From the NCBI GenBank assembly GCA_003024175.1, contig MDYQ01000012.1, positions 161,013 through 225,012 on the forward strand: a stretch of DNA of 64,000 nucleotides, written 5' to 3'. Positions 1 to 64,000 of this stretch are shown piece by piece (positions within the stretch are counted from its first letter, which is position 1; the number at the start of each line of letters is the position of its first letter). A program made the translations under genes and the position numbers. The notes under the pieces are model-generated. The model was given only the letters and a program-made list of their open reading frames with translations. It was not told where the DNA came from and did no database searches. Source of the DNA: Planoprotostelium fungivorum. Its lineage: Eukaryota; Evosea; Variosea; Cavosteliida; Cavosteliaceae.

Positions 1-1953
<1,953 letters not shown>

Positions 1954-2564
1954 AGTGCGATATTCGGGTGGAATGGATAAGTTGATGTCCACGAGAGTTG
2001 TATGCCACTCTCTTTTCCTTACAGATCTCTACTGAGAAGTGGGATGAAAACACAGGTTGAATCGTTGTAGATGGAGATTAAATCAGTCGATTCATCTGAG
2101 TATCACATCCTCGAAAGGAGAGCAGAAGCTACTTTGTGATCACTGTCATTTGAGAGGGTCGTTGGAGGTGGCTGGGGACACGTCCCTTCTTCTCTCGTGC
2201 AAATGAGGATCCTCTTGAAGGTGTTGAGCACGTATGATGAGTCCAGTGGAGATCTTGTCTCAGTCGGTGGGGCAGGTGAAGAGATCGGCTTCCGAAGGGA
2301 TCCCAATGAGATGCCAAAGAGGTCGTAAGCCCATATGCTCTTGATCAGAGGTGTTGAAGGAGTTCTTGTGAAGTGGTATGTTCAACCGTCGTGATTTGTA
2401 TCTCAAACGAGATCCTCGATAAGATGTTCCATCGTTGTTGTGGCTGTATAGCTTTGGGTTGCTGCTTTGTGTGCCGAGCAGAAAATGATTTGCCGGTGCC
2501 TCAAACTGCGTAAATCCCTCTCTTTTCGCCAGTTTAACGTGAGATCGACGGTTACAACCGCAGA

Positions 2565-2635
2565 TTTATAAAGACGTTGGGGAATTTCGAGTCACGTGAC
2601 CGGGCGTTCCGCCCCTCCCATCCAGGTCTCCTCGT
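2565..2635 (+). repeat. TATA / CACGTG / hairpin element, copy A
   Basis: A TATAAA-like box at 2566-2572 is followed 26 nt later by GTCACGTGAC (2591-2600), then a perfect 5-bp stem-loop GGGCGTTCCGCCC (2602-2614) and AGGTCTCC (about 2624). The order and spacing are repeated at 2757-2826. It could be the 5' part of a small RNA gene or a duplicated promoter. I do not recognise the RNA class. Confidence 0.5.
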
Positions 2636-2756
2636 TGCATCTTTTGCAGATCTGCACGATGTGTGACGGCTCATCTACGAGAGATCGAGTTATTAATACC
2701 GTCTGATTTCGCAAAACGACGTTGGAGTGTGATAATTGCCCGCTCGATCGATGGCC

Positions 2757-2826
2757 GTATATATGCATGAGGGAATCTGAAGTCACGTGATTGGGCGTTC
2801 CGCCCTATCGGGATCAGGTCTCCTTG
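2757..2826 (+). repeat. TATA / CACGTG / hairpin element, copy B
   Basis: A TATATA box (about 2758) is followed by GGGAATCT, GTCACGTGA (2782-2790), GGGCGTTCCGCCC (2793-2805) and AGGTCTCC. The distance from TATA to CACGTG is 26 nt, the same as in copy A. Identity falls off after the AGGTCTCC block, so only the first 45-50 nt are conserved. Confidence 0.5.
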
Positions 2827-3272
2827 TCTGTCTTAGAGGAGCCATCACATCGTGATCTCTCAGACGCTCAATGTGAGATCGCCACGGTCAAGAGGGTTAT
2901 TATTACTCGGATGAAATGGCTTGTGGACATCACACATCAGACTTCACAGAAAGCATCTGCACACCATACAGCTTGAAACGCGAACTAACGAAGGCCGATT
3001 TTATTTGTTAGAGTTCCTCTCCGATCCTTACAGTCGAGTCTGCGAAGATCACGATCATCATTGGATTCGAACAACCATTTTCTTCTCATCCAACGGTGAG
3101 AGCCCATGACATGATCCCACGATGCAACACATCACACTCCGCGTTCACACGTATTTTATGTTCTGGTGTGCCTCTCATTGAACGTGACATCCGCTCCTTC
3201 CGTCCACGTGCATTCATAAACTGTGAACATCAGTCGGTGATGATCTTCTTCATCTCACTCGTTCGATCTCGT

Positions 3273-3720
3273 TCAGTAGATTCTACGTCGATCCGTAATT
3301 TTGAAGGATAGATTCGAACAGGAGGCATGCGATGATGGGTAGATTGATTCCAATGGGCCCTTTCCCCCACGGTGGCCTCGGATGGCTTCGGTGAGATGTT
3401 CCATGGTCCATTCGGTCATTCCAATGAAACACCTCTTCCCGCTGGGTCTCTCTTCGTTCTACAACGAGATGATGAGAAGGTAAATCGATTGAATTCGTGA
3501 TGATATGGATGATGTGCAGAGGGACAGAAGAGAAGATAGGAAAGACACGATGAGTCGATCTCTCATCTTCAATTCCGGTTGGATAGCCTAGTCTGAACGT
3601 CAAACGTGTTGTAGATGTTCACGTACACTGCTGTCCTCTCCTCCGGCGTCAACTCCTCAACTGTTTGATTCGAATCGAACAGGGACCGCGTTCCCAATTA
3701 AGGTGATGACAACATTCAAG
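3273..3720 (-). CDS. Possible DUF547-domain fragment
   Basis: Two minus-strand segments look coding. The first, about 3660-3580, reads LTPEERTAVYVNIYNTF, which resembles the conserved (L)T.EE+.AF(F)NIYN motif of DUF547. The second, about 3460-3273, contains CFIGMTEWTMEHLTEAIRG, which could match the later IEHGILRGN block of that family. An intron between them would end at CTCGTTGTAG (about 3459-3468). I could not resolve the donor or a start codon, and the piece is much shorter than a full DUF547 protein. It may be a pseudogene or a small diverged gene. The assignment rests on short motifs only. Confidence 0.35.
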
Positions 3721-3789
3721 ATAACTGGTTCACCGTCTCCACGATGATCTCTGCGGATACAAACAGACACGACGATCCTTCTTCTTTTA

Positions 3790-6470
3790 TCATTGTATGG
3801 GAAGGTATTTCGCTCTGTCTCTCCTCCTCTTCCACAAGATGGCCAAGACCGATATGATGATGAAGACGGATAACACTCCGATCATGATTGCCGCTACTGT
3901 GTACCAATGCCACTCGTCGACGGACGCTTGTAAGACGATGTGCCTGCTGACGGTCCTCCCGTAACCCCCGACGGAACCTCCAAAGTCTGGCGAGCACGCT
4001 CCCGTTACGTACATTACGTATCGTCCGGAAGGTATGGCCACCTTGTCTTCGTTCGATACCACGTGGGTTGACCACGTATCGATGTCCATCTCGTGCAGCC
4101 TGACGATGACCTTGTACTGTCCGCAGTCGCATTCGACTTGCTTCGCGGTTTTGGCGGTCCATTGGCCGATGAGTGTGTGCTTGTCTGTACTGTCGTAGGC
4201 GAGATCGAAATCATCTGGTGTGATGAACGGTTCGACTGGAATGATTTTGGAGAAGAAACTGTCCTGGGGGTGGACTGGAGCGTAGGAGTTTTGCTGTAGT
4301 GAATTTCCGTTCTTTGAATAGAAGATGGACAGAGTAGTAGGTACCGGCTGAGCCGTCGTGAGGCAGCTTGACGTGTTGATCGGTGCAGAGTGGTGTAAGA
4401 ATTCTCCACGGTCCACTGACACCGAATCTTTACCAAAGATGAAATTCTCCGCACGGTAACCACAGGGACGCTGTACGGACGATACGTTCCACTGAATGAG
4501 AATTCCGTTCAGACCTTCCGCTGTCATGCAGAAACCTGGCTCGTTGTAGTTGCCCCAGGGATAATAACTGCTGGCCACGATGTCCCCCGGCCACACTTGC
4601 ACTTGTCTCGCTGCTGACTTGACTATCCCTCCTCTCTGTACGAGATACACTTTCACTATCTTCTCCGTGCATCCGTTCTCGTCTGCCAAGGCGTCGAATT
4701 TGTACCGATCGTAACGTTGTCCGTCCAATGTTTCGTCGCCACCGTAACAACTGGAGTCCACGATTCTCTCTTGACCGTCGGCCTCTTGTACTACGAGGTC
4801 GTGATTCGCGAGGTGTTGGTCCGTACAGGAGGATGATACGTCCGATCCCAATCGAAGGCGAGTGGAGATTCCGTCGGAATATCCAAAGGTTACGTCGGGT
4901 GTGGGGGGTACGTACGTTACGTAGAGGGCGGTGGTATTGTGGTGGACTGACACACTGGAGTCCTCGAGGGAACGAGAGCAGACGGAATCCGATATCAAGT
5001 GGTCCGAGAGATTAGGAATTCCGCTCATGACTGGCGTCAGGGTGTACGGACTGGCTGATTGTAGATAGATCTCGTTGATGGTGTAGGAGGTGGTATTTCT
5101 CAATTGGATGAAGTTGCTCGTTGATGCGATGGTCAGCCGTCCGATGATCAATCGATCGACAGCGATCGTGATGTTGTCATCGTTCAGAACGTAATCTGAC
5201 AGGTTGATTTGTCTTCCTTGAACTTCTGAGAGGCCCCATCTGCCTTTGAGGTCGAGAAGAGAAGAGCCGTTGATGTTGTTCAAGTTGCCAGAGGGAGAGG
5301 TGAGAGACCATGTTCCATTGATGACAGAATTGCTGATGTGGAGCGAGTTGATGTTCCATGATGCTACGGCGATCTCGGGGACGATGGAATCGGATGAGAT
5401 GTTGGAAGCGATGAGCGTCACTCGGTCTAAATCAAATCGCCCCGTGGAGTTGATGATGAGATCTGCAGATCCTTCGATGATGGAATCTTGGATGATGAGG
5501 TGTCCTCCATCGGGTTGTGATGTCGTCAAGTAAATGGCACCACTGAGATGCAGCATGGAGTTGTTTGGGAGGTTGCTGAGCAAGGACTGATGGATGTAGC
5601 AGGATCTGCACCAGTGGATCTTGTTCATCTTACAACTTTGAATCCTGGCGTATCGGTTGAAGAAGATCTCGCTAGGGTGAGAAGCCTCCAAAGTGTCGGA
5701 GGTCTCCGTGTCTTCTAATGTGATGGGAAGTGAAAAGATGACCTTGGCATGCTGCATGTATGACCGTCCGATGGTCCAAGAGGTGCCCTCTGATTGAGTG
5801 TCGATCGTGCACCCGCTCTTGCCGAATTCCAGTTCAGACAGTGACACATTCAGATGCCCATTCCAAATGAGAAGGGGGGAGCTGATGTAAACCTTTCCAC
5901 TTGCAATATGAGTGGAGGTAGAGTTGAAGACATTGTGTGTCCCAGTGAAATCCATCCTCACAGATGGGAGCGCTGTCGTATTGCTGGAGATGATTGAATC
6001 GGAAAGCTCTAGTTGAGAATAGTGGACACCGTCCAGATCGGTGGAGAGGAGGTCCTGAACGCTAAGAGTTGAATTCTTCAGTTTGAAGATCGAACTCTCC
6101 AGGGTAAGGCGGACAGCAGAAACATTTGACTCCTCCCAGATCAAAAAACTGAACGGAGGTGAGCTGCGATCACAAATAGAACGGGATGTACCTCTCGCGA
6201 ATGACAATGTTTGTGACCACCAGAGACTCCACAACCAGAGTAGTCCCAAGCAGAGATTGAAAGATCACTGTAGAATTAACATTTGGTAGAGTCTGTCCTG
6301 AGGTACAATTCCAACATCTCGGCTGGTAGATCTAGTCAACTCGGGATGGGGATCGCTAGGTTCACCTCCGTTGGAACGGTGCAGTTTCTGTCGAGGAAGA
6401 AGCAGTCGTCAGCCACTGAAAGAGACGAGCAGAGAGAGAGGAGGAGGAAGAGGAGGAGTCTGCCTTCCAT
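3790..6470 (-). CDS. Large type I membrane protein, beta-helix-like ectodomain
   Basis: Protein of about 860 residues. The start ATG at 6468-6470 opens a clear signal peptide (MEGRLLLFLLLSLCSSL). The signal exon joins the main exon through two tiny introns: GTGAACC...GACTAG (about 34 nt) and GTACATC...GTTCAG (about 43 nt), giving a continuous frame IRESFLIWEESN. The ectodomain has many N-glycosylation sequons and irregular repeats of short strands (LHISNSVINGTWSL and similar), as in right-handed parallel beta-helix surface proteins. A more Cys-containing membrane-proximal part follows. One membrane helix (TVAAIMIGVLSVFIIISVLA, about 3900-3850) precedes a short basic tail KRRRDRAKY. I do not recognise a named family. 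It is a probable cell-surface receptor or adhesin. Confidence 0.8.
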
Positions 6471-6938
6471 GGTTGAACCCCAAACCGAAAAGTGGAAAGT
6501 GAGCCGAAAGTCCTCTCTTTCTTTTGAGCTTGTCAAACCCTCGCGGATTGACAAGTCTGAGGGCAAATGCAGTCACATGTCAATAAGGAGAAACGAGAAA
6601 CCTATCGATCCTTCAAGTCCCTCAACTTGGGGCTAGAGGTGTGGGGAACGTGATGCTGCTTACTCGTACCAATGCAGTAGTTTACCACTACCAAGGATGC
6701 TGACAGCAACGGGTCTAATCTACGTGAAGATAGTGGCCTGGGTAGCTGTACAAGAAGGTGCAAGATAAATACAGATCATGTGAGACGAAATGAATGTCTA
6801 CATTTGGATAGATCCTCTCTTCAAATGACCTGTGGATCTAACCTCTGGCGCGAACGGATACATCATCAGTGAGCACCTATAGCTTCTTCACCGTGATCAC
6901 GCGATGAACAATTCACACTATAAATTCAAATTGAATGT
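6471..6938. other. Intergenic, nothing recognised
   Basis: About 470 bp upstream of the beta-helix protein and downstream of the histidine phosphatase. Neither strand shows a coding frame with good composition, and no tRNA-like or repeated structure was seen. Confidence 0.5.
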
Positions 6939-7838
6939 TTATCGAACGTCCTTCAATTGCATCTCCACGGCTGCGTCGGCGGGCCCTTCGACCTTCTGCT
7001 TCATCTTATCGACCAACGTCGTCGGTTTCCAAACGTCTCCTTCATAGTGAACCTGTCCCGTTGTGAGAAAAAAATGAAGAAGAGCCCTCATCTGACCTCT
7101 CTCGTCTCTGTATTTTGGAAACCAATGAAACCAGGAACGAGGCGGCCGAGAAATCCACCGTGCGTGACGATAGCGATCCTCTTCTCTGGTCTCTCGCTGA
7201 CCAACTGACGCACCTGTTCATGATGCGATGAGCGCGTGTTCGCATGGAGGGGACGTGATTACCTTGGCGGCTCTTCTCAGTAGACTCTCTTCATCATCGG
7301 CCCAGAAACCTTTCTTGCTGTTCCAATCGGCTGGAACGCGAGAGAAATCGAATTGGGGGAACTCCTGTGGAGAGTGAGATGAGATGAGGATGTGATGCAG
7401 CCACCTTTGAAATCACGTCCACATCTGATCCCGTATCACAAGGTTTGTTTTGTGTCTCTTGGAGTTCAGGCATGATCAAAACTGGGGCACCTGAGAGCCA
7501 TTCAGAAATGTCGATTCCAATCACATCGACTTCGATGTGTTGGAGTGCATCTTCTATGATCACCTGTCTTTCCATATGCTAATATGGTTGTTTGAAGGGT
7601 GCGTCTTAATGGTGAAGATATGATGAGATCGACTCCGCCTTCCTCGCAGAGTTCTGGATATCTCTCGTATAAGGTCTTCGCCTGCTGCTCTCCCAACTGA
7701 GTCAGAGGGGGATCCTGTGATATTGAGACTTGGACATGCACCGATACGTACATGTAGACTCCAATTGGATGACACATTGTGCTCGGCCTGGGCGTGGCGC
7801 GTCAAGAAGACGCGTTGTGGCTCGTCTGAAACTGACAT
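6939..7838 (-). CDS. Histidine phosphatase (phosphoglycerate-mutase-like) protein
   Basis: Branch of the histidine phosphatase superfamily with the first catalytic motif RHAQAEHN near the N-terminus (about 7800). After an intron the frame gives DPPLTQLGEQQAKTL and SSPLRRTLQTT, both typical of the PGAM-like fold. The second catalytic histidine is in THGGFLGRLVP (about 7170). APVLIMPELQE..PCDTGSD resembles the plant and fungal PGAM-like proteins of unknown substrate. At least five introns of 30-75 nt are needed. The start is the ATG at 7836-7838; the end is TAA at 6939. The substrate cannot be inferred from sequence. Confidence 0.85.
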
Positions 7839-8069
7839 GATGGTGCTGAGCGGACGATGTTTCCGTTTGATTTGTAATAATGTCGATCAGCCCAAATTTA
7901 AATTTCTCATGGGCCTGGATCTCAACCAGCTACATTCTCCAGGGTAATCTGTGTCAGCATCAGGACAACTTCTACCGATAGACAAATCACACTTGAGTTT
8001 CTGTTGTTGGACAACACAACCCATCATCGCGTGAGATCGAACACGTCTTTACAGAGTCGATTTCATGCT

Positions 8070-8721
8070 TCATTCGTCTTCATAATTGAAGGAGAGCTTC
8101 GGTTGGTCCTTCTTCTTCTCGTCCTTCTTTGACTGCTTGACGGGTGCCTTCTTTTCTGGTTGTGTCTGGTGGTGCATCAGTCTCTGATGTTCTTGTAAGA
8201 TGATTCCACCTGCTTCTTTTTCGTGCTGGCAAAGCTTACGTCTTGCTTTTTGGGTGTCTTTTTGAAGGGTGTTACATCGTCCTCGTTTGCATCTTCTGGT
8301 TTCTGTTCACCGTCTTCGTCCTCCATCTGTCTTTTCTTTGCCGCTTGCATCATCGCCTCCACTCTCTCTTCTTTTGTCTGACATTTCAAGAGTTAGATGA
8401 TATCGATCGATCGATCGATTCGAATAAGCACCTCCTCCAAATGTTTCACTTCTTTCTCTTGTGCTTGTAGTTGTGCAATGACTGCATCGTCTGCGACATA
8501 GACGGGCTGTTCGTCGTCATAATCTGGTCGATCATTCCCCGCTACTTCTTTTCCTGCCACCTACCATGATGTTATTCGTAAGACTCTAAAGAGATTCTCA
8601 GTACTTTGTCGTGTATCGTCGGTTCATTGTTCCCAGTCTTAAGCATAGCCAAGAACTTGGGCGTGTGCTTCTGAAAAGACACATCTGACTTAAGCATTGG
8701 GCGTTGTTTGTCTCCTCCCAT
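8070..8721 (-). CDS. DUF4604 (KIAA1143-like) protein
   Basis: Small, charged, probably disordered protein. The N-terminus MLKSDVSFQKHTPKFLAML matches the VSF..P.FL..(L/F)K start of the family, followed by DRPDYDDEQPVYV, the family core (DRPD..DE.P.VVV). The middle is a Lys/Glu stretch (AAKKRQMEDEDGEQ). The C-terminus LSFNYEDE agrees with the short acidic LSF..EDE ending of KIAA1143 relatives. The last intron (GTGGAATC...CACCAG, about 45 nt) must be removed to reach this ending; otherwise the frame stops early. Start ATG at 8719-8721. Its function is not established in the family. Confidence 0.8.
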
Positions 8722-8796
8722 CTCGATCGCCGAAAATGATACTGGTCATCACATCACATCGCGAAATGCATTTTAAATGATCTTTTCGCTGCGAAT

Positions 8797-10152
8797 TTAT
8801 TTGGGCAGTAGAGCCGTGCGCTCTGTCTGCTGGTCGATGTCCTCTTTGATCTCCCTGTGATGATCTTCTCCTCTCAATCGATCGATGGCGTGATTGATGC
8901 GACCTCCGACACGATTACCGAGTCCATCTTCGATGCGATCCTGATCTCGATGTCAATCTCTCATCTTCTCATCATCATCTCTCACCTGGATCTTTGCGGC
9001 TGTCTCGTCTGAGAAGACGTGAACTCGATAAGGCAAGAACTCTTTGTATCTCGAGTTCAACATGGACCAGACGCCAAAGATGATGAGCAGGACTCCGTCA
9101 AAGATGAGGAGGACTCTCCCTTCTCTCGTCTCTTTCAATTGTCCAAGAGCTGCACCGAAGCCGGTCTCGTTGTTCACCTTTTCGATTCAATATTCGTCGA
9201 TCTACAACGATGTAAATGGAGCAGATACCTCTTTACTCCAAGCACAGCGGAAGAAGAGAACCGCCATGAGCCAGAACAAGATGATTCTTCCAGGTATGCC
9301 GAGGTAGCCCGTGGTATAGAGGGCCCACTTGAAGCCCCTTGGATCTCTCTGAACTCTTCTCCTGTCGATGAACTCCTGATAGGAGTCAGCGTGGAGGTTT
9401 GAAAGAGGTCTCACGTTTCGAATTGTTCCGCGAATGAGTTGGGCGGCCCAACTAAAGGCGACACTGGCCAAGATGACAGCGATGAATGAGAGGAGGATCT
9501 GATGGAGGTGAGTGGATGAGACACGAGAGAACGTACTTTTCCTCCACGGTGAGGTGCTAAGAATCCAGCGAGGTTGAAACTGCTCTCTGAATCAAAAGTC
9601 AGAAAAATGACTGGAAGTGCATTTCGATCGTATCACCGTTTCTGTGTCCGTATGCAAGTGTGTAGATGTTTGAGAAGGCGAAGGCGGCGTAGAAGCAGGC
9701 AGAGGCCAGTGGGACGATATAACCATTAACGATCTTCTTCCAGCCCTTGTCATCTCTGGTGACTCGTATACCGTATAAGAATTCAAAGACTCTCCAACAG
9801 AAGTAACAGAGGACTCCAATGGTGGCGACGATCAAGATTCCTTTTCCAACGAAACGTGCTACGACTGGGACGATCGTCAGGCGAATGTATAAAAGGGAGG
9901 ATACTCACTGTCTAAGGCGCCACTCTGTGATTGAGGCCCCCAGGCATCATCGATCGCAGATGATATCGCCACACCCTAATACGACGTTGAATATCCTTTG
10001 GATATAGAATCAATGGATGGACTCACGCCGACGCAAGCCCACACGAAACCTCTCGCGATGAATCCAGCTCTGCCTAATTTGACGCCGACGGCATCACTCT
10101 TTTCTGTATGCTTCTTGATGGGTGGAAGCCACGATTTCTCATTTTTCGTCAT
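8797..10152 (-). CDS. DUF1206 multi-pass membrane protein
   Basis: The protein contains repeated two-helix units of the DUF1206 type: LGRAGFIARGFVWACVG (about 10080), VARFVGKGILIVATIGVLC (about 9830), GYLGIPGRIILFWLMAVLF (about 9290) and a further hydrophobic stretch VLLIFDGVLLIIFGVW (about 9090). The C-terminus is hydrophilic and ends TERTALLPK with TAA at 8797. I use the ATG at 10152 (MTKNEKSWLPP), just upstream of the first unit; the same frame stays open further 5' with another ATG near 10338, but that extension looks non-coding. Six or so short introns. DUF1206 is best known from bacteria, so an intron-rich eukaryotic copy is of interest. Function unknown. Confidence 0.75.
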
Positions 10153-10813
10153 TCGTAAAGCGTGTGAGATGGTGGCTTGTTGTCGATGATGTTTCTCGTA
10201 TGTGTTCTTTTTCTGAGAACTCGGTGAAAATTGGAGATCAGACAAAATCAACGATGTTCGATTATTTGTCCATAGGTTGGTATGAACTCGTCGGATCATC
10301 GTAGAGGGTGCAGCATCAGTGTGCATCAGTGTCATCTTGCACTGGCTCGCTGCAACCAGAAAAGGGTTGTACTTTGGAGTACGAATTTCGATGTCTAAAG
10401 CATGAATCGGGAGTGCATGGTGTTGATGTACAGACGGTGTGAGCGTGATCACAGGGCCACGAGGAAAACTGGATCCGAGCGGTAGATGACCCGCTGCCAG
10501 CGTGGCGGGCTCATTTACGCTTCTCTCGCGCTTCAACCATGGTGACGGCTCCTCTATGGAATCCTTATAGCGATCTTACCCCGCTCCGCGGACGCACACG
10601 AGACTTCTCACGGAGATACACAATGTGAATAGTCATCTTCTCTCGCAGCAGGCGTGGATGGAGGATTTATCGTTGTGTCTGCGATGGATAGATGGTTGTC
10701 CTCTGGAAGTTGTTCATCGAGAGTCGTCTACAACACGTTTTTAGATGACTTGATACCACATCTCGGAATGATGAGCACAGCGACATCACCATTCTGACAC
10801 TGAATCGACACAT
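10153..10813. other. Intergenic, nothing recognised
   Basis: Divergent region between the DUF1206 gene and TMEM94. The minus frame is open over much of it, but its composition is unlike the neighbouring exons. One CTACAAC motif lies at about 10728. Confidence 0.4.
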
Positions 10814-13800
10814 ATGGAGGTGACATTCTATTTCAACTATCCGTTTTATTTCTGTGTCTCATTGATACAGGGAAAAAGATCGAATCGACAATTACATCAG
10901 ACATCCCTGAGTGGGCGACAATTGACGTCCACACAAGGCAATCCAATCCCAAGTTCAGAAGAAGATGAAGAATTTCCCCACGAAGATATTGTAATCATCG
11001 CGCCCGATCAACGCCAGAGAACACTGTCAGAGAGCAAGAGCTCTACATCCTCCAGTGACGAAGAGAGTCAAGGTTTCTACGAAGATGATGAAGATTTTCA
11101 AGAGGCCCCCAATCAGAACAAAGACAATAGCGATTCAGACAGCGATTCGAAGAGTCACAAATCATCGATCCACAATGAGATCGAACACGCAGAGGACGAT
11201 GAGGATGATGAAGATTACTTGGAAGAATCAGAAGATGACATCAGAGCCTTATCCAACTCGAAAAATGTGTTCACACCACCCCAATCACCGGGAAAAATCG
11301 CGAGCAGGCCGACAACACCACTGATCGTAGAGCCAACTATTTCTATACCCATGATCCGATTGTCCTTCGAGCGAGAGAAGAGTATGAGTAACGAGGGAGA
11401 GAAAAGCGAGACAGTGGAGAGAATCATCGTCCCCACTCTCATCGTATCAGAGGCTTCACCACCAGAGGTGAGATCATTACGATGCGCTGTATGAACGATC
11501 GTCATCATCATCCGTCATATTGCAGTTGTGACCATAAAAGGATAAACGCATAAATCATTATAAATCCTGCACTACGATCGTTTATCTGATGAAGAATGAA
11601 TTCCTCTTCCGATCGTCACATCATCACATCACGTTCCATCTCATCATCCTTCAGACACACGTCACGTCTGAATGTCCAGACTGTTCCCACGAGTCACACA
11701 TCCCCACACGTAAAGTCTGTTTCGATTCCAATTGCACCAACTATAGAACCAACGCCAGCGTTCAGAACAGCCACTCGGGTAGTGAAGACGAAGAAGAAGA
11801 AGACAACGGAAAATACGACACGATATTATCCGATTCTTCCGAGACCGAATTACCTGGAGCAAACGGCTTCTCCACCACAGAGGCCAAGAGGTGGACCTCC
11901 TGCGTTTCAATCTTTTGAAACGTTGTAGATTGCTGGTGCGAGCCATCGAGGAGAAGATCGAAGAGGAGAAGAGAGAGGGAGCGGTCGATTTTGCGGCAGA
12001 TTGGTTGAGGTATCTCTACTGTGCCATGGCTTTCGTTGCAGGTTGCCTCTTGCTGGCCGCATACATCATCTCGGTAACCCACGGGCTCGTGTACGCCAAG
12101 AGGAATTACGTACACTTACTCGTAGAGGCCATCCTGTTACTGCTCGTATCATTCAGTAACGTGATCTTCCACTATTGGCAAGCGAAAAATCGAGTAAGTC
12201 CAACTACAACGAGCCGATCGTGAGACCCTGACGACTTCAGATGCTCCACACGTTCAACAAACTGAAAGCCCATCTACAATACTACCAGACAAAGGGTGAT
12301 CCATTCGAAGGTGAATTGTCTCGCATGACTCATCGAGCTGATCACCGGGTCAGACTTACACTTGGATCACACGACACTGAACAAATCGGTCCGAATGGTC
12401 TCCGTTTTAAGAGATGGACAGTGGAGGAAGAACCCGATGAATCTCATCGTGGAGGGTGACGTCATCGGTCTGTTGAAATCCGAACCCGCCTGGGCCCACA
12501 TGACCTGCCTCGAAAACGGTGTGACGTAACGAAGCGTAACGGACGTACTCATACGTAACAGAATACCACGACCTGGAACTCTTCGAAGGTCAGACTGTCG
12601 CGGATAAATTACCCGACGTGAGGAGCAGTCGCAGGAGATCCACCGAACTCGTTTCCATGACGAAGAGGATGAGATACAAGATACTGGAGACGCCTGCATT
12701 GTCCCAGCTCGGTACATTGTTCGGTCAGAAGAGGCACAATCTGTCCCCCTTTCAGAATTCGTTGAAATATTCACTCCATTGGACTCTCATTGCCATGGTG
12801 ATGTCACTGGTACTCGCTACCGTGGTGGGGTTCATACGGTAAGGCTCTTTGTAGACGGATGGAATTGACGGGAACAGGTACTTTTCCTCGGAATTTCGGA
12901 ACGACGGGGGGACGTACTACTCGTGGACGATCATGTTTCTCGTACGCACGGCTTACGTCTGTATACCTCTCTGTCACTTGGCCCTACCGCATCTATATTT
13001 AGTCGCAAGCTGTTACGAGGCTGCCAAGATCATGTCGTTCTTTCACGTGCAGCAGACCGTTCCCAGGGAAGAAGAGACACCATCGGAGAGTTCGGAAGAA
13101 GAGGGAGAAAATTCCACGAAAAGTTCGAGTCGACGCAACAGTGAAGTGTCGTACGACAATGTCAAGATCCCCATTGTCATAGACTCGGAGAGACACAACA
13201 AATTAGAGGCTGAGCCCTTCGTACCACACCGTGAGAGATTCTAACGGTCTTTTTTGAAATTCAAAATGCGCGCGCATTTCGATCGTCGTGGAAATTCATT
13301 TAACTTAAACGATATCAGGTCTCACATTACAATATTTCATGGCACTGTTGAGAGATCCATTGATTACAAACCAGAGACGAATGGTCGAAGTCTTGGGAGG
13401 TAAAGAAAAAGTAGAAATGAGTTCGACTCACCATCTACAGCGGTGACTTTGGTATGCAACATCGATCGAGAGGGCATCATAGCAGAATCCATGTTACAAC
13501 CGGAGCACGTGTACATATACCGACACAACGAAGAGCCATCCAGTGGAGGCGTCATACTCGATCTCTCTCGCATTCCAAATCACAGAGGTGAGATGATAGT
13601 TGTCATCATGACCGATACATATCGTGTGACCATTGTGGTGATCATGATCAACATGATGGAGGTGATGATGATCAACGCGATGTGATGATGGATGAAAATG
13701 TCTAACGAGATACAGGTGGATCGGTTGTCAAGTTCGATGACATGGATTGGAAGAGACACATCATGTCACTCAAGCCTCTCGGCCTCAACTGTCTTCTCAA

Positions 13801-16800
13801 CCGTGGATGTAAGACGACTCAAGAGCTCAAAACGCCTCAGAATTCAGCCGCGAGCGTCAATCTACAATGCATCATAGAGAGAGAAGATCCCGGTGGCGTC
13901 TACAATCAGTGTCTGTGTACCCTCGGTACGTTCGTCGTGAGATTTCGTCGAAATCTCACCGGGATTTCAGGTCATGAGATCGGTTTCACGCAGGACGCCC
14001 TCTCTACTTTTTCAAAGTTGAAAGAGATCGATACCTTCTTACCTCACATCAGCCGGCACAATCAATTGGGTCGCGTCAACCACTGCATGAGATCGCTCGT
14101 TGTAGAGGAGAGAAACAGTGGATCACTCCAATTGTTATCCAAGGGTAGTCCACAATTTCTCATCAATCATTGTACGGCATATTGGGACGGAGAGACTGTC
14201 AGAAATATGACACCAGCAGAGAGACACGTCATCTCTTCTTCCTTCAAGAAGTGGGCCGGTGAAGTTTCGATCTGGCTCGTTGTAGATCGATGGCACCCGA
14301 CGCTGACCTAAAAATAGGTGCCGACACCATCGCCTTCGCTTATCGTCCCATCGACGCACAATACGCCGCCCTCTTTGCTGACATCCAATCGCAAGCTAGA
14401 GATTCACCTCACAACACGAGCAACCACAGCCAGGCCAGAGACCACGTTGACTCCCCCGTAACCATTCACCTCCACAAGAACCATTCGATGAATGACCTCA
14501 TCACCATCGAAGATCAGGCGATCAACTCATCGGGTCATCACGTGATGGGTTCACCGGCCGGTTCCATTCGAATGAGAAAGCAGATCCATTCGACGAGGAA
14601 GAAGAGGTTAGACATCTCGAACGTGTCGGTGAGTCATGACGAGTGATGAGAGATGAGAGATGATGACAATCATGAAGAACGGAGCTACACCGCGGGACAA
14701 TCTGTCAGTGGTGACGGGTGTTACGACGCCGAGGGATAACATGTCGACACTTTCTGTCGACGATGAAAATCACGATGATGAGATGCTGAAGCAACTCCAA
14801 CAGAACCAGATCTTCATCGGTGAAATCTCATCGAAATTTCGACATCTCATGGAAATTTCTAGGAATGGTGTCCGCCAGGCAGTATCCAAAGATCTACATG
14901 CACAAGAACGTCGAGTACCTGAGGGAAGCCGGTGCGTTGTAGATGCTCGAATTTTATTTTTAGTCTCATCGACTCAGGCATTCGTTTCGTTTTGTTCGTT
15001 CCAGAAGATGAAGAGGCGACGAGTTTTTTCGCAGACAAATTGGGACTCGAGACGGTGAGACGAATTTGGGACGACCACACGGAAGTTGGCTCATTGTAGA
15101 TAGGACTGGAACTGTAATATTCGACTGAAAGAATTGGCCGAGGGAGAGGTAGAAGACCCTGCGGACAACCCAGCACACCTTCCACGAGGAATTCCAGCCA
15201 TTCGTCAGCATTTAGAGGATGACATAGACAACGTGCCGCTGTTGGTTCCCATGTTCTCTCAGGCCAACACGACGACGACGAGAGACATGGTATGATGTGA
15301 CGTGACGTCATGACTGACCGGTTGTAGATCGAGATCTTTCAAGAGAACGGGGACGTGGTGTGTTGCTTCGGCAGCGCGCTGGATCAGCAGAACAGTCAGA
15401 TCTTCATCCAAGCTGATGTATCTATATCCATGGAACCAGATCTACGCATCTGCAATGATGAGAGTCCATTCTATCAAGTGAGTCCATTTGTCTTTCTTTT
15501 TCCAATTGTTCATAAAATGAATACATAAAATATATATTTCGAAAAAGAAAGGAAAAAAAGTCGAAATTTCCATTCATCATATCAAGAAAATGAAATGAAA
15601 TTCGAGGTTTGACGGCTGATGGAATGTAGGATGAAGAACATCCACTCATCACTTCGATCAATTTCGGTCAATACAAATCAACACGCTCACTCAGCTGTGA
15701 CATCACTTCACTACCCTCCACTTTCGTCATGCACCGAAAATGCGGTGAAATTTCATCCATTTTTCCTCGAGTTCTCCACTCACATACACGTCAGGTCTGT
15801 TCGACATCATCAAATTGATCCAACACTCCCGCCACGCCTTGATCAATCTCAAATCAGTGAGATTTCGATGAAATTTCCGCGTCGACATACTGACCCCATC
15901 AGTGCATGGTCCTCTATCAGTACAGCTGTTGGCTCATTCATCTCCTACTGTTGATCAGTTTCGTCTTATTTCCCAGCACGGTCGTTCTCATCAACGGGTA
16001 TCAACTCTTGTGGCTCGTTGTAGTCATCGTTCCCATCCTGTCTGTGTCCCTCTTATTCACCAAGAGGGATCCAGACGTCATGGCGATCATTCCTGCGAAA
16101 AATCGATTGGAATTCAAACACCTGTGGAGATTAGCTTTCATATTGGGCATCCGAACCATGTTCAACATCTTAGCTTGCTCCATCGTTTTCATCTGGTGAA
16201 AAAGATTTTATTTCATTTTATTCTCTCTCTGATGAGGTAGGTCCCTCTTTGAAATCTGGCCGGATTGTAGTTGGAGGAAAGTATTTGGGAGGGATTTTGC
16301 AAAGGAGAATTATGAGAGTGATGAATTCACGGATTCACTGCTGTACTCTCAAAACATCTTCATGCTGGGCGTTGTTTTCTATTTATGTGAGTCATATTGT
16401 CATCGACATCATCGCGATGATGATGATCACCATCGGCATCATCTGTTTGACACAGACACAGCTGTTGGATCAGTCAGTCTACTGTATCGTCACAAGAGCG
16501 TCATGACGAAAGACGTTCTCATCAACCGAAGATATCTCATCTGTGTCATTACCAGGTAGACGTCCACACCTCACAGATCGTCATCATCATCATCTGATGA
16601 CATCGACAGTCTCCTCGTGCAGATCGTCTTCTTTATCGTCTCCGTCAGCAGCACTCGCTTCTTATTGGATCGACTCCGTTGGTACTTCTACGTCTTCTTC
16701 TTCATCTGGCCCATCATCATGGTGTCCATCGATGAGCTGCTGAAAGTGAGAGAGAGAGAATGGTTCGCCAGGCAGCAGAAGGGACTACAGCTCGATTTCG

Positions 16801-16832
16801 ACACTCGTCTGGGGAAATATTCTCCGAAATAA
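10814..16832 (+). CDS. TMEM94: TMEM94-like ER P-type-ATPase-related membrane protein
   Basis: Long multi-exon gene matching TMEM94, an ER membrane protein related to P-type ATPases. Landmarks in order: an N-terminal Ser/Asp/Glu-rich region (about 10950-11480), a first membrane pair (YCAMAFVAGCLLLAAYIISV, about 12010-12080), WRKNPMNLIVEGDVIGLL (about 12425), VTLVCNIDREGII (about 13445), CLCTLG joined to HEIGFTQDALSTFSKL (about 13915-14015), IAFAYRPID (about 14330), GIRFVLF and LGLET (about 14985-15050), IEIFQENGDVVCCFGSALDQ (about 15330), several membrane helices (about 15900-16720) and the ending LDFDTRLGKYSPK, close to the LGMNSPF end of the animal protein. The start exon is uncertain. More than ten introns, several with inverted repeats or the GTTGTAG motif. 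Confidence 0.85.
13937..13959 (+). repeat. Perfect inverted repeat in a TMEM94 intron
   Basis: GTGAGATTTCG at 13937-13947 is followed by one T and CGAAATCTCAC at 13949-13959, giving 11-bp perfect arms. It lies inside the intron that runs from about 13926 (GTACG) to 13970 (TTTCAG), inferred because removing it joins CLCTLG to HEIGF. Confidence 0.8.
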
Positions 16833-16837
16833 AGAGG

Positions 16838-17015
16838 ATGAGAATACGTTACATAGATGAGCTGCTGCCAGAGGAGCAGACGCAGGAAGTGAAGAGAAAC
16901 AGAGATTGCTGGAAGAACAAAACGCAGAGACGAGAAGACACATCGAAGCTATGGAGAAGAGTATGTCTCAGCTGGCACAGCTGCTTCTCTCGGCTGGCAG
17001 AATAGAGCACCTCAT
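16838..17015 (+). other. Possible coiled-coil ORF downstream of TMEM94
   Basis: After the TMEM94 stop, one frame reads EEKQRLLEEQNAETRRHIEA and on to a TGA near 17015, a plausible coiled coil. A neighbouring frame starts with ATG at about 16838. The two frames would need a splice between them that I could not identify. It could be an alternative TMEM94 tail, a small gene or chance. Confidence 0.25.
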
Positions 17016-17137
17016 GTGACGGAAAACCTTCATCGCGTTGATGAACACCGACACGAATGGAAACCAAAGGAGAACAATTCCACAAGATGAGATCGACACG
17101 CGAGCATCATCATGATGAGATGATTTATTTGGACCTC

Positions 17138-19260
17138 TCAGTAAGATCTTCCAAAGAGACACCAGATCTTCGCCTCCTTCTCACAACCGATGCACTTCTT
17201 TCCTTCGATGCCTTCGGGCTGCTGGTAGGGAAGACACAGACTCTTTGCACCAGAAGACAGGGGCTCGAACGTCTCTTCCTTGTTCTCGTTGTCCGTTCCA
17301 TCCTTGTTGACTTCCTTCTTCTCTTCTTCCTTCTTCTCTTCCTTCTTCTCTTCTTCCTTCTTCTCTCCCTCTCCCTCCTTCTTCTCTCCCTCCTTCTTCT
17401 CCTCCTCCTTCTTTCCTCTTCCTCCTCTCTTCTTCTTCTTACTCGCCGTGGCAGCGGCGGCAGCCTCGATGGTGGACCTCTTCTTGATCTGCTCCTCACA
17501 CTCCTTATCTTGACACCAGGGAGCCATGACGATGTTTCGGTTGTCTAATTCGGGGACGAGTTGCTTCCATTCGGTGATGTTCTTGATGTGAGAATCTCTC
17601 TCCCTTCTAGCCTTCTCCAGCATGGTCTTCTGGATGTCTTCGAGTGCAGATTGCACCTGAGAGACGATGTCTGCCTGGGCGACGACTGTCTTGGACTTGT
17701 CGACTCTGCGAACGAAGACGACATTGTTCTCTTCGAAATCCTTGGGGCCGAAATCGATTCGAAGGGGAACACCTGAGAGGAGAGTGAGTGATGATGATGA
17801 TCGTGATGGTAAGAAGATGGATGATGATGACGATGATGATGTACACTCACCCTTGAGTTCCCAGTGGTTGTACTTGTTACCGGGAGTGTAACCCTCTCTG
17901 TCGTCAAAGTGGATTCTGACGCCAGCGGCCTCCAATTGATCGGCCAGCTCCTGAGCTCTCTTGAACAGTCCCTCGTTGTCCTTGTCCTTGTAAGGGATGG
18001 GAACGAGAACGGCCTGGATGGGAGCCACTCTGGGAGGCAACACGAGACCTCTGTCATCACCGTGCACCATGATCATCACACCGATCTGATCTTCCATCAA
18101 CCGACATGTCTACGAGATATCACTCACGGTACGAGTCGTGAGACCCCATGAGTTCTGCCACACCATGGCCTTCTCCTTCTTCTCGTTTTCAAAGTTGATG
18201 TTGAACATTTGGGCGAAATTTTGGCCGAGGCAGTGAGAAGTGGCGCCTTGAATACCCTTTCCGGAGGCGGGGACGAATGCCTCCACGGTGGTAGTGTAGT
18301 AACCTCCGGGGAATTTCTCGTTTTCGGTCTTCCTTCCCTTGACAACGGGGACGGCCAAGAGGTCTTCGTAGACGCTCGCGTACAAGTTGAGGATGTCTGT
18401 GAGATGAGGTCAGATGTCGACTGATGATGAGGGTGACATCATCTCGATTGGAATGGAGATGGTGAGATGATAATGTGATGATGGATCACCTTCGACCTCC
18501 TTGGCGGCCTCTTCGAGGGTGGCAAAGGCAGTGTGACCCTCCTGCCACAAGAACTCACGAGATCTGATCACGGAATGAGAAATGGTGGATGGGTTGGCTG
18601 ATGTCACCTCAGGAAGGGAGTGGGCTGCTTGAACTCCCAACGGACGACGTTGACCCACTGGTTGACCTTGTAGGGAAGATCTCTGTGAGATCTGATCCAC
18701 TTGGCGAAGAGAGGGTACATGATGGTCTCTGAAGTGGGACGAATGGCGATGGGCTGCACGAGATCGGACGATCCGGACTTGGTGACCCAGGCCACCTGTG
18801 AAGTGGATGTCAGATGGAGGTATATGACGACGGTTCGATTACCTCGGGGGCGAAACCTTCAATGTGGTCCTTTTCTTGTTGAAGGGCCTTCTGAGAGACG
18901 AAGAGAGGGAAGTAGTAGTTCTCGACGCCCAACTTCTTGATGCGGGTGTCGATGTACTTCTGGATCTGCTCCCAGATGGAGTATGACCATGGTCTATTCA
19001 CGTTGGTTAAGAAACAGGAGAGATAAGTGCAATGTCACACCTCAGAATGTAACAACCAGAGATGTCGTAGTAGTCAATCATCTCAGAACGAACGATCGTC
19101 TGAGTGTACCAATCGGCAAAGTTGGTCTCCTTCTGAGCCAACATCTTCTCACTGTTTTAAGTGAGTATCGGGCGGTGTTAGGTGAGTGAGTGGATCGTGA
19201 TGTCTATCATTCCCCTCACTTTCCGACGGCCTTCTTCTGCTTCTCCTTGTTGTCCGCCAT
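17138..19260 (-). CDS. Cytosolic prolyl-tRNA synthetase with Lys/Glu-rich insertion
   Basis: Class II prolyl-tRNA synthetase of the eukaryotic/archaeal type; it charges tRNA-Pro in the cytosol. The start [14 protein letters not shown] (ATG 19258-19260) leads to motif 1 and to [12 protein letters not shown] (about 18990), [13 protein letters not shown] (about 18740, motif 2 region), [11 protein letters not shown] (about 18240), [20 protein letters not shown] (about 18060, motif 3 region) and the anticodon-binding domain. The C-terminal zinc-binding domain has WCQDKEC, SLCLPY and KCIGCEK, and the enzyme ends in the classic FGRSY. Between the first and second cysteine groups there is an insertion made almost only of Lys and Glu (about 17450-17285). 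The gene is divergent from HELQ with 143 bp between starts. Confidence 0.95.
17285..17450 (-). repeat. Low-complexity (K/E) coding repeat in prolyl-tRNA synthetase
   Basis: On the plus strand this is a TTCTTCTCC-type pyrimidine tract. On the coding strand it is in-frame GAG/AAG repeats giving runs such as [15 protein letters not shown]. The opposite strand yields a Leu/Phe/Ser-rich open frame that is an artefact. Confidence 0.85.
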
Positions 19261-19403
19261 TTTGTTTATTGGATGATCTCTCGAGGAATCGGAATGTGAT
19301 GAACGAAAACAGTAAAAAATGCAGAAATAAATGATTTCATTTGTAGATTTAATTCTTCTTTTCCTCGAATTCGAGCGCGCTTTCCGTCACATCACCTGGG
19401 AGC
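19261..19403. promoter_or_regulatory. Compact bidirectional promoter region
   Basis: Only 143 bp separate the start codons of prolyl-tRNA synthetase (minus) and HELQ (plus), so both promoters must lie here. An AT-rich stretch occurs at about 19310-19360. No defined box was identified. Confidence 0.5.
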
Positions 19404-22400
19404 ATGGGGGAGCCAATTGGAGGCTCCCGTCCATACCATGATGCAGCACTGCATCGAATGCATCCGTATCAGAAGAGTAACATGATTGGATCCATCACAC
19501 ATCCATCACGACTCTTCGTAGAGGACAAGGAGAAGTGAAGGGTACGAGTGAGACTTCATTCTGACTTTTTCAGCATTCAAAATGGATCAACATTATCACT
19601 GTCAAGTATGATAGAACAAACACTCATTCCAGTTGAAGAAGTAGGGACAATCGCAGCTCTTCAGCCGTGGCCTTCAGATGGCCCCCCAGTCTTAAGAGAG
19701 GACAGTAGCATGTGGCCTCTTTCTCCCTCACAGATCGACCCCGAGGACGACTACGAGTAATACTCTGCCCTCTCATTGAGCTGACTCCTTCTAGGTTGGA
19801 CCCAGATGAAGTCTACACCCAACAACATTCGGCACCCCGCACCGCGTGAGTTCTGTCTTCTTCTCTCCTCGATCACGAAATCTTGCATCACAGTTCTATA
19901 CGTATCTTTTTGCGCGATTAGCTCCACTCAATGCATCAGACCATTACCTCCCACCATCATTCAGCCATCTCAAAGCGCTTGGGATCCTGACTGGGCCGAT
20001 TGTGGTCTGGCACCCATCGTTCGCTCTTTGTATGCGGAGAAGAACATCAAGAAGATGTATGATTGGCAGTTCAGCTGTCTGTCGAATGAGCGCATGCTGG
20101 AGGTGATCGAAACGACCGACATCAGAGAGTGAAATGAAATAGGGAAGAAATTTGATCGTAGCTCTTCCAACCTCCGCAGGAAAAACGTTGGTCGCTGAGA
20201 TGATCACCATGAGGTGTGACGTGAATCGACGATCGTGATGGTGACACTGAATCAGATGTGTCATGGTGAGGAAGAAGAAAGCCATCATCATATTGCCCTG
20301 TATCCTTTCATTACGGACCATCACCTCTCGAATCTTTGACTCTGCAGTCGTCAGCATCGTCGTGGAGAAGGTCAACCAGCTCGCAGAATTTGGGAGGAGA
20401 TTGCATTTCAATGTGGAAGGATATTACGGAGGACAAGGTTCGTTTCCTCTTTCTCATTCGACCGATGTAGCAATCTGCACCATAGAAAAAGTGAGTCTTT
20501 ACATCATCCGTCATCACATTGAACTTCATCGCCATCATCATCTTCCGTGACTTTCACGATCTATCTGTTGATTATCAATGCAGGGGCACAGTTTGATCAA
20601 TCAGATGATCGAAGAGAAGAGATTTTGTAAAGAAGTCGGCCTCATCGTCATCGATGAACTCCACATGTTAGATGAAGAAGAGAGGGGATTCAATCTCGAA
20701 TTACTATTGACGAAAGCGTTATTCGAGGGTAGAAACGATACGATTCAGATCTTGGGTGAGTCAAATCGTGAAACGTTTCATTCATTCGAGGAAAGGTATG
20801 AGCGCAACGATACCGAATGTCATCAAGATCGCTCAGTGGTTACAAGTGAGAGCCTCTCTATAGAACAGTAGAATGACAAGGGACAGGCTGACTGTTACAA
20901 CAATTTGGATTTCAGACCCGTTCCGTTGAGCGAGATGGTGAAGGTACAGAACACACTCTACAATGCTTCGGGTCAGGTGAGTTCATCTATGAAAGAATCT
21001 TCGTGATTCTTCTCAGACGATCAGAACTGTGCAAGACTACAAGTGCAAGCAGGCTTCAGAATTATATCCGTTGTGCATGGAGGTGACGTCCATGAGAAAT
21101 ATCCGTCTATGTATTCAGAGTGAGGATAGGTAGTGAGTAAACCCGATCAATCTGTCCTCGTCTTCTGTTCTTCGAGAGCGGACACCGTCAACACTGCCGA
21201 TACTCTTGCGAAATGTCTACCACCGGAGACCATGAAGTACAAGGTGACAAACACTTCACGTTGGAAAATTTGAGCCTCAATCTTCTCTCAGGAGCAGGAG
21301 AAAGTCATGTTACTGCAGAAATTAAAGTACGCAAACTCGGGTGGGTCAGATAGCACTCTCACCCGGACCATCCCCATGGGAATCGCTTATCACAATGCTT
21401 GTACGTAACACGGCGTAACGTCTCCATCCTCTGATATGCGACAGCCCTGACGGTGGACGAGAGGGAGATCATCGAAGAGGGCTATTCGAATCGTATCATC
21501 AACATCCTCACTTGTACAACTACGTTAGCCGCAGGTGATATCGATGGTCGATGACGTGTGATGACGTCATCAGGTGTTAATCTTCCCGCTCGGCGGGTGA
21601 TACTGAAGAACTTGTTCACTGGGAGGGAGAAGCTGAAGGGAAGAACGTACAGACAGATGTGCGGGAGAGCAGGCAGAGCTGGAATCGATGACTACGGGGA
21701 GAGTATTCTCATTTCGAGGAAAGATCAGCAGAAGGTCGCTTACGAACTGATGTGAGTCATCGGTTCGACATCATCATCATCACGACGATGATCATCATCC
21801 GACGATGATGATGGAGGTGACGAGGACTAGGAATGCTCCACTGGAAGAAGTGAGGAGCTCCCTCTACAATTCCTCTTGCAAGAAATGCTTCAAGAGATTG
21901 ATCCTCGATTCATTGGGAGGTCACTACGCCAACACGGTACTACATCTCCACTCGAACAATAGTCTCATCCTAGACAGAGACAAGGCATCTATGATTTCGT
22001 CTCTTGCACTCTCTACGCGTTTCAGTCGCCCATGGAAGAGATACACCCAGAGATAGAGAGAAATCTCTCTTATCTATTGGACAACGGTTTCGTGGAGACT
22101 TTCTGGGAAGACGTGAACGGAATCCAAGTCGAGAGGTTACGCACGACGTTGCTTGGTAACGCCACGTTTCAATCGACCTTTTCCCCCGAGGTGATGGTTT
22201 AACGGCTTCAAATTTTGATGTCGGCATCAGAAAGAGGCTAGTCTGATCGACTCCGAATTACGTCGAGCGCAGGAGCTCCTTGTGTTATCAGACAGTCTCC
22301 ATCTGTGTTATCTCATCACACCCATGTATAATCTATTTCCCGTGCAAGATTGGGATTTATACTTGTCCATCTACAACTCTCTGCCGCCCATTCGAAAGAA

Positions 22401-23204
22401 GATCGCATCAGCTGTCGGTGAGATCTCTGTGAAATCTCGAAGAGAATCGAGACGTTTACGTTTCCAGGGGTAACGGAGGATTATCTGTACAATCAGACGG
22501 TTTGTAGCAAGCCAGATTCACTGTCTGATTCCAGACACAAAGACAACTTGAGTCTGCGAATCGCAGTGCGATTTTACTTCGCTCTCGCTCTCAGTGATCT
22601 CATCGAAGAGGTTCCGATCTTTCAACTGTCCAAAAAGTGAGACGATCTCATCATTGATCACGATGATCAACTCTTGTAGGTACAAAATCGAGCGAGGAAA
22701 CTTACAAAAGTTGCAAGAGTCAGCACAAGCCTTCGGAAGTCAGATGCAAAACTTTTGCAAAGTGATGGACTACTGGGCTCTCGCAGAGGTGGGTCCCACG
22801 ACATCTCGCATCCTCTACAACAACACGAGGTCATCTCTACGTATTGTAAGAGGATCAACGTGGGCACGAAGATGGAGCTGGTGCCGCTGACGGAGATCGC
22901 TGGTGTGAAGAGAGCGAGAGCTCGTGCATTGTGGAACGGTGGCTTCAGGACAGTTCGACAGATCGCGCTGGCTACACCGGAAGAGCTAATGAAAGCGGTG
23001 AGGGCGGGACCGTACGCGGGAGAAGGGTAAGAGTTGGATGATCATCATCACTCGGGCTGATGAATCGACAGGATATCCAAGATGATCATCAGGAGTGCAA
23101 AGTGAGTCGGTGAGATGATGGAGGCACTGAAGGATGAAAGGGAGTTGTTAGAGAAGAAAGCGAGGGAGCTCAGAGAACAAGCCGAAGAGTTGTTGCCAAC
23201 GTGA
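19404..23204 (+). CDS. HELQ: HELQ-like superfamily 2 DNA helicase
   Basis: Ski2-like DNA repair helicase of the HELQ/POLQ-helicase group. The N-terminus is MGEPIGGSRPYHDA (ATG 19404). Motif I is IVALPTSAGKTLVAEM across the intron end at about 20180; the next block is CTIEK.. SLINQMIEE (about 20480-20610); motif II is DELHMLDEEERG (about 20655); then DFRPVPLSEMVKV (about 20915), SGVNLPARRVILK (about 21570) and motif VI YRQMCGRAGRAGIDDYGE (about 21650). Near the C-terminus GVKRARARALWNGGFRT is a helix-hairpin-helix-type DNA-binding segment. The last exon is a Lys/Glu helix ending at TGA 23202-23204. About fifteen short introns are needed. Confidence 0.9.
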
Positions 23205-23458
23205 AAGCTGAACTGAACATAATGATGTGAAATAGATGTTGTATAATGAGTCGTTGCATCATCCGAAACCATTCATAGAGGTGGCACACAAGAAGGAGCT
23301 GGAAACGGTTTCCTGTAAACATTCCAGACTTAATTGGACACTAAGTGAGCTAATTTCTTCTGGCGGTTGAAAAGTTTCCAATTTCCCTAAAAATACGGCA
23401 GTTGCTTTGGGCAACGATTTATTGTTGCAGCAGACCGCATCAAAACAGACGGAAAGCG

Positions 23459-25249
23459 ATGTCAGCACCCGATGCTCCCAGTTTGAAGAGATCGTTAGAA
23501 CAGGGAGAGGAGAACAGGAAAGAGAGGAAGACGGGAGATGAAGAGATGGAACTCAGTTTGGACACATTTCCACACGAGATCATCTGCATCATTGCGAAAC
23601 AATTCGCAATCGATTCTGATCGTCTGGAGTATGATACAACCGCTCGCGAGACATATTGCCGTTGTCTCTTCAACATGGTGTGCTTCTTTCTCTTCGATTC
23701 CAACCGATACAGCGCAGATGTTATGCAACTCCAGCTTGTACCCCATCATCCGTCCTCTCTACCTAGCAGCCAGGATGCGATGCGTAGTCTTACCTCTGAA
23801 AGAGAATATGAGAAGGCTCCGCCTATTTACCCAGCCCAGTTACTCGACCAGTTTCACTCACTCCCTCACCATCAATGCAACCGGCGATTATTTGGACTCA
23901 TATGCAGTCGATCAGAAGAGTCTTCTCCAGGATCCAAATGCCTTCCTCAATATGAAAAGAATGACCATCATCATCGACGGCCCAGCGTTCGAAAGATCTT
24001 CCTTTGAAGAGTTGAAAGGAAGGAACATCGAGGAATTGATTGTCGACATCAGAGACCCCATATTATCGGCACCAGAAGAAGAAAGTGAAAACGGTTCCAT
24101 CACCGATCGAGGTGTCGAACGTCAAGCGATTGAAGTCATGCGTGCCTTAGAGTGAGTAACCTCACACCATCACCACTGACCCAAACAGCTTCAGCAGTGA
24201 CTTCATCTCACCATCTTTGAAGAAGTTTCAATTGGGCGAGTTGTAGATGGAATCGATTTATTCTGACTTTTTCGCAGAATATCCGACGAACGAATCAGAT
24301 CTATCGTTCCATCTCGTCTTCGACAAGATCGTCGTCGCTCTGTGTGAAAGGTGCACTCACCTCACCGAGCTCTACCTCCCTCCCCAATTTCACGACAACA
24401 TCTTGATTGGCAGGTGATGAGGAGACGGTGATGCACATGATGCAGATCGCTGATGAGAACAGCTGGCCCGAATTAGAGGTCTTGAGCATCCGCGAAGCGA
24501 CAACGAACACGACGGCCTTCTTGCAACGTCATCCTAAACTTCTCGTAGTGGAAGACTGTCAGGCTCGCATGTGAGATGATGATGATGTCCATCACGATGA
24601 TGATGATCGATGATGACACGTCACAGGGAAGAGGGACCGAACGATCTGCTTCCCAACGTAACGAAACTTTCGATCAACGCACAATGCTTGCGTCAACTTT
24701 TGCTGCCCGTGGCTTCGACAGGTGTCACCCTCTCTACGAGATCACACTGAGCCTGATACAGGAAGGTACAGACCCATCCGTGAGCTTCAGCTCATCGGTG
24801 ATCAAACGGAAGATCAAATGAAAGACCTGACCCTCTCCTCCCACACGAAACTAACGAAGCTGGGTGGCTTTCCCTTATCTCCCTGCCTCGCTCAACTTCC
24901 CCCCTCCATCATCAACTTGTCCATCGAAACAATGACGGACGCTGCGACCATCGAGAATCTGCCACACCTGCCTCACCTTCTCACTCTCAACATCTTTCTG
25001 TACGATTTCTACTTTCAAGTGGTTGACGTGAGGTCCTACGATGAGGCACAAGCTGAAGCGTGTCCTCTATTGCAGTGGGGGAGAGACTGGTTGAGACGAT
25101 ACCCTTCGATAGAACGTCTATCCTTGGAGTGGAGCCTATACAGTGTCATATTTGTGCCTTCGGAGAGGAAGGTGTGGTTCAATTATGGGGCCGATCTCGT
25201 CTGTGAAGTCGAGTGGAACGAACAATTTCGATACATAAAGGGGCGATGA
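23459..25249 (+). CDS. F-box-like protein, paralogue A
   Basis: Intron-containing gene starting MSAPDAPSLKRSL (ATG 23459). The charged N-terminal stretch is followed by LDTFPHEIICIIAKQF, which looks like the first half of an F-box (LP.E....I...). Later exons hold hydrophobic, leucine-patterned segments (IEELIVDIRD, LPHLPHLLTLNIF) consistent with irregular leucine-rich repeats, as in F-box/LRR substrate adaptors of SCF ubiquitin ligases. The end is WNEQFRYIKGR with TGA at 25247-25249. The neighbour at 25479 has the same layout and matching blocks (QKSLLQDPNAFLNM versus QKRLFQDGTAFPNI), so the pair is a tandem duplication. SCF partnership is inferred, not shown. Confidence 0.65.
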
Positions 25250-25478
25250 TCTGTTTTAAAGGTTCACGATGAGTGTTCGTGCGAGGCGTAGAAATCCGTG
25301 CAGATCATTACTCACCAAACGATTCTATGAATCTCTGATCTAACATCTACGTGAAACAGGATAGAGGATGGATGTTGAGATACGCAAATAATTAAATTAA
25401 TATTCTCATTCTTTTTGTGGACAGAATATTCTTACAACGGGTCAAATTACCGCTCGAGCCCAAAGCCTAAATTACAAC

Positions 25479-27332
25479 ATGTCATCATCAGAGGATCATC
25501 AAGGACCATCGAATCTGAAGCGAGAGCGAGAAGACCCACAAAATGATCGTCGAGTCAAGAGGACGAAAGAAGAACAATGCGGCTTAGAGCAGCTACCTGA
25601 AGAGCTTCTGTCCATGATCGCAGGATATTTGACCAAACGAAAGTTCTGTGGTGACTATATACGCTGGGTTCCAGATCTTGTGGCTCTACTCAACCTGGTA
25701 AGATGATCTCTTCTTTCGACTACTGACCTCCGTGTGAGATGGTGTGCAGCCGATTCATGTGCAAGATCATTCAACCCTTCTATGCAGCTATCCACATGTC
25801 CCATGTCCTCATGCCTTTGACGGCCAGAAGGAGAGAACACATCTTCTTCAACCAAGCAGGCTATACCGACTACACTCGCACACTCTCCATCGTCATAGAG
25901 GAAAGGACAGTGCAAGATTACGTTCTCGAACAGAAGAGATTATTCCAAGATGGCACTGCCTTTCCAAACATTGAACGACTCAGCCTGCGAATGTCTAGAG
26001 CTGCGTTAGAGGCCAACTTGTTGCCTCCTCCTGATGTTCTGAAGAATCGAAAATTCAAAGAGCTCAACGTCGTCGTACAGTCCTCGCAGCCTCTGGGTTT
26101 ATTCTTCGATTCTGTAGAACCTAGCTGGGAGAGAAATAATAACGTCAAGAGGAATTTAGAGTGAGCAAGCACACATCTCACATATGATGACGATGGACCG
26201 CGAATGACTTGGCCAGGTCTTTCTTGAGCGTCATCCATCCACATCTCACCGCTTTCCGATACGGTGAGTCGTTTGTGACGGCAATCACTCACACTCGTAG
26301 CACACGTCATTTCCCCCACCCACAACGATAAATGAATAATCTCGTGCAGCAATTAAGTCTCTGTCACAAGTTAGAGGACTTGGACGTCCCCGGCGAGTAC
26401 CACAATGAGATCATCAAGCAGAGGTGTGATGATGTGTCTCATTCGGATCTGATACTGAAGTTCAAAGTTGGCCCAATTTGAGAATCGTCAACATCGCTGG
26501 CTCCACGGAGGACCAGACGGATTTCTTTAGACGCCACCCCACCATCACCGATCTGATCGATGGCGAACCATCATCACGGTGACGTTCTTCTCGTGAGACA
26601 TCGAGTGAACATGATCAGGAAGGAGAAAGTCACAGACATTCTGCCTAACTTGGAGCACCTAGAATGTGAGGGTGAATGTCTGCACGACTTCGTACTTCCA
26701 GTATCTACAACGGGTGAATTTCATCTCTCATTTCTCACGATATCGCACGACGTTCATCTACAACGAGTCGATCTTCCTTCAACACCACCCTCTGAACCCG
26801 TGCAGGCAAATGTAGACCACTGACGACCATTCGATTGAGAGTCGACCGTCTGTCTGGCATCATCCAAGTCCCTCCAGACGTTCCCCTCTCCACTCTCACG
26901 ACATTAGAGATCGTGGCAGGCTTCCCCACCACCGAATGCCTCTCTCAACTACCCCCCTCCATCACCAGCATGACCTTAACCTCCGAATCCGACTGCAGCC
27001 CTCCACCCCGCCTGCCTCGTCTACCTCGACTCACCACCATCACCATCCACATGTCTAAGATGCCAGATTTCGATCGAGTGCAAGCGTTAGACGAGGGAGA
27101 TCGCGTGACGCGTTGGAAAGTCATCGATTGGGCGAAGAGATGGTCGGGCGCGATACCTTCCCTTCACCATCTGTCTATACTCGCCCCCTCAGACACGAGG
27201 ATGTCGTTCGATCTGTTGGAGAGACAACTCAAAGTGGAGATAGAAGGGGAGACGGCGTTTCACGTGAATTGGGAGAAGGGGTTCAAATGGGTGAAGAGAG
27301 GTAGAGATGGATTGGGAGAGTGCGAATACTGA
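25479..27332 (+). CDS. F-box-like protein, paralogue B
   Basis: Tandem paralogue of the preceding gene. It starts MSSSEDHQGPSNLKRERED (ATG 25479), then an F-box-like LEQLPEELLSMIAGYL, then CKIIQPFYAAIHMSHVLMPL aligning with IIRPLYLAARMRCVVLPL of paralogue A. Leucine-rich segments follow (LTTLEIVAGF..ECLSQLPPSITSM). The end HVNWEKGFKWVKRGRDGLG parallels VEWNEQFRYIKGR of paralogue A; TGA at 27330-27332. The 5' half fits an F-box better here than in copy A. Probable substrate-recognition subunit of a ubiquitin ligase, by family only. Confidence 0.65.
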
Positions 27333-27580
27333 GATAAAGAATGGATGTTTCTGTGAGGGATTCTTGTCGAGAGACGTGAGAGATGAGGAGGTGTCTCTGT
27401 GATGGGTGGTGATGTCATCGTGAAGATGAGATGGTTGTCCTTTTGGACAAAGAATCATTTGACAATATTCATTTATTCACATTGATTGGCACTCGCACCT
27501 CTTATGACACACTGAGAGTGGGCTGCACGTCTGTCTCTGAACTGAATACACCGTCAGAATCACATCGTCCAAAGACCATC

Positions 27581-28577
27581 TCACCAGATGACTGTCAGTA
27601 AGTTGGTCACCAGCCTGGTCTGTTCGGCTTGGTCCAATTTGATACCTCTCTCTTCTAATCGCATCACCGCTCCGTGGGCGATCTCCACTGCACCTGATCC
27701 ATCATCAGAGGATGTCATTTGAAACGGCGAACATACCTTCTACGATGGTGCGACGAGCACCGACTGTAGCCATGGCCTGCTGTTTCTTCAACATTCCTTG
27801 AGCAATCTCTGGGGCGTAAGACAGTTCGTTGAATTGGAAGGAGATGACCTGATCGAAAATGAGGTGATGGACGGCCGGCGAAGACTTCACCTTCGCACCG
27901 GCGATGTTGACTTTACTCTGAAGACGTTGAACGAGCCTCTCTCCGATTTCGGCGGCCTCTGTCTTGAGGCAGGCACCCTTGTAGTCGGTGTCGACATCTT
28001 CGTGGCACTGATACAGTTAGGGAGGCAAGGGAAGGAGACATACCTCGTATGGGTATTCGGAGACGATCTGCTTCATCACGGCCTGTGATTGATCACGAAT
28101 GAAGGTGAATGCATTCTGGATGTCCAAAGCAGCTCTCTTCGAATTGATGAATTGGAAGACAACGATACCAGAGATGAGAAGAGGACTTCCGTTTCGATCG
28201 ACAATCTGAAGAGTGTGTCATCAGATGGAAACGACTGCGAATGTCTATACCTTTGTGTTGGGAAGTTCGATAGATTGCTTTCTGGTGCTGTGTATGATTC
28301 AGTCATCTTTTCACATCCAATCATCATCATACCTGATCTTGATGATCTCTCTACCGAAGCAGGTGGCAAAATGGCAACCAGGGTCTGTGACGGTACCAGT
28401 GTACTTTCCGTACGACAACAGAACTGCTTCTTCTCTTACCGGCACGGTGAACCAAGAGCAAAGGACGGTGATTGGACAGCAGGTGATACCGAGACACACG
28501 GCCAGAGGGGACGTAGAGCCGACCTCAATGTCATGGAGGTCGTCTTCTTCCTCGGTCATCTGAAGGGCCTGCATCAT
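27581..28577 (-). CDS. SPFH / Band 7 domain membrane protein
   Basis: The start MMQALQMTEEEDDLHDIEVG (ATG 28577) is followed by a hydrophobic hairpin (LAVCLGITCCPITVLCSW), then VREEAVLLSYGKYTGT..PG and LPNTKVVDRNGSPLLISG, the usual opening of an SPFH (stomatin/prohibitin/flotillin/HflK) domain. KSKVNIAGAKVKS and NELSYAPEIAQGMLKKQQAM.. form the later coiled-coil part. The end GIKLDQAEQTRLVTNLLTVIW stops at TGA 27581-27583. Such proteins scaffold membrane microdomains. I cannot assign it to stomatin, prohibitin or another subfamily. Divergent from PIG-C. Confidence 0.75.
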
Positions 28578-28904
28578 ATAACTATGTGTTGGTAGCTTGC
28601 TTGCTGTAGTGTTGTGAGGTAGCTTGGTTATGATTGAGACACGAATCATGCCACATTCGTGCATCATCGCGAACTTCATACAACTTCGCGATTACTCCGT
28701 TTTTATTTGAACCTTGTCTAACACATCAACAAGCACTAAATTCTTTCAAGTTGTCTTCAACGACCTCTTCGTCTGAGGAACACCGTGAAATAATTCTCCA
28801 GGATCTACAGAGAGAGAGTTATTAGATTAAATAATTAGATTATTAATTGGATGATCTACAATGATAACCCGATGGCCTTGTGTCACAGGCATCGCACAAG
28901 AGAC
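28578..28904. promoter_or_regulatory. Shared upstream region of SPFH gene and PIG-C
   Basis: 327 bp between two divergent start codons. An AT-rich patch with TTAATT repeats lies at about 28818-28850, closer to PIG-C. No other element recognised. Confidence 0.4.
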
Positions 28905-30584
28905 ATGAGTGAATACAACGACGAGGAAGGAGATAACGACGTAGCCTCTTTAAAGAGAAAGATATCGGATCTCAGAGCACGCTCATACAGTCGACCACCT
29001 TGGAGAAAGGTGACGATTTGAAGGACAGACAAATAGAAGGAAGGCGTGAGGATTTGTGTTGATGTGATCATATAGGTACTGTGGCAGAGACAACCTTATC
29101 CTGACAATCATGTGGATCGAACATTTTTGAATCAGCTAGTGCAGAACGGTAAATTTATAATTCAAAGACGTTGATTATATCGCAAGCACATAATTTATAT
29201 CGAACATCATATCACATCACATCTACGCGCTGATCTTCCTTGCAGTCAATTTTACCGAGATATCTATTGCAGAGGTGATTTTGCTTCCATTCATTCTGAT
29301 GCAGCCTCTATTGATGATTATCTCATCTCTACAGTCTTTCTACGGAGCCACAGCCGTCACTCAACAGATATCACTCGTCGCTCTCTTTGTTAGTTTCTTC
29401 ATCATGACCCTCAACGAAGTGATGCACACAGACATCATCTGAGATCTCACCCCTCGTAGGTCATCGTTGTCTATACATTATTACAGATCGCCCTCTCTTC
29501 TCTTTTATTGGGATTTGCCTTTGGTGCTTGTATAGAGCCTTCGTTCTATGGTGATCAACACACCATCATCACCTTCATTTTCATCTTTTAAATCGAGAAT
29601 AGGAAGGAACATCAGAGGAAGTATACAAACTATCTCCCTCGTCGCCGGCTCACTCTTTGGGTGAGACCATCATCTCGACATCACATCCACCATCACCATG
29701 ATGTCACTTCACCACCTATCGATCGTCACAGAGAAAGTGAAAACTGACTCTTCCAGTCTGTCTCCCATCCTGCACACTCTCACAGCTCCCTTCAGTGATG
29801 ACACCATCGTCGCATGCACTTCCCTCTTGTTGTGCGGTCACCTGTTCGTCCACGATTATTCCTTCGTCAACGGAAGCTCTGCCAAGTGGGATGACGTGTG
29901 ATGACGTCATAGAGGCTGATGCATGGTGACAGATTCAATGGACCGACATCGATCAACGCTGCCACTTTTGCTGCGGTTCTGTTGGGTGAGATTTTCTCGT
30001 CGTTTCTTTTGGCTGAGAGGCGTCAGGCTCGAGATTATCGTCGAACCTTCACGTATTCGCGCTGGTGAGATACTTTTATAATGCGTGCGATGTCCATCAT
30101 CATCGAACACGATCATCGAGATCATCATGATCATCAGATCATCATCATCACGATCATCAGATCATCATCATCACTTGCATCACCACAACTCTTGATCTCC
30201 ATCTCATCATCATCATCCAACGATCGTGATCGTCAAACAGGTCTCCATGGCCATCATCATGTTCGGACTCTTTCCCATACTGAGGAGATCGATACGCGTC
30301 TACTCCATCGTCTTCCATCAGATGTTGACTGTCCTCATGTTCCTCTCTGCCTTCACTTGTCTCCTCTTGTTCGTCTCTCCCTCCATCTCTGTCATGTATG
30401 CAGCTCTCGTCTTATTCGTTGGAATTGGCTGTCCTCTGTGGCTCGTGTTCGTCCAGAGGTACAAAAAGTGAGTCCATCGTGATGACATCATCACAACATC
30501 GCGGATGCAGCTGATGATGAACGCAGCGAAATCAGAGGTCCCTGGGACGAAGCGGTCATCGTCATTGGAACTCAACCACCGTGA
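28905..30584 (+). CDS. PIGC: PIG-C / GPI2, subunit of GPI-GlcNAc transferase
   Basis: Multi-pass ER membrane protein of the complex that adds GlcNAc to phosphatidylinositol in GPI anchor synthesis. MSEYNDEEGDNDVA (ATG 28905) leads to VLWQRQPYPDNHVDRTFL (about 29076), which matches the family start (VL.ERQP(F/Y)PDN(Y/H)VD..FL). Successive hydrophobic exons follow, with PILHTLTAPFSDDTIVA (about 29765), LLLCGHLFVHDYSF (about 29830) and GLFPILRRSIRVY (about 30270). The last exon is EIRGPWDEA (about 30533), close to NIHGPWDEA of animal PIG-C. Stop TGA 30582-30584. Roughly eight introns, several rich in GATGATCATC repeats. Confidence 0.9.
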
Positions 30585-30879
30585 GGACAAGACTATGGGA
30601 TATCATCACATCGGAAGCATCTGGGCGTCACCAGATCAATTGCATAAAAGAGTGTTCATAAAGCATGAGAAACGAAAAGTTCAACATCCATGAGTTGAAA
30701 GGGTTTGGATGATGAAATGTGGTGTGTAGGTATGGAATTTTACTTCTCGGCTTCTCATGATTTTGCGTTGCGAATTTCTCACAGGTGACAGCGAAAGGCT
30801 GGAATCTTCTTCTCATGATTCCTCAGCCCCAGGCCTCACCGTTTCACATTTTCAGACACACACACAAGATCAAGTCAAG

Positions 30880-31398
30880 ATGAACAGAACTCTCGTAGTC
30901 CTACTCCTCCTCAGCTCTTTGGCCTTATCATCTGCAACATCTCTCACTCTCGTCAACAACTGCGGTTATACGATATCCGTGTGCGGAGCTTACCTCGGTC
31001 ATGTCTTTGACATGCCAGCTCACACGAGACGAGGTGAGACATACAATGTCCATACATCGCATGCTGATCTCTTCAGGTGTTACAGCAGAAGGTAACCCTC
31101 CTTACAACCAATGTGGAAGCGTCCAAGCCGAATGTGAGATTCATTCAAAGCCGATTCGATCAACATCTGAAATCGTTATTCAGTTCGTTTCCACGGCTGG
31201 AACAATCAAGACTGTTATGATCTCTCTGAGGTGGCCGTGAAGGCCAAGGGAGCACCTGTCACCATCTTTGGACAGAATGGAGGACCAACAGTCCACTGCA
31301 GCGGCACCCCGTGCAATGACGCTTACCAATTCAATAGCGATAACGGAAAGAACCATTGTGTGGGCACTGGTGGTAATTATGTCCTTCAGTGGTGTTGA
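30880..31398 (+). CDS. Short secreted thaumatin-like protein
   Basis: The signal peptide MNRTLVVLLLLSSLALSSATS (ATG 30880; first 20 residues shown by composition) is followed by LTLVNNCGYTISV, the usual thaumatin-domain start. Two introns are removed (GTGAGAC...CTTCAG and GTGAGATTC...ATTCAG). The second join gives AEFRFHGWNNQDCYDLSEV, the conserved AE(F)T..GW.G.D.YD.S.V block. The C-terminal half has CNDAYQFNSDNGK and ends NYVLQWC with TGA 31396-31398. The protein is only about 140-150 residues, so it is the small type with fewer cysteines than plant osmotins. A role in extracellular glucan binding or antifungal defence is possible by family. Confidence 0.8.
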
Positions 31399-32021
31399 TG
31401 CATACTGCCACACACGACTTTGTACATAAACTCGATATCCGACGAGTTCCTTGTTTGTCAAATTGATCGAAATATGAAATCACGAGGATCTAGTCCAGGA
31501 GGTATATCACGATGTCATGATATAAGTTGTGATGTGCCTCATCAGTGTATTGCAATGGAAGGAGCTCAGTGAGACGGCAAAAGGCGATGACGGAGTAGAG
31601 GGGTGTCTTAAACCTAGTAGACTTGCAAGACTCTGTGACTTTCCCACCACTGGCCAACCGCGTTTCCTTCCGCCTATGTGACAGAGCGCCCAACCGACAC
31701 GTACAACCGAATGCATGGTCGATGATCGTCACCTTCAAGCCGTATCAAGGAGGATGTAAGCTTCAACGTGAAATTTGGACGTGGTTGACCATAAAATTTG
31801 GTGCTGTTCATTCATCACAAGCAGATGGAATCGATCGAACTGCTGTGAGGCTCTCCGACGACGTCTCCACGAGTTTGAGAGATAATCATTATCCAGAGAC
31901 GAAGAGAGGACGGCCAGAGTATCTGTAGCATGAGCGATCTGATCATCCCGCACATAAACGTTGATGATGTCGACTCGATCGCATTCAAATCTTGTGAGAT
32001 GAGCAATCGTGTCTCTCTTTA
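31399..32021. other. Intergenic, unclear frames
   Basis: 620 bp between the thaumatin-like gene and the 3' end of the Integrator-like gene. Frames of 80-170 codons are open on both strands (for example 31735-32256 minus), but they overlap the true Integrator C-terminal frame or lack ATG starts. No gene can be supported. Confidence 0.4.
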
Positions 32022-34725
32022 TTACGTCTGTAGACTGGGTGCTCCGTTGGCATCGCTCCTGGCCTCGAATTCCGTCGGTATCTTCTTCATGGTCTGCTGT
32101 TTCCAATAGACAGAGAAGAGACTGTGTGGCGAGCTCCTCTCGATGACATCGTGAACCGTCTCTTTCCTCCTCTTTGTCCTGTCTCTTCCTTCTTTCTTGT
32201 CTCTCCTCTTCTCCATGTCCATGACTGCCTTCTGTGACGCGTCTGCCTTCAGCCAAGCTTGTTTCTCAAACTGGAGGGGTCAGAACGTTCGAGGAAAATT
32301 GGGAGAAATTTCACCTCTTTTTCTGCGGCCTCCATAATGGCGTAGGGGTCTGTGGGGTCTGGTGGTGCGGCGATCTACAGCGATGATTAAAATCGATTTA
32401 AGAAACATTTTAATCTTTCACCTTCATGCCGGTGTACAATTCGACTGTCCCGTTGTAGACAGAAGGTGGAACGTAATTGATATCGGCAATTTCCATCTGC
32501 ATGGGACGTGGTATCGGTTCTAAATATAGATCAATCCTTCTACAACGAGCCCATCTCACGTGTCACGTTGTGCTCCTCTATGATGGTCCCCTCGCTCTGT
32601 TCTAGAGCCCTCGCGATACGACTGTGATGGCTGCTGATGTCTCCGAAACTCCTACGAAATTTCAGAGTTTCTCCGGGGATATTCCGGACTGACCTGCCGT
32701 ATTGAGCTAGATCAGACATCAACTTTTGGTAAGCTTCTAATCGGTCGCTGCTGCTGTTCATGAGTTGAGGGAAGAACAGAGGATCGTTCAGAGAATAAGC
32801 GCGATGGAGTTTCGCCGCGATCTACAACCCGTCAATATTCGTTTCGACTCGTTGTAGATGGATCACCTTTACGATGTCGTCTGTTCTGTCCGGTGAAATT
32901 TCGTCGAGATTTAGAGTCGTTTTGATGACGTCCAGCATCTCCTTCAGTTCGACCGCCACACCTGTCCTCTCATTAGCCAAATGGACAATCGAACTCCTGA
33001 GAAATATTCGAGAACGTCCGTCTACAACTCACCCGCTCTGCCGAGTAGCATGGTCTCCGCTTGTGGGAAATATCTCGTCTTTTTATCCACTGATTTCGTG
33101 GAAAATAGATTTCCACATTTGATCACAGGTTCCATCAATTCCGGTTGCGATGACAACCTCAACACGTTCTCTTGTACCAACTCGTAGAAATCCTGATGAA
33201 ATTTAGAGTTACGTACGATGCTACCACCGCACCGCAGATCGAGGAAATCTCGCGGAAGATATTTGTGCTGCTCCACGGTGAAAGACGGACCAGTCGACAT
33301 ATTCTATGTCTCTGTCGACAACGTGGAGGTAGACCTGTTCGTGTCAGGGTAACAATCATCTACAACGAGCCAAACCTTAGACGATCTGACGGACAAGTAG
33401 TGTGACATGTGAGATGGATCGCCCCCCTCTTCATAGAAGGCGATCGTTCTACCTGAGATATCTCGTGAGACATCGTAGAGTAGTCACGTGACCTACCAGA
33501 CGATACGAATTGGAAGAGAACGACAGACAGGGTGTCCGTCTTAAGAGGTATGACGTGAGCTACCCTGCTGACTGCCACGTCTTCGATGCGAAGACCTCGA
33601 TCTACAACCTGCCAAACGAGTTTCCTCGGAGACGGCCGGATATTGTATGGCTCCTTGTAGATGATCGAAATTTCCTGGAAACCTCAGGGGATGATGATGA
33701 GAGAGCGTAACCTTTTGTGAGATACCTCTTTCGGTTGCCTGAGCCACGGGGACGTTCTTTAAAGTGAGATGATTGATGTTGTAGTCTCTCGCCAGCAGTG
33801 ATGTCACGTGAGACATCACGTCTTTCGGTGTGGACACCTGCAAGGTCATGCAGAGATGATCGCTGATGGGATACTGGCGAGTTGTAAATCGAGATCTATG
33901 GGAGATGGTGGGGCTCACGGTGGTGGATGGAGTGGTGGACGAAGTCGTGCAGAGGAGTATCAACTCGCATGTGATGGGAACTGAAAGAGGATGAGAAGTT
34001 GTGAATGACGATGAAGATATGCATGTGATCTCACCCATCCGTTTTCCGTTGACTTTGTCTAAAACGGAAGACACGATGGAAGAGATGACGGTCGAGGACA
34101 TCAGGAACCGAGATCTGATGATGGATGTCACACGATGATACGGTCTCAGAGAGCTCACGATTCGTTGTCGGGGAGGATACCACTGGATAATAAAATGATT
34201 CTCGTATGTACATCTGTGAATTTTGATTCGAAAACAGACGGCGAGATCGAACATACCTTTCACTGTCATATCCTCCAATAAGAGATTGACGGCCTCCTCT
34301 ACCATGTCCGGTCGATTACTTTCAGATGATAAAACGACGTTCTTTGTATTCTGTAATAACTGCACGTATGATTGGTATGGATATGGAGAATGATGAACTC
34401 ACAGTCTTGATTGATTGCTGTTGCCATGTGTTGTGAACGATCAAATTGTCTCCCATGCTCATCACTGATACCTGTGACTGTGGAATCATCAGAACATTCG
34501 ATGTCCAAGATTTCGAACCTGCTCCGTTCCACATAATTGGATGATAGAACGTGCATATGTTCTAGCTGCCTCCACATACTGGTGAGCCTTGGTCTTGTTC
34601 AATGAAATGCAATCACTTCCAAAGAGGGTGACCAGAGATGGTTCCACATCAGGATTTGGATCACTCAAATCTTGTGAGGCGTCGATTAGAAATATCGTTC
34701 GACTTGCCTGCCGATGTTGAGACAT
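32022..34725 (-). CDS. Integrator subunit 13 / Asunder-like protein
   Basis: The start MSQHRQASRTIFLIDASQD (ATG 34725) resembles the von-Willebrand-A-like opening of Asunder (KTVFV(V/L)D). Later exons give DYNINHLTLKNVPVAQATE (about 33770), comparable to HFDLASTTITNIPM; a block with IIQWYPPR (about 34180), comparable to ITLKWCTPR; KKTRYFPQAETMLLG (about 33070), comparable to HTRYWPMI; and a basic C-terminal helix ending HSLFSVYWKQQTMKKI..EFEAR (about 32080), comparable to the SLLSLWSNRI..RKHQEFAGR end. The order of blocks is right, but each match is weak. Integrator 13 works in snRNA 3' processing. Many introns, several with GTTGTAG copies. Stop TAA 32022. Confidence 0.6.
32820..32859 (-). 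repeat. Inverted pair of the GTTGTAG motif bridging an intron
   Basis: On the plus strand ATCTACAAC (32820-32828) and GTTGTAGAT (32851-32859) form 9-bp perfect arms 22 nt apart. In the minus-strand gene the intron starts with GTGATCC just before one arm and ends in TTGTAG of the other, so the hairpin brings donor and acceptor together. Confidence 0.75.
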
Positions 34726-35088
34726 GATCTTCTGTCGGTCACGTGGTGCAAACGCAAAAATAAAAGTACACGAAAATGAATCACAGATGCTCTGTTCGTC
34801 TATCTGTGCTCCCACTTAATGTGATCATCTCCCTATGCTACCACCACCAACCGTACGCAAAGCATCATATATGAATCTATCATACCGATTGAACATATAA
34901 AGGTGTACAAGCCCTCATCTTTCCACGGCTCAACAACAACTGATGCTGATTCCATTGGCCCCATGCCATGGTTGTGCCGGGCTATCCTTCGAGAGAAATA
35001 GAAATAAATTCTGAATTTCTTCTTTTTTCGGCCAGAACGTTCGGTGAAGAGCGAGATCTGATTGACCGAATCAACACATCAACACACA
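34726..35088. promoter_or_regulatory. Divergent upstream region of Integrator-like gene and TMA7
   Basis: 363 bp without coding frames. A TATA-like ATATAAAG at 34895-34902 points toward TMA7, but it lies nearly 190 bp from its start codon. Pyrimidine-rich TTTCTTCTTTTTT occurs at about 35018. Confidence 0.4.
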
Positions 35089-35364
<276 letters not shown>

Positions 35365-35401
35365 ATGTGCGCCACGATAAACGACTTTTATTTCTACTAC
35401 G

Positions 35402-36605
35402 TCATCTCTTTCGAATGACCTCCAAGATGAGATCTCGGCTCAGCTCCTCGAATGATCTCGATTTGGTCACTTGATCAAAGTTCTTCACGATGAAAGAGAG
35501 ACAGATGTCTCTCAGTCGTGTCGCTTTGAATCGATCACTTCCCGCAAAGATCCAACCTATCATCATCAGCAGATGTCATTCGCGTGTGCAAAACGGGTGG
35601 ACTCACAGACGTTGGAAGCAGATACACTCTGCTCCAGTATGCGTTCGCAGAGTGACCGTAAGAGATCTAATGAGAACAGTGTTGCTGCTCCCATCAGGTC
35701 GAGACAATTCTCCAGAGAGATCTCCACCCCGTCGCTGTAGAGGAACTCGACCATGGCGAGGAACACATCGTAATGGATGTCTTTGATGGGTATTTCTTGT
35801 GGCTTCGAAGTGTCCTTCTTGAGAGCGGAGAACATCTGAGCGAATTTGGGGCAGCGAGCGGCCAAGATGGCACGATGTGCGTAGAGGGGTGTGTCACCGA
35901 TGCGGAAGATGACATCACAGAAGTCGGGGGAGTTCAGAAGGCTCTTCATCTCTTTCGAGAGAGTGCGTTGAGGATTCGTCAGATTGACTAATGGAGTGGT
36001 GTGTGCTGGAGATGTCAGGATGCACCGTGGCGTCGATGAACTCACTGTCTTCCACCTTCTTATTGATGGCGGCCTCTTCGGCTTCGAAACTATCTTCTTC
36101 ATGGTCTGAGTCGTTGTTCGTCTTCGAATCGAGCTTATATGAGTTCTGCCTCGTGTCAATCACCCATCGCATTGATCACGGGACGGCTCACACTGAAGCG
36201 ATCTTCGCTTCTGACGGAAGAATATTCTGCGTGAGATGCTGCTGCTGGTGAACTTTTCTTCGTCCCATTTCCAATGGCCGACGTCCGCGCCAGATGTGAT
36301 TTGGTTGACGGTGCCTCTTCTGAAGGGCGAGTGTATGTGAGATCGCTCTCCAACAGCTTGTTGTAGCTTCTCTCCCCTCCATTGAGGCTGCTCTTGGATT
36401 GGACGGAGAAGTTGTCCTCCTGATCTTCATCGCGGCTGACATCCTTCGAAGCAGTCTCTGTGGGGCTCGACGATTTCTTCAAACTCCCCGAAGCTGATGC
36501 GGATGGTCGATCCTCTTTGAGAAACGAAGGCCGATTACCCGACAGAGACGATGAGTTGGCTAGGATTCCACTGTTGAGATATTTGAGGTAGGTTTTACTG
36601 CTCAT
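35402..36605 (-). CDS. BTB/POZ domain protein
   Basis: The Ser-rich N-terminal half (MSSKTYLKYLNSGILANSSS, ATG 36605) is probably disordered. The BTB domain follows after an intron: LLNSPDFCDVIFRIGDTPLY, then AHRAILAARCPKFAQMF (about 35900), YDVFLAMVEFLYSDGVEI and LDLMGAATLFSLDLL. A BACK-like tail reads LRDICLSFIVKNFDQVTKS and ends ILEVIRKR with TGA 35402-35404. The layout suits a substrate adaptor for CUL3 ubiquitin ligases, by family knowledge only. There is no Kelch, ankyrin or MATH domain in the visible sequence. Confidence 0.8.
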
Positions 36606-37073
36606 GACTCCAGCGTTGTTTATTCAAACTGCAGGCTGGGACCATTTTGGCGGCAAACCTGTTCCTCCCTCTACAATACGATCGAGCGAAATTGAATTTT
36701 GATACACTGCGAAATCGAAGCCACTCTGATTTACCTCCTCTATTTGACCATGAGATGATGTCTGTGATATGTATCTACCGCTACTGTTTTGAATACGATC
36801 TGACGGACACATCGCCCCCCAGCAGCGTTCGGGCTGACCATCAGACTCTCTCCATATATCTAGACAGTCAACTGAGCCAAAAGTGAATTAAGAGATCCCA
36901 TCTCATCATCGCAAGATGTGACAACTCCTCCCTGTCGGCTCAGTTCGGAGATTTTGCTAATTTTCCTGGATCCTGCGTTGTAGTTGCAGTAACGAGAAAG
37001 AATCCCGATCTTTTCTCAGGCCAAACTTTGAGAAGGACAGTCCTCACAATCAACACATCGTCTATTGATCAAC
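36606..37073. promoter_or_regulatory. Divergent upstream region of BTB gene and HSP70
   Basis: 468 bp. I looked for arrays of nGAAnnTTCn heat-shock elements upstream of HSP70 and saw none that are clear. A GCGTTGTAGTTGCAG copy of the dispersed motif lies at about 36975, just 100 bp before the HSP70 start. A plus frame at 36647-36886 lacks an ATG start and is not counted. Confidence 0.4.
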
Positions 37074-39260
37074 ATGCCTCACGCCATCGGTATCGATCTC
37101 GGAACAACCTACAGGTAACCCACATCTCTACTCTACCATCGTCTGATCGATCACCAGCTGTGTGGGAGTCTGGAAAGATGGCAGAGTAGAGATCATCGCC
37201 AACAACCAGGGTAACAGAACCACCCCTTCTTGTGTTGCCTTCACCGAGCAGGAGCGTCTCATTGGAGACTCTGCCGTCAACCAGTCGGCTCAGAACCCCA
37301 AGAACACCGTCTTCGACGCCAAGAGACTCATCGGTCGCTCCTTCAAGGACCCCATCGTCCAGAAGGACATCAAGCACTTCCCCTTCAACGTACGTTCCCA
37401 TTCTCATCTCCATCTCGACTTTCCACCTCTCACCTTCCACTCCTTCCCCACTCCCCCGTTCTCATGTTAACAGGTTGTCGACTCCGGCAAGGACGAGCCC
37501 CTCATCGAGGTCAACTTCCGTGGAGAGGTCAAGAGATTCACCCCCCAGGAGGTCTCTGCCTGCGTTCTCGAGTACATGAAGTCCACCGCCGAGGCTTACC
37601 TCGGAGAGCCCGTGACCGACGCCGTCGTCACTGTCCCCGCCTACTTCGACAACTCTCAGAGAACCGCCACCAAGGATGCCGGAGCCATTGCCAACCTCAA
37701 CGTCCTCCGTATCATCAACGAGCCCACCGCCGCCGCTCTCTGCTACGTGAGATGGGATCACGGAGGTCATACGATACTGATATGGGATGCAGGGTCTGGA
37801 CTCCAAGGACAAGAACAGAAAGGTCCTCATCTTCGATCTCGGAGGTGGTACCTTCGATGTTACCGTCCTGTCTATCGGTGAGACCATCATGCAACCTCGC
37901 CGTCCATCTTCTCACCTCTTGACCAGATGAGGGAGTCTTTGAGGTCAAGGCCACCGGTGGAGACACCCACTTGGGAGGAGAGGACTTTGACAACCTTGTC
38001 GTCGACCACTTCGTCAAGGAGTTCAGCTTGAAGCACAAGAAGGACATCATGGGCAACGCCAGAGCCCTCAGACGTCTGAGATCCGCTTGCGAGAAGGCCA
38101 AGAGGTGACATCATCATCTCATCTCCGACCATGACTCATCCTCTACAGAACCCTGTCCAACTCCACCACCGCTTCCATCGAGATCGACTCTCTGTACGAG
38201 GGTGTCGACTTCTACACCTCCCTCACCCGTGCCAAGTTCGAGGAGCTCTGCTCCAAGATGTTCAACAAGTGCATCGACACCGTCAAGACCACCCTCAAGG
38301 ACTCCAAGTTGGACAAGAAGCTCATCGACGAGGTCGTCCTCGTTGGAGGTTCCACCCGTATCCCCAAGGTTCAGAACATGCTGTCTGAGTTCCTCGGAGG
38401 CAAGGAGCTGTGCAAGTCGGTCAACCCCGACGAGGCCGTCGCCTACGGAGCCGCCGTCCAAGGTCAGCCCCTCGTGTTACGGTCGTCTCTTTGCTGACTC
38501 GTTGACAGCTGCCATTCTCACCGGTGTCAAGAACGACAACCTCCAGTCCATGGTCCTGTTAGACGTCACCCCCCTGTCCCTCGGTGTCGAGACTCAGGGC
38601 AAGGTCATGTCAGTGGTCATCCCAAGAAACACCACTATCCCCACTCGCAAGTTCGAGCAGTACACCACCGTCGAGGACAACCAGACCGAATTAGACGTCA
38701 ACGTCTTTGAGGGAGAGAGAGCCTCCATCTCCGGCAACAACCTCCTCGGAAAGTTCACCCTCAGCGGTATCTTGCCCGCCAAGCGTGGAGTCGCCCAGAT
38801 CGAGATCGCCTTCGAGCTGGACGCCAACGGAATCTTGAAGGTCACCGCCAAGGACAATGCCACCGGCAAGAGCAACAACATCACCATTGCCAACAACCGT
38901 GGAAGACTGTCTCAAGAGCAGATCGACGAGATGATCGCCGAGGCCGAGAAGAACAAGGCCAAGGACAAGGAGTTCCAAGACAGAGTCCAGGCCAGAAACG
39001 AAGTCGAGGCGTGAGTGACGGCGACACGTCCTCTATACTCACCTCTTTCCAGTTACCTCTTCAACATCCGCAGTGCCCTGTACGACACACAGATCGGAAA
39101 CAGAGACAAGCAGACGATTGAGGAGGCCGTGAACGCTTCTCTGCAGTGGATGGACGAGCAGAGCGAGGGTGCCAGCATCGAGCAGATCCGATCGAAGCAG
39201 AAGGAGGTCGAGTCCGTCTACAACCCGATCATCCTCAAGATGTACACCAAGAAGAAGTAA
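37074..39260 (+). CDS. Cytosolic-type HSP70 lacking the EEVD tail
   Basis: ATP-dependent chaperone. [13 protein letters not shown] is split from [18 protein letters not shown] by an intron a few codons in. The canonical signatures are [24 protein letters not shown] (about 37840), [17 protein letters not shown] (about 38335) and [11 protein letters not shown] (about 38880). Five or six short introns (for example at 37391, 37749, 37880, 38105, 38463, 39013). Codon use is strongly biased to C in third positions, as expected for a highly expressed gene. The protein ends [17 protein letters not shown] (TAA 39258-39260), so the Gly/Met/Pro linker and the EEVD that binds TPR co-chaperones are absent. 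There is no signal peptide and no KDEL. Confidence 0.95.
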
Positions 39261-39631
39261 ATTTTGTGTGCGGTAGACGTGTTCGTTCTCTGTCGTGCAT
39301 CGTGTGGGATCTGTTGTGTCTTTGTGGTGTGTGGCACGTTCGTCACGTTGCTGACGGGCCTTCAAGGGTACAAGAGCCATATGACCTGGAAAGAGGACGT
39401 CAGATTCCAGGAGATGACTTGAACGCCAGAGGTCGAGAGGCCAAGCGTTCAAGCGTATGAAATTTCCTTGAGACTGTTCGAGGTGGCGATGATCGGCGAC
39501 GGATGATTGGACGTGTTCTGATGTGACGGTCAGAAAATATAAACACACCGACGTCTATAGACAGGCGTCTAATTTTTGGTTGAGGCGTATAGTATTACTT
39601 CGTGGATGGCTTGAAGTGTGGCCCACGGCGA
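39261..39631. other. Intergenic between HSP70 and a small unknown gene
   Basis: 370 bp. A TATA-like AAAATATAAAC lies at about 39535, roughly 95 bp before the next start codon. Open minus frames overlap the HSP70 3' end and are shadows. Confidence 0.4.
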
Positions 39632-39966
39632 ATGGACGGTGGACGATACGGCCAGGTGACGAGGTACGCCAAGGTTGACACAGTGTCCCAAACTTGGGTC
39701 CCAAAGGATACCCCAACTTGTATGTAGGTGAGCCTTTCTCATTATAATGAGTATACTCACACGGGCAACAGATTTGAGTTTGATGAAGGCCACTGGAACC
39801 ACGGAATGCCCCGCCTTGCAACCGACGCGCAGTGGTACAACCGATATGTCACTCTACGTGAGAACTTTTCAACATGACATACCCCTTCTGATCTTTTGAT
39901 ATAGCATCCATCATCGGACCAGACGGAAAGAGGAGGTTCCAAAGAACTCTGATAACGTCTAAGTGA
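39632..39966 (+). CDS. Small unknown protein
   Basis: ATG at 39632 gives MDGGRYGQVT. The next parts read VPNLGPKGYPNLY, then YTHTGNRFEFDEGHWNHG (about 39755) and ATDAQWYNRYVTL, and after a normal intron (GTGAGAAC...GATATAG) PSIIGPDGKRRFQRTLITSK with TGA 39964-39966. The composition and the clean last intron argue that it is real. The first two joins need very short introns (about 20 and 28 nt) to keep the frame, so the 5' model is doubtful. The protein would have about 90-100 residues. I do not recognise the family. Confidence 0.45.
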
Positions 39967-40089
39967 ACCGCCTCTGGGACATTATTGATAATGTCTTATC
40001 CACCTCATTGTCTTGTCAATCTACCATCCGATCACTCGTGGTGTGTTATCCTCCACTCCATCGCACCTGCGGCCTGAACCATAGATCAT

Positions 40090-40949
40090 CTTTCACACGC
40101 TACAGGTGAATTTTCTCTTCTCTGACATCGAGCAGGAGAGCCGAGGAATGAATGCGGACCTCGTGCAGAGTGAGTCGATCATCATCACATCGACATCGTC
40201 AGATCGCGTAGCATCCTGTCATCAAACACATTCATCCGTGGATCTCGCCGTTCAAATCACTCTGGATGATCCTGAGCTTGTATATGCAGGAGACCAAGGT
40301 GAGATATCCTCTCTCATTCATTCGCTCACACCAGTTCAACTATCACGCTGTTACCTATCGTGAAAGAATTAATGGAGGCAGCCATGTGCTTGACACAGAT
40401 GAACTGATGGACGACGATCGAATGATCGTGATGACGTTAAATTGGTCTGGGCAGAGTGGCAGAGGCAGGAGATTGGGAGGTACGCTGAAAAGTGCTAACG
40501 AAGGTGAGAGGGTGGTGATGTCTTTGAATGACTTCTTCCAGGTGTTCATGAGAGATCCAGGTCTCCGTCCTTCCTAGAGGAGGCGTGGATTGCGATGTAC
40601 GTCTCGCAGGTTGGTCCTCTGTCCACAAAGTAGTACCTTTGTCCTCTGGAGGTGAGTGGAGACGTCCGCGATTTACGCTGGCACCGTGCAGTGTATCGGT
40701 GGTCTCTCGTTCTTCAGATGGCGTCACCTCTGTGTCGTCGCTGTCTCGAGCGAAGCCTCCATCGAGGAGCAATTCTCTTCTTCTGGTCCTTCTTCAAGTA
40801 AGTGATTTCCGTTTTCGTGTCGGGAGTCAATGTTTGACGATAGAGTGTAGGTCACTGATCCTTCATCAGATGACGAGCCTCAAGCTGCAGCTGATAAACA
40901 AGAGGGAGATCGAGGCTCAAGACAGCTTATTCAGGACAAACCGGTAAGC
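40090..40949 (+). CDS. Unresolved multi-exon gene
   Basis: Several exon-like pieces lie on the plus strand: a piece with VQITLDDPELVYAGDQ (about 40250), LVWAEWQRQEIG (about 40445), a Ser/Arg-rich part (about 40640-40790) and a last exon around 40870-40949, followed by AATAAA at about 40990. The first piece resembles the opening strands of an arrestin-like or Rgp1-type beta domain, but this is only an impression. I could not build one continuous frame. The product is unknown. Confidence 0.35.
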
Positions 40950-41094
40950 ACATCGTCTCATCCTTCACACCACCTCATTGTACATGTAATAAAGAGTTTC
41001 GACAAGTTACCCTTTTTATCATCACACTCAACCTCGTCCCCTCATCATCGTACACTGCTCGTTTTTCGATACTTTTTTATTCGTACGAAGTACT

Positions 41095-42115
41095 TTACAG
41101 CTCGTCCTTGGTCTGTGGCTCATCGCTGCTCTCCTCTTCTACCGGAAAGTCTTCCACGGTGGCCTTTGCGTTGGGGTCCAAATTCAAGTTCTGGTTCACC
41201 AACTTGACGATCTGGTTGGCAAATCCAACGGGATCTTCTAAGTTGAAACCCGAAGACATGGCCGAAGTCTGGTACAACACCTACGACTTCGTATCAGCAT
41301 CGCGTCCATCATGCATGTCTCTCACCTCGATGAGTCCTTCGCTCCCTGATCGGTAGAGTCCTCCGCAACTCTTCTGCTGAGTTCGTGGATGAAAGGATGT
41401 CTAGGATTGATCTCCAACACTTTCTTCGGGGCGAAATGCTTCGAGACGGGATCAGCCAGAGCCTGAGCTCGGATGATTTTCTCCATCTGAGGCGACCAAC
41501 CAAAGAGAGAAGAGACGAGGGCGGCGGGGGCCCCCACGAGACGTACGGACACTCGGACGGCCTGCGGAGCGTGAGTGGGTGTCGTGGAGCATCGATGGGA
41601 ATGGCGAGTTGTAGACGGACTCACCTCCAATTTGTCGGACAGTTGTTCCTTGATCCACTTTGTGAGAGGAGTGAACTCTTCATCTAAGCGCTTGGTCTCC
41701 TCCTTGTCGTCTCCGAGGTCGAGGTTGCCCTTGGCGACGTTACGTGACTGGAATTTTCCGTCGTATTTCTTGATGGAGCTGACGGCGTACTCGTCGATGG
41801 GCTTGTCCACGTACAACACTTCGTATCCCTTCTTCGTGGTTCTCTCTGTCTCCATTCAGTTTCTCTCTCCTCTCTCTCACCCAAAAGTGGTGAAGCCTTG
41901 ATGGTGTCCAGGCTGTCTCCCGATAGATCCTCTATATTCTCGTCGCGGTGTCTCTTGTGCCTGCTGACCCGGGCTCCTATTGAACCCATCATCATCATCG
42001 AACAGACCTGATCTAACGCAGTGAATCCATTCCTCCAATGAGTTTGGTCCATCGTCAGAGGAGTTCGACCCTTCCTCTACGCGTGGCGCGTCTGGCAACA
42101 CATCTGGAACATTCC
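41095..42115 (-). CDS. C-terminal-only GRP94 (endoplasmin)-like protein with KDEL
   Basis: The reading frame corresponds only to the last third of GRP94/HSP90: GPNSLEEWIH (about 42030), SGDSLDTIKASPLL joined across an intron to ERTTKKGYEVLYVDKPIDEY (about 41840), FTPLTKWIKEQL, FGWSPQMEKIIRAQA (about 41480), EINPRHPFIHEL, then AMSSGFNLEDPVGFANQIV and a C-terminal KDEL retrieval signal with TAA at 41095-41097. The N-terminal ATPase domain and most of the middle domain are missing. Only about 325 bp separate this fragment from the divergent epimerase gene, so they cannot be hidden upstream. A minus frame upstream (42300-42077) has a hydrophobic stretch (TTCLCTLLCSILS) that might serve as a leader, but no splice joins it cleanly. 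Either a decayed copy or a dimerisation-domain-only ER protein. Confidence 0.65.
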
Positions 42116-42441
42116 AGCACACTCATGGGCTCGTGCGGAGGGTGTGTTGGATAAGGAAGGGTAGCACGTCAGACTCAGCGCAGCAACCCTGCACGTGGAT
42201 AAGATGGAACATAAAAGTGTACACAGACATGTAGTTTGAGAGAAGTTCTTATAAAATGTTGTGTGCATTGTACGATTCGTGGAAATGACTAGACTACAAG
42301 ACATCTTCCTCTTGCTGGCTTCATGATGCAATTACATCACTGGGTTGGATTTATCCAATTCTACAACGAAAACTTCGGCGGTGGAAAACTCGCAAACTCA
42401 CGCGTCACACGCCATCAGCTACATCAAAAACACGATAGAAC

Positions 42442-43874
42442 ATGTCTCAAGCTTCTCTCAAAGTACTCGTCACTGGCGGTACCGGTTTCATCGGTTCTCG
42501 CCTCATTCCACGTCTTCAATCTAAGGGACACACCGTCACCATCGTATCTCGCACTCCAGGAGCAGGAAGGATCACTTATGAAGACATACAGTGAGTCAGT
42601 CAGAGCACAATCCAACCGCATGATCCATTGGACGGAGATGGTAAAGACAAGACTAACTCTAATGCAGAAATGGCAAACTCCCCAGGTCAGATGCGATCGT
42701 CAATCTCGCTGGAGCTCCCATCATGGATGCAGCTTGGACACCACAGAGAAAAAAGGAGCTTTTAGACAGCAGGTATCCACGTCTCTCTATTTCATCATCT
42801 GACGTCAAGACAGAGTCGCCACAACTAACATATTGACGAAGGCATTAGAGGAAATGAAGAACGAAGAGAGACCCAAAGTCTTCGTTAGCGGCAGTGCTAT
42901 CGGTATCTATCCCTTCACAGACGACCCTGTGGACGAGTCTTTCGACAAAAAAGTGGATAATGTGTGATGTCCACATCGAGATGAGACACTGACGATGAAA
43001 AGTTTTCGGCGGAGCTGTGCAGAGAATGGGAGCTCAGTGCCATCCGAGTTCCAAACGTAAGTCCTTACGTTCTATATCCAGATCGAATGACTCACATCGT
43101 TCATCCATCTCCATTTCTTCATCACCTCTCACGTCCATCCACATCCACCACCCCACGAGATCATCATCACCCTATCATCATCTCCAAAGATAAACGACGC
43201 CGAAACTGAGATAAGACAGCCCACTCGATTAGTGATCTTACGCATCGGCATCGTTTTGGGAGAAGGTGGTGGTGCTCTCTCCCAGATGGTCCCCCCCTTC
43301 CGATTCGGTGACATTTCCCGCCTTTCGACCGATTTTGAAATTTAAAAGGTCTCGGCGGGCCGATGGGCAGCGGACGCCAATTCCAGCCGTGGATACACAT
43401 CGACGACATGTGCAAACTCATCGAAAAGTCCATCGAGGTGCGTAGCGTACGTCTACCGCGTGACTCGTCGCAGGATTCGAAGATGGAGGGTGTCTATAAC
43501 GCCGTGTCGCCCGGTATTGTCAGCAACGGTGAATTGTCCAAAGTCATCGCGGACACTTTGGGTCGTCCCATGTTTCTGTGGGTTCCACGTAAGTTTCAAG
43601 ATATGACGTCATCACGAAGAGCTTCACCATCATCATCATCGTGACCGACATGATCATCGTCATCGGCATGATGACACCAGACAGGTTTACTCCTCAAGAC
43701 TGTCTTTGGAGAGCGAGAGATCTTGTTGACGGAGGGCTCCAACGTGAGACGATGATAGATGAGCGACAGCGTGATGAATGAGAGCAGGTGGTACCGAAGA
43801 GGACGGTGGAGTCTGGATTCCAGTTCGATTACCCAAACATAGAAGGTGCTATGAAGCAGATCTTGAAGAAATAA
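42442..43874 (+). CDS. NAD(P)-dependent epimerase, SDR39U1 / TIGR01777-like
   Basis: Atypical short-chain dehydrogenase. MSQASLKVLVTGGTGFIGSR (ATG 42442) contains the Rossmann TGGTGFIG. It is followed by DAIVNLAGAPI, RKKELLDSR (about 42750), VFVSGSAIGIYPF (about 42880, the YYG/IYP active-site block of this subfamily), VILRIGIVLGEGGGALSQM (about 43225) and GSGRQFQPWIHIDD (about 43370; compare GsGrQw.sWIHi.D). The end is GAMKQILKK, TAA 43872-43874. Eight or so introns. The substrate is unknown for the family. Divergent from the GRP94-like fragment; convergent with V-ATPase E. Confidence 0.9.
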
Positions 43875-44082
43875 AAAGTCATCATCACTCAATGCAAATC
43901 ATTGCATGGCAAAGTCAACAGTGAAGAGAAGGTGGACAAAGGTGGTGTATCGATGGTGCTGCGAAAGATGAACCAGTGATGTGCATCTGTTTCACATGAT
44001 GAAAAAGAAAGAAGAGAAGAGAATGGAAATTGCAATTTATTGTCCAAGTGATGACTCCAAAAAAGATACCAAGAGAGTCGAA

Positions 44083-44970
44083 TTAATCATAGAATTTACG
44101 TGTGAGAGACTTTCCGTACACTGTGGTTCTGATGGCAGGCAGGTTCTGCTCGAATGCCATGGAGAGGCGGGCATCGAGGGTGTTGTTGCAGATGATCTTT
44201 CCGTCACCGCTGCTAACGACAACTCCTCCCGTGCTATCGTTTCGTCAATCGTGATGTCGAGACGGATCCGATTATCGTATGGACGATATGGAAATGCAAA
44301 TCACGCTCACCAGAACTCTCCCTCCTTGGTGGCCTGCTCGGGTCCGGGGGCCAGGAAATAGGTCTTTGATAAGACGGCATTGACGGGCTTGTTCGTCTTG
44401 GATTGGTACTCCTTGGCGGCCTCTGTTAAGAGAGATTCGACGAGGGCGAGGTCCTGCTTTCTGGCGACAACATTGACGGTTTCCTCTGCCAGCCTCAAGA
44501 GAGCCTGAATGGAGAGTATGAGAATCACATATGGACGGGGGTATGATGATAGAACATACCTGGACGAGGAGGTCCTTGAGGATCTTCTTGTATGCGTTCT
44601 GATCCTTGGAGAGCTCTCCGAGCTTCTTGTGTGCAACGCTCAAGATTCTCTGGACACCCTCTTCCTTGGCCTTGAGAATGCGGAGACGAGATTGGTTCAG
44701 CTCGTTAGAGGCATCGCTGAGGTCGTCATCAAGGGGTCCGGGGGTGAGGGGGGTTCATATTACTCACATCTTTCTCTTGACCTCAATGTTCTTCTCCTTC
44801 TTCTCGAACTCTTTGGAGATCTTCTGCTTGGCCTCCTGAACGTTCTTTGACTTCTCGATGCTGAACTCCTCCTGGGCCTTAGCATTGATCTCGTCGACCT
44901 TCTCGTCAGCCTCTCTCAGGATGAACTTTGTCATCTGCTCGACCTGCTTCTGTGCCTCATCGTCTTCCAT
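44083..44970 (-). CDS. V-type ATPase subunit E
   Basis: Peripheral-stalk subunit of the vacuolar proton pump. MEDDEAQKQVEQMTKFI (ATG 44970) begins the long N-terminal helix with EEFSIEKSKNVQEAKQKI. A middle exon gives LRILKAKEEGVQRILSVA, then RLAEETVNVVARKQD and GGVVVSSGDGKIICNNTLDA with RLSMAFEQNLPAIR, the family signature. The end RKFYD stops at TAA 44083-44085. Length is about 230 residues, normal for the family. Codon use is biased like HSP70. Three or four introns. Head-to-head with BRAP2, 190 bp apart. Confidence 0.95.
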
Positions 44971-45160
44971 CTTGTCTATAATGCAGCGAGGGTTCTTCTC
45001 GGATGCCTTCTTGTCGCCGGCTGATGCGAACTGCTCTGAACAGAAAGTCCTCCATTTTTTGTTAACTTCTCCAATGCTATAGTGGACATAAAAGTCTTAG
45101 AATTTTTCTCCACACTTCTCTGAACTGTCAAGGCTTGAGAAGCGACGACATCACAACAAC

Positions 45161-47060
45161 ATGAGCGTCAGAGATGGTCCTAGACCGAGAAGAAATACGA
45201 TACATGAAGTCCCATCTGAGCTGAAACACAGTCTTGTCTATGACGATGTAGAAGATGGGGACGATGAATTCGACGAGGAAATGAAGAGACAATTGGCCAA
45301 TGGAACGATCGAGTTCGTATCTGGTAATCCAGCAGTTGAATTGTCTGTGAGTGCGAGAATGATGCTATCTGACGTCAGATGGGCTAATCATCTCAGGAAG
45401 GAGTGATCTATTCTCTGAAGGAGAAGTTTGTTGACACAAAACTCTCTCCTGATTCACGACACAGTAATCTTCCAGTGAGTCATTTTCAGATCCAGGATCT
45501 CGCCCAAACGTTTGGATATCTGAATCTTGTGACAGAGTAAGAGGGGACTCATTTGTTGTGTTCTGGGTGTTCCATCTTTCTCTACACCATCTGATTTTGC
45601 ACGCTTCACGGGACCACACATCCGGAACATTTCTCACATGAGAGTCCTCAGGTATTCTATCGATGTCAATACGTTGAATTGATGTCGAGAGATGGTAACA
45701 TCATGCACATGATTCGCTGATGATCATGTCAGACACACGAAAACAGATAAGACGTACATGGTTGTCCTTCGTTTCTTCACTCGCGAAGGAGCAGATTCAT
45801 TCTACAATGATCTAAACAACAAACAATTTGTATCCATGGAGGTGTGCGAATGATCGATCCAGATCATTTCCATCACATCTCGATCACCACACAGAATGTC
45901 TCGTCATCTGACCATCATCACCACACTCCATCATCATCCGATCCAGACGAACGACCACGCTCATCATCATCTCAGCCCGAAGTCTGTACTGTCCTCTTCG
46001 TCTCCTCCATTGTCTTCTCTAAACCAGCCGGCTCGACTTTCCCGGAGACGAGCCAAGAGCAACCGCTGTGCCCTGTCTGTCTCGAACGATTCGAAGAGAG
46101 CAGCTCCGGCGTACTGACTGTCCTGTGCCACCACACCTTCCACTCGGGTGAGTCACGTGACTCCATCTACACCGTTGTAGATGACATGAATTCACATATT
46201 CAGGCTGTCTGTCAAAGTGGAAGGGAGGGGACTCTTGTCCGGTCTGTCGTTTCTCTCAGCAACCTGAAGGGCAGGCTCCAGTGTGCTTCAATTGCAGCAA
46301 TAATAGCTCACTGTGGATCTGTATCATCTGTGGTAACGTGGGCTGTGGGAGATATCTCAATTCTCACGCGAGGGAGCACTACAACGAGACGAAACATCGT
46401 TACGCACTCGAATTGTCCACGTCCAGGACTTGGGACTACGAGGGTGAGTTCCCGCGCGATTCGAATTTCAAATTTCGAACGTAAACAGACGACACGTATG
46501 TTCACCGTCTGGCTACGAACAAGAGCGACGGCGGCCTCGTCGTGATAGAAGGTACGGAGACGTCACAGGGAGAGAACACAGAAGACAAAGTGGAGTCGTT
46601 GTCTTTAGAGTACAGCTATGCCATGGAGAGCCAGTGTAAATACTTTGAAGAGCAGATGTACAGATTAAAAGTCGAAAAAGAGAATAAAATCGATTTATTG
46701 AAGCAGGAAGTGGAAGGGGTCGTCAGGGCCAACGGGGTGAGAGACGTCAGACTACAACGAGACATGTTGAAGAGGAGGCAGGAGAAGGGTAAGCACCTTC
46801 ACTGGATGAAGGAGGAGAAGAAGAGACTGGATAAGAATACGAAGGCGTTAGAAGTGAAGATGAGAGACAAATTGAAAGAGGTGAAGAAGCTATACGGGTG
46901 GGTGGGATTGATGATGGGACAGATGGAGGAGTTGAAGAGTTTGAATAACATCATGAAGCACACGCAACAACAACTTCGAAGTAAGATCACGAAAGAGATG
47001 GAAGACATGCAGGTCATAGAGAAGAAGATCAGAGAGGTGATGAAGATGTTGTCAGGGTGA
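45161..47060 (+). CDS. BRAP: BRAP2 (BRCA1-associated protein / IMP)-like ubiquitin ligase
   Basis: MSVRDGPRPRRNTIH (ATG 45161) begins an N-terminal part, followed by the RRM-like BRAP2 domain (ISHMRVLR, YMVVLRFFTREGADSFYNDL about 45760-45810). The RING finger reads CPVCLERFEESSSGVLTVLC (about 46072) and continues after an intron with CLSKWKGGDSCPVCRF. The UBP zinc finger is CFNCSNNSSLWICIICGNVG (about 46285) with CGRYLNSHAREHYNETKH. The C-terminal coiled coil starts SLSLEYSYAMESQCKYFEEQ (about 46597) and runs to TGA 47058-47060. This order is exactly that of BRAP2, which binds Ras pathway and nuclear-import factors in animals. Introns contain inverted repeats, one at 46164-46183. Confidence 0.92.
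46164..46183 (+). repeat. Perfect hairpin form of the dispersed motif in a BRAP2 intron
   Basis: CATCTACA (46164-46171), loop CCGT, TGTAGATG (46176-46183): 8-bp perfect arms inside the intron that begins GTGAGTCACGTGACT after the RING exon. The same intron also carries the palindrome GTCACGTGAC. Confidence 0.8.
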
Positions 47061-47242
47061 ATGGAATTGATGGTGATAGGTTGAATCACAGAACGAGCTG
47101 TTGATTCAGAAATGTTCATAAATAACGAAGAGGGAATGGTCTCATGTGAAGTAACGTTGTCGTACGATGATTGAGAAGTCGTTTTTTTTCAAGCCAGAAA
47201 TTTGTGACAGACGATCTCATCACATCACGACTTCTCAATCCG

Positions 47243-48563
47243 ATGGCGCACGCAGGAACTCATCTGAGACTCTTCGTGTGCACTCTCTTAGTCCAGTTCT
47301 GTACGAGTCATATCACATGTAGTGGTGGTGTTGCACAACTGTCTTCAGAAGATGGAACATGCTTGACCGTGAATTTGGGTGATACTGCCACCAGACTATC
47401 AACGTGCAACGATACGAGAGATCTTTGGCACGTCGATCTGACTTGGAGACGTCTCTGTGAGAAGATCATCATCGACGATCGTGTTGATATCCTCAGACAA
47501 CGACAACACCACTAGTCGAGAGTGGTCTTTTTTTTTCTATACCGCAACCAACTTGACCACTACGTGCCATTCCATCTTACCCAATGGTTCTTTGTCCACC
47601 CCCCAATCATCCAATGTGATCTTGAATTCTTTTCCATCTAAATCTCACCTCTTACGGTAGGTCAGTGCTCATCGCATAATTCAATCCATCCAATCGAATC
47701 AAGGAAACATGTCAATAGACATCGTCTACACCCTCTACTATCACAGCCGAAACTTGACCAATTTCTGGGCCGGCCAAGATCACAAAGAATTCGGTCCGAA
47801 TCACTTTGAGACCGACATCATCGTCTATAACTGGAAGAACCAAACGAAGACCTCGACGTAAACAGTATCTTAGTTTTTACGCTGACGATGCGACAGGCTA
47901 CACATGGAAGTGGGTGCCATCACGAGCATGGGAATGTTAGACCTGTCATCGATCTCTGATGACAACGGTAACTATAGAGGTCTATCCTTTCTCAAAGGCT
48001 CACTCTACCTCTCACAAATGTCGACCGTAGTCGCTGGCGATAAGGTGATGTGATTGACCATGTCGATCGTTTCTCAATCACAACAGACGACTCATCCTCC
48101 CTCCTACTTTGACTACATCTTACAACACCTCACTCCACCTACGGCAACTGCTGGAGTTCAACTTGCAGAGGCTTCCAACGATGCGAACGTCACGTGGTCC
48201 ATCGTATTGGGTGGGTGATATAAGAAACGACTCGAGATGCAATGATGACAATCGTGATGTGATTGACGATGCTGATGGATGTGACAGAGATGAACAAACC
48301 TGGAATTCCCCAATGGACTACCACCATCATCGCCATCTCCGCCGGAGTTGTTCTGTTTCTTCTCTTGTGTGTCACTTCCATCGTCATCTTTGTCTTCCAC
48401 AAGCGGGAGAAGAGAGGAGGAGAAGAGGGAGAACCGAATGTTACAACCCCTCTGGCTTACTCTTATCCTTGATGCTGGTGACATCGAGGGAGGGCACCCT
48501 GAGCCTGAAGACCAAGATTCTCTTAGAAACACAGGAACAAATCAATATTTTCGGTTACCATAA
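47243..48563 (+). CDS. Type I membrane glycoprotein of unknown family
   Basis: The signal peptide is in MAHAGTHLRLFVCTLLVQF (ATG 47243). The ectodomain has Cys-containing and sequon-rich exons: GTCLTVNLGDTATRLSTC, TNLTTTCHSILPNGSL (about 47560), YYHSRNLTNFWAG (about 47740) and YFDYILQHLTPP (about 48105). One membrane helix (TTIIAISAGVVLFLLLCVTS, about 48320-48395) is followed by HKREKRGGEEGEP. The tail either stops at a TGA near 48472 (PLAYSYP) or, if GTTACAAC...ATCGAG is an intron, continues to NQYFRLP and TAA 48563. I prefer the spliced form because it keeps an acidic tail. Function unknown. Confidence 0.65.
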
Positions 48564-48839
48564 CGACGGCCGTGACAGGTCTCGAATGAATAGACGGAAG
48601 AATCGACGTGTGCATTTAAAAGCCAGCATCTGGCAGAATCTTTGGAGTCCATCGGGCACCGAACGTCCGAACATTCTCGCCAGAGCAGGAAGAACATCAG
48701 CAGCATCATTAGAGGCGACATCACAGGAGTTCAGTGACAGATAATAGGGGAGGAGATTCCGTTGTAATTTGATTGGTGTCGCCCCGCTTCTGTGTTGCTA
48801 GCGGTAGGGACACAGCAGCCATCTCTAGCTCATTGGACA

Positions 48840-51800
48840 ATGATGGACCGTAACACTTGGACGAAGCAGAGAATGAATCTCTCTGACACTGACTTGGAAG
48901 CCATACTCAGACAGATCATACAACAACAAAAGTCTAGATTACAGTGAAGTTTATGTGCCTTGGATGAAAACTGAGATATGAAGCAGAGCCATAACGTATA
49001 GAGATCTGGCAATCGAAATGGAAAGTCGATTGAACTGGCCACCCAACATACTCTTGCATGATATGCAGAGAATCAAGTTATTCGCCGATAGAATCATAGA
49101 TCAGTTGACAAAGGTGAGTGGCATCTGGAGATGGTGTCAATGTATGGACCATCTTCAGGTCGAACACTTTTCGTACCCACAGAACTCGTATTCAGAGGCA
49201 TCCACGTACCACTCCAATCATTTTCAAGAATCACAAAATTTCCACGGGGCAATGCATAACCCCAACTTTCATCCTCTACAGAACACTCATCTGCCCCATT
49301 CTACGCCACTGCAACCGCCTTCGCACATCTCATTCCCTCATCTGAATGGTCTCATACACAATCCACAAGGAGGGCTGTTCCATCACAACGAGACCGCTCA
49401 TCGCACACCCGCAGCCTACCGAGCGTTCGAGGATTTTTCTGGCCCGATTCAGGACCACAAGCACAGACCACTCGATGCCGAAGGGGTCAACTTTCTTAAC
49501 AGGTTCCAGAGTCTAGATTTATCTCTTGGGAGTGCGATCTCTGCACAGGTGATGATCATCACCACCCCGTGATGTCACCTGATGTGAGATCAGATGCGAG
49601 AGGCTTCCATCTACAACCAGGCACAAGCACTCGAAGAGGATCATGATGATGACACCGTGGAGAGTCCAAAATCTCTGTTGGGCAGCATCATCGATGACAT
49701 CGGGTTGGTCGAAGCTCTGGAGTGGACAGAAGAAGAGAAGGAGAATCCATCAAACCTGCAGCTGTCCCTGTCTGGATCCTCCCTGTGGCATAACAGCATG
49801 ATGGACAGCCTCTTCAGCAATCATTCTACAACGAGCCACACCGACAACGAAGCCTCCGAGGACGTCTGGGCCCCCGCGTCGATCTACAACGCGTCACCTC
49901 CTCACAGTCACGTGACATCTGATGACGTCATCTTCATTCAGTCACCGGTGTCGACGAGGGAAGTGCATGAGAACAACCTCATGCGCAGCACCGTCCTTCC
50001 ACCTCTATCAGACGAGGCTACGTATGATTTCCGTGAAGAAGATTACACGGAGACGAACAGCTCTCTCATGAACAGCGTCAACTCGTACAGCGATCACGAT
50101 GAGTCGAAGACGATGAACGGTGATGATGATATGATGATGATGATGATGAGATCTGAAAGAAGTCAGGTCTATCGCGCTCCGTCTCTTCCACTTCCATCTC
50201 TAGCTTCGGAGATACGGAACATTCTTCTTCGCACGAAAATTCTTCTCAGTGGGAGGAAGAGAAGAGGAGCATCGTGAAGATGGATCTAAAATTGGATGGC
50301 AACGAACACAAGCACAGAGGGACCAGCTACAATCGAGTGCCCCTGGACTATCAGTGGTACAATCCACCGGCAGAGGAGGAAGAGAAGAACAAATCATCTC
50401 CGAACGTGAGGAACAACGGAGACGATCACCGCGGCTCCATGAGGAGGGCACTCTCTTTCGGTAGAAACGAAGAGGTGAGTCCATCTACATCGTTGTAGTA
50501 CGACAGACATCGAAAACTGAATTTAATGAATGTTATTTCTCGATCTACATCGTTGTAGAACGTCGCGAAATCGAAAATCTATTTTTCATGAATATGCAAC
50601 CTCCTACGATAAATCGATGATGACACACGACAGAAGAATGGAAAGAAGACACCTCCGATGTTGTCTAGAACTACCATGTCCGTGTCCACCCCCTCACTCT
50701 TTGGCTTCGCTCGTGACAACAAACCTCCGCGACACCTCAGCCCCACGGCGACCTCGCAGAAAGTGAAGAAGGGGGGTCACGTGGCCAAGGCAGCCTCCTT
50801 TGGATCACATCACAAGGCCATCGTTGTCGACAGAGGGTGGGATGTCGACAGGAGTAGAGGTTACAACATGCTCGTGCACTTGGGGTGGTCTTCGGGTAAA
50901 TCCATAGGGAAGAATCCGAATCTTCCGATCACGTGAGTTTTCCTCCGTTTTTCGTGGCGTACGTACGTACGTACTCGGTCTGTCATGTGTGTCGTCAACG
51001 ACAGTAGACATCTACCGCGAAATCTATGTATATTGAAGAAGTGACAGCACACTCGCCTCTGTGACCAAGTACAAAGTGAAAGTGGACAGGGAGGGTATCA
51101 ACGAGAACAGAGACAAGAAAGAAGAGCCGGTGAGTCTTGTCTATCGTTTCATTCGAGTGAAATTCCACAGACCGAAGACCAAGGAGTCAATTCGTGGGAG
51201 ATGATGACGTCATCAACGGAATTGGCGGGAAGCACGGACTCGAAATCCGAATGGTTCGATTCACCAACGGACAAATTGAACGACGATCCATCTACAACGG
51301 TGAGTCTTCCATCGACCATTTAAAAAGAATAAATGTCATTTTCGCGGATTTTATTGACGTCGCACAGATTCCATCGGAGGAAGAGATGGGATTGAGAGAT
51401 GCTACCACGTCACCCTCTTCATCTACAACGAGACAAAAGGAGGTCGTACCCGTACCAGAGACGAAGCCCGCTTACGTTCCAACGGTGAGGCATTATATTC
51501 TGATCTTCGATCATTGACGCGTTGTAGACGCTCGTGAACCATTGGGAAGAGTTGTCCTCTGCCCCCACCTCACCCAGAGACAGTCCAGACATCAGCTATC
51601 GACCTCACGACGTTCAGAAGTCAGACAGAAAAGAAGTGTCTGTCGCCGACACACTTGCAGAGGTGAGATCGTGATGACGATCGTGATGTGTTATCCGCAA
51701 CATCGTGATGATCATCCCATCACCATCAGTACATCATCTCATACAACATCATCTCGTCGATCATCAACTGACATCTCCACAGCAGAAACGACAAGAAGAG

Positions 51801-51986
51801 GAAGACATCACGACCCTGTTAGATAGATTGGTCAAGATCGATGACGAGTGGAAGAAGGAGATGAGCAAGATGAAGAGGATGGCTGCCAACCGAGAAGACA
51901 AGGGAAGGAAATCCGTGTTGGAGGATTTCGTCAGGCGATGTGCTCTCTCGCTTGAGAACCTACGATGTCCTCGGCCTGGCGATTAA
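48840..51986 (+). CDS. G-patch domain protein with long disordered regions
   Basis: MMDRNTWTKQRMNLSDTDLE (ATG 48840) is joined across an intron to LAIEMESRLNWPPNILLHDM (about 49010). A His/Asn/Gln/Pro-rich region follows (about 49170-49500), then acidic Ser-rich sequence to about 50480. The G-patch is RGYNMLVHLGWSSGKSIGKN (about 50860), followed by VTKYKVKVDREGIN. The C-terminus is a helix EEEDITTLLDRLVKIDDEWK (about 51800) ending at TAA 51984-51986. G-patch proteins usually activate DEAH RNA helicases in splicing or ribosome synthesis; the specific partner is unknown. Removing a GATGAT intron at about 50120-50150 and GTCTATCG...CTCTAG (about 50167-50203) restores a clean frame. Confidence 0.75.
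50481..50600 (+). repeat. Diverged tandem duplication inside a G-patch gene intron
   Basis: Two copies begin ATCTACATCGTTGTAG at 50483 and 50543 and continue with similar AT-rich sequence (ATCGAAAA..., ...ATGAAT) for about 55-60 nt. Each contains the hairpin CTACA-TCGT-TGTAG. Both lie in the intron between the codons for GRNEE and KNGKKTPP. Confidence 0.7.
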
Positions 51987-52471
51987 AAATAAATTTTGGA
52001 GATAAATGTAGATCGTCTCGTTCATCAGAAGTGTGGTTAGCTCTATTAGAAGACACGGGACATCAGAATGTGGGAACAGGTGATGATGGGGATGAAATGT
52101 ATCATTCGTGGTCAGCTCTCTTTGTGGCTCGATCTCTGTATGGCTATCATCAAGTGACTTTCTATTGGCGTTGTTCGTGACGCATTCCCTCTCGAAAGAA
52201 ACGACTGACCACCATCGCTGGATGCGCTGGAGCTGATCGTAACGTGACCAATGGATCTTCGTGTGGAATAGAGCTTTCATCGTGATCAGCGTTGGTGTTT
52301 TGCTAGTGATCACCCGTCATCCTGAGCTATATTCTTCAGCAACTGTAACGCTGTCAAGAGAATAAGACCTTGGAGGCTACTTCACTGAAGTGTATTCAAA
52401 GGAGCCCTACACAAGTTAAGATACAACTGGCAGCGGTGTACATTCAACCAGCTAGGAAATTACATTGAATT
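51987..52471. other. Intergenic, nothing recognised
   Basis: About 485 bp between the G-patch gene and the hydrolase. Open frames of 70-115 codons exist on both strands but lack introns, ATG context and typical composition. Confidence 0.4.
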
Positions 52472-54566
52472 ATGAGCGCTAAATCTCTGTGTTTCGCATT
52501 GTTCTGTGTAAGACGAGCGATATCTGTTCCTCTAATGCATACGCCCCAACGTAAGCTGTTGCTTCTTTTGGTTTTCGTTGGGAATTGATCGCAGGGGCGG
52601 GAAATTACTCTTTCCCTTCTTGTTGTAATTGTCCAACTCTTCATCACTCTCACACGACTGATGCTACGTTGGGCATGGAGATCAGCAGGATGGACTGCCT
52701 CACTCGTCACTTCGGCGATGCTGTCGCAGCTGCCACAAGTGATCGCGACACCTATTAGCAATGCTCTCCTGCCGAAAGAACACCTTCATTACACAGAGAA
52801 CGGCCACTTTATCCATCTAAAGTGAGATACATACCTAAGATTAAGGACATCTTCCCCGATATGGAATTCCAAATGCGCTAATACGTAACAGACACGGACA
52901 AACGTATTATCAACTCTTAGAACCTATTGACGAGGATTCTTCACACGAGCACTCCGAGGAGGAAGATGAATTGATCGCATGTAAATTGGAGAGCAGCAGC
53001 GAAGACTGTGAGAAGATACTCGACGAGATACCTCCTTGCGGCATCAGCTCTCCAAACGATGCAAAAAACTGCGAGACCAAGCTCCCCCTCGTCATTTTCT
53101 TACACGGAGTCAACCTCTTTGGTTTCGTATGGGATCCCTTCGCTAAGCTTTTATCGAAGAGAGGATACCGCGTGCTAACTTTCGGTGATCATAACGAGAG
53201 GAGTCTCATCTTGGCTGACTGATCCGCAGATTTCTATGGACATGGATACAGTGCGATACCCGACGTGGACTACACGTCCGACGTGCTGTGCGAACAGGTG
53301 CTCATATGTCTTCATTCTCTAATCATCCCCGCTACAAACTTGTCTACAAATTACATATCGACTGAACGTAACAGGTGGAAGAACTCGTAACGCGACTAGA
53401 ACTGGCGGACTTACAGTCCAAACATCGCGAACAGGAGGTGATGTCACCGTCATCCTCTTGATCCATCGTGCATCATCCATCTGATGGACATCAGGTGTAT
53501 GTCGTGGGTCACTCTATGGGGGGTCTCATCGCTTCCGAATTTACGGCTCGCCACGGAGATGTGGTCACGAAACTCATCCTACTCAACTCGGTCGGCCTTC
53601 CCGTCAACACACGCGCACAGTGAGCATCTCATCAACCTATATCGTCCACCTCTTCACCTCCCATCATCTCTTCATCGCCTCTCACCATCTCGTCATCGCA
53701 TGCTGACGGTGTCGCAGTCTCATTCCTGGTATCGTCCACTTTTCTCTCGTTTTGTTCAGACACATCACTTGGTTCGATTCCATCTTATTACGCTTGGGCC
53801 AAATCATCGGCACACACACCCGCATGCTAGGGATGACTCATCACGACATCTTAGAGGCCGCACATTCTCTATCTGAAGAGATGTCGCAGATGGGAGAAGA
53901 ACTTCCATCCGATGATGATGACGCAGACATCCTGCCACCTCTAATCGATGATGATGATGATGACGATGATCCGACTTTGAATCGGTCTGTATCGTGAGTG
54001 GAACGTAAAAGTTATCGTCTCACTCTCTTCAGTTCGAAGAAATCCAATTTAAATCCGTTCTCCCTCATCTTCCGCTCCGCTCATCGCATCAACTCGGCCC
54101 AACTCAGAGGCTTCTCCACCATCAGACGACAATTGTCCAACAGTCACAGACGCTACCACGACCGCATCAACTACGTCACCCAGTCTCTCAGAGGTCTCAG
54201 CTTCGTCGTGAAAGCTTGGATGTACCAATGCTCCCTGTCTGTCGAGAGGGGCAGAGTGTGGCTGTCCCTCTTACGAAACCTCCCCCTCATCGACGCGAGA
54301 CGGCACGAGACGTTCTCTAAAATTGCCGAGAAGAAGACACCTCTACTGCTCATCTGGGGAAATGATGACAGCATCTTACCTTCTTCTCTCGTGGCGCAGT
54401 TTCAGAGGTGGGAAGAGGAAGAGAGAGAGGGCTGACGGTGATGGATAGGTACTTACCACACGTGCAAGTGGAGATGTTGGATGGGGATCACGGGTTGTTC
54501 CTGCAGAAGCCGAATAAGATCTTCTCGATGATCTATCGATTCATATCGACTCACCGTTACGATTGA
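52472..54566 (+). CDS. Membrane-anchored alpha/beta hydrolase
   Basis: MSAKSLCFALFCVRRAISV (ATG 52472) and a following hydrophobic exon (ITLSLLVVIVQLFITLTRL, about 52605) suggest an N-terminal membrane anchor. The hydrolase core begins LPLVIFLHGVNLFGFVWDPF (about 53085; HG oxyanion region), then FYGHGYSAIPD (about 53230) and the nucleophile elbow VVGHSMGGLIASEF (about 53505, G-H-S-M-G). A Asp/Ser-rich linker (about 53900-53990) separates the core from the cap. LLLIWGNDDSILP (about 54350) carries the catalytic Asp region, and LDGDHGLFLQKP (about 54480) the catalytic His. TGA 54564-54566. Substrate unknown; lipase, esterase or epoxide-hydrolase-like roles are all possible. Confidence 0.85.
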
Positions 54567-55081
54567 GAGTGTACGATTATACAGATGTAAAGAATGTGGT
54601 AAATAAAATGAGTGAGGGTGGACATCACAAAGGATTGAAAACGGTTCGTTACAGATCTTCAGGATTGACCTCTTCTCATCAACAGTAGATGCGATGATGA
54701 CAGAACACTCAACGCAATATCAGCCGTGTTCGCCAGCAATGGTACACCATGGATCGATCCTACCTTCAGCATCTAGTTACATCACAAGGGATAATGGTAA
54801 TCATTCCTATCGTACTGGTAGGGCTTTTTTGTCACGTGCATGCGTTTCAATTGATTGGGCCGAGTTGCATGGCAACCCTGTCCCTTATTCCACTTATTCC
54901 TACCCATCTACAATGAAAAGGAAATCATTAACGGCGTAAATAAATCTTGCTCCTATGCACAACAGAGGTCTCCTAATTATTTACACAACACGAATGGACG
55001 CAGTACTCTCTCATTTTATTTCTTTACCACTTGCCTTCAGATCTACACGATGTCATCTTCTCCAACACAGATGCATCTCCC
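54567..55081. other. Intergenic, nothing firm
   Basis: A plus frame of 81 codons from an ATG at 54694 (MMTEHSTQYQPCSP) is open but has no recognisable features. The rest is AT-rich. Confidence 0.35.
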
Positions 55082-56464
55082 TCACTTGCTCTTCTTCAAC
55101 CTCACGACCGCCTCCACACACTGTGGCTGGAGCTTATCGATCTTGATGGCCTCACTGTAATCCTCCATCGCTTCTTTGTACATGTTCATCGCCTCGTAGG
55201 CACGGCCCCTGCGGTAGAAAGCCTCGCAGTTTTTCAGGCACGAAGACGCGAAGAGCTATCACCTTGATGGACGGCTGACGTTCGATGGACGCCGTACAGT
55301 CCGTGACACACTCTTGGAATCGATTCAGGCAGAGGAAAGCGAGAGCTCGATTGCTCCACAGCTGTGGGTCCTCTGAATCGCTCCACAAGGCCCACGTGTA
55401 GCAGTTCTATCGAGTTGAGATGATGATGATGATGGACATTGATGATCGCGATGATCGATGTGTGGATGATGGAGGTGATCACCAGTGCCATGGCAAGGTC
55501 TCCCTGTTCGAAATGTTCGTTTCCTACTTCTCTACACAAGTCTGCATTCTTCTTCCTCCATCTGCCGTGGGCGTCGAACATGAAGAGATTTCTCAATTTC
55601 GATGGCCCGAACTCATCGATATCAGCCATCGACGTGTAGTCCCCGATTGGAATGAGTGGTGGTGGTTCTGTCTTTATTTCAATATCCTTTCTCATACAAG
55701 ACATCCGATGATGATCAGATGATGATTAGATGATGGTTCGATGATGAGATGATGAGGCTGTACTCGATGGTGGCGATGGATTGTTGGAGTTTGAGTCATC
55801 TTCGATAGTGATTAGAGGTAGGTCAGAGTTGACTTTTCCTGTGTTGAGGAGGAATGGTTTTACAGATTTGATCATGTCCTCTATCTCTTCCAATCCTTCC
55901 AGGTGTCCGATGGTCTAATGGTCGTCATCAGTCGATATGAACAATTTTGTGTGTGTCACCCGTAAGTTCTTGGCGAAGCTTTCTGGCCTGTGAAGTTCGA
56001 TCAGATCCATGTGCGATGGGATAGATCATACCTGTCTAGACAAGCTTCTGCTTGCGCGAGAAAGAGATGAGCTCTGACTCTTCTTGGATTCAATGCCAAA
56101 GCTAATTTGCAGTCACCTCTGGCAGCCATGAATTCCTGCATAATTTAGATGATTGGTGATGATATGAGACAACCACCTTCAAACGCAGGTGAGCCAATGC
56201 ACGAGTGATGTATAGCGAACAGACAGCATCAGTTTGATTTGGTATTGTTTGTGGACCGATCAAGGATAGTGCCTCCGAAATGTACTCAACGACTTGATCG
56301 TTCTTTCCATCACGAGCGGCGCTCTCACTTAACACCTTCGCTTGTCCAATGATCGTCTCTGGATCGGTCGTCTGATATGTAGGTGGTACCTCTTGTGGCT
56401 GAGTCGTTGTTTCATTTGTCGTCTTTACAGGCTGCGTCTTCTTCTTGGCCTTGTTCTTCGCCAT
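55082..56464 (-). CDS. TPR-repeat protein
   Basis: MAKNKAKKKTQPVKTTNET (ATG 56464) gives a basic N-terminus, then helical pairs (VEYISEALSLIGPQT, CSLYITRALAHLRLK; about 56300-56180). A linker with IPIGDYTSMADIDEF follows (about 55640). A clear TPR array comes next: NADLCREVGNEHFEQGDLAM (about 55545), CYTWALWSDSEDPQLWSNRA, LAFLCLNRFQECVTDCTASI (about 55340) and YKEAMEDYSEAIKIDKLQP (about 55150). The protein ends VVRLKKSK with TGA 55082-55084. Probable chaperone or scaffold adaptor; no catalytic domain. The intron at about 55410-55480 is GAT/CAT-rich. Confidence 0.75.
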
Positions 56465-56590
56465 GATTCCTCCCGATCTGATGTCGATGTGATGTTTTCG
56501 TTGTAGTTAGAATCAGTCATCACACATTCTACCACCAACCACCGAACTCAGGCGGCTGTCTGGACAGGAGAACATCGTTGAGAGGACAAC

Positions 56591-59401
56591 ATGGCTCAAT
56601 ACGGTAAATCAATCATCGACGCTGCCTCTGACATCATGTGCAGGGTATGGAGGTGATGGAACGGCTGGAGGACAGAAGACGTGGCAGAGCGCTCAGAGCT
56701 CACAAGGATTGAGCTACACCGTATCAGCCGCCCCGACTGCAAATCCTGCCCCCCAACAGCAGCAACCCAACTATTGGTGAGTCACCTTCCACACTCTTCT
56801 GTCTCTGCGTCTCCCCTCACTCTTCGACTGCTTTAAGAACAAGTTAAGAGATATGATATGTGATGACGATCGATGCAGGGGCTACAATTACGGGTACCCA
56901 GTTAGCAACCAATATCCAGGATATTACAATCAGGGTTACGATCCGACAGCTTATTCTCAGTACTACAGTCAAAACTATCCCACTCTAGGTAATGCTTACG
57001 CTCAACAACCGGTGGCAGCCCAAACTAACCCTTGGGCCAACAATACGACCAATTACTACTCTGCACCTCCAGTCAAGGTACGTCATCACCATCATCGATA
57101 CATCGTATCACCATCATATCATTCATCATCTCCTCTCTCCTGACAGAGACAGTACAACCAGCCACCTCCACCCCCACCGAGTGTTCCGAAGCCCCAGGTG
57201 ACATCTTACAACCATGCCACGTCTTACAACAACGCCCCCCCTCCTTCTTCTTTCAATGGTGCTGCACCGTCGACGTACAACAATGCACCACCACCACCGT
57301 CGATGTACAACAGTGCACCACCTCCTTCTTCATTGTACAAACCACCAGTGTGAGTGTAGATCGTATCGTATACTTTTGAATGAAACTCGAATAGAAAAAA
57401 CAGTCAAGCTCAGTTCATAAAAGTCAACAAGCCGGGTGCGGTGAGTATGCCGTTGAATGTACCAAGGAAGACACCCATCAATACGGTGTTGACACAAGAA
57501 GAACCAGAGTGAGTGACTCGTGTCATCGATGATGCCCGTGAGACTGATGAGGGACGACAGAGTTGTACAACAAAAAGTCACACCAGATCAGGTACTTTCT
57601 CTCTCATCGATTTCAGACATCTCATGATCACGATGATCATGAGATGCGATCGTCGTGACGTCTTGATGAATGACATCCATACAGTGGCCTCCAAAATTGA
57701 AGCAATACGTCGATCGATCATTCGGTCAATGTAAAACACAGGGTGATAAAAATGCGATGCAGGCCGCGTTGAAAGTGGTCATCGAAGAGAGTATTCTATC
57801 CAAGAACATCTGGGCGAGAGATTGGGACAAAGAGCCTCTACCCTCGTGAGAAGTCATTTCATCTCATTTCATCTCATTTCATCTCATTTCATTTCATCTC
57901 ATTTCATCTCAATTATTTGATGTTGAATGATGTCAAACTAAATTCGATGTATCTATCGTCAAGTAAATCCAACACTTTTAAATCGAATTTAATGTTTCGC
58001 TGAGTCGTGTGACAGTCTACCTGGAGCGCCAGCGAACAAGGCCAACAAGAGGAAGAGGTGAAGCGCGATCGTTGTAGAACGTCCCAAATGATCTTGCCCC
58101 CAGCATCGCTGCCTTGAAAGAGAGTGAGACGAGAAAGTTTTCCCGCGAGCAGAGATTCAACGATCGCCATCATCATTCTGTGGAACCGAATCACAACGAC
58201 AACTATTACCAGCCACCGGCTGGCAGCACTTTCACCTCGAAGGAGGAATACATGCAGGTAGGTCGTGAGAAGAGGAGAGAGGCTGACGCGTGTGCAGTCG
58301 AGTTTAGAAGAGAAGGAACAAGATTGGGACAACGTCTACAACGTGAAGGGTACGTGTCAAGATCTGGAGAAGAGATATCTCAGGTTGACATCGGTGAGTC
58401 ACGAAAGACATCGTATCGTTCGACGTGTGATGTCATGGAGAATTACAGAAATAATTTGAAGAGAAGTTTGAAATTTCATAAAAAATCCTTCTTCTGAACA
58501 AATGATAGGCACCCGACCCAGCCACGGTGAGACCCGAAGAAATTTTGAAAAAAAGTTTGGAAAAAGTTCTGACGGTGTGGGGCGATACGAAAGAATATCA
58601 CTTCCTCTGGGAGCAACTGAAATCCATCCGGCAAGATCTCACGGTGACCATCACACTCATCATCCACCGTCCTCTAAAGAGGTCGACAGGTGCAACGCAT
58701 CAAGAACGACTTCACGGTCAGAGTCTACGAAGTCCACGGCAGGTTAGCTCTAAAGAACGTGAGACGGAGAGAAATCGATCGAGCTGACACGTTCAGAACG
58801 ACATCGGTGAATTCAACCAGTGCCAGACGCAGCTTGTCCTCCTCTATCGGGCGGGCTGCAAGGGTAACGAGGGAGAATTCACGGCGTATCGTCTATTGTA
58901 CTACGTCCAGCAGAACAACCACCAAGGTATCCACATCTGACGCGGACACCGAGTGACTGTCTTTAGATATGATGAAGTTGATGTCGGAGTTGAGTTCAGA
59001 CGTGATGGAGAACGAGGCGGTCAAGCATGCGCTGCAGATGAGAGAGGCATCGAACGGCAACTATCACAAGTTCTTTCGTCTGTTGTCAGCGACGCCGAAT
59101 CTCGGAGGGTGTTTGTTGCAAAAGATTGTTCCAGATCAGAGACTGAAGGGCTTGAGGGCCATGATGAAAGCGTGAGACATCATGATCATCGTAGATAGAC
59201 ATGGACGTGTCGAAACATCATGAAAGATGGAGATGAAGAGGTTGACGAGTCTGCAGGTACAGACCGGAGGTGCCGGTGTCTTTTGTGAGTCAAGAGCTTG
59301 GGTATTCATCGGAAACAGAATGCATGGAACACTTGGATGAGTTGGGCGTGGTCTACTCGAAACAGAAAGGAATGATAGACACTAAAAAAACACAACTGTG
59401 A
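56591..59401 (+). CDS. LENG8: LENG8 / THP3-like SAC3-GANP domain protein
   Basis: MAQYG (ATG 56591) leads after an intron to a Tyr/Gln/Pro/Asn-rich low-complexity region ([18 protein letters not shown] about 56890; [17 protein letters not shown] about 57300). Then comes [20 protein letters not shown] (about 57685), the conserved W(P)..L..YV.R.F..C block of LENG8, and [12 protein letters not shown]. After the basic [14 protein letters not shown] region, the SAC3/GANP/PCI part reads [31 protein letters not shown] (about 58690), [17 protein letters not shown] and [11 protein letters not shown] (about 58880). TGA 59399-59401. The family links mRNA splicing, export and COP9-related complexes. Head-to-head with the TPR gene, 126 bp apart. 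Confidence 0.9.
57855..57912 (+). repeat. TCATT/TCATC pentanucleotide tandem repeat
   Basis: About twelve units of CATTT/CATCT type in a row, inside an intron of the LENG8-like gene, immediately after the donor GTGAG at about 57848. Confidence 0.9.
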
Positions 59402-59542
59402 TCACAACCGTTGTTGCCTTTTGTATGATACTTGTGATCGATCGTGGAAGTTCATGATGTTTTATGATTATCTGCGATGGTTCGAAGGATATCATTCGGT
59501 ATCGTACACCTCATTCTCTCTTCTTCGCCCATCGATTCAATT

Positions 59543-59772
59543 TCATCTGTGTGACGTCAACAGAGGTGGCGAGATCGACGGTTCACCGATGAATTTCATC
59601 ATGTGCTTGATCTGATCCCTGATCTTTCCGTTCTGTAGCTTTACGTCAGAGACGCGTGTCATCATATCTGTGATGTTCAGATGATTCTCCAACAAATGAC
59701 GTCACCTTTCATTGTCTCTTGCAGCTCGATGATGTTGGCCACAGATTCCCTCTTCTGCAATTCGTCTTCCAT
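59543..59772 (-). CDS. SCOC: Short coiled-coil protein SCOC-like
   Basis: Small two-exon gene. MEDELQKRESVANIIELQET (ATG 59772) is joined across a 38-nt intron (GTGACGTC...ATCACAG) to MMTRVSDVKLQNGKIRDQIK and KHMMKFIGEPS; TGA 59543-59545. The product is about 63 residues and almost all coiled coil. It aligns with the core of SCOC/UNC-69 (VLELQ.TL.DL..RVD.VK.EN.KL....Q.L..YI.NLM). SCOC is a Golgi/trans-Golgi peripheral protein acting with FEZ1 in transport and autophagy. The gene is head-to-head with selenoprotein K, 92 bp apart. Confidence 0.7.
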
Positions 59773-59864
59773 GTTCGTGTGGTGATGTTGAATAAATGTT
59801 CCATTGATTCGTTTATTCGGATTTTTAGTTCAGAGGAAGCAAATTTCGACAGCACCACATCGAG

Positions 59865-60320
59865 ATGGTCTACATCTCGAATACAGGTGAGAGCTCTGCA
59901 ATTATATTTCCTTTATTCACATTCTCATGTTCTGTCAGGGTCGGTCCACGAGACCGAACCATGGAGTTTATCTTCGATACCCAAAATCTTTTGGGGAGTA
60001 TTGAACTCCATAACGTTCTTGTGAGTTAGATCAACCACATCATTTTGTCTTGTTGATCTAATATTGACCCGATAAATAGCGTACAGACTCTTATCAGTCC
60101 CGACATGCCACAACCAAAGGGAGGAAACCGCGCTCTGACGAGTGGTGGTAACAAAGCCTCCGGCCATCGTCTTGGTATGTAATCATCGTTCGCCCTCCAA
60201 AGCCGACAGACGACAGGAGGAAACAATGTAAATAGAGACTCGAGTGGCGGTGTAGGAAGCAACGTGAAGGGAATGTCTAATCTGCCACAATGCGGTCCAA
60301 CTGGTGGATGAGCTCGGTAA
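59865..60320 (+). CDS. SELENOK: Selenoprotein K, with in-frame TGA selenocysteine
   Basis: ER membrane protein; in animals it works with DHHC6 and p97 in ERAD and calcium signalling. Exons: 59865-59886, 59939-60020, 60080-60174, 60217-60320. MVYISNTG (family MVYISNG) is followed by EPWSLSSIPKIFWGVLNSIT (family PWRLS.I...FWG) with one membrane helix ending FFVQTLI, then a Gly/Ser/Asn-rich, basic tail. The last codons are GGT GGA TGA GCT CGG TAA, that is G-G-U-A-R, matching the GGU.R end of SelK. The TGA is 60309-60311; the real stop TAA is 60318-60320. About 98 residues. A normal stop at TGA would remove the redox residue. A stem-loop and a SECIS-like fold follow. Confidence 0.88.
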
Positions 60321-60347
60321 ACGCTCACAGCAAAGAGCTGTGGGCGT
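60321..60347 (+). promoter_or_regulatory. Stem-loop just after the SELENOK TGA
   Basis: ACGCTCACAGC (60321-60331) pairs with GCTGTGGGCGT (60337-60347) over 11 bp with one G-U, loop AAAGA. It starts 10 nt after the selenocysteine TGA, the position of selenocysteine redefinition elements that raise UGA read-through in some mRNAs. This role is inferred from position and pairing only. Confidence 0.6.
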
Positions 60348-60373
60348 CGCAGCCTTAGGTGTGTTCTGCTCAT

Positions 60374-60440
60374 CTTCTTTCATCTGAAGAGTTTTCAGCA
60401 TGGAAACAATGAGATGCTGAGGCTGCGAGCCAAGAGGAAG
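60374..60440 (+). promoter_or_regulatory. SECIS-like element in SELENOK 3' UTR
   Basis: Helix I is CTTCTTT (60374-60380) with AGAGGAAG (60433-60440). The non-Watson-Crick core has TGA at 60385-60387 on the 5' side and GA at 60427-60428 on the 3' side. Helix II is GAGTTTTCAGCAT (60389-60401) with ATGCTGAGGCTGC (60414-60426), nine contiguous pairs at the top and two mismatches below. The apical loop GGAAACAATGAG has the AA motif at 60404-60406. The layout fits a eukaryotic SECIS. Folded by eye. Confidence 0.65.
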
Positions 60441-60623
60441 GAGTCTTTATTTCTTATGAAATTTGTGAAAGACACGGCTTCAATTGCACTGGCAACGGCT
60501 TTGTCATGATGTGAATCCTTCTTCTTGAATAAATCGATTGAATTGGATGACTCTTGCAGCCAACTTACAAGCGAACTAAAGGATCTGCATCGTCGTCTGT
60601 TACGATGAGATGAGACGATCATC

Positions 60624-60785
60624 TTAAGTCATTCCTTTCAATTGCACTCCATCTTTGCTTGCCCCAAATTGAGGCTGCAAGTCTTCCTCCTCGTGAATTA
60701 CCGTTGTCCGGTCGCAATACCACTCATTGTTTTCTGCCAAGAAGAAAAGCTGACAAAACACCAGCGAGCTTATCAGTAAACCCAT
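60624..60785 (-). CDS. Possible small secreted protein
   Basis: ATG at 60785 gives MGLLISSLVFCQLFFLAENN, a plausible signal peptide, followed by EWYCDRTTVIHEEED and a TAA at 60624. Total 53 residues in one exon. A further minus frame (60622-60395) could be 3' exons, but it runs antisense to the SECIS-like element and no splice is obvious. Nothing similar comes to mind. Confidence 0.35.
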   Translation of the reverse strand: MGLLISSLVFCQLFFLAENNEWYCDRTTVIHEEEDLQPQFGASKDGVQLKGMT

Positions 60786-60804
60786 TCTTTCATTCTGCTT
60801 TGAA

Positions 60805-61119
60805 ATGATCAAGGAAGGTGCAACGTTGGGTTGGAAATTGAAGGATGAACATCATGAGTACTGCAGCGTCAACTTGATCATGTTGGTGAAGAGAGGATCC
60901 ATCTCTGTGCGATTCTCATCTCATAAGGCTTACACGAGAGTCGAGGGTGCACTGATCATCGACCAGAAGGCGGGAAATGAAGAGTCCCAAAATTACGGAT
61001 ACGTCATCAGGATGGCGTCATACATAATCGGATGCGGCCTCTTCTTCCAAAAAATCAGATCTCAATTTGGCAAGGGAACAGAGCAATTCAAGAGCAACCC
61101 GATCAGAATAGAAGTTTAG
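60805..61119 (+). CDS. Possible unknown ORF upstream of peroxiredoxin
   Basis: An uninterrupted ATG-to-TAA frame of 104 codons (MIKEGATLGWKLKDEHHEYC). The composition is reasonable, but it ends only two bases before the peroxiredoxin start codon and begins 20 bp from a divergent start, leaving no room for promoters. It may be the peroxiredoxin 5' leader or chance. Confidence 0.3.
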   Translation: MIKEGATLGWKLKDEHHEYCSVNLIMLVKRGSISVRFSSHKAYTRVEGALIIDQKAGNEESQNYGYVIRMASYIIGCGLFFQKIRSQFGKGTEQFKSNPIRIEV

Positions 61120-61121
61120 AC

Positions 61122-61940
61122 ATGAGCACACAAGGAAACCTTCGCATCGGCGACACCGCACCTGACTTCACAGCTGAATCATCTGCGGGAGAGTTCAAGC
61201 TCTACGATTACTTGGGCGATCACTGGGGAGTCTTTTTCTCTCACCCTGCCGACTTCACACCAGGTAAGATCCGAAAGATCCTGTTCCAACAGATCGTTCC
61301 ATTTTCGATTCTGATTGTACTTGACAGTGTGCACCACTGAATTGGGCGCCGTGGCGAAATTACTTCCAGAATTCGAGAAGAGAAACACAAAGGTCTTCGC
61401 CCTCTCTGTAGATCCTCTCGATAAACACCACAAGTGGATCGATGACATCAATGAGACACAGAACACCAAGGTCACTTACCCTATCATTGCGGGTGAGAAC
61501 ATTCGCACGTCCTCCTCGGTTCTCATGTTCCATCAGATCACGACCGAAAAGTAGCCACACTCTACGGAATGCTGGATCCCACCAACCTTCAGAAGACGAC
61601 TGGACTCCCCGTTACTGTCCGATCCGTCTTCATCATCGATCCAAAGAGAGCGGTCCGTCTCATTTTGACCTACCCCGCCTCTTGCGGAAGAAACTTTGAT
61701 GAAGTGCTTCGCACCCTGGATTCTCTCCAGACAACAGACAAACACAAGGTGGCCACACCTGCCAACTGGAACAAGGGAGATGATCTAATCGTGCTGGCCA
61801 GTCTGAACAATGTGAGTCACGATCGATGTGAACAGATGGCTCACGCTCGACAGGATCAAGCAAGGGAAGCCTTTGGAGATTTCAAGGAGGTCAGACCTTA
61901 CCTCAGATACGTCAAGAACGACCAGCTGAAGGGCCAATAA
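61122..61940 (+). CDS. PRDX6: 1-Cys peroxiredoxin (PRDX6 type)
   Basis: Thiol peroxidase that reduces hydrogen peroxide and lipid peroxides. MSTQGNLRIGDTAPDFTAES (ATG 61122) leads to GVFFSHPADFTPVCTTELG, split by an intron (GTAAGATCC...TTGACAG) just before VCTTE, which holds the peroxidatic Cys. The resolving Cys of 2-Cys enzymes is absent. VFALSVDPLDKHHKWIDDI, YPIIAD, a second short intron and GMLDPTNLQ complete the thioredoxin fold. SVFIIDPKRAVRLILTYPAS and ATPANWNKGDDLIVLASL are typical of the PRDX6 C-terminal extension. The end YLRYVKNDQLKGQ stops at TAA 61938-61940. Three introns. Confidence 0.95.
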
Positions 61941-62013
61941 AGACATTGTACAATCAGAGAACATTGAAGATGGCTTGCAGCTCAGAAACGCACGATTCTT
62001 TATGGATATCTCT

Positions 62014-63882
62014 TCACTTGAGCATGAAATGAGCGAGCACGTGGAAGACATCACTCGCCACCATCCTTCCACTCGTCTGGCCGGGAATATTTCCGTAGAT
62101 CACCACCGGTTTGTGTTCGTCTTTGTAAGCAAAACCTCCGTGACTTCCTGTGCCATCGTCAATCTCCATCATGTCATCATCACCATCACCTCTGATGAGT
62201 CCATCACACGACACGGGCGTCGCGTCCACCGTAGTTCTCAGCCTCAGGGCGTAAACTAAGAATAGCTTCCAGAAAAGATACAATTTTCCGGCGAGAAAAG
62301 GCTGATGACGGAAGAACATCTCGGCCGGATCGTAACCGGGCTTGCGATGAATCGCGACACAATAGGCAAAATCAGGAGCCATACTGTCTTCCAACCAATA
62401 ATAGTAACTAAACCAAGCGTCTGCATCGCTCATCGCGATCAGATGGCCCGTCCTGCCCGCTGCGATCATCTCATCCATGGACGATTGCAATCCACTTGCA
62501 TAGTATTCCGCGTGTTGTTTTGGATCGTACACTTTGTGGATACCGGGGACGGCTTTGAGTAGTCGTTTGATGTTCTTTGCATCTCTCTCTGGATTTTTGA
62601 TGTAGATGTGGGCGATCTGTCAAAATCTTAATTCTTTGTCTTTTCATCGTCAAGAGATGTTTGATCACCGACGAGTGATGATCGAACATGCGATGATGGA
62701 TGATGTGATGATGATCGCAACTTCACCTGATGATCGGCTAAGGCAAAAGCGGGTGAAGCACCACAATCTAACGTCTCTCCTCCGTTCTCCCTCCTCGTTC
62801 GGATGTACCCATTCTCCCTCAAGATTCGATTGATGTGCACCACTTTGTTCGTGTCGCTGATGCCGTACTCTGACAACAAGATGACTTCTACTCCGGGGTG
62901 TTTCGCGTGGTAATAAGTTATCAGATCTTTCAGCACCTGAATCGTTCAATGGACATCAAATTAGTGGTACATCATGATGTCTCGGAAATTCATGATGTGA
63001 TTCATTCGATCGCGATCATCACCTCGTCGATCTCTTTGAGATCTTTTGGGACTTGTACGGTGTCGGAAGGCCCAAATTTCTGCAGACAGTAGTCCAAGTG
63101 GGGGAGATAGATGAACGATACGTCTGGATTGTGAGCCTCATCCACCATCATGGAAGACTTTGCGATCCACTGGGATGAGAAGACGCTCGTCAGCGGCCCC
63201 CAAAATTGACCGAGCGGAAAAGCACCTGCTCACCATCACCTTCCGATCACAAATGATGATGATGATGTGACTCACCCAATTTCGATTGTAACATATCTCT
63301 TAATTCTGGAGGGTGAGTGTAACAATCGGCGACTTTTCCTCCATCTTGAAGGTACTGAGGTCGTGGGGTGACGAGAAAATCGATGTTGGGATCGTACATT
63401 GTGAGCCACCACGAGTGGGTGAAGATGGTGGGGGGTCGTCTACCTGCCGATCTGGCGGCGTCTTTCAGCATCTGAAAGATGCGAGGGCTGCGGACGAGCT
63501 TGGCGGACTGATTCCAGTTGCGAATCTGTCGACGTCAACACGATCATGTTTCGGGGGCGCACGAAATGATCGTCTTCTGATGTGACACGAAACATCACGA
63601 TGATTCACCTCGCAAAAGTTTGTATCATAGAAACCATTTCCAAAGATACCATGCTCGGCAGGTGTTTTACCCGTGAGGTATGTCGTTTGAGACGTGCAGG
63701 TCAGAGCGGGGAAGGCTTCGTCGATGACAGAGACGGAGAGTCTCCTCTGTTCTATGTAATCATACAGAAAGGGAGTGTTCTCTTTCGAGATGAGTGATCT
63801 TGAGATGTGTCAGCGCGTCATCCTCTATCAGAACTCACTTGGTCAGACCGACCACATCGATGACGACGACCTTGCGGTTCAT
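62014..63882 (-). CDS. Alkaline-phosphatase-superfamily (type I phosphodiesterase/NPP-like) enzyme
   Basis: MNRKVVVIDVVGLT (ATG 63882) is the first metal-binding strand (VV.D..G). The nucleophile region is EAFPALTCTSQTTYLTGKTP (about 63710), with Thr in the LTCTSQ..Y.TG motif, then EHGIFGNGFYD (about 63650). Further blocks: TIFTHSWWLTMYDPNIDFLV (about 63410), DVSFIYLPHLDYCLQKFGP (about 63115; D..H metal ligands), EVILLSEYGISDT (about 62870; the usual (S)DHG replaced by SEYG) and SHGGFAYKDEHKPVVIYG (about 62130; metal-binding His). TGA 62014-62016. These enzymes cleave phosphodiesters or pyrophosphates; the substrate is unknown. No signal peptide at this start. Eight or so introns. Confidence 0.8.
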
Positions 63883-64000
63883 GTTTTTCGGACGCTTGTC
63901 CTGGAATTTGTACCGAATCATAAATAAAGCGAATGCTCTGTGAAATTTATTGTTTGTGCCCCGCAAAGCACCAGAAACCTTTCATTCAAACAACACACAC
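63883..64000. other. Upstream region of the phosphodiesterase gene
   Basis: 118 bp to the window edge, AT-rich (AATCATAAATAAAGCG at about 63917). No coding frame identified. Confidence 0.3.

Follow-up and report, generated by a model that had tools for sequence, protein, structure and literature searches.

A selenoprotein K gene with an in-frame TGA and a candidate type II SECIS element in Planoprotostelium fungivorum

Overview

The window analysed here, a 64-kb stretch of DNA taken as a whole, very probably contains the selenoprotein K (SelK) gene of a selenocysteine (Sec)-using eukaryote, in which the UGA at 60309 of a four-exon mRNA is decoded as Sec by way of tRNA-Sec, eEFSec and a type II SECIS at 60431-60527. 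In the proposed mechanism, the four exons would be spliced into the SelK mRNA, the SECIS in its 3′ UTR would recruit eEFSec carrying tRNA-Sec to decode the UGA, and the product would be a 100-residue SelK-family protein with a hydrophobic segment near the N terminus, a basic tail rich in glycine, and Sec as residue 98. The structure of the gene, its family match, the presence of the Sec genes and the SECIS-like fold were all computed. Coordinates at this locus refer to the window, and all SelK features lie on its + strand.

The SelK gene and its product

The SelK coding sequence is divided among four exons. Exon 1 (59865-59886) opens with the ATG start and ends at the donor gtgagagctc; exon 2 (59939-60020), in which the hydrophobic segment (residues 24-42) begins, lies between the acceptor ctgtcag and the donor gtgagttaga; exon 3 (60080-60174) is bounded by the acceptor aaatag and the donor gtatgtaatc; and exon 4 (60217-60320) follows the acceptor gacgacag and runs through an in-frame TGA to the TAA stop. 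The introns are of the GT-AG type (52, 59, and 42 nt), and splicing joins the exons in frame into 100 residues that read MVYISNTGSVHETEPWSLSSIPKIFWGVLNSITFFVQTLISPDMPQPKGGNRALTSGGNKASGHRLGGNNVNRDSSGGVGSNVKGMSNLPQCGPTGG-U-AR-stop when the TGA is taken as U. For exon 4, a start at 60213 breaks the frame and the AG at 60208-60209 leads to the same frame as 60213; 60217 was used. The original prediction, that four exons join in frame into a SelK homologue ending G-G-TGA-A-R-stop, is upheld by these introns and by the family match described below (60.6 bits) as well as by the position of the TGA (60309-60311), which is codon 98 of 100 and the third codon before the TAA (60318-60320), with Ala and Arg between them. 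A standard gene caller would presumably end the protein at the TGA and drop three residues, Sec included, and it is at this point of expected error that the annotation is corrected.

Pfam scoring was carried out on the spliced protein, with Cys put for Sec, in place of a six-frame search of the genome. The SelK_SelG family (PF10961) was the single Pfam family found, and its match, covering residues 2-78 on profile positions 1-82 of 86, is far beyond chance (60.6 bits, E 2.3e-16, cut-off 23.3); the Sec-bearing tail lies outside it. When the genome was searched with this model in six frames, neither SelK nor the controls were recovered, which for SelK is probably explained by exons of just 22 to 104 nt. 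A DNA search of the assembly with 59820-60620 returned only its own locus, and Rfam gave at this locus two weak snoRNA matches alone, both below their cut-offs.

Hydropathy peaks at residues 24-42 (mean 1.32), the right place for the SelK membrane segment and of modest height, and this segment near the N terminus may span the membrane; by analogy with SelK elsewhere, the protein would be located in the ER membrane. The tail is glycine-rich and basic, with 14 Gly among 57 residues and six Arg or Lys against two Asp or Glu. In its MVYIS start, the FWG within the hydrophobic segment, the glycine-rich basic tail and the near-C-terminal Sec, the protein resembles what we take to be the layout of human SelK. 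It differs from the human protein in having a Cys six residues before the Sec (C92 and U98), and we know of no Cys equivalent to C92 in the human SelK tail. A bond between Cys174 and Sec188 has been proposed for SelS, in the part of the account available (PMC3628699), and a similar Cys92-Sec98 bond is, by analogy, possible in the tail of SelK here.

SelK is described as widespread in the accessible portion of a published survey (PMC2375036), and against this known context the SelK described here appears as an ordinary, well-supported member of its family. Judged on its sequence, the small membrane protein gene at 59865-60320 is SelK, a well-formed representative of that widespread family.

Selenocysteine machinery

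The 36.9-Mb assembly (471 contigs) was searched for five Sec genes, those for tRNA-Sec, PSTK, SecS, SPS2 and eEFSec, and all five were found, PSTK and eEFSec in part. It had been claimed from the SelK gene that the organism keeps the Sec machinery, and the genome bears this out for tRNA-Sec, SecS, SPS2 and eEFSec and also for PSTK. The tRNA-Sec on contig C103 scores 73.3 bits (gathering score 47) and has the anticodon TCA and a 6-bp D stem. SecS is found as three pieces on C17 and three on C38, with matches down to E 1.2e-40. Single exons of PSTK on C93 and C425 are weak (E 0.002 to 0.02), and the joined pieces match the eukaryotic PSTK model at 71.1 bits (E 9.5e-20, whole-protein cut-off 382).

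In the selB search of the genome, EF-1alpha and other GTPases came out on top and the eEFSec exon, on C450, was eighth (39.6 bits), being recognised on reading. Compared with solved structures, this one exon scored 69.1 bits against eEFSec, 41.5 against archaeal SelB and at most 32 against the others shown (eRF3 32), and for the joined partial piece the top-ranking NCBIfam model is selB (103.4 bits, whole-protein cut-off 242), followed by EF-Tu (89.7). Both PSTK and eEFSec fall below the NCBIfam whole-protein cut-offs because the pieces are partial.

Several of these loci are doubled. The SecS loci on C17 and C38 are identical over 3447 bases, the PSTK loci on C93 and C425 share 2735 of 3120 positions, and glutathione peroxidase (GPx) loci on C112 and C35 share 2281 of 3219 (the latter two pairs compared side by side without gaps). 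From their sequences, the doubled SecS, PSTK and GPx contigs may be either unmerged haplotypes or duplications.

Other selenoprotein genes

Three further genes carry an in-frame TGA at a Sec site. SPS2, on C74, reads MTDYTRLKG-U-GCKVPQ across a 42-nt intron, and a piece of 25 residues, Cys replacing Sec, has a selD match (E 2.4e-4); SelW, on C439, has the sequence EYCTA-U-GYQSKY spanning a 43-nt intron and, with Cys for Sec, scores 75.6 bits on TIGR02174; and SelM, on C341, reads SCNR-U-RLNALPKVKDF and, treated likewise, scores 65.8 bits on Sep15_SelM. One more selenoproteome is thereby added, of no fewer than four proteins (SelK, SelW, SelM, and SPS2). Together with the machinery, the in-frame TGA codons of SelW, SPS2 and SelM leave Sec decoding in this organism well supported, and we infer that Sec is inserted at codon 98 of SelK.

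A genome-wide use of TGA as a sense codon for Trp or Cys, without any role for Sec, would also place TGA inside reading frames, and codes of this kind exist in some protists according to the available part of one source (PMC12153298). Among the few genes examined, under the standard code, the open frame of EF-1alpha runs for 453 codons with five TGG and that of an EF-2 piece for 823 codons with eight TGG, and these long frames with TGG for Trp argue that TGA is no general sense codon; the presence of a tRNA-Sec with anticodon TCA likewise speaks against such a code, which we regard as scarcely conceivable here. A second EF-1alpha frame, on C62, has 390 codons and is without an internal stretch of the 453-codon frame on C134.

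GPx genes on C112 and C43 have Cys at the active site, and the GPx match on C35 scores the same as that on C112. A Sep15-like piece on the minus strand of C179 (38618-38707) gives 21 bits, or 29.8 with its neighbours (23.6 alone, cut-off 26), and reads C-K-W-K, with Trp (TGG) at the expected Sec (TGA) site; the corresponding site of Sep15 is, we assume, C-G-U-K. No SECIS was found for this piece on its own strand by either of the grammars described below. To judge from the sequence, the gene may have lost Sec by the change of one base, or the Trp may be a sequence error. On C439 (1345-1640), an N is flanked on both sides by slightly differing repeats of a stretch of the SelW gene, which is probably a scaffolding fault.

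Dictyostelium discoideum likewise possesses SelK and SPS2, whereas SelW and SelM are outside the five selenoproteins listed for it and its Sep15 is a selenoprotein, as far as the available portion of the survey extends (PMC2375036). That same portion records that no band was obtained for Dictyostelium SelK by 75Se labelling (PMC2375036).

The SECIS candidate of SelK

A scan of the 800 nt after each stop yielded two SECIS candidates at SelK, a fold near the stop and one farther downstream. In the minimum-energy fold of 60321-60540 the complete farther candidate occupies 60431-60527, where a helix I of 12 bp (60431-60442 with 60516-60527) lies below an internal loop that is large on its 5′ side and encloses a core of type II (60465-60510). 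The core, which begins 153 nt past the TGA and lies beyond the coordinates of the original prediction, contains the quartet UGAN/NGAN (GUGAA from 60465 and UGAU from 60507), helix II, an AA in the apical loop 12 nt on from the quartet, and an apical mini-stem, UUGC/GCAA. Immediately after helix I, and abutting it, is an AATAAA (60528-60533), a putative poly(A) signal and one of 17 on the + strand of the window.

The elements of SelK, SPS2 and SelW are alike: each has RUGAA followed after 11-12 nt by an AA, a loop region of 17 nt that includes a mini-stem, and the GA side of the quartet. The SelM element differs from them in that it escapes the strict grammar; its AUGAA...AA begins about 35 nt past the stop, a looser scan (CC allowed) gave −11.5 and −10.0 with AGAG as the 3′ side, and by eye a UGAG two bases before the AGAG could serve as an alternative 3′ side. 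All four genes share the in-frame TGA at the Sec site, a SECIS-like element in the 3′ UTR and an AATAAA at most 45 nt after it (17 nt from the core in SelK, 20 in SPS2, 43 in SelW, and 5 in SelM), and these hexamers are presumably poly(A) signals in use.

With 35-50 nt of flank, the SelK core has a mean pairing probability of 0.60, as it has in the fold of 60321-60540; shortening the flank to 20 nt removes helix I, lowers the probability to 0.20 and gives a best fold without the core. This fall suggests that the SelK core relies on helix I. The cores of SPS2 and SelW reach 0.93-0.94 at each flank length, and the SelK helix II, with a C-U mismatch, is weaker (−10.9) than those of SPS2 (−15.8) and SelW (−17.1).

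Since the grammars were drawn up after the elements had been seen, the counts that they give describe rarity and are no blind test: on both strands of the window the loose grammar has 59 matches, among which the SelK element alone reaches −10 kcal/mol or lower, and the strict grammar has a single match, the SelK element itself, while across loci the strict grammar is present in three of the four selenoprotein UTRs (SelM being missed) and in none of six control loci (one strand each). In 10,000 dinucleotide shuffles of 60312-60540 the core energy was matched 28 times and that of the core plus helix I three times; rougher shuffles, in which dinucleotides are not exactly kept, reached the core energy in 10 of 3000.

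The Rfam model SECIS_1 did not list the SelK element even at E 10, short of its gathering score, and nothing in the genome rose above its cut-off (scores were obtained for 133 of 731 first-look candidates). The SelW element received 22.0 bits from it (cut-off 35) and SPS2 was left unlisted, and because SPS2 and SelW are missed too, with nothing over the cut-off genome-wide, the Rfam result is better read as a limit of the curated model than as bearing on a defining feature of a SECIS, although it still counts as a negative. The sole SECIS_1 match in the genome, on C316 (20.1 bits), has no recognised selenoprotein before it on a brief look. Because MAFFT gapped alignments of the SECIS cores wrongly, a further model was built on the SPS2 element only; it detects SPS2, scores SelK and SelW at chance level, and is too specific to help. 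Given these misses, the support for the SelK element comes from geometry, energy and position rather than from a sequence model. As a one-genome set of SECIS candidates missed by the Rfam model at its cut-off, the elements offer a test of how general SECIS models are.

The SECIS of SelK had been placed earlier in a fold 63 nt past the TGA (about 60374-60440), so that the gene would be a selenoprotein gene with a different element. This near fold (CUGAA...AA...CGAG) contains UGAA, AA and CGAG, its UGAA/CGAG recurs in the SelW element, and it has a local energy of −10.6 kcal/mol with a helix I duplex of −11.6. Its AA, however, lies at a distance of 16 nt from the quartet, where the cores of SPS2, SelW and SelK have 11-12 nt, it is without the type II mini-stem, and in the fold of 60321-60540 its strands are taken up by stronger helices, leaving it a pairing probability of 0.0004 against 0.60 for the farther core. 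We consider it very unlikely that the near fold is the SECIS. The earlier identification of SelK with a TGA at the Sec site therefore stands, while its SECIS appears to have been misplaced: by the modelled folds the type II element at 60431-60527 is the better candidate, and it would be expected to bind SBP2.

It can also be asked whether translation of SelK simply terminates at the TGA, giving a protein that ends at Gly97, after a loss of Sec decoding in this gene. That Rfam finds no SECIS at SelK would agree with such a loss, as would the Sep15-like gene of the same genome, which seems to have lost its Sec. Against it, the TGA is followed by Ala-Arg-stop, similar to SelK endings elsewhere (the family tail ends, as we understand it, in much the same way after Sec), downstream there is a SECIS candidate of the geometry seen in other elements of this genome, and all five Sec genes sought were found; termination at Gly97 is accordingly judged extremely improbable, and decoding of the TGA as Sec is preferred.

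The accessible part of the Dictyostelium survey describes all detected SECIS of that organism as type II, their cores being preceded by UGUA and followed by a U-U mismatch (PMC2375036); neither of these two features was seen by eye here.

Hairpins upstream of the SECIS candidate

Between the TGA and the SECIS candidate, an 11-bp hairpin at 60321-60347 starts 9 nt after the TGA and folds with −19.5 kcal/mol (z −3.5; one of 200 shuffles folds as well); stems of at least 10 bp with loops of 3-8 number 39 among those listed in the window, many of them overlapping. SELENON and SELENOT are known to carry redefinition elements downstream of their UGA-Sec codons, according to the part of the source available (PMC8704476), and it is only a suggestion, based on the predicted fold, that the hairpin is a possible Sec redefinition element. 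A fuller scheme, in which Sec insertion in SelK would depend on two cis signals (a SECIS flush with the poly(A) signal and a redefinition hairpin) and the tail would carry a Sec98-Cys92 selenylsulfide, is doubtful as a whole.

A z of −3.4 was obtained for the fold of 60296-60480. The part of the 3′ UTR that separates the first hairpin from the SECIS candidate is taken up by another long hairpin (CGCAGCC.../...GGCUGCG, 60348-60428). Some 0.6 kb beyond the AATAAA of SelK, on the same strand, a peroxiredoxin-like gene begins (window 61122-61800), by eye of the Prx6 type.
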